Program-made: the position numbers and the translations under genes
The notes under the pieces: generated by a model
Database searches by the model: none
What the model was told of the DNA's origin: nothing
The model's input: only the letters and a program-made list of their open reading frames with translations
From: Vibrio atlanticus
GTDB taxonomy: Bacteria > Pseudomonadota > Gammaproteobacteria > Enterobacterales > Vibrionaceae
Reading direction: 5' to 3'
Assembly: GCF_024347315.1 (NCBI RefSeq)
Contig: NZ_AP025461.1
Span: 1,488,001-1,552,000 of the forward strand
DNA length: 64,000 nt
Shown here: positions 1 through 64,000 of the stretch, piece after piece
Position numbering within the stretch: position 1 is the stretch's first letter
Layout of the letters: each line of letters opens with the position of its first letter

Positions 1-565
1 TTTCCGTTTGCCATTGGTGTGGAATAGGCTTAGTCACCAAGTTGATCACACCACCCACGTTGTTTGGCCCGTACTGCACAGCAGCGCCACCACGTACGAT
101 ATCAATTCGGTCAAGCATAGATAGCGTTGCTGGGAAAATAGATTGTCCGGTATGACCATAAGGCGCAAGAGTCAGTGGTACACCATCCATTAGAAATTGA
201 GCATGACCACTGCGGCTCGCTTTCAAGCCGCGCACCGAGATGTTAGGCAATACACCCGTGCCCGTTTCGTCTTGAACCTTAATGCCCGGTACACTTTGAA
301 ATGCTGAATCAATAGAGAGTGCGCCAGTCTTTTTAATTTGTTCGTTAGTTAGAACGGTACGCGCTCCCGGATACTCTTTCACATCTTCTAATTCTGAATT
401 ACCGATCAAGCTGCCCGTCACGACAACCGTTTCCATGGTCGTCGTTTGCGGATCAGACGCAGCGAATGCACTCATGGAAGTCACTGAAGCGATGGCTGTT
501 GCAAGTACGGTCAAGCGCAGTTTATGTTGCGCGTGGGGTTTACCATCCAAATTCTGGTAAGGCAT
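1..565 (-). CDS. TonB-dependent outer-membrane receptor, FecA-like (3' end beyond window)
   Basis: Only the first 188 codons lie in the window; the gene runs off the left edge. The ATG at 563-565 follows a clear AGGAGA ribosome-binding site. The residues show a signal peptide ending near SAFA (about 35), a TonB box around 44-51 (METVVVTG), and a plug domain with the NISVRG, DGVPLTLAPYG and RGGAAVQYGPNNVGGVINLV segments. These match the plug of FecA-type ferric dicitrate receptors. Family knowledge: such receptors bind an iron chelate at the outer membrane and import it using TonB energy. The true ligand cannot be read from the plug. It lies 188 bp downstream of a second receptor on the same strand, so co-expression under iron limitation is plausible (inference). 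Confidence 0.9.
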   Translation of the reverse strand, partial: MPYQNLDGKPHAQHKLRLTVLATAIASVTSMSAFAASDPQTTTMETVVVTGSLIGNSELEDVKEYPGARTVLTNEQIKKTGALSIDSAFQSVPGIKVQDETGTGVLPNISVRGLKASRSGHAQFLMDGVPLTLAPYGHTGQSIFPATLSMLDRIDIVRGGAAVQYGPNNVGGVINLVTKPIPHQWQTE

Positions 566-590
566 GAAAATCTCCTAAGTAGGCAAATTA

Positions 591-633
591 GGGTCAAAGG
601 CTGTGCTTTTAAGTTATGCCAACGCTTTGACCC
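591..633. promoter_or_regulatory. 9-bp inverted repeat in the gap between the two receptor genes
   Basis: GGGTCAAAG at 591-599 is perfectly mirrored by CTTTGACCC at 625-633, with a 25-base loop. It sits in the leader of the FecA-like gene and downstream of the other receptor. No T-run follows, so it is not a standard terminator; it may be an RNA hairpin or protein site. Function unknown. Confidence 0.35.
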
Positions 634-753
634 ATTGGGCTAAACGACCTCAAAATGAGGCCAACTGTTCACTCACTCGTAGCGAACAAATCAATAGTTT
701 TTCAGTTGAAATAGCTTTTAGAAATAAACTAAATCTTCGAGCAGAACTCGCTT

Positions 754-2790
754 TTAGAACTGATGGCCGTAGCTGATCATGAATTCAGCTGGCGCTCCGT
801 AACCAATCTGGTTAGTACCCGACTTACCACTGGTTGCCCCGAGAATGTATTTCTCGCCAAGTACGTTATAAGCGTTCGCTTGAACTTTGTGACGACCCGT
901 GGTGTACGCAGCCATCAAATCAACAGTGGTGTAATCACCTAATGCGACGGCTTCATTGTTGCCTGCGTAGCGGTCGCCTACGTATTTCACACCACCGCCC
1001 AAACGCCAGTTTTCGTATAATTGGTAAGTACTCCAGAGTGAGAACAGATGATCGGATACATCATTCGGCTTTTTACCTGTATCTTTATCTTCTGCATCTA
1101 AGTAGCTATAACCAACTGAAATATCCCACAACTCTGTAATCTGACCGCGAGCTTCCAGTTCAATACCTTGGTGACGTGCTTCAATCTTATTGATAACGTC
1201 GCCATTAATATTGGTTTGTGGTTGTTCTTGATCAATTTGGAAAATAGCGGCATTGAGCATCAAAGCGTTATCGAGTAAGTAAGCTTTCGCACCCACTTCT
1301 TTTAGATCGGTATGGAAGAATTCAGCCAGTTTAGGGTTGATATAAATACCGGAGTAAGGCAATTGCCACGAACGAGCTAAGCTTGCGTATACCGACATAT
1401 CGTTGTTGATACGATAGACCAAGCCACCACGGTAGCTCACTTTGTTATCGTCTAGGTTCTCTTGAGCTTTACCGGCTTTTTGCTGTTCAAGATCCATAGA
1501 GTCGTAACGCACATTGCCTATCACCGATAGATCACCCAAGGTGTAAACGTCTTGAAGGTAGATACCCGCCGTCGTCGTTGTGTTATCACGGAAAGGCTTA
1601 AAACCCGGATCAGGCGTTGCTCCTACGACGGGGTTATAGATATGTTTCGGAGGTAAGGTTTTATCGCTTGCTAGCGTTAAATCGATATTGATCTGGTTAT
1701 AACCCGCACCAATCATCATTTGGTTAGAATCGGTTTCCCACACTAACTCGGTTTGCATTGTTGTTGTGGTACGAGGGTCATAACCGAAATTGTTCACGGT
1801 CTGAGAAACTTTATCTCCCGTCACAGTACCTTGACGCGTGCCCTTTTGCTCAAGTTCGATATGATTGTATGCCGCTCGGTTTGTCCATACCCACTCGCTA
1901 TTCAAGCGCCACTCATAATTAATGCCAACACGCAGGCTATCGGACTCTTGATAATCGTTAGTGCCACCGTAGAAAGAACTCTCAGAGACATCGACAGGTT
2001 TGCCATTTTTGGATGGAACACCACGATATGGCACCAGCTCTTGGTGTGCATATTCGACATCTAAGTCAACGGTATGCCCTTCAGCTGGCAGCACTCGAAT
2101 GGTTGGTGCAATAAAGAAATCATTAGAATCGACATGGTTTACATACGAATCAGCCTGTCGGTGTTCCAGGTTAATACGTCCATTGACCTTATCTGAAAAC
2201 GCCATTGAGCTATCCACCTGCCCTACAAATTGGCTGTTACTGCCAACACTGCCGTTCACATTGGTAAAATTGTCGCCATTCGCTCGCTTGGTGACTAAGT
2301 TAATGATGCCGCCAGCAGAGCCCCTACCATACAGAGCACCTGCAGGGCCTTTTACCACTTCAACACGCTCAATATTGGATAGGCTTCGATACGACTGTAA
2401 AGTTCCATCATCACGCATGCCATCACGATACATATCATTCAGTGCATCAAAGCCACGAATTACAAATTGGTCTCGACTACCTTCACCTAAAGTATTATTA
2501 ACACCAGCAACACCATCAAGAGCATCCACTAAACGGACCGCACCACGGTCTTCCATCTCTGTTTTAGTGACCACTGAAACGGCTTGTGGGACATCGAGCC
2601 ATTCGACATCCGTTTTGGTACCCGATTGCGGCATGTGCTCCGCGTAGCCTTCGTACTGATGACCAATAACTTGCACGGTTTCATCCACCGTTACTTCTTC
2701 TGAAGCCATTGCATTCGACACGGTAGCCACTGTGGTTAATGCACCTCCAATAGCCAAGGCAAGAGGGGTGAAAGCCAATCTAACGTTCAT
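754..2790 (-). CDS. TonB-dependent siderophore receptor
   Basis: A full-length 678-residue outer-membrane receptor. The signal peptide ends near NAMA (residue 29) and a TonB-box-like ETVQVIG follows at about 37-43. The plug domain (about 60-170) carries DVPQAVSVV, RDQFVIRGF and VKGPAGALYGRGSAGGIIN, typical of Fiu/FhuE/PiuA-like siderophore receptors. The remainder is beta-barrel, and the terminal Phe (YGHQF) is the usual outer-membrane insertion signal. GGAA precedes the ATG. The length is normal for the family. It should import a ferric siderophore with TonB-ExbBD, probably repressed by Fur (family knowledge). The specific ligand is unknown, and no siderophore biosynthesis genes are nearby. 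Confidence 0.92.
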   Translation of the reverse strand: MNVRLAFTPLALAIGGALTTVATVSNAMASEEVTVDETVQVIGHQYEGYAEHMPQSGTKTDVEWLDVPQAVSVVTKTEMEDRGAVRLVDALDGVAGVNNTLGEGSRDQFVIRGFDALNDMYRDGMRDDGTLQSYRSLSNIERVEVVKGPAGALYGRGSAGGIINLVTKRANGDNFTNVNGSVGSNSQFVGQVDSSMAFSDKVNGRINLEHRQADSYVNHVDSNDFFIAPTIRVLPAEGHTVDLDVEYAHQELVPYRGVPSKNGKPVDVSESSFYGGTNDYQESDSLRVGINYEWRLNSEWVWTNRAAYNHIELEQKGTRQGTVTGDKVSQTVNNFGYDPRTTTTMQTELVWETDSNQMMIGAGYNQINIDLTLASDKTLPPKHIYNPVVGATPDPGFKPFRDNTTTTAGIYLQDVYTLGDLSVIGNVRYDSMDLEQQKAGKAQENLDDNKVSYRGGLVYRINNDMSVYASLARSWQLPYSGIYINPKLAEFFHTDLKEVGAKAYLLDNALMLNAAIFQIDQEQPQTNINGDVINKIEARHQGIELEARGQITELWDISVGYSYLDAEDKDTGKKPNDVSDHLFSLWSTYQLYENWRLGGGVKYVGDRYAGNNEAVALGDYTTVDLMAAYTTGRHKVQANAYNVLGEKYILGATSGKSGTNQIGYGAPAEFMISYGHQF

Positions 2791-2837
2791 ATTCTAATTC
2801 CGGTTTAGTTTATAAATCACAACGGATGCGAATAAGA

Positions 2838-2858
2838 ACAAATATCATTTATATTTGT
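2838..2858. promoter_or_regulatory. Perfect 8-bp-arm palindrome upstream of the siderophore receptor
   Basis: ACAAATAT (2838-2845), a five-base centre and ATATTTGT (2851-2858) form a perfect inverted repeat about 50 bp before the receptor start. The A+T-rich sequence and position suit an operator. It resembles a Fur box only loosely, so the binding protein is unassigned. Confidence 0.4.
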
Positions 2859-2859
2859 A

Positions 2860-3370
2860 ATATATATTTTGCCGCCTACCCCTCCAGCACGATATGCAAC
2901 ATTGTTATTTACAAAATAATCAATAAAAACAAAGTTATAAAAAGAACAAGCCTCTTAAGACATTGGATAATGTCGTATAAAAGTAGGTAAAAACGAGGTT
3001 CGACGGTTGGGAATATTCAGAAAAAATACTTTTAGATAAAGAGAAATAAAGCAAATAAAGAAAGGTTTGAGCAAGGTAACGGATGGGGTTAATACCCTTT
3101 AGTACGGTGTGCCTATTAACTGGTCACACCTCAAAATAAGGTTCAATAATTCAAGACAACAACGGAAATGCGACTGGAGTTATTGCATCTACAAAGAACC
3201 TAGCTTAGTGGCTTATGTTGACTAACAAGTATGACTAGCAAAGAAACAATTCCATATTCTCATAATTTTGCGTTCTCGCAGAAACGGTAATTAAATTAAC
3301 GAAGGTCTACCTGAATAGAGATGATGATTAGCGTGTAGTTTCATGTAAGGGACCCCGAACAAGAAACAAA
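2860..3370. other. Long A+T-rich non-coding stretch
   Basis: No convincing gene on either strand. It contains the promoter region of the receptor gene at its left end and the acetate kinase terminator at its right end. Nothing else was recognised. Confidence 0.5.
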
Positions 3371-3395
3371 AAAGCGAGCCACTAGGGCTCGCTTT
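3371..3395 (-). terminator. Rho-independent terminator of acetate kinase gene
   Basis: A 10-bp perfect stem (AAAGCGAGCC / GGCTCGCTTT) with a five-base loop, followed on the minus strand by a T-rich tract. It lies 36 bp after the stop codon. Confidence 0.85.
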
Positions 3396-3430
3396 CACAT
3401 TGTCTATATTTTATTAAGCGGCTGCTTGGA

Positions 3431-4624
3431 TTACAGAAGTTCTACCGACTGTTGAGCAATTACGAATTCTTCATTGGTTGGAATAACCATTGCTACTGCG
3501 CCAAGCATTTCAGATTTAGCGATGATGCCTTCAGCGCCAAAGCGAGCGGCTTCATTGCCTGCTACGTCTTCAACAAAACCAAGAATCTTAAGGTTGCTTA
3601 GGATCTCACGACGAATTGGTAGAGAGTTCTCACCGATACCGCCTGTGAAGATGATGCCGTCTAAAGAATCTAGCGTTGCAAGGTAAGAAGCAACGTATTT
3701 AGCAACGCGGTAAGTAAACACCTCGAAAGCAAGCTTAGCGCCTTCGTGGCCCTCTTCCATCGCTTCTAGAATGCCACGAGCATCGCTCGTTAGACCAGAC
3801 ACGCCAAGGAAACCAGACTCCTTGTTTAGAGAGTTAAATACTTGCTCTTGTGACCAACCTTTCTTTAGTAGGTACTCGATGATACCAGGGTCTAAGTCAC
3901 CACAACGTGTGCCCATCATAAGGCCAGAAAGCGGTGTGAAGCCCATTGACGTATCAACACTGTTACCATCTTTGATAGCACATACAGATGCACCGTTACC
4001 TAGGTGAACAGAGATGAAGCTAGCTTGTTCAACTGGCTTGTTGACCATTTTCGCAGCTTCACGGCTAACGAAGTAGTGGCTCGTACCGTGGAAACCGTAA
4101 CGACGAACACCGAAGTCTGTGTATAGTTCTTTTGCGATTGCACCAGTAAATGCACGTTGTGGCATTGTTTGGTGGAAAGCCGTATCAAATACAGCAAATT
4201 GAGGTAAAGAAGGGAAAGCTTCAATCGCAGCGCGGATGCCGATAGCACCTGCAGGGTTATGAAGTGGAGCTAGGTCAGATAGGCTCTCAATCTCACTCGT
4301 TACTTCTTCAGTAATTCGAACCGTTTGAGTGAACTTCTCGCCACCGTGAACGATACGGTGACCAATAGCCACTATATCAGCAGTGAAGCCTAGATCTTCC
4401 ATCAACCCAACCAGTTTGCCAATGGCAATTTTGTGGTGGTTATCTTCACCTTGAATGGCAATTTCAGTTTTCTCGCCTTGATATTTCCAGCTCATACGAG
4501 CATCTTCAAGACCAAAACACTCCCCTAAGCCACTCAATACGGCTTCACCAGAAACAGAATCAATAACAGCAAATTTTAGGGATGAACTACCCGAGTTAAT
4601 AACCAGAACAAACGAATTAGGCAT
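3431..4624 (-). CDS. ackA: Acetate kinase
   Basis: Catalyses acetate + ATP to acetyl phosphate + ADP in the cytoplasm. The 397-residue length is standard. Family motifs visible: NSGSSSLKF near the N-terminus (phosphate loop), HRIVHGG (about 89-95), FDTAFHQT (146-153, holding the catalytic Asp), RRYGFHGTSH (174-183), HLGNGAS (207-213) and FTGGIGENS. The chosen ATG at 4622-4624 has AGGA about ten bases upstream and matches the E. coli N-terminus; an in-frame ATG seven codons earlier lacks this support. The gene stands alone with its own terminator. The usual partner pta is absent, which suggests a second ackA paralogue (inference). Confidence 0.96.
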   Translation of the reverse strand: MPNSFVLVINSGSSSLKFAVIDSVSGEAVLSGLGECFGLEDARMSWKYQGEKTEIAIQGEDNHHKIAIGKLVGLMEDLGFTADIVAIGHRIVHGGEKFTQTVRITEEVTSEIESLSDLAPLHNPAGAIGIRAAIEAFPSLPQFAVFDTAFHQTMPQRAFTGAIAKELYTDFGVRRYGFHGTSHYFVSREAAKMVNKPVEQASFISVHLGNGASVCAIKDGNSVDTSMGFTPLSGLMMGTRCGDLDPGIIEYLLKKGWSQEQVFNSLNKESGFLGVSGLTSDARGILEAMEEGHEGAKLAFEVFTYRVAKYVASYLATLDSLDGIIFTGGIGENSLPIRREILSNLKILGFVEDVAGNEAARFGAEGIIAKSEMLGAVAMVIPTNEEFVIAQQSVELL

Positions 4625-4853
4625 TGAATATGAATCCTGTTTCATTGCGAATTGGATGAAGTGTTTACTTCAATTTTAGTTAAGCCCATTATTCAATAAT
4701 TTTTGAATCTTTCAACTTTTGTTTTGCAAAAAGCACCAAATGAACACAATTAAGTTGATCTGAGTCATTATTTTATTTATTTCGAGAGCGAAATTAAAAA
4801 ATAGTTGAATATGACAGTTGGTTAATAAACGAAGTAAAGGACTGCTCACACTA

Positions 4854-5131
4854 GGGCGTGTTGACCTTTCGAGGTTAAATTTTGTTCGAGATAAAAGCGT
4901 TTTAATCGCGGCGAGGGGGAAGTAACCTAGTCATTCTAAGCAAATCTCCCTCAACAAAGAGTAAAACGCTTTTTGCGGGGGCGCCCAGCTCGAACCCTTC
5001 GGGCAGCGTTTGCTGGTCATTTCTACTACGTTATCGGCTTCTCATGTAGACCAGCTACACATCAAAGCCTCTGCCTTGCATAAATACCCAGCAACTCGCT
5101 GCAAAAACCAGCTCGAAAGATCAACACGCCC
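4854..5131. mobile_element. 278-bp miniature inverted-repeat element (MITE)
   Basis: Terminal inverted repeats of 18 bp (GGGCGTGTTGACCTTTCG at the left, the same with one mismatch inverted at the right, 5114-5131), each flanked by TA, as expected for TA target duplication. The interior has no transposase and includes nested inverted repeats (AAAAGCGTTTTA / TAAAACGCTTTT; CTGGTC / GACCAG). A 51-bp internally deleted relative is at 19976-20026. TA duplication would suit mobilisation by an IS630/mariner-type transposase elsewhere (inference). Confidence 0.8.
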
Positions 5132-5133
5132 TA

Positions 5134-5540
5134 ATTTCTACTCGATGAAGTTAACTAGAGTGAATCGAACCAATGCACGTATTCCCCTAGCCCCCTTCCC
5201 TTTTGTCTGCTTATCATTACCGATAACTTTTTGCTCGATTTCTCAATTGCTCAATGTTTGCATCAAGAAGATCACAAGAGTTGGGAATAGTGAACGACGA
5301 AGTCCGATCTTCTTTTAATTGCATTCGAGTACAACTCTACGAATAAATGAACTGTAACGTCGCTTAGATAGCCTTCACTCATTGTTTTAGTATCTTGTAG
5401 CAAGTTATTTCAATATAGACTTAGAACGCGATACAGCTAAGTTTAGGCGCTAACATTAGATATAGGGACGACGTTTAGTTGAAGTAAGCTGCCGAATATA
5501 TAGAACTAACCAAAGCTTAAGTTCAAATAGCAGGCACAAA
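5134..5540. other. Non-coding gap between the MITE and deaD terminator
   Basis: No gene or recognisable regulatory element was seen. The short open frames here lack ribosome-binding sites and family features. Confidence 0.5.
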
Positions 5541-5565
5541 AAAGCCGAGCACTAAGCTCGGCTTT
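5541..5565 (-). terminator. Rho-independent terminator of deaD
   Basis: Perfect 10-bp stem AAAGCCGAGC / GCTCGGCTTT with a five-base loop and A-rich flanks, about 70 bp after the helicase stop codon. Confidence 0.85.
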
Positions 5566-5635
5566 TAAATTCGCTATTTAAGCTATTCACCTATAAGCAC
5601 TTGGCTTGTAAGTTTCACTTAAAACTAAAGGTTGA

Positions 5636-7633
5636 TTAACCTTCGTTGCGCTCTGGACGACGACCGCGGTTGCCGCCATTGCCTGCTGCGTTGCCATGGC
5701 CACGTTCGCCACGGTGGTTACCACGGTGATCGCCACCACGGTTACGGTCAAAGCGACGTTCGCCATCACGACCACCAGCAGAGTTACCATCACGTGCGCC
5801 GTCACGGTTGCCACGGTAGCCACCACGACCGCCATTGCCACCTTCACGGTTACCACCTTCGCGATTACCGCCTTCACGGTTACCACGGTAGCCGCCACCA
5901 TCACGACCGCCACGACCGCCGCCACGGTTGCCATCACGACCACCGCCGCCACGACGAGGCTCACGGAAGTCGTTGAAATCAACAACTACAGCGCCAGCTT
6001 CTTTTTGACGAATGCGAAGTTTGCTTAGCTTACCAGCAGTTTCAGAGTTCATTGCTTTTGGCAGTTGAACGTAAGTAGAACCTTGGTCTAGTTTGATAGC
6101 ACCGATAGAACCTTTAGTTAGGCCTAGTTCGTTTGCTAGTGCGCCAACGATGTCTTTAACCTGAACGCCTTGCTCACGGCCAACTTGTAGTTGGTACGTA
6201 TCCCAATCTTGAGTATTGAAGTTACGTCCACCACCGTCACGGCCATTGTCACGATCTTCACGACGCTCTTTGCGACGGTTCTTATCACGCTCAATAGCAG
6301 CGATCATTGGGTCTTCGCCAACGTAGAATAGAGGGCTCTTACCTTGCTGACGCTTAAGAAGCATTGCAGCTAGAGTAGCAGCATCAACTTCTAGAGATTC
6401 TTGTAGTGTAGAGATTAAACCTGCGAAGTTTTCTAGAGCTTTGCTCTCTTTCTCAGTTTCAAGCTCAGCACCAAGCTTAGCAACACGTGCAGCAGCAACT
6501 TCGTCACGTTGTGGAAGTTGGATTTCTTCCATTTGAGACTTAGTTACACGCTCGATAGTGCGAAGCATACGAATTTGGTTAGTGCGAACTAGTAGGATCG
6601 CTTTACCTTTACGTCCAGCACGGCCAGTACGACCAATACGGTGGATGTAAGATTCAACATCAAATGGGATGTCGTAGTTGAATACGTGAGTGATACGTGG
6701 AACATCAAGACCACGTGCTACAACGTCAGTTGCAACTAGGATATCGATAACACCTTGTTTGATGTGATCAACAGTGCGCTCACGTAGAGACTGAGGAATA
6801 TCACCGTGCAGTGCAGCAGCTTTGAAGCCACGAGCAGATAGCCAATCAGCTAGACGCTCAGTGTCTTGACGAGTACGTACGAATACGATTGACGCGTCAG
6901 TTTCTTCAGTTTCAAGAAGACGAGACATTGCTTCGTCTTTTTCTACGCCTTTAACAACCCAGTAGTTCTGCGCTACTTTGTCAACTGTGTGGTTAGTACC
7001 AGCAACGTCAACTTTAGCCGGGTTACGTAGGTAACGGTCAACAATAGTCTTAACCATTGGAGGCATAGTCGCAGAGAAAAGTACACGTTGTGCAGATTCT
7101 GGAGCTTGCTCTAGGATCCAAGTAACGTCATCTACGAAGCCCATTTTTAGCATTTCATCTGCTTCATCAAGAACAAATGTGTGTGCTTCATCTAGGTGTA
7201 GACGGTCACGAGTTAGTAAGTCTTTAACACGACCTGGAGTACCAACAACAATGTGAGCACCGCGGCTTAGAGCGCGCATTTGGTCAACAATTGAAGCGCC
7301 ACCGTAGATTTCAAGAACTTTAAGACCTTTGATATCACGGCCTAGGTTTTTGATTTCCGCAGCAACTTGAATCGCTAGCTCACGAGTCGGAGCCATGATG
7401 ATTGCTTGTGGTTTATGTTGGTTCAGGTTGATTTTGTTAAGTAAAGGCAGAGAGAATGCTGCTGTTTTACCAGTACCAGTCTGTGCTTTACCTAGTGCGT
7501 CACGGCCTTCAAGAAGAAGAGGAATAGCTGCTGCTTGGATTGGAGTCGGAGAAACGAAACCCATGCTATCAAGAGCTGAAAGAATGTTTTCGTTTAGGGC
7601 TAATTCATTAAATTGAATTACAGATTCGGACAT
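5636..7633 (-). CDS. deaD: DEAD-box ATP-dependent RNA helicase DeaD/CsdA
   Basis: A 665-residue cytoplasmic RNA helicase; E. coli DeaD (CsdA) unwinds RNA in ribosome assembly and cold adaptation. Motifs in order: Q-motif PTPIQ, AQTGTGKT (50-57), PTRELA, TPGR, DEAD (156-159), SAT (187-189), then HRIGRTGRAG in RecA domain 2. A DeaD-type RNA-binding domain follows, then a Gly/Arg/Asn-rich tail of about 100 residues with REGGN repeats. The start at 7631-7633 (MSESVIQFNEL) is chosen by homology; the frame stays open 28 codons upstream but those residues look non-coding. The upstream leader is long, a feature of cold-shock helicase mRNAs (known for the family). It is the first of three DEAD-box genes in this window. 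Confidence 0.95.
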   Translation of the reverse strand: MSESVIQFNELALNENILSALDSMGFVSPTPIQAAAIPLLLEGRDALGKAQTGTGKTAAFSLPLLNKINLNQHKPQAIIMAPTRELAIQVAAEIKNLGRDIKGLKVLEIYGGASIVDQMRALSRGAHIVVGTPGRVKDLLTRDRLHLDEAHTFVLDEADEMLKMGFVDDVTWILEQAPESAQRVLFSATMPPMVKTIVDRYLRNPAKVDVAGTNHTVDKVAQNYWVVKGVEKDEAMSRLLETEETDASIVFVRTRQDTERLADWLSARGFKAAALHGDIPQSLRERTVDHIKQGVIDILVATDVVARGLDVPRITHVFNYDIPFDVESYIHRIGRTGRAGRKGKAILLVRTNQIRMLRTIERVTKSQMEEIQLPQRDEVAAARVAKLGAELETEKESKALENFAGLISTLQESLEVDAATLAAMLLKRQQGKSPLFYVGEDPMIAAIERDKNRRKERREDRDNGRDGGGRNFNTQDWDTYQLQVGREQGVQVKDIVGALANELGLTKGSIGAIKLDQGSTYVQLPKAMNSETAGKLSKLRIRQKEAGAVVVDFNDFREPRRGGGGRDGNRGGGRGGRDGGGYRGNREGGNREGGNREGGNGGRGGYRGNRDGARDGNSAGGRDGERRFDRNRGGDHRGNHRGERGHGNAAGNGGNRGRRPERNEG

Positions 7634-8025
7634 TGGGATCCCACTATATATAAGTAAACAAAAGGTCCCGGGAGCTCTATCAATTCCAATACTGATCCAA
7701 TCAGATACTGATTCCATTCAGAGTTACGAAGCAGTAATAAAACACTTCAAGCCATTAGGGACGTCTAAGGGAGGCGGATTATTCCTTAAATGCATAAAAA
7801 AAGCCAGAAAAAATTGAAATACATCACATATTTTTCGGTTTTACATCAACACTGGCTATCATATCGTCAAAACTTGATGAATATCTCGTCACAGCACCAA
7901 ACTTCTAGCAAATTGACCTAGTTAAATAAGAGGGCAATTAATTTACGCTCACTTCGCCTTTAAGTAGTAATCAAGCCTCGCAATGATTATAGTGTGCTCA
8001 ATTGTCCTCGATAGATAAAAGTCAA
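7634..8025. promoter_or_regulatory. Divergent leader region between deaD and rnb
   Basis: About 390 bp without a gene, holding the promoters and leaders of two divergently transcribed RNA-metabolism genes. No specific operator was recognised. Confidence 0.45.
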
Positions 8026-10032
8026 ATGTTTCAAGATAATCCTCTACTCGCTCAACTCAAACAGCAAATCCAAGAAACTCTCCCTAAAAAGGAAGGTACG
8101 ATCAAAGCCACTGAAAAAGGGTTTGGTTTTCTCGAAGTCGATAGCAAAACTAGCTTCTTCATCCCACCGCCGTACATGAAAAAATGTGTGCACGGTGACA
8201 AGGTGATTGCCATCATTCGCACTGAGAAAGAGCGCGAAGTTGCAGAGCCAGAGGAGTTGATTGAACAGGGTCTTACTCGCTTTATTGCACGAGTTAAGCT
8301 TTTCAAAGGTCGATTGAACGTTGTTCCAGATCACCCGCAACTGAAAAAACTGCAGCTTAAAGCGAAAGCACAGAAGGGTTTGAACCCTGAAACGCTTAAA
8401 GAAGGCGACTGGGTTGTTGCTCATATCGTTCAACACCCGTTAAAAAGTGACAACGGCTTCTTGGCTCAGATCTCTGAGAAAATCACAGACGCTGATGACA
8501 AAATCGCGCCTTGGTGGGTAACGCTAGCGCAAAATGACCTACCAAACAGCGAACCTGAAGGCATCGACGACTGGCAGATCAAAGACGACGCTGATCTTGA
8601 ACGTGTAGACATGACTCACGTCCCTTTTGTGACTATCGATGGCGAAAGCACAAAAGATATGGACGATGCGCTTTACGCTAAGAAGAAAGAGAGCGGTGAT
8701 TTTGAATTGACTATCGCAATTGCTGATCCTACCGCTTACATCTCTCCAGATGATGCAATGGATAAAGTGGCTCGCGAGCGTGGTTTCACTATTTACCTGC
8801 CTGGTCGTAACATCCCAATGTTGCCTCGCGATCTAGCTGACAACTTATGTTCACTCATAGAGAACGAAGTTCGCCCAGCACTTTGCTGCACAGTAACGGT
8901 ATCTAAAGATGGTGTTATCGGTGATGACATTAGCTTCTTCGCTGCAAACATCAAATCTCACGCTCGTCTTGCTTACGACCACGTATCAGACTGGCTAGAA
9001 ACAGGAGCATCAGAGAAATGGCAACCGTCAGAAGAGATTGCTGCAATTGTTTCTGATCTTCACCAATTTGCTCAAGCACGTTCAGCGTGGCGTTCTGCAA
9101 ATGCGGTTGTGTTCCCAGATCGCCCTGACTACCGCTTTGAACTAAGCGAAGACAACGATGTTGTCGCTATCCACGCGGACATGCGTCGTAGCGCAAACAA
9201 GTTGGTTGAAGAGTCGATGATCAGCGCGAACATCTGTGCCGGTCGAGTATTAAAAGAAAGCTTTAACCAAGGTGTCTTTAACTGTCACTCTGGTTTTAAA
9301 GCTGAGAAAGTAGCAGACGTTCTGGAGCTGGTTAACCCAGAAGCAGAAACACCGTTTACAGAAGAGCAGATCGTTTCTCTGGAAGGTTTTGCTACTCTGC
9401 GTCGTTGGTTAGGTTCTTTAGACAACAGCTACTACGATAACCGTATTCGTAAATTCCAAGCGTACAGCGAGATCAGCAATGAACCTGCGCCGCACTACGC
9501 GATGGGCTTAGACATTTATGCGACGTGGACTTCTCCAATTCGTAAATACGGTGACATGATTAACCACCGTATGCTTAAAGCACACATATTAGGTAAAGCA
9601 CCGATTCAAACACCAGACGAAACCATTGGTGATGAACTTGCTCTGCACCGCCGTCACCACGGTATGGCTGAACGTAACGTTGGCGATTGGTTGTATGCTC
9701 GTACTCTAGCGAACGCTCCAGTTGAAGAAACTCGTTTCCAAGCAGAGATTTTCGACATTAACCGCGCAGGTATGCGTGTACGCCTACTTGACAATGGTGC
9801 AGCGGCGTTTATCCCTGGCTCTCTCATTCTTGATAATAAAGAGAGAATAGAGTGCAACGGTGATATGGGTACTGTATCTATCGATAAAGAAATGGTATAC
9901 AAACTGGGAGACGTTTTAGAAGTAGTTCTCTCAGAAGTTAATCAGGAAAACCGTAACTTGGTAGCAAAACCTACACAAGTTTTTGCGGACTTGCCTAGCG
10001 AGCCTGAAACAACAAATGAAACCGAAGCCTAA
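8026..10032 (+). CDS. rnb: Exoribonuclease II
   Basis: A 668-residue RNase II, a processive 3'-to-5' exonuclease that degrades mRNA. The N-terminus aligns closely with E. coli ([14 protein letters not shown]), which sets the start at ATG 8026 rather than the in-frame TTG at 8002. Cold-shock domains occupy about 1-190, the RNB catalytic domain follows, and a C-terminal S1 domain closes the protein. The four metal-binding aspartates are present at D205, D211, D213 and D214 ([12 protein letters not shown]), matching E. coli D201, D207, D209 and D210. It is monocistronic with its own terminator and transcribed away from deaD. Confidence 0.96.
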
Positions 10033-10052
10033 TTTCTAATAGGTTTACTTCT

Positions 10053-10080
10053 AAAGGCGCTAATTATTAGCGCCTTTTTT
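10053..10080 (+). terminator. Rho-independent terminator of rnb
   Basis: Stem AAAGGCGCTA / TAGCGCCTTT with a short A+T loop and a T-run, 20 bp after the stop codon. Confidence 0.9.
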
Positions 10081-10146
10081 GTAAATGTCTCATGCTTAAA
10101 CAATACTTAAAAAAGCAATTAATCTACAACGCCAAAGAAGTTCACT

Positions 10147-10953
10147 ATGCCATCAATCACGGTCACTCAATTCAGAAACTTTATTCCCAGGAAACGCGAA
10201 CGCTACCCCGCCTCTAAAAACGGTATTTTTATGGTATCGAAAGGAAGCATATTTTTTATGCTGCCCAATGGCACTCAAGCCTCGTTAAAAGCTGGAGATT
10301 TCACGCTTTACAATTCTGGTCAGATTAAAGACATCACGGTCGACACTGAAAATGGTGAGTTTAGTGCGATTTGCTTAGATTTTGATTTGGCAATTTTCCA
10401 AAAGTTCATAAATCAGTTCAGTGATTTAGAATCCACTCAAACTCCAGATAATTACATTAAGTTCAATCAAACGGATACCGAAATCTGCCAATTGAAAGAG
10501 CTCATCATGTCTCTGGCCAATTCATCGACTCAGAATGATTACGCACTCACCCAGCTAGGCTTAGGTTTGCTGTCTTTAATGGTTGAGCAGTATCCGGAAC
10601 TATTAACGATTATTAGCCGAATTTCTAGATTGACGGTGACACAAAAGGTCATCCATTACATTGAACAGAATATAGAAAATAATATCTCACTCGATACCCT
10701 AGCCAGCTATATGGGGATGTCACCAGCCACACTTAAACGCCGTTTATCGGCGGAAGACCTTTCGTTTTCAAACCTCTTGAAGATAAAGCGAATCGCCCAC
10801 GCAGCCACACAGCTCAGAACATCGAACAAATCGATTACTCAAATTGCTTATGAATCCGGATTTAAAAGTGCGGCGCATTTTAGTACCGCCTTTAAAACCT
10901 ATCACGGCAAAACACCAAAAGATTTCCGGTCTTTGGTTTCACAATCTTATTAA
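10147..10953 (+). CDS. AraC-family transcriptional regulator
   Basis: A 268-residue regulator with an N-terminal beta-rich sensing domain (about 1-150) and a C-terminal double helix-turn-helix (about 165-265). The HTH shows ISLDTLASYMGMSPATLKRRL and the conserved second-helix signature IAYESGFKSAAHFSTAFKTYHGKTPKDFR. The N-terminal pattern (FMVSKGSIFFMLPNG, LKAGDFTLYNSG) is like the GadX/ToxT/Rns group, whose members bind small effectors such as fatty acids. No target operon is adjacent: rnb lies upstream on the same strand and an unrelated gene faces it. Targets and ligand are unknown. Confidence 0.9.
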   Translation: MPSITVTQFRNFIPRKRERYPASKNGIFMVSKGSIFFMLPNGTQASLKAGDFTLYNSGQIKDITVDTENGEFSAICLDFDLAIFQKFINQFSDLESTQTPDNYIKFNQTDTEICQLKELIMSLANSSTQNDYALTQLGLGLLSLMVEQYPELLTIISRISRLTVTQKVIHYIEQNIENNISLDTLASYMGMSPATLKRRLSAEDLSFSNLLKIKRIAHAATQLRTSNKSITQIAYESGFKSAAHFSTAFKTYHGKTPKDFRSLVSQSY

Positions 10954-11000
10954 TACCAATCGTAGTAAATCACTGATCACTTACTCACTGTGATTGGTAT
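10953..11000. repeat. Imperfect palindrome with ATACCAATC / GATTGGTAT ends
   Basis: Nine-base arms ATACCAATC (10953-10961) and GATTGGTAT (10992-11000) bracket an inner inverted segment (AGTAA...TTACT). It starts at the araC-type stop codon and could fold into a long hairpin that ends that transcript. It resembles extragenic palindromes common in vibrios (from memory, unverified). Confidence 0.55.
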
Positions 11001-11048
11001 AACTACGCAATCTTATTGGCATAATTTGAAGTGACATCCATCATTTAT

Positions 11049-11140
11049 AGTGATGCGGATAGTTTTAGTAACATAGATCGTTTTACTGACGCAGATAAGC
11101 TTTATTAACGTAGACTGTTTTTAGTGACTCAGATAGGTTG
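11049..11140. repeat. Degenerate tandem array, five units of 18-19 bp
   Basis: Five consecutive related units begin at about 11049, 11067, 11085, 11104 and 11123. Each follows the pattern AGTRACRYAGATNGTTTT with several changes. The array sits between the ends of two convergent genes. Origin and function unknown. Confidence 0.5.
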
Positions 11141-11210
11141 TAATGTGGTGAGTTAAAAAAAGTTGTTCGTTTTAGGTATCAAGCCCCTCGCAAACATCTC
11201 AACAGAATAA

Positions 11211-11573
11211 TCACGACCAGAAGTACGATTTAGGGTCTTTTTCTATTTCAGACAAAATAGCATCAAGATCCTTCGATTGAGGTAAGTAAGGATAAGGCCC
11301 CCAATTTACTGAATCGGTTTTTACATCACCTTCTAGCGGCACCATTACCAACCAACATGACAGTGACTCATCAAAACTAACGCAGGCGATCTCATTTGTG
11401 TAATCGCTATGAGATGAGTCGAGCAGATAATGAGCCTGAGAAAACAGCACACCACCCTCACACTCTTCATAAAGGGATTTGCCTAGCTCGACAGGTAAAC
11501 TGCGATTTCGAGATGTACAGAGCTTCTCAGCTCCAATTAAAAGACGATTCAGTTCGATATGAATGACGGACAT
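11211..11573 (-). CDS. Hypothetical protein, 120 residues
   Basis: A good ribosome-binding site (AAGAGGTG) precedes the ATG, and the amino-acid composition looks like a genuine soluble protein. There is no signal peptide or membrane segment. It is acidic and Trp/Tyr-containing, with FDESLSCWLVMVPLEGDV in the middle and a C-terminal helix ILSEIEKDPKSY. No family was recognised and no function can be given. It faces the araC-type gene and stands alone. Confidence 0.7.
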   Translation of the reverse strand: MSVIHIELNRLLIGAEKLCTSRNRSLPVELGKSLYEECEGGVLFSQAHYLLDSSHSDYTNEIACVSFDESLSCWLVMVPLEGDVKTDSVNWGPYPYLPQSKDLDAILSEIEKDPKSYFWS

Positions 11574-11771
11574 AACACCTCTTGTAACTTCATAGAAACT
11601 TCTAAGTAGTGAATTCCTTTGTTTAGCTTAGGACTCAACCAACATTTTAGCGAACTAGCGCAAACAAAATACCCGTCCTGCTCCCAGAAACGAATCCTGC
11701 TTTTGTAAACCTAACTCGCTTTCACTCATCAAGCTAATAGCGACACATTGAGCGGATAGAATTTCACAAAA

Positions 11772-11789
11772 TTGTCATATAACCGACCT
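11772..11789 (+). promoter_or_regulatory. Candidate Pho box upstream of the PstS-like gene
   Basis: TTGTCATATAACCGACCT matches the PhoB consensus (two CTGTCAT-type half sites separated by four A/T) at 14 of 18 positions by eye. It lies 37 bp before the start of a phosphate-binding protein gene, where PhoB control makes sense. Not tested. Confidence 0.45.
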
Positions 11790-11826
11790 ATCATAGCCGG
11801 CAAATGTTATTAACTAGGAGTTGTTT

Positions 11827-12642
11827 ATGTTACGAGTCGCGCTTGCCTCTCTTTTATCCTTAGCCCTGTCTTCTCACGCTGCTTTTGCACAAGAAACCAA
11901 TATTTCGGGCTCCACTTCGGTATCACGTGTGATGGATGTATTGGCTGAGGAGTACAACAAGACTCACCCTGATAACTATATTGCGGTTCAAGGCATCGGT
12001 TCTACAGCGGGTATTACCATGGTCAATAAAGGTGTCGCTGATATTGGTATGAGCTCACGTTACTTAACTGACCGCGAACAGGGCGAAAAATTGAAGGTAT
12101 TTCCAATTGCCTTTGACGGCCTAGCCGTCGTGACTAACCGTTCAAACGGTGTAAGCAACGTTACACGTGAACAGCTATTCGATATCTACAAAGGAAAAAT
12201 CACAAACTGGAAAGCCATAGGTGGTGCGGATCAACCTATCGCAGTTGTAACTCGTGAAGCTTCTTCTGGTTCACGTTACAGCTTCGAGAGCTTACTTGGT
12301 TTGACAAAAATCATTAACGACCGTCTAGTGTCTGACATCAACCCAAATAACTTGGTTGTAAACAGCAACAGCATGGTAAAAACGATTGTTAACCATAACC
12401 CACATGCGATTGGATTCATCTCTGTTGGCTCTATCGACCGTTCGATCAAAGCAATCACATTTGAAGGCGTTGAGCCGACATCTAAGAACATCGCCAACCA
12501 CAGTTATGAATTGGCTCGCCCATTCTTATTGCTGCACAAAACTGAATCAGTTTCTGACGAGAGCAAAGATTTCATTAAGTTCGTGAAGTCAAAACAAGGG
12601 CAAGATCTTATCGAAGAGTACGGTTACACGCGCATCAAGTAA
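11827..12642 (+). CDS. PstS-like phosphate-binding periplasmic protein
   Basis: A 271-residue periplasmic solute-binding protein of the PstS/PBP-like family. The signal peptide ends at about residue 21 (SHAAFA). The phosphate-loop segments ISGSTSV and GIGSTAG are present, as are DIGMSSR and REASSGSR, all typical of PstS homologues. AGGAG six bases before ATG 11827 fixes the start. No pstCAB genes follow, so it is an orphan binding protein; it may feed a Pst transporter elsewhere or act as a sensor (inference). A candidate Pho box precedes it. Its 3' end merges into a short tandem repeat that includes the stop codon. Confidence 0.88.
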   Translation: MLRVALASLLSLALSSHAAFAQETNISGSTSVSRVMDVLAEEYNKTHPDNYIAVQGIGSTAGITMVNKGVADIGMSSRYLTDREQGEKLKVFPIAFDGLAVVTNRSNGVSNVTREQLFDIYKGKITNWKAIGGADQPIAVVTREASSGSRYSFESLLGLTKIINDRLVSDINPNNLVVNSNSMVKTIVNHNPHAIGFISVGSIDRSIKAITFEGVEPTSKNIANHSYELARPFLLLHKTESVSDESKDFIKFVKSKQGQDLIEEYGYTRIK

Positions 12643-12700
12643 CTATAAACGCATTAAGTAGCTACAAACACATTAAGTAACTACACGCGTATCAAGTAAG
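12628..12700. repeat. Short tandem repeat spanning the stop codon of the PstS-like gene
   Basis: Four related copies (starting at about 12628, 12649, 12668 and 12685) of a 16-21 bp unit like ACGCATYAAGTAACTACAA. The first copy encodes the last residues and the stop. Later copies carry further stop codons. Confidence 0.6.
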
Positions 12701-12760
12701 ATAACGACTTTTGTGATGTTGTTAGGATGCTGATGATATCGCCTTGATAGACAAAAACAA

Positions 12761-12787
12761 AAAGAGAGAGCCTTAAGCTCTCTCTTT
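12761..12787. terminator. Bidirectional terminator between convergent genes
   Basis: Perfect 11-bp stem AAAGAGAGAGC / GCTCTCTCTTT with loop CTTAA, A-run before and T-run after. It can serve the PstS-like gene and the facing MaoC-type gene. Confidence 0.9.
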
Positions 12788-12836
12788 TTTTGAATCTATA
12801 ATCTTCGCTAAAAGCAATTCTACTTATAAAAAAGCT

Positions 12837-13523
12837 CTAGAAGTGAAGTTGAATCACCGAAACAATCACAGCACCAGGACGACGGATGCCTTCGATCTCT
12901 ACGCGGATTTCGCGTTCAATCTCTAGGCCTTTCTTAATTGGCGTTACTTTTGTTAGCGTACTTTTAGCGCGAACGTTACTGCCCGATTTTACAGGGTATG
13001 GGAAACGTACTTGGTTAAGACCAATGTTTACAACCATCTTCGCCGTTGGGAATTGAGATTTGTCAGGATCAACACTGTCTGTCAGTCGAGGAAGCAGAGA
13101 CAAAGTCAGAAAACCATGTGCAATGGTTGTTTTGAACGGAGAATCTGTTTCAGCCTTAGAAGGCTCTGTATGAATCCACTGCATATCTTCAGTAACGAGG
13201 CCAAACTGGTTGATTCTGTCTTGGCTTACATTGATCCAATCACCAGTATGGATCACTTCACCGATCTGCTGTTCAAGCTCATCAAATACAAGTTGTGCTT
13301 CTGGCTTAAGTACGATCTGTGGTTCAACAGGCATCTCTGGCGCATCTTCATTGACAGCAGGTTTGTGGTGATCACGAACCCACGCAAAGAAATGACTATT
13401 TTGCGTGCGATTCAGAAAGTCTCCCCAGTAATCTCTAAGAGCTGGAGACATCCATTGCATAAACTCTGAGTGTTGCGAAGACACGCTGTCGCCTCGGTGT
13501 TTAAATAAATCAATGACTTTCAT
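12837..13523 (-). CDS. MaoC-family (R)-specific enoyl-CoA hydratase-like protein
   Basis: A 228-residue protein with a C-terminal hot-dog MaoC domain (about 90-220). It contains the hydratase-type Asp/His pair in TEDMQWIHTEP and the helix segment AHGFLTLSLLPRL, the usual pattern of PhaJ/MaoC enzymes that hydrate trans-2-enoyl-CoA. The first 85 residues (HSEFMQWMSPALRDYWGDF and following) are outside the catalytic domain and resemble phasin-like leader sequence, which is only suggestive. ATG 13523 is chosen because GAGG lies just upstream. It may link fatty acid beta-oxidation to polyhydroxyalkanoate or lipid metabolism (family inference). No pha genes are nearby. Confidence 0.82.
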   Translation of the reverse strand: MKVIDLFKHRGDSVSSQHSEFMQWMSPALRDYWGDFLNRTQNSHFFAWVRDHHKPAVNEDAPEMPVEPQIVLKPEAQLVFDELEQQIGEVIHTGDWINVSQDRINQFGLVTEDMQWIHTEPSKAETDSPFKTTIAHGFLTLSLLPRLTDSVDPDKSQFPTAKMVVNIGLNQVRFPYPVKSGSNVRAKSTLTKVTPIKKGLEIEREIRVEIEGIRRPGAVIVSVIQLHF

Positions 13524-13541
13524 AAGAACCTCAATGCACAA

Positions 13542-13760
13542 AATATTTCAATATAACTTGGTAATTTTGAAACACTTCACACTATTGTGCAAATACTTTC
13601 GAGCATACAAGTGTTAGCCGAACACTTATATATCCAACAAAAACAACAACCTAAGAATAAAACACCATTTTATTGGAGAGCTTTAATTGGAGTATTAACT
13701 CTACCTTATAATAAACATTTCATTATATAAACAGATTCTTTATTCACAAGTGGAATAAAA
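13542..13760. other. A+T-rich gap
   Basis: The promoter region of the MaoC-type gene lies at its left side. Nothing else was recognised before the RND terminator. Confidence 0.4.
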
Positions 13761-13785
13761 AAGGCTTAGCACAATGCTAAGCCTT
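13761..13785 (-). terminator. Rho-independent terminator of the RND efflux operon
   Basis: Perfect 11-bp stem AAGGCTTAGCA / TGCTAAGCCTT with a three-base loop. The A-run at lower coordinates becomes the T-run on the minus strand. It lies about 70 bp after the permease stop. Confidence 0.88.
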
Positions 13786-13855
13786 CGTTTTTACAAGAAA
13801 TTAATTACCAAGGAGAAACCTTGTAAAGGGCTCATCCTACAAGACACTAACTTCC

Positions 13856-16800
13856 CTATTCATCGTCCAGTGGAATCAACTTGGTATTGCCACCGTGTGC
13901 CTTCTCACGCTTACGTTGCACGAATGCATAGAAGCCAGGGATTAGGAACGTACCCGCTAACAACACACATAGCAGGCCACCAATCAGAGAAATACCCAAT
14001 GAGTTTTGACTCACGTGACCAGCACCCGCAGCGAAGATAAGCGGGAATATACCTAAGATGAATGACCAAGACGTCATGTTCACAGCACGAAAACGCAGCG
14101 TACCGCCCTTCACCGCCGCATCTTCAATCGGTGCGTCTTTCTCTTCACGCTCAACCTTTGCGAATTCCACAATCAAGATTGCGTTCTTCGCGGCCAAAGC
14201 TATCAATAGAACCAAACCAATTTGTGCATAGAGATTCAGCGGTGTGCCTGTCAGGTTCAGCGCCAAGAAAGAACCTAAGGTTGCAATCGGTACCACTAAG
14301 ATAATCGCTATAGGGATTGTCCAACTCTCGTACTGCGCCACCATGAACAGATAGATGAAGATCAGAGCCAGTGCAAAAGCAAAGATCGCTTGGTTGCCTG
14401 CCAATACTTCTTGATAAGCCATGCCTGTCCATTCGTACTGGTAGCCTTGAGGCAGCACGTCAGCTGCGACACGTTCCATTGCAGCAATCGCATCACCGCT
14501 TGAGTAACCCGGTGCTGGTTGGCCTTGAATCACCGCACTGCGGTACATGTTGTAACGCCATGCTACGTCTGGTTCAAAGATCTGATCGTAAGTCACCAAT
14601 GTGCTTAACGGGATCATCTCGCCATTAGACGAACGCACGTGGAATCGTTGTAGGTCATCCATGCTGCTACGGTGTTCACTGTCTGCTTGCATGGTGACAC
14701 GGAAATTCTTACCAAACATGGTGAAGTCATTCACGTACATTGACCCAAGATTGCCTTGTAGCGTTTGGAATATTTCCGATAGGGGAATACCTAGCTGTTG
14801 CGCTTTCTCACGATCAATATCGACATAGTAGTGAGGTACATTGGCGCGGAAGGTACTGAAGGTATGTGAAATCTCAGGCTGTTTATTTGCCTCAGCAATC
14901 ACGTCATTCATTACCATCGCCAGATCAGTGCGGCTACGACCTAATGTATCTTCGAGAACAAACTCAAAACCAGACGCAGCACCCATGCCCGGTACGGCTG
15001 GAGGTCCCATTGCAAATACAATCGCCTGAGGCAGTTCTGTTGCCGCTCGGCCATTAATACGTTGTGAGATAGCTTGCGCTGAATGTTGACCGTCTAGTGC
15101 GTTACGCATTTCCCAATCGTGGAGCTTGATGAACATCGACGCACCATTCGAAGCTGAAGCGCCCGTCATGAATGCATAGCCGTTAACCAGTGTCACACCA
15201 TCTACGCCCGGCTCTTGCTCAACCATCTCTAGTAACTGCTCTGTCACATCTTCTGTACGAGACAGCGATGCCGCGTCAGGAAGCTGCACGTTAACCAGCA
15301 AGATGCCTTTATCTTCTTGAGGTACGAAAGCCGTAGACGTGGTTTTCGCAAAGTAAGTTACCGCTGCTAGTGCCACAACAAAGAAGGTAAACAGCAGAAC
15401 ACCCTTTTTCACAAGGAAGCCTGCAATTTGACCGTATTTGTTGGTTACAGATTCAAGACCACGGTTAAACGCTTGGTACCAACGTGCTGTGTTACCACCG
15501 CCCTGCTTAAGAACCAATGAACACAATGCTGGTGACAGCGTTAGAGCGTTAATAGAAGAGATCACAACCGCAATACAGATGGTCAGAGCGAACTGACGAT
15601 ACATAATGCCGGTAATACCTGGCAGCATCGCTACTGGGATGAATACCGCTAACAGAACCAAGGTTGAGGTAACAATTGGCCCCGTAACTTCTTTCATTGC
15701 GATAAGCGTTGCTTTTCGCGGTGAAATGGTAGGATCTTTGGCCATCGTAGTATCTACGTTCTCGATAACCAAGATCGCATCATCTACTACGATACCTATC
15801 GCCAAAATCAAACCAAACAGGGTTACTGTGTTGATGGTAAAGCCGGTCATCTGCATGACCGCAAAAGTACCAATCAAAGATACCGGAATCGCAACCACCG
15901 GAATCAAGGTCGCACGGGCACTGCCCAAGAACAAGTACGTTACTGCGATAACCAGCAAAATTGCTTCGATGAGTGTTTTAACTACACCTTTAATCGACTC
16001 AGCAACGAAGAGTGTGGTGTCGTAACTCGCCTCGTAAGCAACGCCTTCAGGGAAATTTTTGCTTAGGTTGTCTAGCATCGCCATGACTGCTTTACCACTT
16101 TCCAGCGCATTAGCGTCTGACTGAAGTGACAGCGTTACGATTGAAGCGTCTTGACCACGGTATTTACCGTTACCATCGTAGAACTTTTTACCTAACTCAA
16201 CACGTGCAACGTCTTTTAAATAAACCGTTGAACCGTCTTGATTTGCACGAAGCACAACATTTTCAAACTCATCAGCCGTTTCTAATCGGCCTTTTGTCAC
16301 CAAGTTGAATTGCACTTCTTGCGCGTTGTTATAAGGTGCAGCTCCAATACGGCCTGCAGCGACTTGAACGTTCTGCTCCGCCAAAGCGCGATTCACATCA
16401 GAGGTAGTTATATTGAGGTTAGCCATTTTTTCAGGATCTAACCAAACACGCATCGCGTATTCACCACCACCCAACACGTTAACTTCACTGATGCCCTTCA
16501 CACGAGCCAGCTGGTCTTTAATGTTCAAGTTCACGTAGTTGATAAGGAATTGGTCGTTGTACTCTCCGTTCGGCGAGTAGAAGTTCAATACCATCAATAG
16601 GTCAGGTGAACGCTTCTTGACCGTTACACCCACCATTCTTACTTCTTGTGGAAGTTTCGATTCGATCTGAGCAACGCGGTTCTGAACGTTGACCTGAGCC
16701 ATATCAGCATCAGTACCGACATCAAAGGTCACATTAAGGTTGTATGAACCATCATTAGCACTTTTAGAAGACATGTAGATCATATCTTCTACGCCATTCA

Positions 16801-17008
16801 CCGATGTCTCTATGGGGTCGGCTATCGCCTGTTCCACCACTTCAGCACTGGCACCCGTGTAGAATGCCGACACACTGACCGATGGTGGGCTAATTTTTGG
16901 ATATTCGGCCACTGGTAAGATAGCGAGAGAGATCGCACCCGCCAGCGTTAATATTATGGATATGACAAGGGCAAACTTAGGCCTTTGAATAAAGAAACGA
17001 CTTAACAT
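13856..17008 (-). CDS. RND multidrug efflux permease (AcrB/HAE1 type)
   Basis: A 1050-residue inner-membrane proton antiporter, the usual HAE1 length. It begins [18 protein letters not shown] with the first transmembrane helix, followed by a large periplasmic loop, helices 2-6 with the proton-relay motif [14 protein letters not shown], a second large loop, and helices 8-12 with the relay Lys region ([14 protein letters not shown]). Together with a periplasmic adaptor and a TolC-type channel, such pumps export drugs, dyes or bile-like compounds. The adaptor gene lies 11 bp upstream on the same strand; no outer-membrane channel is in this operon. Substrates cannot be inferred. GAGGG precedes the ATG. 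Confidence 0.95.
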
Positions 17009-17019
17009 AAATAGCCCTC

Positions 17020-18156
17020 TTACTCAGCTTGTTCAGCAGAAGCTTGAATACGAACAGACATACCATTACGTACACGCTGTAGGCCTTGAGTGATCACTGC
17101 GTCGTTCTTCTCTAAACCAGAATGAACGATCACACCACCTTCAACTTGTCGCCCCATCTCAATGTTTCTGCGCTCAGCAACTGGTGCGGCTTCGCCTTCA
17201 ACCAATACCATCACAAAGTCACCTTCTAGGTCGGTTTGAACTGCACGACGCGGAATAGTCACAACATCAATAGATTGCTTTTCACGTAGATCAACGCGAA
17301 CGTGTTGGCCTGGAAGCAATTGCTGGTTTGGGTTATCAGCAATGGCGCGCATCGCGATCGTACCAGTATTGAGGTTGATACGGTTACCCAAGAAATCAAG
17401 CTGACCTAGATGTTCGAACGCTTCACCATTCTCAAGCATGATCTGAACTTCAACACTTGCAGAATCGCTGCTGCCGTCACCTTCGATACGATCCATACCC
17501 AGCTCAATACGCTCACGCTCACTGATGCTGAACGATGCATGGATTGGATCTAGGCTAACCAAGGTGGTTAATACACCTGAAGACGGTGAAACCAGATCAC
17601 CCGTGCTCACTTTGGTGTCACTGATTCGTCCAGAGAAAGGCGCAATAATTTTGGTATGAGAAAGCTGAACATTGGCTGCATTGAGTTGTGCTTGACTTGC
17701 TTCAAGCTGTGCCTGAGAACCCAATAAGTTTGCTGTCAATGCATCAAATTCCGATTGAGAAATACTCCCCTTAGGGAGAAGATTCTTACCTCGGTTAAAA
17801 TCAAGCTCGGCTTTTTTAAGGTTCGCGTTCGCTTGAGCAACAGACGCTTTTGCGCTTGCTACTTCAGCTTCAAATGAAGAGGGTTCAATGGAGTACAGTA
17901 ATTGGCCCTTTTCGACCATTTGACCTTCATTGAAATGACGGCTTTGTAGATAGCCAGACACCTGCGCTGTGATAGCCGTATCTTCAACGGCTTCAATACG
18001 ACCGATGTACGACTTACTTTGCTGGTGAGAAACAACGCTAACATCCTGTACAGCTACGAGAGGTAGAGGCGCTTGCTTGGCATTTTGAGCATCTTGCCCA
18101 CATCCAGCAAGAATAAGAGAGCTTGCAAGAGCCGTAAGGATCAACTTTTTACGCAT
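17020..18156 (-). CDS. RND efflux periplasmic adaptor lipoprotein
   Basis: A 378-residue membrane-fusion protein of the AcrA/MexA type. ATG 18156 gives a lipoprotein signal ([20 protein letters not shown]) with the lipid-anchored Cys near residue 19; an earlier in-frame start would spoil this signal. Visible parts are the lipoyl half-motifs ([21 protein letters not shown] and [16 protein letters not shown]), a coiled-coil hairpin between them (about 95-165) rich in Ala/Gln/Leu, and the beta-barrel and membrane-proximal domains after. It bridges the RND permease encoded 11 bp downstream to an outer-membrane channel. No regulator gene is adjacent. Confidence 0.94.
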
Positions 18157-18415
18157 GGTTATACCGTCACTTGTTAGTATTTGAACAGTATAAAATTTAC
18201 GTAACACACCCGTTACTATTGTCCGAGGAATATCAATTATAACGAACCAAAGTGTATCAATATGTTAATTGAAACTAAGTGCTTATAAAGTAATTACAAA
18301 CGCGTTACAATTTCTAAGTAAATCAACCTCTCAGCTTTTGTTCTCTATGGATATTGTCTAACATCATGTATTGTCGGGCAGATAAGCATTCACATTTAAT
18401 TGTTAAGGAATTCTC

Positions 18416-18859
18416 ATGATTTCAAAATGGGCTAAACGTTTCTATCAAATGGCGGAATTGGTCGGTTCTTGGAGTAAAGATCCTTCAACTCAAGTCGGCG
18501 CCGTCATCACTAAGCACAACCGTATTGTTTCAGTTGGCTTTAATGGCTACCCACATGGCGTGTCTGATAGTGCGGATACTGACGATCGCGAGATGAAATA
18601 CCTCAAGACACTTCACGCTGAAGAAAATGCAATCTTGTTTGCTAAACGTGATTTAGACAGTTGTGAAGTTTGGGTCACTCACTTCCCTTGTCCGAACTGT
18701 GCAGCAAAAATCATTCAAACTGGAATTTCAGCGGTACATTGCCCAGAGCAAAGTGAAGATTTCCTTTCTCGTTGGGGAGATAAGATCAAGATAAGCCAAG
18801 ATATGTTTGAGCAAGCTGGTGTAGAAGTAGACTGGTTGCCACTCGCTGACCTGGATTAA
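18416..18859 (+). CDS. dCMP/cytidine deaminase family zinc enzyme
   Basis: A 147-residue deoxycytidylate deaminase-type protein. Zinc ligands and the catalytic Glu are in LHAEENA (H67, E69) and PCPNCAAKI (C92, C95). The length and the segments DPSTQVGAVIT and GFNGYPHGV match dCMP deaminases, which convert dCMP to dUMP for thymidylate synthesis. AAGGA is placed correctly before the ATG. It stands alone and is followed by a bidirectional terminator. Assignment to dCMP rather than another cytosine nucleotide is from family resemblance. Confidence 0.88.
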   Translation: MISKWAKRFYQMAELVGSWSKDPSTQVGAVITKHNRIVSVGFNGYPHGVSDSADTDDREMKYLKTLHAEENAILFAKRDLDSCEVWVTHFPCPNCAAKIIQTGISAVHCPEQSEDFLSRWGDKIKISQDMFEQAGVEVDWLPLADLD

Positions 18860-18899
18860 TCTCTAACGCTAGGTCTCAGGTCTAGATCTCAAATACAAA

Positions 18900-18938
18900 A
18901 AAGCCGAGAGTCGATATTATCGCTCTCGGCTTTCTTTT
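18900..18938. terminator. Bidirectional terminator
   Basis: Perfect 11-bp stem AAAGCCGAGAG / CTCTCGGCTTT around a 12-base loop, with an A-run before and T-rich tract after. It lies between the deaminase gene and the facing MscS gene. Confidence 0.85.
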
Positions 18939-18968
18939 TATTCGGACTTGTTAGCTTCCAGCATCGTA

Positions 18969-19811
18969 TTAGTCACTTGAGGGAAATGCCGACGCGTAAG
19001 CTTCCATGAAATCTTTACGGATATCCTGTTCAAGGTGAATCGCTTTCTCTGTCGGGCAGAAGATCATAAAGTGGACTTCTTGCTCACCCGTTGAGCTGCT
19101 CGTGATATGAATGTGCGGTTCAGAGCCAGGAAGGTCAACCCCAGCGTGCTTCTCAATCACACCATTGTAACGACGGGCAACATCGATAAACTCTTCACAA
19201 TGCTCTTCAATTTTCACGATAAGACCCGGCACCATAGGGTATAGGTTTACAAAGTCTTTCACCGTCACAAAAAAGTTATGATAAACATAGCGCTTCATGA
19301 AGTTGAGATTCTTTACCGGATAAGTGAAGAACATGCTATTAGGCAGCGTGGCAGTCTTGCCAGTGAAGTGATATTGCCCGTGATACAAATCGATTTCTTG
19401 AATCACAGTAGCCATCAAGTTGTGCTCAATCACCTCACCGCTGATTTTGCCCACTTCAATCCAATCACCAATTCGAAATGAGCGAGAACTCGCACGCTGA
19501 ATAGAGCCAGTAAAACAGAGGATGATCTCTTTTGAAGCCACGACTATCGCAACCGCAATAGCGGTAACAGACAGCGCAAATTCGCTGATTTCGGATTTCC
19601 ACAACACGAATAACGTCACAACAATAATCGCGAATGTGCCATTTTTGGTACGTGACATCCAGTTACGTTGGTCTTCACTAAGAAAAGCGACATCACCACG
19701 GATTCGAGACAAAGTGATTCGTCGGATTATTAATATAATGCAGATGATCAGCACACTAAAAATAAACTTATTAGCGAGTAAGAAATCTATTACTTGCCAC
19801 ATCTTTTCCAT
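18969..19811 (-). CDS. Small mechanosensitive (MscS-type) channel protein
   Basis: A 280-residue inner-membrane protein. Hydrophobic helices lie at about 14-31 and 57-73, then a pore-lining-type helix (SVTAIAVAIVVASKEI), followed by the MscS beta domain with FRIGDWIEVG and a cytoplasmic alpha/beta domain. Family role: release of solutes on hypo-osmotic shock. AAGGAA precedes the ATG. The pore helix lacks the usual Gly/Ala spacing of E. coli MscS, so gating properties may differ (inference). It is one of two MscS-family genes in the window; the other is at 61649-63253. Confidence 0.85.
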   Translation of the reverse strand: MEKMWQVIDFLLANKFIFSVLIICIILIIRRITLSRIRGDVAFLSEDQRNWMSRTKNGTFAIIVVTLFVLWKSEISEFALSVTAIAVAIVVASKEIILCFTGSIQRASSRSFRIGDWIEVGKISGEVIEHNLMATVIQEIDLYHGQYHFTGKTATLPNSMFFTYPVKNLNFMKRYVYHNFFVTVKDFVNLYPMVPGLIVKIEEHCEEFIDVARRYNGVIEKHAGVDLPGSEPHIHITSSSTGEQEVHFMIFCPTEKAIHLEQDIRKDFMEAYASAFPSSD

Positions 19812-19975
19812 TACTTATTCCTTTGTATTACAACAATTAAGCTTTATAACGACGAGCATTAAAACGATTAGCTCTATAACGATGAGCTTTACAGCGACTG
19901 ACTCAACCCAATAAACGCATTATGAAAAAGCACTCAAAAATAGAGCGCTCCTTTTCATGCTTTTATCAGCTATTA

Positions 19976-20026
19976 GGGCGTGTTGACCTTTCGCGGTTAA
20001 ATTTTGTTCGAAAGATCAACACGCCC
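19976..20026. mobile_element. 51-bp deletion derivative of the TA-flanked MITE
   Basis: The same terminal inverted repeats as the 4854-5131 element, again flanked by TA on both sides. The left 37 bases match that element except for one change, then the sequence passes directly to the right terminus through a shared TCGA. That points to an internal deletion by microhomology. It lies between the MscS and DM13 genes. Confidence 0.8.
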
Positions 20027-20037
20027 TAGTAAGGCTA

Positions 20038-20505
20038 TCATTTTATCTTGGCAGAAGTAATAAATTGGCCAAAAGTTTCACACCAAATCACAACGGTATT
20101 AAATCGATTAAGATCAGTACCTTCTGGGAGGTTAACCATAAATCGGTCGAATGTTTTTACATCTCCGACTCTCAGTAACTCACTCTTGCTGTCATTGAAT
20201 GCCTGTTCGGTTTCAATAAACTTAGGTGATAGGTAAACCTTATAATCCGGCCCCGGCGCCAATTCACCTTCAAAAGCTATCGCACTTTCAGAGACAGAGA
20301 CGATGCCCTCTCCCCAATGCAAAAAGTCACTGTCTTGTCGGTCTTTGGTGAACTCACCTGTATAGATCGCCTGCTGACTGATCGCTTCAACAGAACTTGA
20401 GGAAGGAGAATCAGGCTCAATCAAGATAGGTAGTGCGTAGACACCAAGCCCAAAACCAAAAGCACCCACGGCTAAGTGGGTGCAAAGTAAAACTAACTTT
20501 TTCAT
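20038..20505 (-). CDS. DM13 domain membrane-anchored protein
   Basis: A 155-residue protein with an N-terminal membrane anchor or signal (about 3-25) and a DM13 domain (about 45-155). Visible features include SVSESAIAFEGELAPGPDYKVYLSP and the conserved ending VVIWCETFGQFITSAKIK, in which the Cys is the proposed redox or cofactor residue of the family. DM13 domains are linked to cytochrome-domain-like electron transfer, but their biochemical role is not established. GGGAG lies before the ATG. It is 76 bp downstream of pepT's stop-to-start gap on the same strand and probably independent. Confidence 0.85.
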   Translation of the reverse strand: MKKLVLLCTHLAVGAFGFGLGVYALPILIEPDSPSSSSVEAISQQAIYTGEFTKDRQDSDFLHWGEGIVSVSESAIAFEGELAPGPDYKVYLSPKFIETEQAFNDSKSELLRVGDVKTFDRFMVNLPEGTDLNRFNTVVIWCETFGQFITSAKIK

Positions 20506-20581
20506 CGCGTACTCCCTTATACTTAAAGAGAGTATTAATGAATACTCTCAAAAATACAAAGAGATATCGCGTTTTAGACGG

Positions 20582-21814
20582 CTATTTTTGATAGTGAATA
20601 GCGGTACGTTGAGAGAGTTTCACGATCACTTCTACCGCTTGTTCCATGCCTTGAATGGTAATGAACTCATGAATACCGTGGAAGTTGTAGCCACCGGTAA
20701 AGATATTCGGACACGGTAGCCCCATGAAAGATAAGCGAGCACCGTCTGTACCACCTCGGATAGGCTTGATCATTGGCTCAACATCACACTCAATCATCGC
20801 TTGCTTCGCTAATTCAATAATATGTTGATGCGGTTCAACCATCTCTTTCATATTGAAGTAGCTATCGGTTAGCACCAGCTCAACACGGCCTTTCTCAAGA
20901 CGCTCATTCAGCTCATCCACTTTCTGTTGCATGAATGCCTTACGCGCTTCTACACCCTCACGTTCAAAATCACGAATGATGTAGCCTAACTCAGAGCGAG
21001 CCACACCCATTTCAGCTGATTTCAGGTGGTAAAAACCTTCATAACCTTCTGTGCACTCTGGTGTTTCTTGCGCAGGCATCATCAGTTGGAATTGCGCTGC
21101 AATGTTCATTGAGTTCACCATTTTACCTTTGGCGGTACCTGGGTGAACGTTCACACCATGACAGATAACATCAGCGCTCGTGGCATTAAAGTTCTCAAAT
21201 TCCAACTCCCCTACTGGCCCACCATCGATGGTATACGCCCACTCGGCGCCAAATTTTTCAACGTCAAACAGGTTCGCACCGCGGCCAATCTCTTCATCCG
21301 GTGTGAAACCAATACAAATGTCGCCGTGTTTGATGTCTGGATTCGCTTTAAGATGGGCAATCGCGCTAATGATCTCAGCGATACCCGCCTTGTTGTCGGC
21401 ACCAAGTAAAGTCGTGCCATCCGTCGTGATTAGGTCATGGCCATGCAGGGTATCAAGGTCTTGGTATTGGCTTGGGTTTAAACATTCGTCACTTGTGCCT
21501 AATTCAATCGTTCCACCTTGGTAATCTTTAATCACCTGAGGTTTCACGTTCGCGCCTGATGCATCAGGGGCGGTATCCATATGTGCGACGAAACCAATGG
21601 CAGGTACATCGTAATCGACATTCGACGGCAGTTTAGCCATCAAATAGCCATTTTCATCTAAAGAAACATCAACTAGCTCTAATGCGATCAATTCTGACTT
21701 TAAGGCTTCAGCAAACGTGATTTGACCCGGTGAACTTGGGCATTGCTGATTAGAAGGATCGGATTTGGTATCAAAAGTAACGTAGTTCAGAAAACGTTCG
21801 ACAAGCTTTTCCAT
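20582..21814 (-). CDS. pepT: Peptidase T (tripeptide aminopeptidase)
   Basis: A 410-residue M20 metallopeptidase that removes the N-terminal residue from tripeptides in the cytoplasm. The two-zinc site is intact: HMDTAPD (H78, D80), GADNKAG (D140), PDEEIGRGA (E174/E175) and TIDGGP (D197), with a C-terminal His in NFHGIHEF. The length equals E. coli PepT. It is encoded alone; in enterics pepT is induced under anaerobic conditions by FNR, but no FNR site was identified here. Confidence 0.95.
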
Positions 21815-22164
21815 AATTCATCTCACCATGGATTAAGTAATTGATTTACTGACTTTATTCTTCATATAGATAAGCGAGGTATTGTTAAATAAATACGTAC
21901 GCAGAGTCAGTCGCGAGGCTTTTCATCTTACGCCCCTGACCATGTATGTAATTGCTCTAAATCATTATTGTGCGAAATTAGATGAGCTTCCTATACTTGA
22001 AAGCAAGAGGGTTTCGTCAGTTCAACATTGCATACGGATGATAAGCGATCGCTTTGTACGCATTCTACGCCCTCCGATCTCAGCCTAAAAAAAGTACAAA
22101 GTGGATGATGATCACCTTTTATCCTTGATGCAGAATCTGTCATACGTTACACGGAGACACAGTT
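21815..22164. other. Non-coding leader region between pepT and the small protein gene
   Basis: Holds the pepT promoter region and the leader of the 48-codon gene. An open frame at 21882-22088 has no ribosome-binding site or family features. Nothing else was recognised. Confidence 0.4.
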
Positions 22165-22311
22165 ATGACGATTAATAAATATTTCATTTTCTCTCCTCAA
22201 GCCTCTGAGGAAACACTTCAACCAGCATTAACTGAGAAAGAAGTTCAAAGGCAGGAAGCTCTAAGACAGGCGCAATCTCAAGGTGGGTTTGACACCAACG
22301 CGACCTCGTAA
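22165..22311 (+). CDS. Small hypothetical protein, 48 residues
   Basis: ATG 22165 follows a strong ribosome-binding site (GGAGAC, six bases of spacing), and the frame ends in TAA at 22311. The peptide begins MTINKYFIFSPQASEE. It continues with a charged helical stretch rich in Glu/Gln/Arg (EKEVQRQEALRQAQSQ) and has a Gly/Thr tail. It is followed by a rho-independent terminator, so it has the full layout of a real monocistronic gene. No family is recognised. Confidence 0.6.
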   Translation: MTINKYFIFSPQASEETLQPALTEKEVQRQEALRQAQSQGGFDTNATS

Positions 22312-22350
22312 CTTAATCAATACTCAGAACATATTTATAGAACCCCTAAT

Positions 22351-22390
22351 AAAAGAGCTCTACTTCTCTATGATGTAGAGCTCTTTTGTC
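22351..22390 (+). terminator. Rho-independent terminator of the small protein gene
   Basis: Perfect 13-bp stem AAAAGAGCTCTAC / GTAGAGCTCTTTT around an 11-base loop, 40 bp after the stop codon. Confidence 0.88.
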
Positions 22391-22661
22391 TTTGACTCTT
22401 CTTCTCTCTTTCTATGATGTCCTATTCAGGCGTCAAACCCATTCCCGTTTTGTGACTCCCCTGCTTTATATCTATAGCTCCACGACTATGCGGCTAGCTC
22501 ATTCGCTACGTTGAGAAATGACTCATTAAACTTCCCTCAGCCATACCTTGTCGTGTCATTTTGTGCTAATAATTTATATTCGTTTTCATTCCTCACTCGC
22601 TCTCTTTTCAAAAACTCTAATGCGAGTACCAGAGAACTTAACCACAGGAATCCCGAATTCA

Positions 22662-23714
22662 ATGGAATATTCAAAACTAGGAAGTAGTCAAATTCCCGTT
22701 TCCCGCATCTGTCTTGGCAGCATGACTTGGGGGTTGCAAAATACGCAGCAGCAAGCCGACCAACAGATCGAATACGCACTAAGCCAAGGTATTAACTTCA
22801 TCGATACTGCAGAAATGTACGCGGTTCCGCCTTCTCCAGAGACCTACGGCAAAACAGAAGCGATCATTGGTAACTGGCTATCGCGCCACCCGCAGCGCCG
22901 CCAAGAACTGATCATAGCGAGTAAGATTGCAGGCCCAGGACTTCCTTGGGTTCGAGATGGTGGTCCGATAACGGGTGAAGCCGTAATCGAAGCGGTTGAT
23001 GCGTCATTAAAGCGTCTACAGACTGATTATATCGACCTGTATCAACTGCACTGGCCAAATCGAAATACACCTCACTTTGGTAAACAGTTCCCAAATCAAA
23101 TTCGCTTCAGTGATATCGACCGGAAGCAGCATGAAGGGGAAATGTTGGAGATCCTTCAAGCCCTAGCGAGCTGCGTTAAAGCAGGGAAAATCCGTCATGT
23201 TGGTTTGTCTGATGACACTACTTGGGGTATCAACACCTATCTCAAGCTGAGCGAAAAACACGATTTGCCACGCATGGTCTCGATTCAGAATGAATTCAGC
23301 CTACTTCACGCAAAAGACTGGCCGTATCTGATTGAGAACTGTGTGCATGAAGATGTCGCTTACCTGCCTTGGTCACCGTTATCTGGAGGAATGCTCAGTG
23401 GAAAATACATTGATGGTGCAAGACCGGAAGGCAGCCGCTGGACATACATGCAGCGTAAGGGCATTTTCCGCGACACCGAATCTGCCAATGAAGCGGTAAA
23501 AGGATATGCAGAAGTCGCGAACACTCATGGATTTACGCCGAGCCAGCTTGCATTAGCATGGTGTAATCAAGTCGATGGTGTTACCTCATCCATCATTGGA
23601 GCGACGACAATGGAACAGCTGAAAGAAAACGTAGCCGCTTTCAGCAAGCCTCTATCAGAAGAGATACTCACTGATATCAACACAGTGTTTAAGCGCTATC
23701 CTGTTCCATATTAA
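22662..23714 (+). CDS. Aldo/keto reductase, Tas-like
   Basis: A 350-residue NADP(H)-dependent aldo/keto reductase closely resembling E. coli Tas: INFIDTAEMYAVPPSPET, ASLKRLQTDYIDLYQLHWP and SSIIGATTMEQLKENV align along the length. Catalytic residues include Asp and Tyr in DTAEMY, a Lys in ASKI, and His in LHWP. Start ATG 22662 matches the Tas N-terminus and has AGGAA upstream; the open frame extends 38 codons further but that part looks non-coding. Tas can rescue tyrosine auxotrophy in E. coli, but its physiological substrate is uncertain. The gene is monocistronic. Confidence 0.9.
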   Translation: MEYSKLGSSQIPVSRICLGSMTWGLQNTQQQADQQIEYALSQGINFIDTAEMYAVPPSPETYGKTEAIIGNWLSRHPQRRQELIIASKIAGPGLPWVRDGGPITGEAVIEAVDASLKRLQTDYIDLYQLHWPNRNTPHFGKQFPNQIRFSDIDRKQHEGEMLEILQALASCVKAGKIRHVGLSDDTTWGINTYLKLSEKHDLPRMVSIQNEFSLLHAKDWPYLIENCVHEDVAYLPWSPLSGGMLSGKYIDGARPEGSRWTYMQRKGIFRDTESANEAVKGYAEVANTHGFTPSQLALAWCNQVDGVTSSIIGATTMEQLKENVAAFSKPLSEEILTDINTVFKRYPVPY

Positions 23715-23787
23715 GCGGTCAGTTCACCCGGCCTTCTCAGTTCGTCTAGCTTGTTCAGCTTAATCTTTGGTAAGTAAATCAGATAAG

Positions 23788-23817
23788 AGCGTACTATTTA
23801 GTACGCTTTTCTTTTTG
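23788..23817 (+). terminator. Rho-independent terminator of the Tas-like gene
   Basis: Seven-bp stem AGCGTAC / GTACGCT with loop TATTTA, then a T-rich run. Confidence 0.75.
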
Positions 23818-23921
23818 TAAGTGGGTCGCTTTGCTTTTTATGTGGATCGCATTGAGCTATCACGCTTTTGGTTCTCCAACCTTTGCTCTATAATGCGCGG
23901 GCTTATATCTAGGATAAAAAC

Positions 23922-24656
23922 ATGATTTCAAAAAACCAATTAAAACTCCTTCGTGCTTTGGGCCAAAAGAAACAACGTAAAGCCCACGGTTTGTTTCTAG
24001 TTCAAGGTGAAAAGAACGTTCTTGAGCTGTTCAATAGTGACTTAGTCGTGAAGAACGTCTTTGCTACCGCTGATTTCTTATCTGAAAATCACGCTTCACT
24101 GTTTGAGTTTGATTGTGTTGAAGCTTCACTAGATGACCTCACCAAAGCGAGTACTTTGGTAAGTAACAATGCGGCGATTGCTGTTGTTGAGATTCCAACG
24201 TTTGAATTACCAAAAGCTACTGGGTTAATGATTGCACTGGATGGTGTATCTGATCCGGGCAACCTAGGTACGATTATTCGTGTAGCAGACTGGTATGGCA
24301 TTAAGCATATCGTTGCGAGCAGCGATTGTGCAGACCCATACAACCCTAAGACCATCAGTGCAACTATGGGTAGCTTTGGCCGAGTACACGTAAGCCAAAC
24401 GGACTTACCTGAATACTTGGAGCAAGCGAACCTGCCTGTTTACGGTGCGTTTCTAGAAGGTGAAAGTGTTCATAAGACTGACTTCACTGCCAATGGTATT
24501 TTGCTGATGGGCAGCGAGTCTCACGGCATCCGTGAACATGCGGCTAAATACGTGACAGACAAGATTACGATTCCAGCTTTTGGTGGCGCGGAGTCTTTGA
24601 ACGTTGCAATGGCGACAGGTATTATTCTCGACAACATGCGTCGTCAGCATAGTTAA
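23922..24656 (+). CDS. TrmH-family (SpoU) RNA methyltransferase
   Basis: A 244-residue SPOUT methyltransferase. The three family motifs are clear: motif 1 LDGVSDPGNLGTIIR (catalytic Asn and Arg), motif 2 LLMGSESHGI, motif 3 IPAFGGAESLNVAMATGI, together forming the trefoil knot that binds S-adenosylmethionine. The N-terminal part (about 1-95, RKAHGLFLVQGEKNV) is the substrate-recognition domain of the SpoU_sub_bind type. Enzymes of this group make 2'-O-methyl ribose in rRNA or tRNA; the target nucleotide here is unknown. AGGAT precedes the ATG. Monocistronic. Confidence 0.9.
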   Translation: MISKNQLKLLRALGQKKQRKAHGLFLVQGEKNVLELFNSDLVVKNVFATADFLSENHASLFEFDCVEASLDDLTKASTLVSNNAAIAVVEIPTFELPKATGLMIALDGVSDPGNLGTIIRVADWYGIKHIVASSDCADPYNPKTISATMGSFGRVHVSQTDLPEYLEQANLPVYGAFLEGESVHKTDFTANGILLMGSESHGIREHAAKYVTDKITIPAFGGAESLNVAMATGIILDNMRRQHS

Positions 24657-24687
24657 TCGATCCAAGAGTAAACACTAAATAGAACTC

Positions 24688-24990
24688 GCGGATATGAAGA
24701 GCAAGATTCCCTATCTTGCTCGTCCCTCACAGTAGGGAATGACAGAATTCAACTGAGCTTCATCGTCAACATAGTCAATAGAATCGAGAATATACTACTA
24801 GCCAGAATTTGCGGATATGAAGAGCAAGATTCCCTATCTTGCTCGTCCCTCGCAGTAGGGAATGACAGAATTCAACTGAGCTTCATCGTCAACATAGTCA
24901 ATAGAATCGAGAATATACTACTAGCCAGAATTTGCGGATATGAAGAGCAAGACTCCCTATCTTGCTCGTCCCTCACAGTAGGGAATGACA
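24688..24990. repeat. 123-bp tandem repeat, 2.5 copies
   Basis: Units begin at 24688, 24811 and 24934 (exact spacing 123 bp), differing by a few bases; the third copy stops after 57 bp. Each unit opens with a perfect hairpin (GAGCAAGAT / ATCTTGCTC) and a TCCCT...AGTAGGGA pair. The hairpin part resembles an extragenic repeat frequent in Vibrio genomes (from memory). Non-coding. Confidence 0.85.
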
Positions 24991-25100
24991 TAACTTAGAG
25001 TTAGAGACAAAACCAACCACCAGCTCTCACCGCACAAAGCATCAAGTAGATTTTGAAATATAACGTTAGCTAGTAGGTCAATAGTTAACTGAATCATCAG

Positions 25101-25147
25101 CCGTCATCCTCAAGAAGGAGGGACGACTGAGTTGGGGATCTTTTTTG
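25101..25147. repeat. REP-like extragenic sequence
   Basis: The segment around CGTCATCCTCAAGAAGGAGG and GACTGAGTTGGGGATCTTT resembles short dispersed extragenic elements of marine gamma-proteobacteria. It lies just downstream of fdxA's stop. Only one copy is seen here, so the call is from memory of the pattern. Confidence 0.4.
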
Positions 25148-25173
25148 GAGAAGGTTTATTTCAAGTAACAGAA

Positions 25174-25497
25174 TTACTTTTCTAGCATTGCCAACTTATC
25201 AGACACACCATTCCACTTTTCAGCGTCATCCATTGGTGCTTTTACTTCCGTTTGTACCGGCCAGATTTCTGCAAGTTCAGCATTCACTTCTATAAAGATC
25301 TTTTGATCATCTGGCAGTTCATCTTCTTGGAAGATCGCTTGAGCGTCGCATTCAGGAACACACAAACCACAATCAATGCATTCGATTGGGTTGATTACCA
25401 TGAAATTAGGGCCTTCATGGAACGCATCTGCGGGGCATACCGCCACACAGTCTGTGTATTTACATTGAATACAATTATCGCCTACGACAAACGCCAT
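25174..25497 (-). CDS. fdxA: 7Fe-8S ferredoxin FdxA
   Basis: A 107-residue soluble ferredoxin. Cys9, Cys12, Cys17 and Cys21 ([14 protein letters not shown]) and Cys40, Cys43, Cys46 and Cys50 ([11 protein letters not shown]) have the arrangement of the FdxA family with one [3Fe-4S] and one [4Fe-4S] cluster. The acidic C-terminal half (about 60-107) is also typical. It carries electrons to unknown partners. It is transcribed away from the large FAD-dependent dehydrogenase gene, an arrangement that might reflect a shared redox role (inference). Confidence 0.93.
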
Positions 25498-25750
25498 GAT
25501 GCTCTGCTCTATAAGTTAGTCAAAATTGAAGAATGGGGATAATACTCATCCCAAGGCAAAATTCAACATCATACGGCTCTAATATCGTGTCTATTTGCTC
25601 CATGCTTCCAAATTAGTATGACAGATAAATCAATTTCTCGTAAAATGCGCGCCATTGTGAGCTTATCGCTTCTTTCAACATCAGCGTTTTCATCAAACTC
25701 TGTATTAAGAAACGATCTAGCTAAGACACCTATAAAAACGAGACATCAAA

Positions 25751-27382
25751 ATGATACGTTTAACCGAAATTAAACTCCCACTAGACCATGAAGAGTCAGC
25801 CATTCAAGACGCTATTGAAGCAAAGCTTGGCATTAACGCTGATCAGGTACTTTCTTTTAATATCTTTAAACGTGGCTACGATGCTCGTAAGAAATCAAAA
25901 ATCTTACTTATCTACACGCTTGACGTTCTCGTTGAAAACGAAGCTGAGTTGTTAGAACAATTCATCAGCGATCCACACGTAAAAGTGACTCCTGACATGG
26001 AGTACAAATTCGTAGCTAAAGCGGTTGAGAACCAAACTGAGCGCCCTGTCGTTATCGGCTTTGGCCCTTGTGGTTTGTTCGCAGGCCTAGTGCTTGCTCA
26101 AATGGGCTTCAATCCAATCATCGTTGAGCGTGGTAAAGAAGTTCGTGAACGTACGAAAGATACCTTTGGTTTCTGGCGTAAGCGCACACTGAACACTGAA
26201 TCAAACGTACAGTTCGGTGAAGGTGGCGCAGGTACATTCTCTGACGGTAAGCTCTACAGCCAAGTTAAAGATCCAAAGCACTACGGCCGTAAAGTAATCG
26301 AAGAATTCGTAGCTGCTGGCGCACCAGAAGAAATTCTATACGTAAGTAAGCCACACATCGGTACCTTTAAATTGGTTACCATGATCGAGAAGATGCGTGC
26401 TTCTATCATTGAGCTAGGTGGCGAAATCCGTTTCAGCACTCGCGTAGACGACGTTCATATGGAAAACGGTCAAATCACTGGCCTAACGCTTTCTAACGGT
26501 GAAGAGATTAAAACTCGTCACGTAGTACTGGCTGTTGGCCACAGTGCTCGTGATACGTTTGAAATGCTGCACGAACGTGGCGTTTACATGGAAGCTAAGC
26601 CTTTCTCTGTTGGTTTCCGTATCGAACACAAACAGGCGATGATCGATGAAGCTCGCTTCGGCAAGAACGCGGGCAACCCTATTCTAGGTGCTGCGGACTA
26701 CAAACTCGTACACCACTGTAAGAATGGCCGCACTGTATACAGCTTCTGTATGTGCCCGGGTGGTACTGTGGTTGCAGCGACTTCTGAAGAAGGCCGCGTA
26801 GTAACCAATGGTATGAGCCAATACTCTCGTGCAGAACGTAACGCAAACAGTGCCATCGTTGTGGGTATCGACCCAGAGCGTGATTACCCAGGTGACGCAC
26901 TAGCAGGTATCCGTTTACAGCGTGAATTAGAAAGTGCCGCTTATGTTCTAGGTGGCGAGAACTACGATGCCCCTGCACAGAAAATCGGTGACTTCCTAAA
27001 AGGTCGCGATCCAAGTAAAATCGGTGAAGTAAAACCATCATTCACACCGGGTATCCACCTAACGGACATTTCAAAAGCACTGCCTGATTTTGCTATCGAA
27101 GCGATTCGTGAAGCAATCCCAGCGTTCGAGAAGAAGATCAAAGGCTTCTCTACGCCAGACGGTCTGCTAACGGGTGTTGAGACTCGTACGTCTTCTCCTG
27201 TATGTATCAAACGTGGCAAAGACTTCCAAAGCATCAACTTAAAGGGCTTCTTCCCTGCAGGTGAAGGTGCAGGCTATGCTGGCGGCATCTTGTCTGCTGG
27301 TATCGATGGTATTAAGGCTGCAGAAGCACTAGCGATATCAATGGCTGAACAGAACCAAGCTGAGAAAATTGAGATCGCTTAA
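25751..27382 (+). CDS. FAD-dependent dehydrogenase (COG2509 type)
   Basis: A 543-residue putative NAD(P)/FAD-dependent oxidoreductase. An N-terminal alpha/beta domain (about 1-95) precedes the Rossmann dinucleotide-binding motif VVIGFGPCGLFAGLVLAQMG, VERG, and the downstream FAD signature FFPAGEGAGYAGGILSAGIDG. The middle contains FGEGGAGTFSDGKL, a hallmark of this uncharacterised family. The substrate is unknown. The ribosome-binding site is weak (GAGAC). It ends at a strong terminator, so it is transcribed alone. Confidence 0.88.
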   Translation: MIRLTEIKLPLDHEESAIQDAIEAKLGINADQVLSFNIFKRGYDARKKSKILLIYTLDVLVENEAELLEQFISDPHVKVTPDMEYKFVAKAVENQTERPVVIGFGPCGLFAGLVLAQMGFNPIIVERGKEVRERTKDTFGFWRKRTLNTESNVQFGEGGAGTFSDGKLYSQVKDPKHYGRKVIEEFVAAGAPEEILYVSKPHIGTFKLVTMIEKMRASIIELGGEIRFSTRVDDVHMENGQITGLTLSNGEEIKTRHVVLAVGHSARDTFEMLHERGVYMEAKPFSVGFRIEHKQAMIDEARFGKNAGNPILGAADYKLVHHCKNGRTVYSFCMCPGGTVVAATSEEGRVVTNGMSQYSRAERNANSAIVVGIDPERDYPGDALAGIRLQRELESAAYVLGGENYDAPAQKIGDFLKGRDPSKIGEVKPSFTPGIHLTDISKALPDFAIEAIREAIPAFEKKIKGFSTPDGLLTGVETRTSSPVCIKRGKDFQSINLKGFFPAGEGAGYAGGILSAGIDGIKAAEALAISMAEQNQAEKIEIA

Positions 27383-27426
27383 GCGCTTTTAATAAAGTAA
27401 AGCTACATAACGGTCAACCAAAACTA

Positions 27427-27460
27427 AAAATCCAGTGTCTTGTAGACACTGGATTTTTTT
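27427..27460 (+). terminator. Rho-independent terminator
   Basis: A 14-bp stem AAAATCCAGTGTCT / AGACACTGGATTTT with a three-base loop and long T-run, about 45 bp after the FAD-dehydrogenase stop. Confidence 0.9.
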
Positions 27461-27617
27461 ATTGCGTACGGATTATGTAGATTTACTCGGTATCGACTCT
27501 GGCTTTACTTACAAGTGTCTTTTGACCAGGTCACACCATCATCTGAACACTCAAATCGACTTGTTCCATTCTGGTAATAATAACCTTTAGTCCAGTTACC
27601 TTGAGAATATTTAGACG

Positions 27618-27773
27618 TTATCGTTTGAGTGTAATACCGCGGTTGGTGAAGTACGTGACAAACATCATCACCACACCAATCACCGCCGCCCAGTCTTGGA
27701 CGCTGAATGCCCCGGTAAGAGCCAGTAAGCCGCTAGTGAGATATGAAGAGAAGGAACTGGGTTTATCTTGCAT
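27618..27773 (-). CDS. Putative phage holin-like small membrane protein (HP1 type)
   Basis: A 51-residue protein starting MQDKPSSFSSYLTSGL, with two hydrophobic stretches (about 11-23 and 26-42) and a basic end (NRGITLKR). Size, a polar N-terminus, the SVQDWAAVIGVV turn and the charged tail resemble HP1-family phage holins, small pore proteins that release endolysin. No endolysin or other phage gene is nearby, so it is probably a prophage remnant. Immediately downstream a different minus frame (27505-27732) ends in Tyr/Trp/Cys-rich sequence with no start codon, consistent with damaged phage DNA. It points away from the ParA operon. Confidence 0.5.
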   Translation of the reverse strand: MQDKPSSFSSYLTSGLLALTGAFSVQDWAAVIGVVMMFVTYFTNRGITLKR

Positions 27774-27835
27774 ATTACTTCCATAGAAAAGCACCCGACT
27801 CTCACAATGGAAAGGGGTTATAAACGGTAGAAACG

Positions 27836-27866
27836 AAAAAACCTCGCTGGTTAGGCGAGGCTTTTT
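27836..27866. terminator. Bidirectional terminator between holin remnant and ParA operon
   Basis: Stem CCTCGC / GCGAGG with a seven-base loop, A-run on the left and T-run on the right. It isolates the ParA operon from the holin-like gene. Confidence 0.7.
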
Positions 27867-27908
27867 AACATGACTAATGCTCACCATTACACATAAACGG
27901 CTGACTTT

Positions 27909-28832
27909 ATGTGTTTTTTGTCAGATAATACAAAATCATTAACGGTGTGGGTAATTGATACAGTGGCAAAGAAAGAACCAGGTAAAGTCATAACAATAAT
28001 GAATATGAAAGGAGGTGTAGGTAAAACAACGACCACCATCAACTTTAGCACAACACTCGTTGGTAAAAAGTTAAATGATAAGTTTAAGCGCGTGCTAATT
28101 ATCGATTACGACCCGCAATTTAACTTGTCGCAATCCTTTTTCAACTATGCAGACTACGACCAACTTTTACGTGAATCAAAGAGTATTCTATCTATACTTC
28201 AGGACGACAATAGTCAACTTGATTTGTGTACTTTACAGACTCCTATGTCGACAAGCGGACCTAACCTAAGCTCTGTTACAGAAACTGTACTAGCGGATCA
28301 GGGTTGGCTACTTGACATTGTTCCATCTACACTTGATTTAATGCCTCTAGCCGTTAGTTCTTCCAATCTTGCAACGAAAATTATGGCAGAACGTTTTTCG
28401 AAAATGATTGCACAAGCGAAAGCTCAATATGACCTCATATTAATTGACTGTCATCCTTCAGGCTCTTTGTTTACCAAAACGGCAATTACTGAATCAAACC
28501 ATATTTTGGTACCTGTAACACCCAATGATTACGCCGAACGCGGAATAAGCTTAATGATTGACTTTATTTCACAGCTTTTCATGGGTAAAGACCTACCTCA
28601 GTTACATATTTTACTCAATAACATTAGCTCTGATGACAAAGCTTTTGCAACTAGACTTACTATCAGTAGACACTTTAAAAAGTACGTATTGAAACAACGA
28701 CTTCCCAGTTCTAAGCTTATCAGCAAGTCAAATATAAATAATGGATTTTTGTATCAGTCTAAAGGGCCACACAGTATAAAGGTAAAAAGTGATATGGAAA
28801 ATGTCATAAATGAACTGTTAGCAAAAGTCTAA
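27909..28832 (+). CDS. ParA/MinD-type ATPase (first gene of accessory three-gene operon)
   Basis: A 307-residue deviant Walker ATPase. Motifs: KGGVGKTT (34-41, both signature lysines), Walker A' DYDPQFNLSQS (66-76), Walker B LILIDCHPSG (176-185) and VPVTPNDYAERGISLM. There is no N-terminal DNA-binding helix-turn-helix, so it is unlike plasmid type Ia ParA. Such ATPases dimerise on ATP and bind DNA or membranes to position cargo. No ParB gene follows; two unknown genes do, with 14 bp and then an overlap between genes. The start is uncertain: ATG 27909 has no clear ribosome-binding site, and a GTG about 18 codons later is an alternative. The operon is visibly richer in A+T than its neighbours. 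Confidence 0.88.
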   Translation: MCFLSDNTKSLTVWVIDTVAKKEPGKVITIMNMKGGVGKTTTTINFSTTLVGKKLNDKFKRVLIIDYDPQFNLSQSFFNYADYDQLLRESKSILSILQDDNSQLDLCTLQTPMSTSGPNLSSVTETVLADQGWLLDIVPSTLDLMPLAVSSSNLATKIMAERFSKMIAQAKAQYDLILIDCHPSGSLFTKTAITESNHILVPVTPNDYAERGISLMIDFISQLFMGKDLPQLHILLNNISSDDKAFATRLTISRHFKKYVLKQRLPSSKLISKSNINNGFLYQSKGPHSIKVKSDMENVINELLAKV

Positions 28833-28846
28833 GTAAGGAGCAAGTT

Positions 28847-29458
28847 ATGAATAAAAAGGAACGTTCAACTATTTCTAGAGCGCTAGCAAGTGCTTTACTC
28901 GACTCCAAACTTTCTGAAGAGGAGTTAATCATGCTTTGCCAAAATATTTTGGCTGGAGATAGATTACCTTCAGATATTGCATCTCACATTTTAAACATTT
29001 TAGGTGCAAGCCCATCAAAGACTGAAATGAGAGACGATTACAAGCTATCTGTTAATTTAGATGATTACACCAGTTATAATTCTAGCGGCAGTAGAAAAAA
29101 AACCACTAATTCAAGAATCCATTCTAAAGGCCTTGGTCGCTCAAAGTTAAGCTCGACATCTCCACAGAAATTAGATCTAAAACGTAATGAGATATTGCAT
29201 ACTAATAGCCGAACATCGACATCAAATGATGCAGAGAAGGCATACTCCTGGCTAAAATCTCAAGGAGTTAACAAAAATATACTTTTCGAAGCTATGGAAG
29301 TATTTGACCCATCAATTCGTGATTATTTGCGAATAAAGCCAACGATACTTCAAGCCCTAGAGTACTTCATGGCAATCAACACTAGATCCAGTTTTGATCA
29401 ATTCATGAACTCCTTCATAGATGATAGCTTTGTGACCATGCTAGAGGCGAAAAAATGA
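28847..29458 (+). CDS. Unknown protein, 203 residues (second gene of ParA operon)
   Basis: AAGGAG six bases before the ATG gives a strong start. The N-terminal part (about 1-60) looks helical (TISRALASALLDSKLSEEEL). A Ser/Thr/Lys-rich linker (about 60-125, low complexity) follows, and then a second helical part (about 130-200) with AEKAYSWLKSQGVNKNILFE. No catalytic motif or family was recognised. The two-domain, flexible-linker layout and position after a ParA-type ATPase would suit a partner or adaptor that stimulates the ATPase (inference). Its stop overlaps the next gene's start. Confidence 0.75.
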   Translation: MNKKERSTISRALASALLDSKLSEEELIMLCQNILAGDRLPSDIASHILNILGASPSKTEMRDDYKLSVNLDDYTSYNSSGSRKKTTNSRIHSKGLGRSKLSSTSPQKLDLKRNEILHTNSRTSTSNDAEKAYSWLKSQGVNKNILFEAMEVFDPSIRDYLRIKPTILQALEYFMAINTRSSFDQFMNSFIDDSFVTMLEAKK

Positions 29459-30156
29459 CCGACTTTCAAGTCTGTTTACAAGAAATTGACTGGAATAGTA
29501 AACGAGATCGCTGCCTAAGCGATGGTAGTAATCAAATTGATAGTCTAGAGCATAACTTTCAGATACTTGCTCATTGGTCAAAGTCGTTAGAAACCATCTA
29601 TCATGGTAACGACGCACTCCCTTTTTTACGAGAAGCTCAAGTATCTGCGCAGGATTTTGCTTGTGTCTACTCTCTCGGCTTATATAAAAACTCCGCTGCT
29701 TCAATGAGGACAATCTTCGAAAGTATTCTTTACTTTAGTTACTTTAAGGATCACAACGTTGAGTTGAAATCAGTTACTAGATCTAAATTTCATCTAAGTC
29801 GAAGTAAAATTTTACAATATCATGATGATCACACCCCTAATTTTGCCAGCATTTCCGTAAAAACAAAGCTGAAAGATTTTTTAGACAATATGTACTCTGA
29901 CGTTTCAAATATCGTTCACAGCTCCCAACCTGGGGTTTGGCATCAAATTGCTACATTAGGAGAGAAAGAATATACAAGCTCCATAGCTAAAGAAGTTATT
30001 AGTTTGTTTAATGAGACAATTAGAGTCATTAACCTACTACTACTTTGCACGCTAACTTATGATGAGTGGCTGACCGTTCCGCATAAATGCAGAAAATTTT
30101 TCTTACAGGGGCTGACAGAACATCAGCTTAGTTTGATTGATAAACAAGTTATCTAA
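29455..30156 (+). CDS. Unknown helical protein, 233 residues (third gene of ParA operon)
   Basis: The ATG overlaps the previous stop as ATGA, indicating translational coupling. The protein is predicted by eye to be all-helical, with SAASMRTIFESILYFSYFK, an R-X6-H (RSKILQYH) and a conserved-looking SDVSNIVHSS. The last two features recall HEPN-type proteins, many of which are RNases or accessory units in defence and toxin systems, but the match is weak and unverified. No signal peptide or clear membrane helix. The C-terminus (TYDEWLTVPHKCRKFF) is aromatic and basic. Function unknown. Confidence 0.72.
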   Translation: MTDFQVCLQEIDWNSKRDRCLSDGSNQIDSLEHNFQILAHWSKSLETIYHGNDALPFLREAQVSAQDFACVYSLGLYKNSAASMRTIFESILYFSYFKDHNVELKSVTRSKFHLSRSKILQYHDDHTPNFASISVKTKLKDFLDNMYSDVSNIVHSSQPGVWHQIATLGEKEYTSSIAKEVISLFNETIRVINLLLLCTLTYDEWLTVPHKCRKFFLQGLTEHQLSLIDKQVI

Positions 30157-30157
30157 C

Positions 30158-30195
30158 TTTTTAGTTGGGTAATTTCCAGTTTCTTCAACTAAAAA
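30158..30195. terminator. Inverted repeat after the ParA operon (probable terminator)
   Basis: TTTTTAGTTG and CAACTAAAAA form a 10-bp A+T-rich stem directly after the third gene's stop codon. Confidence 0.5.
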
Positions 30196-30389
30196 TTCAC
30201 TTGCCGCTACACATCTTCTCTTTAGAGCGATTCAATTCTAGATCCAACGCTCTATATCAATTATCGCTTCAGCCCCCAAACGAGGGGCATCAGTAAATCA
30301 GCAAACAAAGATGTTGATATAGGTCAAATCTCAAAGACAACCAACATCTATACCACACCATACCTTCCCTGCTCAAACAGCCTCACGAG

Positions 30390-30573
30390 CTATGCCGCAG
30401 CTTCCAATACTTTCGCCACACTTTCTTCTTGTTTATACCTACCCTGCAACGCCAAAGCCGCTGCACTGCGCTTATCCACCAAAGCGCTTAATCAACTTAC
30501 CTAAAGTGGATTCGTATTTCTTAAAGCGTGAGAAGGTAACGGGTAAGGTTTGACAGAAGTAAGCGAGGCGAGT
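30390..30573 (-). pseudogene. Frame-broken coding remnant
   Basis: On the minus strand one open frame (30573 down to a stop at 30472-30474) ends GKLIKRFGG. A second frame continues as DKRSAAALALQGRYKQ and stops at 30390-30392. Read together they look like a single C-terminus split by a frameshift. No start codon or family was identified. The surrounding 30196-30816 has no other supportable gene, and an AGATGTTG / CAACATCT inverted repeat lies near 30310-30350. It is likely debris at the edge of the accessory insertion. Confidence 0.3.
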
Positions 30574-30816
30574 TTATTGAGTCCAGTCAATACAGCCACC
30601 ATCGCAGTATGGGCAAGCTTGTCTTACAAGCACTCAACGAACAATACCAGAAAACCTACTGCCGATTATCTCCATGCAAGGCCGACGATCTCCTGCAACT
30701 CTGCGAGAATAAGTGGTCGATATCGTGGAAATAACATGAGTCCAGAGCGATGCTCGTTTAATAAATCAGTTGAAAGAACCAAACTTCTTTGGATGTCAGA
30801 ATGTTTAATTAATAAG

Positions 30817-31485
30817 TTACATTCCATCTGCCTCTAACTGCTTAGGATTCCACTTACCTTCATGAATCGCTGAATTGACGTCTCTTCTTGGTAACCAACC
30901 CATGGTTTCAAGTTCTGGCTTATCTTTGAAGTGGTCAACGTAACCAATGCACAGGTACGCCACAATATCGATGTTTTCTGGTATATCTAATGCGTCTCGC
31001 AGTGTTGAGTCATGCAGGATACTCACCCACCCTAAGCCTAGGTTTTCGGCTCTAGCTGCCAGCCATAGGTTTTGAACCGCACACACGGTGCTGTACAGAT
31101 CCATCTCTTGTTTGATGGTTCTACCTAACACGACCTTTCCGGTTCGGTTGCGATCGCAAGTCACGCAGACACCGATCGGTGATTCGACGATGCCTTCCAA
31201 CTTTAGACGCTTATACATTGCCTGCTTTTCATCGGTGAACATTTCCGCGGATTCCGCATGAGCCTGATTAAAACCGGCTTTGATTTGTTGCTTGGTTTCG
31301 ATATCACGGACAACGACAAAATCCCAAGGCTGCATAAAGCCAACACTGGGAGCATGGTGCGCTGCGGTTAGCACACGCATCAAAACGTCTTCTGGGATCT
31401 CATCAGGAAGAAACTGACCACGAACATCTCGGCGAGAAAAAATCGTTTTATATACTGCATCGCGTTCATTCGGCGTAATTTCCAT
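30817..31485 (-). CDS. bluB: 5,6-dimethylbenzimidazole synthase BluB
   Basis: A 222-residue nitroreductase-fold flavoenzyme. BluB splits reduced FMN with oxygen to give 5,6-dimethylbenzimidazole, the lower ligand of vitamin B12. The N-terminal signature FSRRDVRGQFLPDEIP and the segment HHAPSVGFMQPWDFVVVRD are characteristic of BluB rather than generic nitroreductases. GLGWVSILHD and LCIGYVDHF complete the flavin site. CAGGGAT precedes the ATG. No other cobalamin genes lie in the window, and no cobalamin riboswitch was seen upstream. Confidence 0.92.
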   Translation of the reverse strand: MEITPNERDAVYKTIFSRRDVRGQFLPDEIPEDVLMRVLTAAHHAPSVGFMQPWDFVVVRDIETKQQIKAGFNQAHAESAEMFTDEKQAMYKRLKLEGIVESPIGVCVTCDRNRTGKVVLGRTIKQEMDLYSTVCAVQNLWLAARAENLGLGWVSILHDSTLRDALDIPENIDIVAYLCIGYVDHFKDKPELETMGWLPRRDVNSAIHEGKWNPKQLEADGM

Positions 31486-31652
31486 ACATCCCTGTCTTAT
31501 CGTCGTCTTATTGAGTCAGTATTATCCAACTAAAGTGTCTATGTTACTAGCGGTACACAAGCAACATGGTAGAATGCCGCCATTAATCTTATCCTTGTAT
31601 AAGATTGTTGAACCTTTCCATCGCTATTTAGCCAAATCATACCGAGAAACTT

Positions 31653-32858
31653 ATGCCATTTTCCAAGCTTGGATTAAGCTCACCTATTGTTAAAGCCGTT
31701 GCAAAACAAGGCTATGAAAAGCCAACCTCTATTCAAGAAAAAGCAATTCCGATTGTGCTTTCTGGTAAGAACCTAATTGCTGCTGCACAAACAGGTACAG
31801 GTAAAACTGCGAGCTTTGTTCTCCCTATCTTAGAAATGCTAAGTAAAGGTGAAACACAACGTAAAAAACGTATTCGTGCTGTTATTCTGACACCAACTCG
31901 TGAGCTTGCGATTCAGGTTGAGCAGAACATTACTAAGTACGCGAAGTTCCTAAACCTAACATCACTAGCGATGTACGGTGGCGTATCTTACCAACACCAG
32001 AAAGACCGCTTGATCGAAGGTGTCGATATTCTTGTGGCAACACCAGGTCGTTTAATCGATATGTACGGACAACGTGCCGTTCACTTTGATGAAGTCGAAG
32101 TACTGGTTCTAGATGAAGCTGATCGCATGCTAGACATGGGTTTCATCGAAGACATCAACAAGATCATCGCGCGTTTGCCACAAAACATTCAAAACCTGTT
32201 GTTCTCAGCAACGCTATCAACGCCAGTTCGTGCGCTAGCGAAAAGCGCAATCAGTGAAGCAGAAGAGATTTCAATTGCCAAAACTGACGCTTCTAAAGCG
32301 AACATCGAACAATGGCTAGTTACTGTAGATAAAGACCGAAAATCTGCACTTTTAAGCCACATGATCACTGATGGTGAGTGGGACCAAGCGCTTATCTTTA
32401 TCGAGACTAAGCACGGCGCGGCTAAGTTGGTTGCTCAACTTGAAAAGCGTGGTATCGAAGCGGAAGCTTTCCACAGTGGACGTAGCCAAGCGATTCGTGA
32501 AAAGATTCTGGCTGATTTCAAAAAAGGCCGTCTAAAATATCTAGTTGCGACAGGTGTTGCTGCTCGTGGTATCGATATTGATAATCTAAGCCGCGTAGTG
32601 AACTACGACATCCCATTCCCAGCGGATGACTATGTTCACCGTATTGGTCGTACAGGCCGTGCTGATGCGTCTGGTGAAGCGATCTCTTTCCTATCGAAAG
32701 ATAACTTCAAGAACCTGTGCATCATTGAAAAACGTCTTGGTCACTTGATTGAGCGTCGCGTCGTTGAAGGTTTCGAACCACGCAAAGAAGTGCCTATTTC
32801 TGTGTTGAACTTTGTTCCTAAAAAGAAAAGAGAGCAGCAAGAGAAAGAAGGCAAGTAA
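31653..32858 (+). CDS. RhlE-like DEAD-box RNA helicase
   Basis: A 401-residue DEAD-box helicase made of two RecA domains with a short basic tail. Motifs: AQTGTGKT (45-52), PTRELA (81-86), TPGR, DEAD (154-157), SAT, and HRIGRTGR in domain 2. The compact form and the ending KKKREQQEKEGK place it with the RhlE group, which remodels RNA during ribosome assembly and decay. It is distinct from deaD (5.6-7.6 kb) and dbpA (35.6-37 kb), which carry C-terminal RNA-binding domains. Its own terminator follows. Confidence 0.9.
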   Translation: MPFSKLGLSSPIVKAVAKQGYEKPTSIQEKAIPIVLSGKNLIAAAQTGTGKTASFVLPILEMLSKGETQRKKRIRAVILTPTRELAIQVEQNITKYAKFLNLTSLAMYGGVSYQHQKDRLIEGVDILVATPGRLIDMYGQRAVHFDEVEVLVLDEADRMLDMGFIEDINKIIARLPQNIQNLLFSATLSTPVRALAKSAISEAEEISIAKTDASKANIEQWLVTVDKDRKSALLSHMITDGEWDQALIFIETKHGAAKLVAQLEKRGIEAEAFHSGRSQAIREKILADFKKGRLKYLVATGVAARGIDIDNLSRVVNYDIPFPADDYVHRIGRTGRADASGEAISFLSKDNFKNLCIIEKRLGHLIERRVVEGFEPRKEVPISVLNFVPKKKREQQEKEGK

Positions 32859-32903
32859 CGATCAAAGCTTAACTAGCCGCGATAACTAGCCAACGTATCA
32901 CTC

Positions 32904-32930
32904 AAACGAAGCCCAATGTGGCTTCGTTTT
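32904..32930 (+). terminator. Rho-independent terminator of the RhlE-like gene
   Basis: A 10-bp stem AAACGAAGCC / GGCTTCGTTT with loop CAATGT, followed by T-rich sequence. Confidence 0.85.
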
Positions 32931-32971
32931 GTTCTTTGATTCACGGATAAAGATAAAACAGAGGTATTGAG

Positions 32972-33373
32972 ATGATTACTCCTATCGCAACGAGATTAAC
33001 CCGCGGCCAAGACCTCAAACTTGAACTCCAAAAGCTTGTGACAGCACACAATATCTCAGCGGGTTCTGTTGCGTCTTGTGTCGGATGTGTTTCTCAACTC
33101 AATATTCGATTGGCTAATGCGAACAACACCAAGCTCATCAAAGCTCCGTTCGAAATCGTATCTGTGATGGCGACGCTAACCCCAAACCACCAGCACGTTC
33201 ATATATCTGTTGCCGATGAGAATGGCGATGTAATTGGCGGGCATTTGCTTGAAGGGACGATTATCGCCACCACCGCTGAATTGATTGTTCACCGCTACGA
33301 TACTTTGACCTTCAACAGAGAGCATGATGATACGACGGGTTACACTGAGCTCACTATCAGCAGTAACACATAA
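32972..33373 (+). CDS. PPC/DUF296 domain DNA-binding-like protein
   Basis: A 133-residue single-domain protein of the PPC (DUF296) fold. It shows the typical beginning in which the protein compacts around RGQDLKLELQKLV, then SVASCVGCVSQLNIRLAN, HVHISVADENGDVIGGHLLEG and a TAELIV segment. His residues in HQHVHI and GGHL are likely metal or ligand positions, as in bacterial relatives. In plants PPC domains occur in AT-hook proteins; the bacterial function is not established. AGAGGT precedes the ATG. It is 70 bp from the following exonuclease gene, so the two may be co-transcribed. Confidence 0.87.
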   Translation: MITPIATRLTRGQDLKLELQKLVTAHNISAGSVASCVGCVSQLNIRLANANNTKLIKAPFEIVSVMATLTPNHQHVHISVADENGDVIGGHLLEGTIIATTAELIVHRYDTLTFNREHDDTTGYTELTISSNT

Positions 33374-33443
33374 TAGCTTCACTGATAGCAGCACCAAACG
33401 CCTCATATAAAGCGATACCACCCAATAGTAATTAGGAAACACG

Positions 33444-34076
33444 ATGGCTCCAAACTCCGCAGACTCCGCAGACTCCGTTATCGTTCTCGATTTCGAAACC
33501 ACAGGCTTATCACCAAACATGGGTGACCGAGCGATTGAAATCGGTGCGGTTAAATTAGTTAACGGCGAAGTCGTCGACACCTTTCAGCAACTCATGAACC
33601 CAGGGTTTCGTGTTAGTGGATTCATTGAAAGCTATACCGGAATCAGTAACCGTATGTTAAGCACAGCGGCCAGTTGCAGTGAAGTGATGGATGAGTTTGC
33701 AGACTTTATCCAAGGCAGCCAACTTGTTGCTCACAATGCATCGTTTGATAAGCGCTTTCTCGATGCGGAATTAGACTTTATTGGCCGAGACTACACAGGC
33801 AAGTTCGCTTGCTCAATGTTGATTGCTCGCCGCCTAATCCAAGATGCGCCGACTCATAAGCTAGGCGACCTTGTGCGCTTTAAGAATATCGACAACGACG
33901 GTACTTTCCACAGAGCGTTAGCCGATTCAGAAATGACAGCACGGTTGTGGTTATTGATGATTGATGAGCTTCAAAGTGACCACGGCATTCAACAGCCGAG
34001 TTTTCAACTGATGCAGAAAATATCTAAGACCGCTAAAGGCTCTATTCCAAAGCTGCTGATGAGCAACAGAAATTAA
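33444..34076 (+). CDS. DnaQ-like 3'-5' exonuclease (DEDDh)
   Basis: A 210-residue exonuclease-domain protein. All four DEDD acidic residues and the general base are visible: VLDFETTGL (D16, E18), [13 protein letters not shown] (second Asp near 100) and [13 protein letters not shown] (His then Asp near 157-162), the DEDDh order of the DNA polymerase III epsilon family. It lacks a polymerase-binding tail, so it is a paralogue rather than dnaQ itself. Possible roles include DNA repair or RNA trimming. TTAGGAAACACG precedes the ATG. Confidence 0.9.
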
Positions 34077-34158
34077 ATATCTAAACTCTCTCCCCTTCAA
34101 GTTTGATTGACAGGCTAGTCGCATGGATAACTACTAGCCTTTAGAACGAAAGAAGACT

Positions 34159-34995
34159 CTACTCCTGCAGTGATTCAAATGTTCCTTTAAGGCTTGCTAA
34201 TTCACTCATGAAATAAGCCCACTGCTTATTCGTACTCCTTTCTACGATATCGACTAAAAAATTGGCTGATGTCTGCATGTTCTTGTTAAGCTCAGGCTCA
34301 AGTCCTTCAGGGTAATAAGCTTCATTGTTCAGAAGCAGGTTCATAATAATCGGCTGAGCTATATCTAAGTCGCTTTTCTTTTCTATCAGTGTCGATAAAT
34401 CTTGGTAGGTATTATTTTGATATTGGCGCCAGTTATCGTTGGTATTTACCCATTCTTGAGACCAAGTTGAAATAATCTGCTTTTGCTCTTTCGATACCGA
34501 TCCTAGCCATCGCTCTAACCGATCTTCAATTCGACTCCGATATCGCTCTCTCGAATCTTCATCATTCAATGATAATCTTTCTTCGTAATATTCTTGCTGA
34601 TTTTCCCTAAAGTTCTTTAAGAATTCGTTATCTTGCTCAGGGGTAAGCTGCATGCTTAACGCGTAAATATCGGGAGAGAACTTACTAACGATTGAGCGAA
34701 TATGGTCTTTAATTTGGTCACTTTGTTCAGTGATAAAAGCAGAATTCATATCAGAACGATCTGTGTTTTGGATCACTTCTAATTGCGAAATATATAACGG
34801 CAGTTGAGTTTCTTTATGCCATTGCTGTAATAAATCGAAGCGCTCTTCTAGCTCTGATTCCTGACTATTGGAAAGAGTTACAAAGTCTTCAATATAGCTA
34901 ACGACAAACCAGCTTATATTGTTATAGGCAAATTTAGTCCCGCAGCCAGAGAATAGAAAACAGCTTAATAAGACTAACCAGCGACACTTTCTCAT
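34159..34995 (-). CDS. DUF6279 family lipoprotein
   Basis: A 278-residue lipoprotein: signal MRKCRWLVLLSCFLFSGCG with the lipid Cys near 18, followed by GTKFAYNNISWFVVSYIEDF, a segment typical of the DUF6279 family. The mature part is strongly helical with long charged stretches (about 45-200, coiled-coil-like). The residue after Cys is Gly, compatible with outer-membrane sorting. GAGAGGG precedes the ATG. Function unknown. Confidence 0.85.
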   Translation of the reverse strand: MRKCRWLVLLSCFLFSGCGTKFAYNNISWFVVSYIEDFVTLSNSQESELEERFDLLQQWHKETQLPLYISQLEVIQNTDRSDMNSAFITEQSDQIKDHIRSIVSKFSPDIYALSMQLTPEQDNEFLKNFRENQQEYYEERLSLNDEDSRERYRSRIEDRLERWLGSVSKEQKQIISTWSQEWVNTNDNWRQYQNNTYQDLSTLIEKKSDLDIAQPIIMNLLLNNEAYYPEGLEPELNKNMQTSANFLVDIVERSTNKQWAYFMSELASLKGTFESLQE

Positions 34996-35256
34996 TACAC
35001 CCTCTCACAACATTTTACTCAACAACGAACCTCAAGACGATCTTATAACATTAGCTACAAAATCGGGTTCTCGTAAAAACTTTCGGATAAATTGAGACTC
35101 AGACTTGCTAATCTAACTATTTCGGCAAATGATTAAACTAAAAATAATTAATGGCAGTGATGTAACTTGATTTTTATTGCTCATTTGACGCAATACGAAC
35201 CCTATAAATGAGTTGGGTTGGCGTATTTCAAATGATTGATATTTGGGAGGGGAGCT

Positions 35257-35430
35257 ATGGCCGCTATTCCTGATCATCCAAGCGATTTAGAATATGAGCT
35301 TTGTTATTTTGACGATGGTTCAATAACCACAATCACGATATTGGTTCACAATCGAAAGGAAGCGATGACTTGGTATCTTAGCGAGGGAAAACATATCAAC
35401 GATCTTTATTCGATAAGACCCGATGAATAA
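35257..35430 (+). CDS. Small conserved-looking protein, 57 residues
   Basis: A very strong ribosome-binding site (GGGAGGGGAGCT) precedes ATG 35257, which is better supported than the in-frame ATG seven codons earlier. The peptide starts MAAIPDHPSDLEYELCYFDD and ends near YSIRPDE; it is acidic with aromatic residues and has no membrane segment. No family is recognised. It stands alone between genes on the other strand. Confidence 0.6.
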   Translation: MAAIPDHPSDLEYELCYFDDGSITTITILVHNRKEAMTWYLSEGKHINDLYSIRPDE

Positions 35431-35570
35431 TGCTTTGGTATAGAGAACTAGGTCGATAAACCTAAGAGAGTAAACTTGAGTGGCATTTTGTGGAACACCC
35501 TTTACTGCAATGTCATTAAGTAGCAATCTCGTTAATTAGACATATCGCAGCAAAGGGATTCAGTCTCGAA

Positions 35571-36950
35571 TTACTTCAGGATTCGGGCGCGAAATTGACG
35601 CCCCTTCATCTTACCTGATTCGATTTTTCCTAATGCTTTCTTAGCCATTGATCTTTCTACAGCTACGTAAGCGCGCATCGCGAACAAGTTGATCTTGCCT
35701 ACTGACTTACCATCAATACCGCCTTGGCCTGTCAACGCACCAAGGATATCACCTGCGCGAAGTTTCGCTTTCTTACCACCATCAATCTGGATAGTTACCA
35801 TGTTTGAGTAGTACGGCTTAGCAATTGGTTTAGCTGGCAACTGAGACGGTTCGATTGGCATATCCATGTACTCATCAATTTGAGCAACACGGTGCATCTC
35901 TTTTTCGCTAAAGAAGCTGATAGCGACGCCTTTGCTTCCTGCACGTCCAGTACGACCGATGCGGTGTACGTGAACTTCAGGATCGCGAGACAACTCAAAG
36001 TTGAACACAGCATCTAGGTTATCAACATCAAGACCACGAGCAGCAACATCTGTTGCAACCAAGATAGAGATGGTTTTATTTGAGAACTGAACCAAAGCTT
36101 GGTCACGTTCACGCTGTTCCATGTCGCCATGAAGCTCAATAACACTGAAGCCACGGTGGCTTAGCTCGTCGTTTACGTTCTGTACTTCTTTCTTAGTATT
36201 ACAGAACACAACCGCTGACTCTGGTTGATGATGAAGAAGCATTAGCTCTAGTGCGTCATCACGAGCTTCAGTACCTTCAACCTTATAAAAGTGTTGCTGG
36301 ATGCTTGAGTGATCGTGTGTTGATTCAACCTTCACCATTTCAGGGTTATTCATGATGCGGTCTGCAACAGATTTAATCTGTTTAGGGAAAGTTGCACTGA
36401 ACAATAACGTTTGACGATCTTTTGGTGCTGCTTCAATAACAGCATCTAGTGCATCTTGGAAACCCATTTCCAGCATGCGGTCGGCTTCATCTAACACAAG
36501 TGTGTTCAACTCAGACAGGTCAATACGGTCTCTCTCTAGGTGGTCAAGGATACGACCAGGAGTGCCCACAAGAATGTGTGCGCCATGCTCTAATGAACCA
36601 ATTTGTGGGCCCATTGGCATACCGCCACATAGTGTCAGCACTTTAATATTGTGAATACCACGAGCAAGAGTACGGATCTCTTTTGCTACTTGGTCTGCTA
36701 GCTCACGAGTCGGACATAACACTAAAGACTGAACACGGAAACGCTTAACGCGTAGGTTTTGCAGCACGCCTAAACCAAAAGCAGCTGTTTTACCTGAACC
36801 CGTTTTACCCTGACCGATAACATCCTTGCCATCCAGAATAGTAGGAAGACTTAACGCTTGAATAGGCGTCATTTCAGTATAACCAAGAGAATCTAACGTA
36901 TTTAGAAGCTCTGGTTTAAGGGCGATTGAAGAGAATTTTGAAGTGCTCAA
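35571..36950 (-). CDS. dbpA: ATP-dependent RNA helicase DbpA
   Basis: A 459-residue DEAD-box helicase that acts on 23S rRNA during large-subunit assembly. Motifs: GKTGSGKT (48-55), PTREL, TPGR, DEAD (153-156), SAT and HRIGRTGRAG. The C-terminal domain (about 385-459, with KLRAGDILGALTGQGGI and KIESGKMKGRQFRARIL) is the DbpA-type rRNA-binding domain that recognises hairpin 92. The start appears to be TTG at 36950 (reads as Met), with GGATA upstream; no nearby ATG fits. Monocistronic on the minus strand. Confidence 0.95.
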   Translation of the reverse strand: MSTSKFSSIALKPELLNTLDSLGYTEMTPIQALSLPTILDGKDVIGQGKTGSGKTAAFGLGVLQNLRVKRFRVQSLVLCPTRELADQVAKEIRTLARGIHNIKVLTLCGGMPMGPQIGSLEHGAHILVGTPGRILDHLERDRIDLSELNTLVLDEADRMLEMGFQDALDAVIEAAPKDRQTLLFSATFPKQIKSVADRIMNNPEMVKVESTHDHSSIQQHFYKVEGTEARDDALELMLLHHQPESAVVFCNTKKEVQNVNDELSHRGFSVIELHGDMEQRERDQALVQFSNKTISILVATDVAARGLDVDNLDAVFNFELSRDPEVHVHRIGRTGRAGSKGVAISFFSEKEMHRVAQIDEYMDMPIEPSQLPAKPIAKPYYSNMVTIQIDGGKKAKLRAGDILGALTGQGGIDGKSVGKINLFAMRAYVAVERSMAKKALGKIESGKMKGRQFRARILK

Positions 36951-37052
36951 TGGAAATATCCAACTGGTGAAAAACAGAGTGCATTATGAGTGTTTTTGAA
37001 AATTATTCCACTTTAATCACAGTTTTGAAGAAATAGGTTAGGCGAACACAAA

Positions 37053-37077
37053 AAAGCCAGCTTTGTTAGCTGGCTTT
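37053..37077 (-). terminator. Rho-independent terminator of the YdhF-like gene
   Basis: A 10-bp perfect stem AAAGCCAGCT / AGCTGGCTTT with a five-base loop and A-run, 20 bp after the stop codon. Confidence 0.88.
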
Positions 37078-37098
37078 GACTTCTATACGAATTGCTTT

Positions 37099-38007
37099 CT
37101 ATGGCACACCGTGACCTTTAGAGGCAACCCAAACGCGATACCATTGCTCGCGCGTAAGTTCTATTTTCAGTGCATCAACGGCCGTTTTCACACGCTCAAT
37201 CTTACCTGAACCAATAATAGTAATCGGATTAGACGGTAATCGACGAACCCAAGCGTAAATTACTTGGTCAATACTATCTGCACCCACTTCTTGGCGAATG
37301 GCTTCTAGTTCATCACGAACACGAATCGCTTGTGCTGAATCGCCACTAAAGATGCTACCACCACCGAGACAAGACCACGCCATTGGACGAATACGGTTCA
37401 TCTGCAGTTGATCTAGCGTGCCATCATGAGCCACTTCGAAGTTCAATGGGTTGATTTCAACTTGGTTAGTCACTAGTGGCTTACCTAGTCGAGATTGCAG
37501 TAAGTCGAACTGACGCGGTGAAAAGTTAGAGACACCGAAGTGCTTAACTTTGCCGACTTTATGAAGTTCAGCGAACGCTTCTGCCACTTCATCTGCATCC
37601 ATCAGTACATCTGGGCGGTGAATGAGTAATACATCAAGTTCGGTTACACCCAAACGCTCTAGAGAGTTATTTACTGATTGGTAAATATGGTGCGCGCTGG
37701 TGTCATAGTGATTGATCTTACGATCTGGAGTGTGGTCACCACACAAGTTGATGTCGCACTTGGTGACGATTTGAATATCATCACGGAGGCTTGGCTCAAG
37801 CGCTAATGCTTCACCAAACAACTTTTCACATTGGTAGTTACCGTAGATATCCGCGTGATCAACAGTTGTGATACCAAGATCAATGTGCTGCTTCAGGAAA
37901 GTCAGGCGTTGTTGCGGGGTCATGCCCCACTCCGCTGTACGCCAGTATCCTTGCACCAACTCAGAAAGTTCTGGGCCTTGTGGCGCTGTCGTTACTCTTG
38001 CAACCAT
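37099..38007 (-). CDS. Aldo/keto reductase, YdhF-like
   Basis: A 302-residue oxidoreductase aligning with E. coli YdhF from end to end: GITTVDHADIYGNYQCE (Asp, Tyr), LLIHRPDVLMDADEVAEAF, VKHFGVSNFSPRQFDLLQSR, MAWSCLGGG and PITIIGSGKIERV. These supply the catalytic Asp/Tyr/Lys/His set and NADP(H) site of the family. The substrate is unknown. AAGGAGA lies correctly before the ATG. It is monocistronic and is the second aldo/keto reductase in the window. Confidence 0.92.
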   Translation of the reverse strand: MVARVTTAPQGPELSELVQGYWRTAEWGMTPQQRLTFLKQHIDLGITTVDHADIYGNYQCEKLFGEALALEPSLRDDIQIVTKCDINLCGDHTPDRKINHYDTSAHHIYQSVNNSLERLGVTELDVLLIHRPDVLMDADEVAEAFAELHKVGKVKHFGVSNFSPRQFDLLQSRLGKPLVTNQVEINPLNFEVAHDGTLDQLQMNRIRPMAWSCLGGGSIFSGDSAQAIRVRDELEAIRQEVGADSIDQVIYAWVRRLPSNPITIIGSGKIERVKTAVDALKIELTREQWYRVWVASKGHGVP

Positions 38008-38224
38008 GGGTTGTCTCCTTTATCAATACTGCATGTATCCTAAGCTCGTTTTACCGAAGGCTCAACGTATAACAAATGGCAAAGGTAAACGCTTACTAAA
38101 AATGTGAGAGCCACAGAAAAACGAACACTTAAATGAATAATAGCTTGCTGTCTGCCCGTCAGCCGTTCTCCTGAAAGGCTTGTTTACTCTGATGAATGAC
38201 GAAACCATCTATAAATTTGAGCAA

Positions 38225-38818
38225 TTAAAAGCGATTTAGTTCAACCGTTAAGTTGTCACCATCACTATGTAGCTGAACCCAAGGAGAAGACGAACGAGAA
38301 GAAGATGAGGAAGAACTAGGCGCATTCCATACACTCACTTGTTCAGAGGGTTGATGTTGTGAGTTGATGAATTCGACGAGTTGTTTATCTACCTTGTCGT
38401 AACCAACTCCCTCACGTTTCGCTTGTTCAAGTTGAGCGACGACATCAAACTCATCCTCTCCAATACGAATTGAGCTAAGAGCAAAGCCATCTTGACGAAG
38501 ATATGCCTGAAGCTTTGTGTAACTTAGGTTCGAATATGGCAGATTAAGGCGAACCACTTCGACGCTTGAGTCACCCAACTCCAGTTCAACATAAACATCC
38601 AAATCGTAATATTGGGTTATGTCACTGCACAACAGAGTGCCTTCAACTTCGCCACAATCCATAAGATCGATATCGTTAATATAGTTTTGAGAACTCGGCT
38701 GAGTTGGGTCGCTATTGAATACCGTTCGCAACCACCAGCTTTCACTCGCTTGCGCAGAAAATGAAAAGGTACTCAGAGCCAATAACAAAGGAAGGATTAA
38801 GACAGGAAGAGTTCTCAT
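38225..38818 (-). CDS. Periplasmic hypothetical protein, 197 residues
   Basis: Clear signal peptide (about 1-24, cleavage near AQAS). The mature part begins ESWWLRTVFNSDPTQP and contains two cysteines (DCGEVEGTLLCSD) that could form a disulfide in the periplasm, then beta-rich sequence. A Ser-rich run (SSSSSSSRSSS, about 168-178) comes before a short C-terminal strand. The family is not recognised. The gene is isolated between ydhF and the adhesin operon. Confidence 0.75.
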   Translation of the reverse strand: MRTLPVLILPLLLALSTFSFSAQASESWWLRTVFNSDPTQPSSQNYINDIDLMDCGEVEGTLLCSDITQYYDLDVYVELELGDSSVEVVRLNLPYSNLSYTKLQAYLRQDGFALSSIRIGEDEFDVVAQLEQAKREGVGYDKVDKQLVEFINSQHQPSEQVSVWNAPSSSSSSSRSSSPWVQLHSDGDNLTVELNRF

Positions 38819-38910
38819 TATTTGTGCTTATTTCACGCGGTACGAAGCATCCATTATACGTGACCAATCAACAAACAACCGCTCAAGCCACAAATTTTAG
38901 GCGAAAAAAA

Positions 38911-38926
38911 CGGGCATACATGCCCG
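38911..38926 (-). terminator. Terminator at the end of the adhesin operon
   Basis: A short GC-rich stem (CGGGCA / TGCCCG) with a minus-strand T-run of seven, located about 100 bp beyond the last operon gene. Confidence 0.7.
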
Positions 38927-39028
38927 CTAGATAAATTCTATCGCCGAATAACGTAATCCGTCACGTTGATAACCATTACAGAACTAACAATACCATTCCG
39001 ACGATCCACATACAATATGTCATACCAA

Positions 39029-39973
39029 TTATTTATAACCACCTTCTATTGCAGGCTCTTCAAGCGATAATCTAACTTTGTTACGCTGAATAGCTTCTGG
39101 TGGCAAACTAATGAAACCGTATTGGTTCAACACGCCTTGATGCTCTTCCGACAGAGTAAGCCCAACAAAGAACTTCTCTTGTTCCGTAAAGCCTTTGCGA
39201 TGCGCTGGAATATTCAGGTACATATAGTAAACCGTTGCCAATGGATAACGACCTGAGAGAATCGTTTCTTTGTTCAAGTCGTAGTTCACGCCTAGATTAT
39301 CAACCACGCTCAGCCATTTCACATCCGAGATTTGGTCTGAGTAAACCGTGTAACCAATCGCAGCTTCTTCATCTTCAATCTTATTAATGAGGTCAGGCAA
39401 ATCCGCTAAGAATTGAGTATGAGCATAATCTCCTTCCGTTCCACATTCGACCCAGCTTGAAAAGGTAGTGTGCCCTTTTAGGTTGTGATCGATAGCAAAA
39501 GGCAACATATGAGTATCTAGACTTTCACCGTTACGAATATCACTGCTTGGTAACCATTTAGGGTGCTTGGGATCGTTAGAACAGCCAAACACATCGATAA
39601 GCTCAGCAACACTAATGGATGTGGCTGGGTTATTCTCATTCGCCAGAATAGCTATTACGTCTGCTGTAAACATTAGCTCCGTCGGTCTGTAGCCGTAGCG
39701 CATGTCGAACCTAGCCATCTCTTTGTCAGTCCACTTTTTGGAAGTAATACCAACACGCGAGCGTTGCATGATCATCTGCTCTGGGACACTGTCACTCAGT
39801 AAAATCTCTAGATCGATCTCTTGGCTCTCAAGCAAATCTTTAACAAGCCCTTCCATGTTCGGTTCAATCGCGACCAAACCAATATCACTCACGTCATTCG
39901 CTAACGTTGATACGGAAAAAAACGCAGTTACAGCAGCAAGCAGTAAGCCCGATTTATTAAATAGACGTTTCAT
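39029..39973 (-). CDS. PstS-like periplasmic protein, last gene of adhesin operon
   Basis: A 314-residue secreted protein (signal about 1-25, ending STLA) with a PBP-like fold. VGITSKKWTDKEMARF and ELMFTADVIAILANENNP match the pattern of phosphate-binding-protein-like domains, but the canonical phosphate-loop SGSTS motif is not obvious, so the ligand may differ. Its ATG overlaps the stop of the OmpA-like gene (TAATG), which argues for operon membership. Role in adhesin secretion or sensing is unknown. Related adhesin operons often have lapG/lapD-type genes here; this protein is unrelated to LapG in sequence. Confidence 0.78.
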   Translation of the reverse strand: MKRLFNKSGLLLAAVTAFFSVSTLANDVSDIGLVAIEPNMEGLVKDLLESQEIDLEILLSDSVPEQMIMQRSRVGITSKKWTDKEMARFDMRYGYRPTELMFTADVIAILANENNPATSISVAELIDVFGCSNDPKHPKWLPSSDIRNGESLDTHMLPFAIDHNLKGHTTFSSWVECGTEGDYAHTQFLADLPDLINKIEDEEAAIGYTVYSDQISDVKWLSVVDNLGVNYDLNKETILSGRYPLATVYYMYLNIPAHRKGFTEQEKFFVGLTLSEEHQGVLNQYGFISLPPEAIQRNKVRLSLEEPAIEGGYK

Positions 39974-40620
39974 TACTGGCCTCCTACTGGATCAATCGAT
40001 GTCTTAGATTCAACATCACTATTGCTGTCGAGCTGCATCTCTGAGGTAAAGATATTCCAAGATGGATTCACTTCCATGCTCTCTGTTTTTAACACCGCAA
40101 TAGTTCTACGCTTACGCTTGTGAAGGTGCTGAGTTAAGCTGGTTATCTGAGTAAATTCTTGTTCGAAGATTCGCTCCCCATCGATGCCTCTGTCAATCAG
40201 AGCATCTCGAATCACGCCAGTCCTTTTCTTGGCCAATGCTTTGTTATAAACATTAGTACCTTCTGAACTCGTATCACCAACTAAGGTCACTGATGCATCT
40301 GGCTGTTCACCCAGTAAACGCACTAACTCGTTGAGAACGGCCGTGTGTTCAGGTTTTAGAACGTATTTATCGAAATCAAATGCCACGCTTAAGACTTCAA
40401 CATCTTCGACAATTTTCCAGTTTGCACACCCTTTAATGTCTACTGTCACATCTTCTGGTGTATCTGCACACAGATCGCGTTGGTTAATCACACCGTCACG
40501 ATCATCATCCGCTAGATCATCAATTTGATGGCGAGTCATTGTCGTGTCGGGCGTTTCTGCACAACCCATTAGCAAGATAGAACTCAGTAGCGCTAGTTTC
40601 GCTAGTTTAAAATATCTCAT
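39973..40620 (-). CDS. OmpA-family lipoprotein in adhesin operon
   Basis: A 215-residue lipoprotein. ATG 40620 gives MRYFKLAKLALLSSILLMGC with the lipid Cys at 20, and GGGGAGAAC upstream supports it. A calcium-type DDDRDGVINQRDLCADTPEDV stretch (TSP3-like) comes before the OmpA C-terminal peptidoglycan-binding domain (about 75-180: VAFDFDKYVLKPEH, TSSEGTNVYNKALAKKR). It may tether the secretion apparatus or adhesin to the cell wall (inference). Its start overlaps the TolC stop and its stop overlaps the next start, so translation is tightly coupled. Shewanella bpfA operons also carry an OmpA-like gene (from memory). Confidence 0.9.
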   Translation of the reverse strand: MRYFKLAKLALLSSILLMGCAETPDTTMTRHQIDDLADDDRDGVINQRDLCADTPEDVTVDIKGCANWKIVEDVEVLSVAFDFDKYVLKPEHTAVLNELVRLLGEQPDASVTLVGDTSSEGTNVYNKALAKKRTGVIRDALIDRGIDGERIFEQEFTQITSLTQHLHKRKRRTIAVLKTESMEVNPSWNIFTSEMQLDSNSDVESKTSIDPVGGQ

Positions 40621-41933
40621 TACTTGTTCTCCCCTTGCCACTCTTCTGGGTGTTCAACCCTTAATGCGTAGGTCAACATGCCCATCGCGTTCAATACACG
40701 GTATGCTGCTAACGTTTGATCGTATTCAGTGCTGATGAAGTTTCTTCGAGCCAAGAACACTTCCACTTTTGCATCGAGCACATCCAGCAAGCTTCGTCTG
40801 CCAACATTAAATTGTTGAATATAACCAAGCTCTGCAATTTTTGCTGCATCCACGTTCTGTTGAAGAAGGGACTTTTGTTGTTCAAGCATCTTGTATGCGT
40901 TCCAAGCGAGCTGAGTGCCCTCTTTAACCTCACGCTCGGTTCGTAATCGTATCGCCCTTGCTTCTTCAACTCGCCAAGCCGATGATTCCACGCGAGAATC
41001 GGTAGAGAAGCCATTAAACAAGTCGTAATCCATCGTTAACATGATACGCGCATCTTCATCAACACCACCTGGAGGATTAGACACGTTGTCATTTTTGTTG
41101 GCGTGAAGCTCAAGTTTTAGTTCTGGGTAGTAATCCCCTTTCTCGCGGCGCATTTCTTTACGAGCGGCATCAATATCAAGCAAAGAGGCTTGGATTTCAG
41201 GGTGATTCTCGACAGCCTGTTCAAGCGCGACCTGTGCTGAGCTTGGTAACAGAGCATAATCAAAACGGGGATAAACCAAGTTCACAGCTGGCTTACCCAC
41301 TAAGCGTAAGTACTGAGTTTGTAAATCAAACAGGTTGTTTTGAGCAGCGATCAATGAAGATTGCGCCGTCGCAACACGGGCAGAGATCTGAGCCAGATCC
41401 GAGTTACTACTCAAACCTTTGCTCTTTTTATCTTGGATATCTTGGTAGATCTCTTGGTGCTCTTTTACGTTACGCTTAGACAGTTCAAGTAACGTCTCTG
41501 CCTTGAGAATATCGAGATAGTTTCTCACCACGTCTAACGAAACGTTTTCAGCTCGCGAAATCAGAGTTAGACGCTCAGCTTCCGCCTCGAAGGTTAATCG
41601 GTCGACATTCGAGGTCGTTTTAAAACCATCGAACAGTAACTGGGATACTTTAACGCCAATTTCCGTTCTCGTTAGGCCTCTATCATCGGTATCGAGTTTG
41701 CTGCCACTGTTGTAGCGAGTCTCTTCATAGCCTGCCGCTGCGTACAAGTTCACTTGTGGCATATACAAACCACTCGCCGCGTCTCCGTCTCTTACCACTG
41801 ATTGGTATCGGGAGTACTGCGCCAATATCTCTGGGCTATAGTCGATGGCAAAGGCCACAGACTCTTCTAATGACGCTGCTTGAGACAGTCCACTCATTAG
41901 TAAGCAAGAAGAGAGTAAGAATTTTGAATGCAT
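40620..41933 (-). CDS. TolC-family type I secretion outer-membrane channel
   Basis: A 437-residue outer-membrane efflux protein. Signal peptide about 1-20 (LLMSGLSQA), then two repeated coiled-coil/beta halves with EILAQYSRYQSV, GVKVSQLLFDG, HPEIQASLLDIDAARKEMRREKGDYYPEL and FNVGRRSLLDVLDAKVEVF. This is a TolC/LapE-like set for type I secretion. AAGGAAG precedes ATG 41933. It lies 33 bp downstream of the HlyD gene and overlaps the OmpA gene by one base, so it is part of the same transcript. It should form the outer-membrane exit for the giant adhesin encoded upstream. Confidence 0.93.
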   Translation of the reverse strand: MHSKFLLSSCLLMSGLSQAASLEESVAFAIDYSPEILAQYSRYQSVVRDGDAASGLYMPQVNLYAAAGYEETRYNSGSKLDTDDRGLTRTEIGVKVSQLLFDGFKTTSNVDRLTFEAEAERLTLISRAENVSLDVVRNYLDILKAETLLELSKRNVKEHQEIYQDIQDKKSKGLSSNSDLAQISARVATAQSSLIAAQNNLFDLQTQYLRLVGKPAVNLVYPRFDYALLPSSAQVALEQAVENHPEIQASLLDIDAARKEMRREKGDYYPELKLELHANKNDNVSNPPGGVDEDARIMLTMDYDLFNGFSTDSRVESSAWRVEEARAIRLRTEREVKEGTQLAWNAYKMLEQQKSLLQQNVDAAKIAELGYIQQFNVGRRSLLDVLDAKVEVFLARRNFISTEYDQTLAAYRVLNAMGMLTYALRVEHPEEWQGENK

Positions 41934-41966
41934 TACACTTCCTTTTATATTTATGCTCAACGCACT

Positions 41967-43292
41967 TCATCGTTCGCGAAGTGAGTTTTCCTTAGCTCGT
42001 AAAATAGGTTTTAACCAATAACTCAATACTGTTTTTTCTCCGGTCAATATATCAACCGCGACTTGCATCCCTGGGATAATGCTAAAAGCAGAATTTTGTT
42101 GTTGGTCTTCGTTTAACTGAATATGGGCGCGATAATAGGCATTACCGTCTTCCGTTTGTAAGGCGTCGGCACTGACATAAATCACCTCGCCTTTAAGTCC
42201 GCCATAAATGACAAAATCATAGGCCGTGAATTTGACTGTTGCCCCCAGTCCCGTATGAACAAACGCGATATCTTGCGGAGAGATTCTCGCTTCAACAATC
42301 AGGTCACTGTTTGATGGGATGATCTCAATGATCGGTTCGCCGGGACGAACAACACCACCAATGGTACGCACAAAGACCTCTTTTACTGTGCCATCAACAG
42401 GCGCTAAGATTTGTGTTCGTTTCAGTTGGTCGGCGATCGCTTGTTGGCTTTCATTCAATTGCGCTATTTTGCTGGCAACTTCGTTCAGTTGGCCTTGTGC
42501 TTTGGCACGAAAATCTAACGCGATGCTGCGATGGTCGGCTATCGACTCTGAGTAAGCCGCTATCTGTTTCTGAGCCGCCACTTTCGAGCTGGCAATATCA
42601 CCTTTCAGCTTGACCACATCACGGTTCAGTTTAAGCAGCTCAACTTCTGCAACCGCACCGCTGGCAACCACATCTTTCAACATATTGCGTTCTCGAATCA
42701 CGATACCTAGGCTGCTCTCTAAAGTCTGAATATTATTGAGCGTATCGACACGTGCTTGATCTTGCTGCTCGATGCGAAGTGCCGCCTCTTCCAGTTCAGA
42801 CTTCAACTGTCCTAAACGCTCTCGATAGTTCGCCTTAGCATTCATTAACGCGGGATGGCTTGATACATCGACAACAATATCTTGCGGTACTAGAACCACT
42901 CGTTCAAACCACTCTTTTGCATCATTATTTAAAACGACTGTCGCCAGCTCCGCTTTCAATCTTAATTGTTGGGCCAGTAAGGTATCGGCTTGTTGGGCAG
43001 ATTCTAAAAACGCCGCTTTAAAACGTGTATCTTCGAGCTTAGCCAGAGGTTGCCCCTTCACTACAGATTGGCCTTGTCGCACCATGATCTCTTGAACCAG
43101 CCCACCTTCTAAGCTCTGAATGGTTTGCACCGAAAGGCTTGGAACGACTTTACCTTCACCGATCACGACTTCTTCTAATGTTGCCCACGTAGCCCAACCG
43201 ATAATTGAGACAATGAGTAGAGCACTCAACCAAATCAGCTTACGAGAGCGGAATGCCAAGTGGTTGTTGGTCCATTGAATATCATTACTCAT
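41967..43292 (-). CDS. HlyD-family type I secretion adaptor
   Basis: A 441-residue membrane-fusion protein. One N-terminal transmembrane helix (about 20-37), a beta/lipoyl half (GGLVQEIMVRQGQSVVKGQP), a long coiled-coil hairpin (about 85-290) and a second lipoyl and beta-barrel part (ILAPVDGTVKEVFV, VYVSADA-like VIYVSADALQTEDG, and the conserved PGMQVAVDILTGEKTVLSY). It joins the ABC exporter to the TolC channel. Its start overlaps the ABC gene's end by 8 bp with GGGAGG upstream, consistent with coupling. LapC-like. Confidence 0.93.
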   Translation of the reverse strand: MSNDIQWTNNHLAFRSRKLIWLSALLIVSIIGWATWATLEEVVIGEGKVVPSLSVQTIQSLEGGLVQEIMVRQGQSVVKGQPLAKLEDTRFKAAFLESAQQADTLLAQQLRLKAELATVVLNNDAKEWFERVVLVPQDIVVDVSSHPALMNAKANYRERLGQLKSELEEAALRIEQQDQARVDTLNNIQTLESSLGIVIRERNMLKDVVASGAVAEVELLKLNRDVVKLKGDIASSKVAAQKQIAAYSESIADHRSIALDFRAKAQGQLNEVASKIAQLNESQQAIADQLKRTQILAPVDGTVKEVFVRTIGGVVRPGEPIIEIIPSNSDLIVEARISPQDIAFVHTGLGATVKFTAYDFVIYGGLKGEVIYVSADALQTEDGNAYYRAHIQLNEDQQQNSAFSIIPGMQVAVDILTGEKTVLSYWLKPILRAKENSLRER

Positions 43293-45444
43293 GACGACCT
43301 CCCTTCACCACCGAAACCGTTTTGAAGCGACTGGTTCCTTTGGGTACACTTTTCTTCTGTAGAGATAAAATGTCTTTTGGCTCACCCTCAGCCACGATCT
43401 GACCTTTATCCAATACAACCACACGATCACACATCATCAAGAATGAAGATTTGTGTGAGCTGATCAGCATTGAAGTTTCTCTTGGCATACTTTGAAGTGC
43501 ATTGAAGAACTGTATCTCAGCTTGATTATCTAGCGCACTGGTAGGTTCATCCATGATCAGTAATTTTGGACAACGATAAAGCGCCCTTGCGATAGCCACC
43601 GCTTGTCGTTGCCCTCCTGAAAGCAATCGGCCACCTTCACCGACAGGCGTTTCTAAGCCATTGCTTAAGCGTCCCATGTAACCGTTGAGGCCAGACTGTT
43701 GCAGCGCTTGTCTTAGCTTCTCTTCATCAACGTTGGTCGCACCCAAAGTAACGTTGTCGTAAACACTGCCAAAGATCAAATTAGTGGTTTGCCCTACCCA
43801 GCCCATTCCGCTGCGCAAGACACTGGTTGGCCATAACTGCCCATCAATCTCTTGATAGAAAGCTTGTCCTGTTGTTGGCAAATACTGTCGAGCAACAATC
43901 GATAAAAGCGTGGTTTTACCTGCGCCAGCGGCACCAACAAGGCCAACTCGCTCACCCGGTTTTATCTCCAAAGAGATTTCCTTTAGCGCGGGGCTTTGAG
44001 TCTCTGGATAAGTAAACGTCACTTCATCTAACCTAACCCCACCATCAAAGTCTCCTTTGTCGATAACTTGGTGTTTGGACTCTTCTTGAGGTAGCTCCAT
44101 AATCTGATTGAGCCCTTCAACGGCCGAACGTGTTTGTTGGAACCTCAGCAATAGAAGAGAAAGCTGGTTCACCGAACTTGCAGCGCGCCCACTCAACATC
44201 ACCACGGCTATCAAACCACCCATACTCAGCAAGCCTTCAGAGATCTGATACACGCCGAAGATAATCAGAGTGATGGTCACGATCTGCTGACTGGACTGAA
44301 TAGAGTGCGTCACGATATTGGAGTAATGACGAGATTGAGTCTGCCATTGAGAGAGCGATGAAATCGTCTGTTCCCAACGTTTCTGAGTGATTCCCTCAGC
44401 ATTGTTTTGCTTGATGTCCGGAAGGGTTGTTAAGCAATCAAACAGCTGTGCCTGTCTTTGTGTCGAGAGGCGTGCGGTTTCATCGAATGTTCTCTCAACT
44501 TTGCCTTTCATCGCAATGCTCAGCACGATCAAGACCAACATGATGGCGACAGGAATGAACATCATCGCGCCACCGAGCCAGCCAATAAGGAATAGGAACA
44601 ACAAGGTGAACGGCAGGTCGACTAAAGTAACCAAAGAAATAGAAGTGAAGAAATCTTTCACGCTATCGAAATCTTGAAGCTGTCTGGCAAATGCGCCTAC
44701 TGATTGAGGTCGATTTTCCAATTTCATACCAAGGACTTTAGAGAACAGTTGAGAAGACAACTTGTTATCAATATAGCGCCCAGCCATGTCGGTCACAGAG
44801 CTTCGTGAGCTTCTCAACACCCAATCAAAAATAACGACAATACCAACGCCTGCCGCCAACACCCAAAGCGTGTTAAACGCTTGGTTTGGCACAACGCGGT
44901 CGTACACATTCATGGTAAATAACGGAACCACCAGCGCTAGCACGTTGATCAAGAACGAAGCGATAAACAGATCGCGATACCAAGGCTTCACTTCCTTGAC
45001 GACACGCCATAACCAACGGGTGTTGGATCTACTGTCACTGCGTTCATGGGATTGAACACGCGCATCATCAAGCGCTTGGGCACCCACTTGCCAAACAAAT
45101 GAGTCCACTTTAATGACTAAGTCTTTAAGGAGAATTTGTTGGCTTAAGTTAGATTCACAATTCAATACTTGAAAGTCGCCACCGGAGCTTTGGGTTACGA
45201 CAAGAGGAGACCCTGTCGCGGACTCAACAGCAACAACAGGGAACTGACATTGATTCAGTAATTCTTTTTTAACGTGGCTCAGCGTTAGCCCCGATTTCTC
45301 AACCGCTCTTGGAAAAAGGGATTCATTGAGCCTGCCTTCATCTAAAGGTAGGCCAGACACTATTTTGGAAGGGTGACTGCGAACATTAAAATGCTCACAT
45401 AGCCACTCAACACAACCTAGCCAGCTGTCTTTTTGTTCTACCAA
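43285..45444 (-). CDS. Type I secretion ABC exporter, LapB-like
   Basis: A 719-residue permease/ATPase. The N-terminal domain (about 1-130) has the C39-like form of HlyB/LapB exporters; the catalytic His region is not visible, so it probably binds rather than cleaves substrate. Membrane helices lie at about 160-435 (SFLINVLALVVPLFTMNVYDRVVP), then the nucleotide-binding domain with Walker A VGAAGAGKTTL (near 500), LSGGQRQ (near 607) and LLIMDEPTSALD (near 630). The start is TTG at 45444, with AAGGAAG about seven bases upstream and no closer ATG. It exports the adhesin encoded 33 bp upstream. Confidence 0.93.
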   Translation of the reverse strand: MVEQKDSWLGCVEWLCEHFNVRSHPSKIVSGLPLDEGRLNESLFPRAVEKSGLTLSHVKKELLNQCQFPVVAVESATGSPLVVTQSSGGDFQVLNCESNLSQQILLKDLVIKVDSFVWQVGAQALDDARVQSHERSDSRSNTRWLWRVVKEVKPWYRDLFIASFLINVLALVVPLFTMNVYDRVVPNQAFNTLWVLAAGVGIVVIFDWVLRSSRSSVTDMAGRYIDNKLSSQLFSKVLGMKLENRPQSVGAFARQLQDFDSVKDFFTSISLVTLVDLPFTLLFLFLIGWLGGAMMFIPVAIMLVLIVLSIAMKGKVERTFDETARLSTQRQAQLFDCLTTLPDIKQNNAEGITQKRWEQTISSLSQWQTQSRHYSNIVTHSIQSSQQIVTITLIIFGVYQISEGLLSMGGLIAVVMLSGRAASSVNQLSLLLLRFQQTRSAVEGLNQIMELPQEESKHQVIDKGDFDGGVRLDEVTFTYPETQSPALKEISLEIKPGERVGLVGAAGAGKTTLLSIVARQYLPTTGQAFYQEIDGQLWPTSVLRSGMGWVGQTTNLIFGSVYDNVTLGATNVDEEKLRQALQQSGLNGYMGRLSNGLETPVGEGGRLLSGGQRQAVAIARALYRCPKLLIMDEPTSALDNQAEIQFFNALQSMPRETSMLISSHKSSFLMMCDRVVVLDKGQIVAEGEPKDILSLQKKSVPKGTSRFKTVSVVKGGRHE

Positions 45445-45477
45445 TCTAAACTTCCTTTTATAGACCGTACATCTAAC

Positions 45478-48400
45478 TTACAGCGTTAAGTTTTTGTCAT
45501 CTATCATTTGTTGTAAAATTTGAGCTTCTAGTGCAATGCCACTACCACCTTGAGTCAGGTCATTATAAGTGACATCAGTTAACAAGATATTTTGCCTAAC
45601 ATCATCGTCTCCGTTAGGCTTAATGGAAATCTTCACGCCCTTACCAGATTCTTCTAAATCTAGGTACTGTGTGGCCCCCAAGCCCGTCGTAATTCCCAAA
45701 CTTCCAAGAATCCCAGAGAGGTCAATGGCGTCGGTATTTGGCGACGCATCGAAGTCTTGAATCACATCTAAACTTGGCGCCTCTGTACTGCCTAAGCCTG
45801 AAGATTCAAATACAAATTTATCTGAGCCTGCGCCACCAATCAGTAGGTCGTTTTCATCTGTCGCTGTGATTGTAGAATCACCATTAGCGACAAATTCAAC
45901 CGATACCGTTTGAGGTAACCCTACCGCTTGGTTGTTACCTATCTCTGCTGCCGGCTCAATCGTTAGATCAAATTGATCTCCACTGTTGTAGCCCCCTGTT
46001 ATCGCTAGATTAGGCACATCCGCTAAATCCACCACGTATTGACCATCAACCATACTTCCGTGCGAAAACGTCAAACCGGCAGGGATATCATAGATGGTAA
46101 TGAAGCCCACTTCTGAATCAGCAGGATTTACAAGAGAAAGGTCTAAACCAAGAGGAATCGTGCCACTTGCTTCAGCCACAATTGAAGAGTATTCAACGCT
46201 TAATAAAGGCGCATCAGGTTCTGGTGTAATGATAAGCGTCATGTCTTGCGAGCTTGGGTCACCAATATCTGTAACTAGATTGCCCAACACCGTATTCTTG
46301 TCGACAGTTTGACCTGTAATCGTGATATCAAGATTGCCAAATGCATCGCCCGCAAAGAACTCCAACTTATTGACAGAGCTTGCCTTAACAAGAATAGTCG
46401 CCTGCACGATATCACCGACACGAACAAAAGAACTGGTTTCTGAGCCAATACGAATTCGATCTAATCCGACTAATCCTGACGGATCCGAAGTTGCATTAAC
46501 CGTTACGGTAATTGATAAGAATTCATCGCTGTTGGTTTCAAAACTATTGGCATCAAGTGGGATAGTAATGCCATCATCTTCACTTCCAGTGAGCTGTTCT
46601 GGTAAATCGAAGAACTCAACTTTATCACCAATAGGATTCACACCCACGGTAAATTCAGATGCAGTATAACGAATATCAGTCGTGCCAATTTCTTGAGTAA
46701 TAGCTTCTAGAGACAGATTAATATCACCACTGAAATCTCGTGGAGGTAGAATAACGAGGTTGGCAAGCTGACTAGGATCAAGCTGCCACTCGTAAGTAGG
46801 GTTACCATCGAAGGTTCCGCCATCAACGCCGTTGTTGGGAACTAATTCGTAATTATCTCCCACCTTGATTGCTATAACAGCCCCTTCAGGAACACCTTTC
46901 AGAGACAGCGACATGTTTTCAGAACCATCTTGGTCAATCAGCTCTGCACTGAGTGAAGACAATGAAATGTAGTTATCTTCGTCGCCAATAACATCCTGAG
47001 TCACCAAATTCGCAGCATCTGCTACTGGTTCAACGGTGATAGTCACCACGGTCGATTTATCTTGAGTATTCGTTTCTGCAACACAATCCGCTTTATCGGT
47101 GATGTTAGCTTTTACCGTTAAAGTAAGCTCGCCGCTGTAATGCAGAGGCGGCGTCACCAACACATCACTCAAACGGCTAGGGTCGGTTACCGTCCAAGTA
47201 CCATTGCCATTGTCAACAAGTAATCCGGTGTCAGTTGGAGTTTCAGATAAGGTTGCTCCATTAGAAATGCTTACCGTTAGAGAATTAACGGACTCTTTGC
47301 CAGTAGCGCCATTTCCCTCACCTGTGATTAATTGCCCATCTTCAACGCTGTCACCAAGAACGAGCTCAAGATTAAGGTCTGTCGCGATGTCTTCTTGAAT
47401 GGTCGTGGAGTCTGTCGACACCGTAATGTCGTCCACAACGGGTAAAACTTGAATACTGATGGTTTGGTCTGTGGTTACTGTGTCACCATTACATGGAGAG
47501 GTTTCAATAGTCTTAATTGTAAAGTTGATACAACCAGAAAAATCTTCATCTAACCCTGTTAACGTTAGCTTGGATAAGCCGTCCGCGGTAACGGAGTAAC
47601 CAACAACTTCACCAGATGCATCGTATTCAGCAATCACGCCGGATCCAGAAATCTCAACGCCATCAGGCAACGAGTCAGCAGGAATGTAGAAGGATATCTC
47701 GTTATCGGAATCACTCGCGACATTGGTATTTAGGACTCCAGTCAGGTCAATATCTTCCCCTTCTGGGGTCTTGATCTCACCATCTGGTTGAATCGGTTTT
47801 GGGGGGCCTACCGGATCGCAACTGCCTCCACCACCATCATGCCCCGTAATTTGCAGCGGGAAAGTCGCATTAATGTATCTCGCATCTTCCCCATCAATCA
47901 CGCGAGCACGGACAACAATATCCAGTACCGGTGTATCACTTGGACTGGAAATGGTCGCATTATTCAAAATATAAGCGGCAAGCTCTTGGAAAGAGTCACT
48001 GGTTAGTCCGGCAGCAGATATAATCCAATTCCCAGAGCTGTCTTGCGCGGCACCATTGGGGTGCTCAACAATCAACGAATAGCCGTCAGGGATTTCAATC
48101 AAAATGTAATCTAAGTATTCTGAACCATCGATATCCGCATCGACGAATGTCACTGCACTAGATATATCAACGGGGGTGCCATCCGTACTCTGCAGCAGCT
48201 CTGCCGAACCTTCCAATCGAGTGTCTAGCTCTACACGGGCATCAACTGTGACGCTAATATTCCCAGAAATATCTTTTACATCAGTCGCACCTGTGGGCGA
48301 TGTATCAGTCACTTCATAAGTGATCGGAATCGTAAATGTCCCGCTTAAATCTTCTGTCGCAGTAACAGAAAGCCTGCCGCTATTCAGAAGGTCAGAAAGC

Positions 48401-51400
48401 GTTGGCGTTGTGCTATCCAATAGGCTCTCTAAATCTAACCCTGAAGCAGGTACTTCAATAACACTGCCATCAAAGTAAAGAGTCAGATCAGCCGGAAGAC
48501 TGTCAATCACATACCCAGTTAAAGACTCACTGCCGTCAATATCTTGATTCACCGAGGGCTCAAGATTCAAACCAATTTGGCTGTCTTCAATACCTTGAGT
48601 ACTGATGACCTGACCATTATTCTGATCAACAACAGGAGCTAACTCAACTTTTAATGTCATTGGGAACTCACCAGTATCGCCATCTGGTTCAGTCGAAATT
48701 GCAATGACCGTTAACTCAAGTCCCCCGCTAAAGTCACCAACAGGCTTTAAATACAAGTCTGCAAGCTGAGCATTAGAAACTTGCAGAACAGGGCCTGTAA
48801 CGTCATCGATATAAGCGATCGTCAATGATACGGGGTGGCCTGTTGAATCAACGAGCAATGTACCTGCAGGGATGTCAGTCAACAGAATGTTGATTTCTTC
48901 AGACAAATCATCATCCGTGGTTTGAACAATAAAATCGAGTTGTATTAACCCATCCTCATTTAAAACCGATTGGTTGCTAATAATTTTACTGTCGCTGTCG
49001 TATTGCCAATGACCGTTGCCACCATCGACAGCTGTGGGCTCATCGACGACACCTTTAAGGAAAATATTGATGGTTTTGGTGTCGCTCGAAGCTTGTCCAT
49101 TAATAGGAACGAGTGAATCCACCGTCGACTCAGTAGCTACCGCTGTGACTTTTATATATAAATCTTCAGTAAAAGAACTGATGTCTTCTTTAGGTTGAAT
49201 ATAAGCTTTACCACTAGCAATAGCCGTGGCAGTGACGGAGTAAGAGTTATTTCCTATTTTAGCGGTACCCTCACCTTCGATAGACCAACCATCTTGAACC
49301 TCGATAATGTAACTTAACGATTCAGAGCCATCAGTATCAGCAAGCACACCATCAATCACCTCATTCAATACGATTTTTTCATCTTCTAATCCCTTGTAGT
49401 CTTTAACGGAAACATGGGGAGTATCAGCATCAGGTGAAATTTCAACCGTAACCATATGAACGGTTTCGGCTGTTTTATCTGTCGGATCAGCAAATGTGTT
49501 TCCAGCTTCAGTTGCAATCGCTGTAATCTGGAACTCAAAACGACCAGCGAGGTTCTCATTCGCTCGGATTTCCATCTTATCAATTTGGCTTTGTGTGTAT
49601 TCTTTGCCCTCTTTAACGGCATTGCCATTCAAAGTGATATTTAACCCATCAGGGATGCCGCTAATTTTATAACTCAGGGTTTCAGAGGGTGTCGGCGAAT
49701 CTTGATCAAACAACTGTGCAGTGATGTTTAATTTAATAGCAGTGCTATCGTCTTCGACTGAGCGATAGCTAAACACCGAATCTGACCAATCTGGTACATC
49801 AGCCACGGGTAACACTGAAACGGCAACGCTTGCGGTCAACTGCTTTGGAAGCGTATCTGTACTAATAACTGCATTAACGGCTAAGGTGACTGTTGAAGTG
49901 GTATTCGATTCGTTTAGCGCTGGACGATAAGTAAGTTGGCCATTTGGCCCAGTAAATTGGCCATCTATTACGACAAGCTTATCGTCCGACAATGTCACTT
50001 TACCATCGACCACCTTAAGCAACTCGCCATCTAGATAGAGGCTTCCGCCGTTAAGCGAAGCTTCAGAAAACTCAATCGCAGTAACGGTTTCATTTTGGTC
50101 CACGTCTCCAGTGGCTACGCTCACCACGATAATTGCGTCGTTATCTTCCGTCGTTTCAGAATCTTCATAACGAATAAAGCCTTCGTTATCATCTAGGATA
50201 AGTGTCGCAGTACTAGTGACTTCATCACCGTCTGTATCTCGGACCAGGTACTTAATTTCATCCACCAGCCTAGGATCACCCGGATCAGTCATTACATTAG
50301 GGTTAGTCGTTAACTGATATGTTCCATCAGATGAAAGAGTAAACTTGCCGTATATAGAAGAAGGCTGCCCAGTTACGGAGTCATTAATTAGATCAATCTC
50401 GATTGACGTGATTACATCGGTAAAAGTGTAGGTAGTACCACGATAGTCAAAACTCACAATGACAGCGCCATCGGCACCTGCGAACTCTTCTGTCAGGAAC
50501 TGTCCATTTAGGTTATCACCCTCAACTATTTCAATTGATCCTGAACGCGCAACCGGAATGGCATCTTTCACATTCACTACATAGATAGTAGGGTCAGAAC
50601 TGTCTCCGTCAGCATCGTTAACCGTCAATTCAAAATCAAGAGCCAGATTATTTTCGCCATTGTCTCCGTATGCGTGATCAAGCGGAGCATATAAGTCAAA
50701 CTCTGTCTTCCCGTCAGTATTAAAACGGATCCGAAATACATTCTTGTCATCAGAATCTTGCCCGTAATACCAACCGTTAGAATCAACAGGTTGAAGGGAG
50801 ATTACTTTTCCACCACTTTTATACAAAAGAGCATCAAAAGCAGCCGTATTTACCGTTACAGAAGCGACATCGTCAGAACCCTCAACAATACCTAAAGAAG
50901 GAGTCGAATCTTCAACACCAATTTGTTCGCTATCCCCCAATAAACCATCTTCATCGACAGAAATTTGTCCAATAACAGAAATCTTAGGGTTAGTACCATC
51001 GTAAATTTTAATATTCGATTCTTGTGTATCTCGTGACCCATCGGAGTCTATCGTCACGATTGAAGCCGGTATTGTAAGCTCTGTGTCCTTCGCCCCAATC
51101 CCATGATCAATAGACTGATATAGCTCTATAACAATGGTTACGCTTGTTGAACCTTTAGCTTCAAGACTAAAATCTTCTGGTAACCTTATTTTGAAAACCG
51201 CATCTCCGTTAGCAAGAACAGCGTCGAATGTACCATTGCCGTTATCACGCCAAGTCAACGCTTCACCATTGCGGGTAACAGCAACACTATCGCTGTCTAG
51301 TACAGCTTGCCCCGTCTTCACATCTAAACCTAAGAAAACCAGAGGATCATTACCTGCCGTAACAGCCAAACTCACATTTGCGGTTGATCCAATTCCAAGC

Positions 51401-54400
51401 GGGGTACTATCAGCAATAGGAATTTCACTCAATTCAACTGTCCCAGAACCAATCGTGGGGTTCCCGCCATCAGTAATCGAGACGTTCAAAGTTAATTGCG
51501 TTTCGTCGTTATCATCATCTCTTGCAGTGACGACGAAAGGAATTTGATCCGTTGTGGAGCTTTGATCCAGCCCTTTACTAAGAGTGAAGGTATACGTCAC
51601 ATTAGAATCGACTTGAGCATCTACAGGAGGGAAGCTAAGCGTAAAAGCAACGTTCTCTGCACTTACAGAACCAACGTAACCGGTGAGTAAGTTTCCGTTA
51701 GGCGAGATAGTGTAGACAATCTGTTCCCCCCCACTGAACAACAAGGGCTGATCTGCCAGATTGAAAAATAGAGCTCCGTCATAGTCACTCCCTAGGTTGA
51801 GACTAAAAACACCTGTACTAATCGTTGTACCGCTATCGAGGTCAGACTCATCTAGAGAAGCGTTACTAACACTGACCAACTCAGGGTTAGTACCATCTTT
51901 CACGATCCAATCAAACTGCCCTTTTCCTAATTGGGTACCATCCAAATCTGTACCGTCAATATTCAGTGGTAAGGTGAGTGAATCGCGGAAGAAGTTGTGA
52001 TTCAGTGGTTTATTCAACACTAACGTAACTTCCGCTAACACATCATTGCCATTAGCACGCGCCGCTAGCGTCAGCATAAATATGGTTTCCCCGCCAACTT
52101 GCGCGGTAATCACTTTTCCATCGGCCGATAGAGTGTAAGAGAGCGGTATCAAAACCTCACTCGTGGTTATGTTCAGCGCATCGAGTTGATTCAAAGTATC
52201 AAGATTAAACACCAACGAGTCTGGATCTGGATTATCAGAACTGCCTAAAACGGTGAATTGACCGACAACAGTTTGAATACCATCAGAGACATCCGTTTCG
52301 ATGGTTGTTGCGCTGCCACCTACAATTTGGCCAGCAGCACCATCGGTAATATTGATAACCGCCGTACCGTTACCAAAATCATTACTGGCGTCCCCGGCCA
52401 CGTAATTAAATGTAATATTTTGGCTGATGGTATGATCAAGATTTCGATTCGCGCTAAAGTTCCAATGACCATTAGCAAACACAGTCAAAGTACCTTCGCT
52501 AGTCGTAAATGAAACTGGAGAACTGCCAGAAATTATCTTTGTCGTGCCATCCACTTCGACACTTTTTATGGTCAATTGTGTATCTAGGTCGATGTCGTTA
52601 TTCAGTACATTACCAGATGTGAACGCTCCCTCTATCACATCATAGGATTCATCGAAAATTAACGGCTCTGAATCCTGAATCACGATAGGTAAGTGACCTA
52701 CAACCAACTCCGTAGTTTTGTCTGCGTCAGTTTGAAGACCTTCAATAATCAACGCTGTCTGAATTGAATCCAACCCAGCATCTTGATCGACTACCGTATG
52801 AAATTTGATATTTACGTTACTGCCAGAAATAGCCGCATCGAATACACGCTCACCATCACTTCGTATTCCGGTCAGGCTTTGTTTGTCATCTGAGACTGTG
52901 ACGGTTATCGAAAAACCTTGAGATGTTAGCAACTCGGCTAAATTTTGCTCTTCACTAAACGAGAAGTTTGCAAAATCAATACGAATATCCGAAGTTTGTG
53001 TTTCGTCGCCAAAAATACCAATCACATTTTCCCGGAACACAACAGACTCAGGAAGGATAATACTCGGCATGTCATCAACCGCTTCATTACCTACCGTATT
53101 GAAAATTTTCGCATCTACTGTCCATTCAGAAGATAAATTAAGGGAAGAAACATCAATATTTTCTACAAGCCAATTGCCTGACGCATCAACAACGCCCTCA
53201 AACACAAGTGTCTCAGAGCCATCATTGACTTCAATATAAACAGGAAGCCCCTCGGCAACATTGGTCGTGCCTTGCATCGTCGTAAGTTGACCGCCACGAA
53301 ATGCCAAAATGCTAAAGCCATCAAGTGTATCAATATCGATAATTGGGGAGACAGTATCAATGGTCACCTCCCCCGAACTGTTGGTCGCCTTAGCCGGGTT
53401 TCCTGCAACATCGAGCGTTTCAGCGGTAACCTTGATATCACCATCAGCAAAACTTGTTAGATCTACGCCTTCCACCGCCCAAGCACCATTTACAACCGTG
53501 GCTGTTAGTACAATCACGTTAGTCGTGCTATCTGAGATTCGGATATTGACCGTTTGGCCTTCTTCTACATTTTGTACCGTACCAAAGAATTTAGCCGATT
53601 GAATTTCGAAGCTATTAAGAACACCGTCTCCACCATCATCTACCGCTGCGGTGATGCTCGCTAACGTATCTTTGACAATAGTGTCGGTCGCTGAAATGGG
53701 GTTTCCCGCTATGTCTACGGTACTCGCAACAACGGTCAATTCGCCTTCTGCGAAACTTGAGTAATCTTGAAGAGTCAGAGTCCAAGTTCCACCGGATACT
53801 GCTGCTGTGTATTCTTGTGTCGCACCTTGGCTATCGGTAATAGAAATACTGATGGTTTGCCCATCTTCTACATTGGCAATCGTACCAACTAGCACTCCAT
53901 TCGATATTTCAAATTGATTGTAAAACTCATCACCAAAGCCATCGAAATCGACATCTATATTGGCTAGCGTATCTTTGATTGTGGCATCATTCGCTGTGAT
54001 GCTATTACCAAAATCATCGTTAATGACTGCGTCGACCTTAAGATCGCCTTCAGCTAATGAGGAAAGATCAACACCATTTACAACATAAGCTTCATTGTTG
54101 GTAATTGCCGTTGTGGTAACCGTGTTTCCATTGACATCAGTGATTGTGATAAAAACGGTGCGTCCATCTCGAACGTCGACAGCAGTACCATTAATCGTAA
54201 CCGAGGGCACTTCAAACTGGTTTTCGTAACCGTCCCCGCCATCTAAAATATCGACTGTTAATAGTGCGCTAGGTAAAAGTATGTCTAGATTACCATCGCT
54301 TGATGCTCGAACTTCCTCGACATAATCTGTAGGCCGCGTATCAAAACCAGCATCTGCAAGCGTTTCTTCTAAAGTAGAACGGACATAAGCAATAAAAGAA

Positions 54401-54675
54401 GCACTGGAACTGGGCTGGTCGCCCACTGAGCTTGGCTGATCAGGTGCGCTTGCAATGTTGTTGACCAGTTCGGTGACCACCTTTTCCAACAGTTGTTCAA
54501 CAACGGCTATTTGTGGTTCAGTGAGGGGCAGAGCCTCTTCTAGATTCTGAGGTTCAATCGTGACGACTTGGACACCTTCAACTTTTAGCTGTGCTGCCGG
54601 TAATTGAAGCCAAGTACCATCAGGGAATACTTGCCACACCACACCACCAACTTCAATATATAAAATAGGATCCAT
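45478..54675 (-). CDS. Giant Ig-repeat type I secreted adhesin, 3065 residues
   Basis: A BapA/LapA-like surface protein with no Sec signal. N-terminal region about 1-130, Gln/Pro/Ser-rich after 90. Four or so ~105-residue Ig-like repeats follow (about 135-560, with linkers such as GNPISATDTIVKDTL). Then come cadherin/VCBS-like and T1SS-143-type repeats (about 690-1430) and many divergent ~100-residue domains to about 2900. The C-terminus has one RTX-type LLIGGAGSDKFVFE and a VCA0849-type secretion target (VIQDFDASPNTDAIDLSGIL). The only cysteines seen are near 2286, 2382, 2395 and 2531. No di-Ala LapG cleavage site was recognised. AAGAGG precedes the ATG. It is exported by the downstream T1SS genes and probably mediates attachment or biofilm formation. 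Confidence 0.93.
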   Translation of the reverse strand: MDPILYIEVGGVVWQVFPDGTWLQLPAAQLKVEGVQVVTIEPQNLEEALPLTEPQIAVVEQLLEKVVTELVNNIASAPDQPSSVGDQPSSSASFIAYVRSTLEETLADAGFDTRPTDYVEEVRASSDGNLDILLPSALLTVDILDGGDGYENQFEVPSVTINGTAVDVRDGRTVFITITDVNGNTVTTTAITNNEAYVVNGVDLSSLAEGDLKVDAVINDDFGNSITANDATIKDTLANIDVDFDGFGDEFYNQFEISNGVLVGTIANVEDGQTISISITDSQGATQEYTAAVSGGTWTLTLQDYSSFAEGELTVVASTVDIAGNPISATDTIVKDTLASITAAVDDGGDGVLNSFEIQSAKFFGTVQNVEEGQTVNIRISDSTTNVIVLTATVVNGAWAVEGVDLTSFADGDIKVTAETLDVAGNPAKATNSSGEVTIDTVSPIIDIDTLDGFSILAFRGGQLTTMQGTTNVAEGLPVYIEVNDGSETLVFEGVVDASGNWLVENIDVSSLNLSSEWTVDAKIFNTVGNEAVDDMPSIILPESVVFRENVIGIFGDETQTSDIRIDFANFSFSEEQNLAELLTSQGFSITVTVSDDKQSLTGIRSDGERVFDAAISGSNVNIKFHTVVDQDAGLDSIQTALIIEGLQTDADKTTELVVGHLPIVIQDSEPLIFDESYDVIEGAFTSGNVLNNDIDLDTQLTIKSVEVDGTTKIISGSSPVSFTTSEGTLTVFANGHWNFSANRNLDHTISQNITFNYVAGDASNDFGNGTAVINITDGAAGQIVGGSATTIETDVSDGIQTVVGQFTVLGSSDNPDPDSLVFNLDTLNQLDALNITTSEVLIPLSYTLSADGKVITAQVGGETIFMLTLAARANGNDVLAEVTLVLNKPLNHNFFRDSLTLPLNIDGTDLDGTQLGKGQFDWIVKDGTNPELVSVSNASLDESDLDSGTTISTGVFSLNLGSDYDGALFFNLADQPLLFSGGEQIVYTISPNGNLLTGYVGSVSAENVAFTLSFPPVDAQVDSNVTYTFTLSKGLDQSSTTDQIPFVVTARDDDNDETQLTLNVSITDGGNPTIGSGTVELSEIPIADSTPLGIGSTANVSLAVTAGNDPLVFLGLDVKTGQAVLDSDSVAVTRNGEALTWRDNGNGTFDAVLANGDAVFKIRLPEDFSLEAKGSTSVTIVIELYQSIDHGIGAKDTELTIPASIVTIDSDGSRDTQESNIKIYDGTNPKISVIGQISVDEDGLLGDSEQIGVEDSTPSLGIVEGSDDVASVTVNTAAFDALLYKSGGKVISLQPVDSNGWYYGQDSDDKNVFRIRFNTDGKTEFDLYAPLDHAYGDNGENNLALDFELTVNDADGDSSDPTIYVVNVKDAIPVARSGSIEIVEGDNLNGQFLTEEFAGADGAVIVSFDYRGTTYTFTDVITSIEIDLINDSVTGQPSSIYGKFTLSSDGTYQLTTNPNVMTDPGDPRLVDEIKYLVRDTDGDEVTSTATLILDDNEGFIRYEDSETTEDNDAIIVVSVATGDVDQNETVTAIEFSEASLNGGSLYLDGELLKVVDGKVTLSDDKLVVIDGQFTGPNGQLTYRPALNESNTTSTVTLAVNAVISTDTLPKQLTASVAVSVLPVADVPDWSDSVFSYRSVEDDSTAIKLNITAQLFDQDSPTPSETLSYKISGIPDGLNITLNGNAVKEGKEYTQSQIDKMEIRANENLAGRFEFQITAIATEAGNTFADPTDKTAETVHMVTVEISPDADTPHVSVKDYKGLEDEKIVLNEVIDGVLADTDGSESLSYIIEVQDGWSIEGEGTAKIGNNSYSVTATAIASGKAYIQPKEDISSFTEDLYIKVTAVATESTVDSLVPINGQASSDTKTINIFLKGVVDEPTAVDGGNGHWQYDSDSKIISNQSVLNEDGLIQLDFIVQTTDDDLSEEINILLTDIPAGTLLVDSTGHPVSLTIAYIDDVTGPVLQVSNAQLADLYLKPVGDFSGGLELTVIAISTEPDGDTGEFPMTLKVELAPVVDQNNGQVISTQGIEDSQIGLNLEPSVNQDIDGSESLTGYVIDSLPADLTLYFDGSVIEVPASGLDLESLLDSTTPTLSDLLNSGRLSVTATEDLSGTFTIPITYEVTDTSPTGATDVKDISGNISVTVDARVELDTRLEGSAELLQSTDGTPVDISSAVTFVDADIDGSEYLDYILIEIPDGYSLIVEHPNGAAQDSSGNWIISAAGLTSDSFQELAAYILNNATISSPSDTPVLDIVVRARVIDGEDARYINATFPLQITGHDGGGGSCDPVGPPKPIQPDGEIKTPEGEDIDLTGVLNTNVASDSDNEISFYIPADSLPDGVEISGSGVIAEYDASGEVVGYSVTADGLSKLTLTGLDEDFSGCINFTIKTIETSPCNGDTVTTDQTISIQVLPVVDDITVSTDSTTIQEDIATDLNLELVLGDSVEDGQLITGEGNGATGKESVNSLTVSISNGATLSETPTDTGLLVDNGNGTWTVTDPSRLSDVLVTPPLHYSGELTLTVKANITDKADCVAETNTQDKSTVVTITVEPVADAANLVTQDVIGDEDNYISLSSLSAELIDQDGSENMSLSLKGVPEGAVIAIKVGDNYELVPNNGVDGGTFDGNPTYEWQLDPSQLANLVILPPRDFSGDINLSLEAITQEIGTTDIRYTASEFTVGVNPIGDKVEFFDLPEQLTGSEDDGITIPLDANSFETNSDEFLSITVTVNATSDPSGLVGLDRIRIGSETSSFVRVGDIVQATILVKASSVNKLEFFAGDAFGNLDITITGQTVDKNTVLGNLVTDIGDPSSQDMTLIITPEPDAPLLSVEYSSIVAEASGTIPLGLDLSLVNPADSEVGFITIYDIPAGLTFSHGSMVDGQYVVDLADVPNLAITGGYNSGDQFDLTIEPAAEIGNNQAVGLPQTVSVEFVANGDSTITATDENDLLIGGAGSDKFVFESSGLGSTEAPSLDVIQDFDASPNTDAIDLSGILGSLGITTGLGATQYLDLEESGKGVKISIKPNGDDDVRQNILLTDVTYNDLTQGGSGIALEAQILQQMIDDKNLTL

Positions 54676-54929
54676 CCTAAACCTCTTCCTTACTAAAACG
54701 CTGACCTGTGAGTATAAATTTACTCAATAACAGACGAACCGTTCAGTGAACACTCTCTATCACAATACTAGCAACTAACAAATCATTAACAGTTAATTTG
54801 ATACCATTGATACGCTGTAAAGTAAACTGATATGCTGTGACTTGCATTCCGTTATGATTATCACCTAAAAATACACCCCATGAATGTGTCATAATGTTGA
54901 AATTAATGAATAATTTACAAGGAACGTCC

Positions 54930-56777
54930 ATGACTGCAACGAACTATCTCAACCAATTGAACCAAAAGTATCTTGCGACTCATAAAGCGAAAGAAGACTT
55001 CTTTTGGGATACTTATATGGGGATCAGTGACGACCATGATGGCTCGACACTCGCGCAGACCCAGTGGACTGAATTTCTTAGCTCTGCCGAGCAAATTGCT
55101 GCTATCGAAACGCAACTCGCTACTATCGAAGAAATTCAAGACCCTCAAGAAAAAGAGAGCACGCTAACAGGCTTGAATGGTTGGTTAGCGACCTTTAGAT
55201 CTCACGCTATTGAGTCTGAGCAATCACAGAAGCTTAAAGCCGAACTCATAAAGTTTGAGGCTGAACTGTTCGAGAAAAAACAGAATCATGTAATGACATA
55301 CATGAATGAAGCGGGCGACGACACAGAAGGGTCGTTACCGGTTCTAGGTTCAACAATAAGAACCAATAGTAATGAAAAAGTTAGGCTTTCAGCTCACCAA
55401 ACACTATTAGGTTTAGAGCAGTGGCTGCTGGCTAACGGCTTCATTGAACTCATCAAAAAACGCAACCAATTTGCTCAATCGCTGGGTTTCAAAACCTTTT
55501 TTGATTATTCCGTCGTTAAAACCGAGCAGATGACAACTGAGCAACTGTTTGCAATTCTGGATGATTTTGAAGTTCGCACGCGAGATAGCCATCAACAAAG
55601 CCTAGAGAGCTTAACTCAGAAAAAAGGTCAGAGTACTCTAGAAGCCCATAATTTCACCTACTCTTTCGCAGGTGACGTTATGAATGACTTAGACCCTTAC
55701 GTTCCCTTCTCAAAATCACTGAGACGCTGGGTTGAGTCTTTTGGTCGTCTTAATATCGAATACTCACAAGCAACATTGAAATTAGATTTGCTTGATCGCA
55801 AAGGAAAGTATCCAAACGGTTTCTGTCATGGGCCAGTTCCTTCTTTCTACGATCAAGATACTTGGGTAGCTGCACAGGTTAACTTCACTAGCAATGCCAA
55901 GCCCGACCAAATCGGCAGCGGTTATGATGGTATCAATACGCTGTTTCACGAGGGCGGCCACGCTGCACATTTCGCTAATGTTAAAATGAACGCGCCTTGT
56001 TTCTCTCAAGAATTTGCACCAACATCGATGGCTTATGCCGAAACTCAATCCATGTTCTGTGACAGCTTATTGAATGACGCCGATTGGCTAAAACAATATG
56101 CCCTGGATTCAGAAGGCCAAGCAGTACCTGATGAGCTAATCAAAGCCATCATCGATAACAAACAACCGTTCAGAGCCTACCAAGAACGAAGCATTCTTGT
56201 TGTTCCCTATTTCGAACGAGCACTTTACGAATTGGCGGATGAAGATCTGACACCTGAAAAGATCACTGATCTTGCTCGTAGCAGCGAGAAAACGATTCTG
56301 GGATTGGCTTGTAGCCCTCGCCCATTGATGGCGATTCCACATCTACTGTCGGATGAAGCCTCTTGCGCATATCAGGGTTACTTATTAGCTCATATGGCCG
56401 TGTATCAAGCTCGTGCATATTTCACCGATAAGTTTGGCTACTTAACGGATAACCCAGAGATCGGCCCTTTGTTAGCTAAGCACTATTGGCACCAAGGAAA
56501 TAGCGTGAATCATAATGGGACAATCGAAAGCCTGACTGGGGAAGGTTTTAATGCCAAGTACCTCGCTGACGAGTGCAACTTATCGCCAGAAGAAGCTTGG
56601 GCTATTGAAGATCAAAAAATCAAACAGCTGTCGACAAGAGAACGAGCACCCGTCGCTGATTTGAATGCGAAGATATCAATCGTTGATGGGACAACCGAGT
56701 TGGCGAATAATGATAAGTCAAACCATCAGATGTGTGATGAGTTTGAACACTTTATCGTTGGGCAATACGGCCGATAG
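54930..56777 (+). CDS. M3-family oligoendopeptidase
   Basis: A 615-residue zinc metallopeptidase of the PepF/thimet group. The zinc motif FHEGGHAAHF (His340, Glu341, His344) and the downstream MAYAETQSMF (third ligand Glu) are intact. The long helical N-terminal part forms the usual closed channel that limits substrates to peptides. Start ATG 54930 has AAGGAACG upstream; an earlier in-frame ATG at 54894 lacks it. Likely a cytoplasmic peptide-degrading enzyme. It is transcribed away from the adhesin operon and ends at a terminator. Confidence 0.92.
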   Translation: MTATNYLNQLNQKYLATHKAKEDFFWDTYMGISDDHDGSTLAQTQWTEFLSSAEQIAAIETQLATIEEIQDPQEKESTLTGLNGWLATFRSHAIESEQSQKLKAELIKFEAELFEKKQNHVMTYMNEAGDDTEGSLPVLGSTIRTNSNEKVRLSAHQTLLGLEQWLLANGFIELIKKRNQFAQSLGFKTFFDYSVVKTEQMTTEQLFAILDDFEVRTRDSHQQSLESLTQKKGQSTLEAHNFTYSFAGDVMNDLDPYVPFSKSLRRWVESFGRLNIEYSQATLKLDLLDRKGKYPNGFCHGPVPSFYDQDTWVAAQVNFTSNAKPDQIGSGYDGINTLFHEGGHAAHFANVKMNAPCFSQEFAPTSMAYAETQSMFCDSLLNDADWLKQYALDSEGQAVPDELIKAIIDNKQPFRAYQERSILVVPYFERALYELADEDLTPEKITDLARSSEKTILGLACSPRPLMAIPHLLSDEASCAYQGYLLAHMAVYQARAYFTDKFGYLTDNPEIGPLLAKHYWHQGNSVNHNGTIESLTGEGFNAKYLADECNLSPEEAWAIEDQKIKQLSTRERAPVADLNAKISIVDGTTELANNDKSNHQMCDEFEHFIVGQYGR

Positions 56778-56828
56778 CGGGTGCTGAGCACCTGTAACCA
56801 AGGTTGAACCAAAAAACTCAAACGAAAA

Positions 56829-56858
56829 AAAGGACGATATTTAATCGTCCTTTTTATT
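56829..56858. terminator. Bidirectional terminator after the M3 peptidase gene
   Basis: Perfect 10-bp stem AAAGGACGAT / ATCGTCCTTT with a five-base loop, flanked by an A-run and a T-run; the facing small gene ends 14 bp away. Confidence 0.88.
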
Positions 56859-56871
56859 TACAGCATCGGCC

Positions 56872-57183
56872 CTACACAGTGACACAATTTAAACGAGATT
56901 GAACATCAAAAATAATGTCGACAGAATCAAGGCTTCTTAGTGATTTCCTATGAATACCACATATCTGCCCTGTCAAAACAATATAAAACTTTTCTGTTTT
57001 GAGTAAATTCCAAGCTTCATCAAGAGATTCAGCATAAACCTTGTTCTTGAGATCTTGCGGGCGAGTACCTGCAACTCTTCCATGTTTACGCGCCAGTTCA
57101 AATAATCCATTTCGATTCTGTTTACATGTAAACAGAGTGTCATTTCCGTAAATAACACCCTTGGCAGTAATGCTCTTAACCAT
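56872..57183 (-). CDS. Hypothetical protein, 103 residues
   Basis: Chosen start ATG 57183 follows CTGGAGAATGTA, a good ribosome-binding site; the frame extends 38 codons upstream without support. The peptide (MVKSITAKGVIYGNDTLFTC and on) contains LARKHGRVAGTRPQ and an alpha/beta-looking C-terminal half with ESLDEAWNLLKTEKFYIVLT. Soluble, basic, with four cysteines. No family recognised. It lies about 170 bp downstream of the porin gene on the same strand and could be an independent gene. Confidence 0.6.
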   Translation of the reverse strand: MVKSITAKGVIYGNDTLFTCKQNRNGLFELARKHGRVAGTRPQDLKNKVYAESLDEAWNLLKTEKFYIVLTGQICGIHRKSLRSLDSVDIIFDVQSRLNCVTV

Positions 57184-57355
57184 TACATTCTCCAGATTAT
57201 CATTCCACTCATAACACTGAGTGCCAAACCACATATCGGTTGGATACTTAAACGGCAAAAAGAAGAGAACATGGTGTAACCACCGGGCATGCGACACACC
57301 ATAGCAATCAGATTTAAAGTTCTTAAGCTCTCAAAGCTATTAAGCTATTAAGAGC

Positions 57356-58396
57356 TTAGAAGTAGTAGTAAGCTGCTGCGAATACGTGTGTTTCTTCGTC
57401 GTACTGTGCGCTAGTTGAACCCATGCGTGCACCATCAATATCTTGTTTGATATCAATACCCATGTCAGCGTTGTCTGCAATACGGTACATTGCCGCGATG
57501 TTGATGTAAGAAGCATCTACGTCAGCTTGGCCATCAAGTTCATTGCTGTTAGAGGCGTAACCGGCTGCAATTGTTAGGTCTTCAGATACCGCGTAACCAC
57601 CTGAAACGTAGTAACCCGTGTCTTTCTCAGAATCTGCGTCATCAATCCAAGAGTTCATACCTAGTGTTAGGTCACCAATTTTTACGTTACCAGTTACCGT
57701 GTAAACTTCGTAATTAGCTTCGTAATCACGGTTTTCGTAACCTGCGTATAGGTTGAATACTTCTTGCTCTAGACCGATGTAGCCGTTCACACCTTTGTCG
57801 AACTTATCATTGTTACGAGAATCTTTCGTTTCGAAGTAAGAGATACCGTAAGCGATACCGCTTGTTGCACCTTGGAATTTAACAACATTGAAGCCGTCAG
57901 AAGCATCACCAGCAGAAGCACCAAACTCGTAAGTGTTATCACCAGCACCGTCAACTTTATCTAGTGCTGTATCATTTTCCCAACCGAATGAAGCGATACC
58001 GAAACCAGTATCAAAACCAAGCCAAGCTTTGTCTACATCCGCAGCAGGGCCAGTATCGATGCCATTTGTCCACTTGTAGTTAACTGAATCATTCGCTGAA
58101 ACGTTATTGTCTGTCGTGTAGTTCACCATCAGGTCAGTTTCGAAGTAACCAACAATACGGTTGTTACGGTAGTTTACTGCAAGTGTTAGGCCTGTAGCCC
58201 AGTCATCGTAGAATGCTTTAGAACCAGTGTCGTAGTAACCGCCAACACCCATAGCACCAGATACTGAGAATTGATCTTTATGCATTGAATCAAATGCGAA
58301 CATGTCTTCATTTTGGCTGTTTTGGCTGCTTGTATTTACAGCGAAAGCTGAACTTGAAATGCTTGCAATCGCAAGTGCTACTAATGTCTTTTTCAT
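57356..58396 (-). CDS. Outer-membrane porin, OmpU-like
   Basis: A 346-residue general porin. Signal peptide MKKTLVALAIASISSSAFA, then beta-strands rich in Gly/Tyr/Asp with motifs such as VNYRNNRIVGYFETD, AWLGFDTGFGIASFGWEND and YDEETHVFAAAYYYF. The terminal Phe is the outer-membrane assembly signal. Composition and strand pattern are like Vibrio OmpU/OmpT-type trimeric porins. ATG 58396 is preferred because AGGTAG lies upstream. Codon use appears strongly biased, consistent with high expression (inference). The substrate is non-specific. Confidence 0.88.
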   Translation of the reverse strand: MKKTLVALAIASISSSAFAVNTSSQNSQNEDMFAFDSMHKDQFSVSGAMGVGGYYDTGSKAFYDDWATGLTLAVNYRNNRIVGYFETDLMVNYTTDNNVSANDSVNYKWTNGIDTGPAADVDKAWLGFDTGFGIASFGWENDTALDKVDGAGDNTYEFGASAGDASDGFNVVKFQGATSGIAYGISYFETKDSRNNDKFDKGVNGYIGLEQEVFNLYAGYENRDYEANYEVYTVTGNVKIGDLTLGMNSWIDDADSEKDTGYYVSGGYAVSEDLTIAAGYASNSNELDGQADVDASYINIAAMYRIADNADMGIDIKQDIDGARMGSTSAQYDEETHVFAAAYYYF

Positions 58397-58552
58397 AATA
58401 ACCACTACCTATATATTTATGTTGGCTTGTTAGTCAGGCCTTTCGGAGTGGTGCTATTGTTCAAAAAAACAGGTTATTGATATACCGTAAATTTACTGAA
58501 AATTTTATAGCTTCGGTGAATTTCATGAAATAAGAATATATTAATGTGTCGT

Positions 58553-59509
58553 TTATATTGAAAAACGTAATCCCAGAGTAAAGCCGATATCGGTGCTGTT
58601 ATCCATATTGCGAATATTCTCTGTCATCAAGGCTTCTAAACTAAACCTATTGAAGTGGTACCTATAACCGAGCACCACTTCATTAGACGGCTTTGAGAAA
58701 TCTGGTTCATCCGTTGCCCACCCTTGATAATTTAAAGACTCAACTAACAAACTGTGCCGAGCATTAAACATATACTCATACCCTAATGCCCAACTTGCGC
58801 TGAACCCCTCTAAACTAACTAAGTAGTCATCACCGTTACGGTGAACCAAACCTACCGTTGAAAAAAAGTTATGCCTTAAGGTGATAAAGCTGTAGTTAAG
58901 TTGGACGCCTTGTTCGAAGCTAGTTCTGGCAAACCGGCCACTTTTTACGTTGTTGTAAAATAAAGAGCCACCAGCAGAGAGCGACATCGGCCCTCTAGAA
59001 TGCAACAGAAGCTCATTGTAAAAAGTCAGCGCATTGGTTAAATCATCCCCCTCAAAATCAGACACATGAACCCCTGCATGATTAAAATCCATGGTGAACT
59101 GATCTTCAGCCACTTCATCCCGACCATTTTGGCCGATATTAAATAGGTCATGAAAGCCCATCACAAAACTATCAAGTCCATTATCTTTTGCAGTCACAAC
59201 TCGATAATCCAGCTCGGTTTTCCAAATTGGAGATGCTTGCCACTCAATCGCAATATTTGACTGGTTTTGATAATAGTCGAGCGAATACGCACTCGTGTGT
59301 GCCCATATACTTGCTTGGGTATAAGAGGACTTGAACTCAATAGTCCCCACCCTTTTGGGCTGAGCAGAACGAAGTTGTGTTGAAAGCACATTTGAATGAA
59401 TAGGTGACTGCGCATAGACAAACATTGGGGATGCGTTCGCGCTTGCAGTAGGATGAAAAAAAGTCAGTATCGAGACTGAAATACTCAGTAACGCCCTTAA
59501 ACTTATCAC
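58553..59509 (-). CDS. DUF3187 family secreted/outer-membrane protein
   Basis: A 318-residue protein with signal peptide (about 1-24, ending SANA), starting at GTG 59509. The body is beta-rich (VGTIEFKSSYTQASIWAHTS, QSNIAIEWQASPIWKTELDYRV, FTLGLRFSI at the end) and looks like an outer-membrane barrel of the DUF3187 type. Function unknown. It shares a 220-bp divergent promoter region with the LuxR-type regulator gene and is followed about 150 bp later by the porin gene on the same strand. Confidence 0.78.
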   Translation of the reverse strand: MISLRALLSISVSILTFFHPTASANASPMFVYAQSPIHSNVLSTQLRSAQPKRVGTIEFKSSYTQASIWAHTSAYSLDYYQNQSNIAIEWQASPIWKTELDYRVVTAKDNGLDSFVMGFHDLFNIGQNGRDEVAEDQFTMDFNHAGVHVSDFEGDDLTNALTFYNELLLHSRGPMSLSAGGSLFYNNVKSGRFARTSFEQGVQLNYSFITLRHNFFSTVGLVHRNGDDYLVSLEGFSASWALGYEYMFNARHSLLVESLNYQGWATDEPDFSKPSNEVVLGYRYHFNRFSLEALMTENIRNMDNSTDIGFTLGLRFSI

Positions 59510-59729
59510 AGTGTTTACTCGGTTCTATAAATGCCCGATTTTATTAAAAAACACCGTTCAATTAATGCAGTAGATCTACCGCTTATCATCCTAACATTTA
59601 GATTAAAGAGTTATAAAAAAACGAAAATTAGAACCTCTCGAAAATGTAAACATCTTATCTTGCACTGTGCTTTACGAACGCATAGTCTTCGGGATATTAA
59701 CCTGATGAATATATTGATAGAGGAAAGGT

Positions 59730-60524
59730 ATGTCGGCTACTAACCTAAATTTTGAACAATTGTTGATGAAGCAATCGACGACTCTCATCAATAGCGATCC
59801 TCAGTGTTTTCAAACCACCTGGTCAGAGGCGAGCTTTGACGTACTCGATTGGTTCGGGATGGATCGTTTAACACTCTACCCTAACTCAATGGTCTTACTG
59901 GAAGACGGAAAGACTTGTTCAGTATCGAAAGCGAACATACCCCCGGTCAATAAACAGAATCTCATTGGTGGCAACTATCTTGATTATTTAAAGCTGCTAA
60001 AGACCAAAAAAACTTATCTCGCGTTTTCGAAAGACGACCTCGAGAACACTCAGAATTACGTATTAAAGCAGTTATACAAAGAAGGGGGCCGATGGCACTG
60101 CATCATTCCTTTGCAACTCTTTAACCAACGCTGGGGAGCACTGTCTTTTACTAACTTTCACGACAACGATACCACTTTCGATCTTGAAGACATCCAGCGC
60201 TTAAAATTAGTCTGTGAGCTTTGGCTCTGTTATTGGCAGCACTCAACGCTAGCCAGAACATTAAAGCAAAATGAGAATCGGCTAGAAGATGACAGTGACA
60301 AATTACTCTTACTCACCAAGAAGCAGACCAAAGTGTTGGCACTTATTGCTCAAGGCCTAAGTGCAAAAGAGTGTGCGGAACAGCTCCATCTAAGCTCTCG
60401 AACTATAGAATCGCATAAGTACAGAATGCTTGGATTGCTCGATTTGAACAACCACAATGACCTCCTTCAGTTCGCGTTGCGTAATGGGTTAGGTATTACA
60501 GAAAACCTGCACACAACGCGTTAA
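59730..60524 (+). CDS. LuxR-family helix-turn-helix transcriptional regulator
   Basis: A 264-residue regulator: a GAF-like N-terminal sensing domain (about 15-175, with DWFGMDRLTLYPNSMVLLED and WHCIIPLQLFNQRWGALSF) and a C-terminal LuxR-type HTH (about 195-250). The HTH shows LTKKQTKVLALIAQGLSAKE and SSRTIESHKYRMLGLL. It lacks the acyl-homoserine-lactone residues of LuxR itself, so it is a solo LuxR-type protein sensing something else (inference). GAGGAAAGGT precedes the ATG. The divergent DUF3187 gene and perhaps the porin beyond it are its natural target candidates. Confidence 0.85.
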   Translation: MSATNLNFEQLLMKQSTTLINSDPQCFQTTWSEASFDVLDWFGMDRLTLYPNSMVLLEDGKTCSVSKANIPPVNKQNLIGGNYLDYLKLLKTKKTYLAFSKDDLENTQNYVLKQLYKEGGRWHCIIPLQLFNQRWGALSFTNFHDNDTTFDLEDIQRLKLVCELWLCYWQHSTLARTLKQNENRLEDDSDKLLLLTKKQTKVLALIAQGLSAKECAEQLHLSSRTIESHKYRMLGLLDLNNHNDLLQFALRNGLGITENLHTTR

Positions 60525-60634
60525 AACAATCTATTGACCCTGTAAATCATTCTGTGTTCGATGACCTTTAGCTCTTTATATCTGAAGGGGCTGTATTTAT
60601 GAAAGTTCTATATTTCTTGGTTTAAGGACACTGG

Positions 60635-61468
60635 CTACTCGTTACCTTCACTCAGAGCAAATTTAATTTCATCCGACGAAAAGCCTTTTCGACTTAGCAT
60701 AGCGTAAGCCTTTGAGCGCTCTTTGTGATCGTTGAGGTCATAAGATTTCTTTTGTAGTTGTTCTAAACACGAAGAGTAAAAATCCAGTTGCTCTTCGTTA
60801 ATTAACCGATCGACTAACGATGATAGTTCGCTCGTGTCTATTTGTCGTTGTCTAAGCTCTTGCTGAATAGCAGTCAAGCCTTTGCCTTTACGAGCATACT
60901 TAAGCACCTCTTTTTCCAAGTCGGCTTTCTCGGCCTTAATTTGAATATTACTCTTCAGTTCATGCGCTTGTGGGTGCTGATCAATCGCTACCTTAACTTG
61001 TTGATAGCTAAAGCCACGCTTTTGCAGCGTCGCAACCAGCTTTTCACGACTCATGGTAAAGCTTGTGTAGTAATGGTTGATTCGGTCTATCAAGATAGTT
61101 TGTTCATCAATAGACTTTTCGAATGACACTTTATGAATCGCATCAGAAATCACTGAGTCCGTCAGGCCTTTCTTTTTCAGTTTTTCGACAATATATCGAG
61201 AACCAAATTCACCCGAGAACGCTTGTTCCACAAATTGTTCTGCAAACACTTGGTCAGACTTGAGATACCCAAAGCCTTTCAGAGTTCCTAGAGTTTCATC
61301 AATCCACTCTTGATTATCGGTTTTCACTTTGAGCTTCGCAATCAACTCGCTTTCCGTCATATCTCGCTGAGTTAAATGCCACATCGCAGAGTTCATAACA
61401 CTTTCAATTCGCGTCGCTTTTCTTACCGTTGTATTTCTACCATTCGTTTTTTGCTGTGAATCATCCAT
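60635..61468 (-). CDS. RecX-like protein, oversized
   Basis: A 277-residue helical protein of the RecX family, which binds RecA filaments and limits RecA activity. Repeated three-helix modules are visible: MWHLTQRDMTESELIAKLKV, GFGYLKSDQVFAEQFVEQAF, REKLVATLQKRGFSYQQVKV, IQQELRQRQID and AYAMLSRKGFSSDEIKFAL. Usual RecX proteins are about 150 residues, so this one looks nearly doubled. It is not beside recA. It may be a second RecX paralogue (inference). The ribosome-binding site is weak. Confidence 0.8.
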   Translation of the reverse strand: MDDSQQKTNGRNTTVRKATRIESVMNSAMWHLTQRDMTESELIAKLKVKTDNQEWIDETLGTLKGFGYLKSDQVFAEQFVEQAFSGEFGSRYIVEKLKKKGLTDSVISDAIHKVSFEKSIDEQTILIDRINHYYTSFTMSREKLVATLQKRGFSYQQVKVAIDQHPQAHELKSNIQIKAEKADLEKEVLKYARKGKGLTAIQQELRQRQIDTSELSSLVDRLINEEQLDFYSSCLEQLQKKSYDLNDHKERSKAYAMLSRKGFSSDEIKFALSEGNE

Positions 61469-61570
61469 TCGATTTCAACTGTCCAAACTAAGCCTACCTC
61501 ATCATAACTTAATTCTAAGATGGTTGAGTTACCTAAAAGAGTGAAGCTCAATATAAATGGCAGCCAATAA

Positions 61571-61597
61571 AAATGGACGCTTATTCAGCGTCCATTT
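61571..61597 (-). terminator. Rho-independent terminator of the large MscS gene
   Basis: Perfect 10-bp stem AAATGGACGC / GCGTCCATTT with a seven-base loop and minus-strand T-rich tail, 50 bp after the stop. Confidence 0.85.
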
Positions 61598-61648
61598 GAT
61601 ATCACATTAAGTAGAAATCGACCTTAAGCCGTACTTAGTTTTTTTAGA

Positions 61649-63253
61649 TTAGCTCTCTTCGTGATTGTAAACATGTACATCACGTTGAGGGAATGGAATC
61701 GTGATGCCCTCTTCATCGAAGCGTTTCTTCACGGTTTCCGTCACATCCCAATACACTTCCCAGTAGTCATCTGTCTTAACCCAAGGTCTTACAACAAAAT
61801 CAACTGAAGACGTATTCAAGGTGTGAAGCTTGATCATATGCTCTGGTTTTTTCAACACTAGAGGGTGAGCAAGAATGATGTCGTTCAATACCGATTTTGC
61901 TTTATCGATATCATCTGAGTAACCGATACCAAAAACCATATCAACACGTCTCACACGCTCTGCTGTGATGTTGTTGATCACGTCACCCCAGATCTTGTTG
62001 TTTGGGATCACCAAGCGTTGGTTATCGATGGTTTGAATGGTCGTCGACACTAAGCTCATGTCTTTTACTGTACCTTGCACGCCAGCGACTTTAACCATAT
62101 CTCCCACATCATATGGGCGGTAGATCAAGATCATCAAGCCCGATGCAAAGTTAGACAGCGTATCTTGCAATGCAAAACCAATGATGACACCCGCAACACC
62201 GAAACCCGTTAATAGTGGTGCTAGCTCAATCCCTATTTGAGACAGGGCGATCAGCAAACCAACAAACACGACCGCTTTAGATGCAATTGATACAAAGAAG
62301 TCCTGCATCAATACACTGAAGTCCATTTTAGAGTGCGAAACACTCTTACGAACGGTTTTACGAGCCACATTAGCAATAAGGCGAGTTACATACAAAATAC
62401 CGAGGAAAAGCGCGAGTTTAACGATAAAAGAAGGGGTGTTTTCAAAAGCCCATGAGCTGAACGAACGTAACCAACCATCCAATAAATCTAACGCAACATC
62501 AATATCCAATACATCAGCATTTATATCACCAGTGGTCGCTAACAGAATGCGCTTATATGACGTTATATCTACCCCAAACGGTTCCATCAACGAGATCGTG
62601 TTTTCTAAGCTGGCAACCATAACGCTGGTTCGTTCTCTGAAACGTATTAATTCAGTTTTTATCGTCGCCTTTTCTTCTTCACTAACAAAAGACAAACGGC
62701 GCTCTAAATCTTGACGCTGCGTGTCTGTGTAGAGAATCGCATTTGTCAGATATTGCGAACGAGAAACTAGTGCGGTTTTTAACTGACTTTCCGCAGCCGA
62801 TACATCAACGCCTCGATCTTTTGACCAACTTAAGGTCTTAGAAAGTTGCTGATAGTAGTCATCCATCATTCCGATACGTTTTTGAATCAACAATTCAAGA
62901 CGCTTTTTTGCATCCCCTTCAGCCGAACGGTTGTCTTTGCTCATAGAGACAATTTTAACTTCGTTCAATGACAGTAAATGCTGTAAAAGCTCTACTTGCT
63001 GGGCAAGGACAGCGTCTAAGCCTTGCTTCTTATCAGATGATAATTGGGAGGATATCTCTTTGCGTAGTGCTTGGTTCTTTCTTCGCAATATGTCTTCTAG
63101 AAACGGCTTTTCAGCATCGTGCGCTGTTTCTAATGTAGCGAGGTCCAGCATTAGCTGGTCTTGTACTTCTGCTATTTTATCGACGCTTTGCGCAAAACTT
63201 CCAAATGCGACAAACGCCAACATTAACAATAGACAACGCCAAACCTTCATCAT
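61649..63253 (-). CDS. Large MscS-family mechanosensitive channel
   Basis: A 534-residue inner-membrane channel. Signal peptide about 1-22 (AFGSFAQS), a periplasmic coiled-coil part (about 23-235, Glu/Lys/Gln-rich), transmembrane helices (about 265-350), then the MscS core: pore helix LLTGFGVAGVIIGFALQDTL with typical Gly/Ala packing, MILIYRPYDVGDMVKVAG and the cytoplasmic domain ending in FPQRDVHVY. It should relieve osmotic pressure, perhaps with periplasmic sensing. TAGGAATTAGT precedes the ATG. Length and form differ from the small MscS gene at 19 kb. Confidence 0.92.
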   Translation of the reverse strand: MMKVWRCLLLMLAFVAFGSFAQSVDKIAEVQDQLMLDLATLETAHDAEKPFLEDILRRKNQALRKEISSQLSSDKKQGLDAVLAQQVELLQHLLSLNEVKIVSMSKDNRSAEGDAKKRLELLIQKRIGMMDDYYQQLSKTLSWSKDRGVDVSAAESQLKTALVSRSQYLTNAILYTDTQRQDLERRLSFVSEEEKATIKTELIRFRERTSVMVASLENTISLMEPFGVDITSYKRILLATTGDINADVLDIDVALDLLDGWLRSFSSWAFENTPSFIVKLALFLGILYVTRLIANVARKTVRKSVSHSKMDFSVLMQDFFVSIASKAVVFVGLLIALSQIGIELAPLLTGFGVAGVIIGFALQDTLSNFASGLMILIYRPYDVGDMVKVAGVQGTVKDMSLVSTTIQTIDNQRLVIPNNKIWGDVINNITAERVRRVDMVFGIGYSDDIDKAKSVLNDIILAHPLVLKKPEHMIKLHTLNTSSVDFVVRPWVKTDDYWEVYWDVTETVKKRFDEEGITIPFPQRDVHVYNHEES

Positions 63254-63505
63254 ACTAATTCCTATTATTGTCTAAATTGACCCTATAAATAGTAGTAAAA
63301 AGAAGATGGATAACAAGCATTTAAACGTATGTTGTGTTAAAACTTTGAAAATTATCAGCCTGTATCTAATATTTGAGAGTTCCAATCCCCTCTTATGACC
63401 TGTAGAGTACGCAACCAACAAAGAACAACAGCCAATATCGTCATTTAGGTGCATGTACTAAATCGCCTTAAATCCTATGTTGGCTCACAGCAAAAGAGCA
63501 TAAAA

Positions 63506-63754
63506 ATGAACAACGAACTTGATGTTATTGAGTCTCTAGAAGAGCTGGAGCAATTCCTAATTTCAGTAGAAGCAGGGGGCTTAGGTCTTGAAGACGTTGA
63601 AGGCGTAGGTATGGCCACCAATAATTCTGATGGTCGTCATTTCGTTGCAGTATTCAACAGCAGTCACAAGGTTTTACTCGCTCGCTGGATCACTAAAGAA
63701 ATCTTTGAAAATGGTAAAGACCTTGTGCGCAACGGTCCTCGCCGTTCTCACTAA
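63506..63754 (+). CDS. Small conserved-looking protein, 82 residues
   Basis: ATG 63506 (MNNELDVIESLEELEQFLIS) gives an acidic N-terminal helix followed by a short alpha/beta domain with GVGMATNNSDGRHFVAVFNS and a basic tail (RNGPRRSH). The frame extends 19 codons further upstream without support. The ribosome-binding site is weak. A terminator follows, so it looks like a real single gene. Family not recognised. Confidence 0.65.
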   Translation: MNNELDVIESLEELEQFLISVEAGGLGLEDVEGVGMATNNSDGRHFVAVFNSSHKVLLARWITKEIFENGKDLVRNGPRRSH

Positions 63755-63778
63755 ACCTTTCCAATAGCACCAATGGTT

Positions 63779-63818
63779 AAAGCCCAATACGTCCATCAGC
63801 GATCTGTTGGGCTTTTTT
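63779..63818 (+). terminator. Rho-independent terminator of the 82-residue gene
   Basis: Nine-bp stem AAAGCCCAA / TTGGGCTTT with a 19-base loop and T-run. Nothing else was recognised between here and the end of the window. Confidence 0.75.
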
Positions 63819-64000
63819 GTATCTCCTGATAATGAATAGAGCATTCTATACAGGATAAATTAGCGATAACTTCCAGTTGTTGTGAACTTTATCTAGAACT
63901 CAATGTCGTATTCGCGTGAGTTGGTGTTTATGCATCGTTTCACTTTAACAATTTCATGACTTGTGACTCGAAGAGAACTTATTTAAGCTAGCCACAATTC

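Follow-up and report, generated by a model that had tools for sequence, protein, structure and literature searches.

The three-gene operon at 27909-30156 is probably an undescribed antiviral system, because it sits between the remains of a slot in which related phages carry anti-phage weapons. It was analysed within a 64,000-nucleotide stretch of Vibrio atlanticus DNA (the window), which comes from a 5.1-Mb genome in three contigs and belongs to the second of them. A probability of roughly 0.6 is given to the view that the operon is an accessory immunity module carried by a phage and left in the chromosome between what remains of a lambda-like phage slot. The roles proposed for its single genes are less certain than immunity as such. 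The operon fills the interval between a holin edge and an antiterminator-like edge. Other Vibrio phages and genomes carry in this interval, in part, anti-phage genes of known kinds. Relatives of the third gene are constantly preceded by a ParA gene and a small middle gene, and they are found in several phage types. Position and gene company are thus shown, whereas any activity of the operon, be it in defence, as a toxin or in maintenance, is an inference.

The operon and its phage slot

The features on which the argument draws are the following.

27509..27635, minus strand: C-terminal remnant of a lipoprotein gene (whole in the relative G202), left end of the insertion; from blastn to L046
27618..27887, minus strand: holin (EssQ-like) reading frame with a foreign end, left slot edge; PHROG holin, E 1e-11
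27842..27860, plus strand: terminator-like hairpin at the slot edge; from the terminator scan, inside the phage-shared stretch
27909..28832, plus strand: gene 1, ParA-type ATPase, 307 aa (289 aa if the start is GTG 27963); AAA_31, E 1.1e-33
28008..28028, plus strand: deviant Walker A motif KGGVGKT; from the sequence
28847..29458, plus strand: gene 2, protein of 203 aa in two parts with a Ser/Thr/Lys-rich linker at about residues 78-125 (by eye); from reading-frame and family searches
29455..30156, plus strand: gene 3, HEPN-like protein of 233 aa, predicted all-helical; from the reading frame and a structure model
29917..29919, plus strand: codon of His155, invariant in 95/95 aligned sequences, at the end of predicted helix 139-155
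30381..30752, minus strand: decayed phage gene adjoining gene P (antiterminator-Q-like by eye), with DNA beyond at its far end, right slot edge; from the match to three phages

The reading frames for the ParA-type ATPase, gene 2 and gene 3 (307, 203 and 233 aa) follow one another on the plus strand. A gap of 14 bases separates the first two, and an ATGA overlap at 29455-29458 joins the last two, as the preliminary description had read them. That description had also called the operon richer in A+T than its surroundings. Indeed, its G+C content is 36.6%, the window as a whole has 43.5%, and 1146 overlapping segments of equal length outside the operon all lie above the operon's value. The proposal that terminators bound it on both sides stands for the upstream hairpin at 27842-27860, which is good, but not for the downstream match at 30109-30129, which falls within gene 3. 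Terminator-like sites numbered 4 in the scan against 2.9 expected, and the promoter scan gave no excess over shuffled sequence (9 against 10.2).

The lipoprotein remnant marks the left end of the insertion. The blastn alignment of the window with L046, the corresponding locus of G202, covers 25172-27635 at 96.6% identity and ends at 27635, within the lipoprotein gene (reading frame 5400-6863 of L046). Phage DNA takes over at this point: window positions 27624-27868 are 88-89% identical to the Vibrio cyclitrophicus phages PQ189353, PQ189371 and PQ189354. The shared DNA spans the first part of the holin gene and the preceding DNA with the hairpin, and the matching coding sequence is annotated EssQ in the three phages. 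On the right, the same phages align over 30381-30689 at 86-89% and over 30699-30752 at 76%, with internal gaps. The gene next to the replication gene P looks like a late antiterminator, a call made because of paired Cys motifs read by eye in its intact relatives. Both flanks match the same three phages with order and orientation conserved; thus, the operon sits exactly between the edges of one phage interval. No match to the right flank was found in plasmids. The rest of the phage may have been lost from this place, or the slot alone may have arrived.

These results give substance to the flanks named in the preliminary description, in which a phage holin-like remnant lay on one side (here a PHROG holin at E 1e-11) and broken coding DNA on the other, which proves to be the right edge of the same phage slot. 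Its suggestion of a cargo layout is strongly supported by position, as both flanks are slot edges and three close relatives lack the insert. In these relatives, about 80, 160 and 150 bases lie between the conserved neighbours, against about 3.4 kb in the window. An ordinary chromosomal operon was rejected, since three close relatives are without the insert and a fourth has other genes there. A special chromosomal hotspot was likewise rejected after reading the insert of G202, which holds the lipoprotein gene and a regulator-like gene; the relevant slot is that of the phage. These two G202 genes occupy L046 5400-8695 at the same chromosomal spot, the regulator being SgrR-like by eye; of the pair, the window has only a 3' piece of the lipoprotein gene. 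Further upstream, at 24640-24989, a repeat of about 123 bases is present in three copies in the window and in one copy in G119, G080 and G040. In the relatives, 24640-24743, 24763-24866 and 24886-24989 all align to a single place.

The cargo of this slot in lambda-like Vibrio prophages is varied and measures about 3 to 13 kb. In PQ189353 and PQ189371, record notes name GajB_3, SduA and RelE-like genes, and in PQ189354 a Retron RT and an ATPase-TOPRIM. Among 226 Vibrio genomes, 22 have a left-edge match of any size; it is strong (200 bases or more) in seven, including that of the window, and the remaining matches are 25 to 44 bases long and lie nearly all at the hairpin. Both edges occur within 15 kb in four of the seven strong-match genomes besides the window. 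By sequence search against the PDB, the slot of G148 (L074) holds ATPases of two kinds, AriA/PtuA-like (E 1e-10) and OLD-type (E 4e-5), with neighbours that are HNH- and UvrD-like by eye, and that of G020 (L075) an Abi/UG-type reverse transcriptase (E 1.5e-15). The slot of G040 (L072) has an ATPase and a 377-aa protein, for which no PDB match was found, and that of G039 (L073) has small membrane-like proteins and a 313-aa protein by eye. Counting record notes and PDB matches, 5/7 slots (three phages and four genomes, two of the phages sharing one cargo) contain a gene from a family related to defence. The window operon lies in a phage slot that holds known defence genes elsewhere.

Three proteins of the operon

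Gene 1 matched only overlapping models of ParA/MinD-type ATPases (AAA_31, E 1.1e-33), and no DNA-binding domain was among them. Its motif KGGVGKT is a signature-lysine deviant Walker A (KGGxGKT), shared with the 20 module ParAs that were aligned. The reading as a ParA/MinD-type ATPase lacking a DNA-binding domain and a ParB partner, put forward in the preliminary description, is upheld: genes 2 and 3 gave no ParB family in Pfam or NCBIfam at E up to 10. The true start may be GTG 27963 rather than ATG 27909. The ATG is without a clear ribosome site; the GTG agrees with the usual ParA N-terminus and with a -10-like GATAAT at 27924-27929 (by eye; such sites in the scan are no commoner than in shuffles).

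In a tree of 28 ParAs, the window ParA clusters with the 20 module ParAs at support 96/84, on a very long branch that may mislead. Its highest identity is 25%, and its score against a generic ParA of L019 (1.1e-15) comes close to its scores against some module ParAs. At 1e-22, it was found in 1/227 Vibrio genomes, its own. Plasmid records gave no match at 1e-20. Phage records gave 18 matches, and the 15 of them that were listed are all below 35% identity. The ParA of the deep branch of modules described below was not found in phages at 1e-40.

Gene 2 matched no family of Pfam, PADLOC or NCBIfam at E up to 10, and a sole PHROG row appeared at E 0.28. Among 5.8 billion proteins, no relative was found besides gene 2 itself, and the sequence search against the PDB returned nothing convincing (best E 0.54).

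Gene 3 is predicted to be an HEPN-like helical protein. The weak HEPN hint of the preliminary description is sustained in part: the best structural rows for the gene 3 model are HEPN proteins, but the canonical HEPN Arg is absent. At positions 148-150, where the Rx4-6H motif would place it, most sequences have S/A/K, D/E/T and V/L instead. Arg85, Glu89 and His155 are the invariant residues, and Arg85 lies in a helix other than that of His155. HEPN models of Pfam gave no match at E up to 10, and solved structures gave none by sequence at E up to 1. The gene 3 family resembles DUF5677 (PF18928), for which Pfam gives no function, and 75/95 family members match it at E up to 0.1. Window gene 3 scores 21.0 bits, below the curated gathering cut-off of 27.1, and its relative P0019 scores 27.0 bits against the same cut-off.

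Constancy and spread of the triad

A search of 5.8 billion proteins found 18 relatives of gene 3 besides the window's own. Sixteen of them share 48-71% identity across 89% or more of the length, with Aeromonas veronii and V. parahaemolyticus as named sources. A second, deep branch comprises 265 proteins at E up to 1e-3, of which 120 were listed. The near and deep branches are one family at gene 3, because their profiles find each other and hhalign agrees (probability 97%, E 3.7e-11). Of 139 window reading frames, the deep profile matches gene 3 alone at E up to 1, with a value of 1.6e-16. The near profile matches gene 3 in 21/22 loci (L030 was missed) and no other of 1567 reading frames.

When a profile of gene 3 only was used as bait, 17 loci were recovered in genome contigs and 3 in viral contigs. 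Gene 3 is present in 3/227 Vibrio genomes, including that of the window; the other two copies are 26-27% identical, and ParA and a 130-aa gene precede each. ParA, then a small middle gene, then gene 3 is the order in 20/20 loci with upstream sequence (17 genome, 2 Vibrio and 1 viral). The viral loci L031 and L032 start inside or at gene 3 and were left out of this count; L032 looks like the same DNA as L018, judging by a constant offset of reading-frame coordinates. L030 has a short gene 3 frame (156 aa) and a ParA frame open far upstream, and the middle-gene match in L029 is weak (E 6.6e-6). In the 14 loci measured of the 20, the gaps between genes are -4 to 12 and then -23 to 6 bases. The hosts in the profile scan include Proteobacteria, Corallococcus, Acidobacteriaceae, Planctomycetota, Dehalococcoidia and Tectomicrobia. 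The preliminary description had named homologues of genes 2 and 3 occurring apart from the ATPase as a finding that would refute it. For gene 3 the outcome is the opposite, as ParA and a middle gene accompany it in all 20 loci with upstream sequence.

Kinship of window gene 2 with the gene 2 family of the deep branch was considered and found unsupported (hhalign probability 0.7%, no match at E up to 1). The two families may be related but too distant to detect, or the gene may have been swapped. Since no gene 2 link between the branches was seen, three-gene constancy holds for the deep branch and, within the near branch, for the window itself only.

The module is rare and mobile. Deep gene 3 occurs in 2/394 order-wide genomes, that of the window and G192, whose gene 3 is identical to P0021 (Vibrio sp. 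SNU_ST1). The A2 profile found the window only among 369 class-wide genomes, and the first near-branch scans gave no confirmed locus. No deep-triad DNA was found in E. coli genomes. Gene 3 was absent from plasmid records (near branch at E 1e-5, deep branch at E 1e-3), and phage records gave no match for either branch.

Its other homes differ. The triad of G192 has Zot (PF05707, 1.5e-39) upstream of it and Rep_trans and DUF1293 genes nearby, a gene content that places it in an inovirus prophage. G121 (L035) has a nearly identical triad alone between chromosomal genes. The nearly identical triads at L035 7918-9876, with chromosomal genes around it, and at L034 9727-11685, in the inovirus prophage, stand in different settings and therefore indicate recent movement. 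A short NACHT gene (L034 6359-8149) lies about 1.6 kb past the triad, on the side opposite the inovirus genes. The product of this gene, close to the G192 triad, carries NACHT and SNaCT11 domains and gave no match in PADLOC. In L033, the module sits inside a Mu-like phage, flanked by the Mu F and Mu protease genes and preceded by a Mu portal gene.

In L031, gene 3 is followed by a D12 methyltransferase gene and then by P2-type portal, terminase, scaffold and capsid genes; the contig ends before the gpA side. The anti-phage hotspot of E. coli P2 phages lies between the portal gene and gpA (PMC9122126). Such P2/P4 hotspots are, like the present one, small swap-in slots with defence systems between conserved phage genes, and L031 stands at the P2-like portal side. 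The window slot differs from them in belonging to a lambda-like phage and in running from the holin to the antiterminator-like gene, and the triad is not named in the accessible part of PMC9122126.

PADLOC matched 2/9 flanking proteins tried from deep loci, a type III methyltransferase (L017) and RmrA (L027). A scan of 143 flanking reading frames returned methyltransferases, phage genes and many metabolic families (the best 25 of 116 and 25 of 98 families). Not every copy lies in a defence island, because the flanks also hold these metabolic families.

Candidate mechanism, alternatives and significance

The ParA family binds DNA as an ATP dimer. In a phage-borne immunity module, the ATP-bound ParA dimer on the nucleoid or on phage DNA could act as the sensor or switch. 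Gene 2 might couple ParA to gene 3 as an adaptor, a linking role proposed because its order and size are constant. Gene 3, with its Arg85/Glu89/His155 set, would be the effector, freed or activated once infection disturbs ParA. It could then halt translation or growth, as in abortive infection, or exclude a second phage. RNA cutting would be its simplest action.

Alternatively, the module may be a toxin-antitoxin or growth-arrest system without a phage trigger. Gene 3 would be the toxin and ParA, with or without gene 2, the antitoxin or activator, and the system would stabilise the prophage or slow the host during phage development. This explanation is rather unlikely, and it does have precedents in print next to tightly overlapping genes. 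The dyad of the HEPN protein MAE_18760 and ParA/Soj was predicted to be a toxin-antitoxin system (PMC3710099). As in the present module, a ParA-type ATPase gene adjoins an HEPN or HEPN-like gene; the module differs in having three genes with a constant middle gene. Furthermore, MAE_18760 is listed with the HEPN motif present (PMC3710099), whereas gene 3 is without the canonical Arg and without an HEPN match in Pfam. The ParA of the mobile element ICEclc and the small protein Shi arrest cell division (PMC6812849). ParA-Shi shares with the module a mobile-element ParA and a small downstream protein, and it needs its ATPase motif. Shi, however, is short and HicA-related, is followed by parB and serves conjugation, and no HEPN-like gene is mentioned in the accessible part of that paper (PMC6812849). 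Shi-type systems need two proteins only, while three are constant here. The slot neighbours also suggest defence, although a toxin-antitoxin system can itself be defence.

A partition system of a plasmid-living phage, with gene 2 as a ParB-like adaptor of ParA, is improbable. The ATPase is of the right family, and a putative partition system sits at the hotspot in roughly one in four E. coli P2-like phages (PMC9122126). Against this, gene 2 matches no ParB or DNA-binding family, and no role in partition is known for gene 3, which is the best conserved of the new components. Copies of the module lie in inovirus and Mu-like prophages, and one stands by itself among chromosomal genes (L035); plasmid records gave no match for either gene 3 branch or for the window ParA at the thresholds given above.

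Positioning is very improbable: ParA with a small adaptor-like protein and a loose linker is the usual layout of positioning systems, e.g., McdB, and ParA with an McdB-like gene 2 could place a gene 3 assembly on the nucleoid for lysogeny or host physiology rather than defence, a layout that the deep-branch gene 2 model would fit with its helical core and weak stretches around it, but the cargo position and the scattered spread (3/227 Vibrio genomes) are unlike housekeeping.

Within the literature seen, the nearest printed idea found is the HEPN-ParA dyad (PMC3710099), and the nearest tested analogue is ParA-Shi (PMC6812849). No description of the triad was found in the titles and abstract starts that searches of the open-licence literature returned. 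The accessible part of PMC13092281 does not mention ParA. In the open-licence literature, the term DUF5677 was met in a single paper, apparently a machine-learning study of Salmonella.

For finding further systems, the interval from the holin to the antiterminator-like gene of lambda-like Vibrio phages offers a practical starting point. Two of its other occupants (L072 and L073) could be given no identity here. If the triad is defensive, a ParA ATPase, known for moving DNA or other cargo, would form part of an immune switch. Such a role would extend the fields of HEPN effectors and of ParA, and it would suggest a function for a DUF5677-like family in several phyla.
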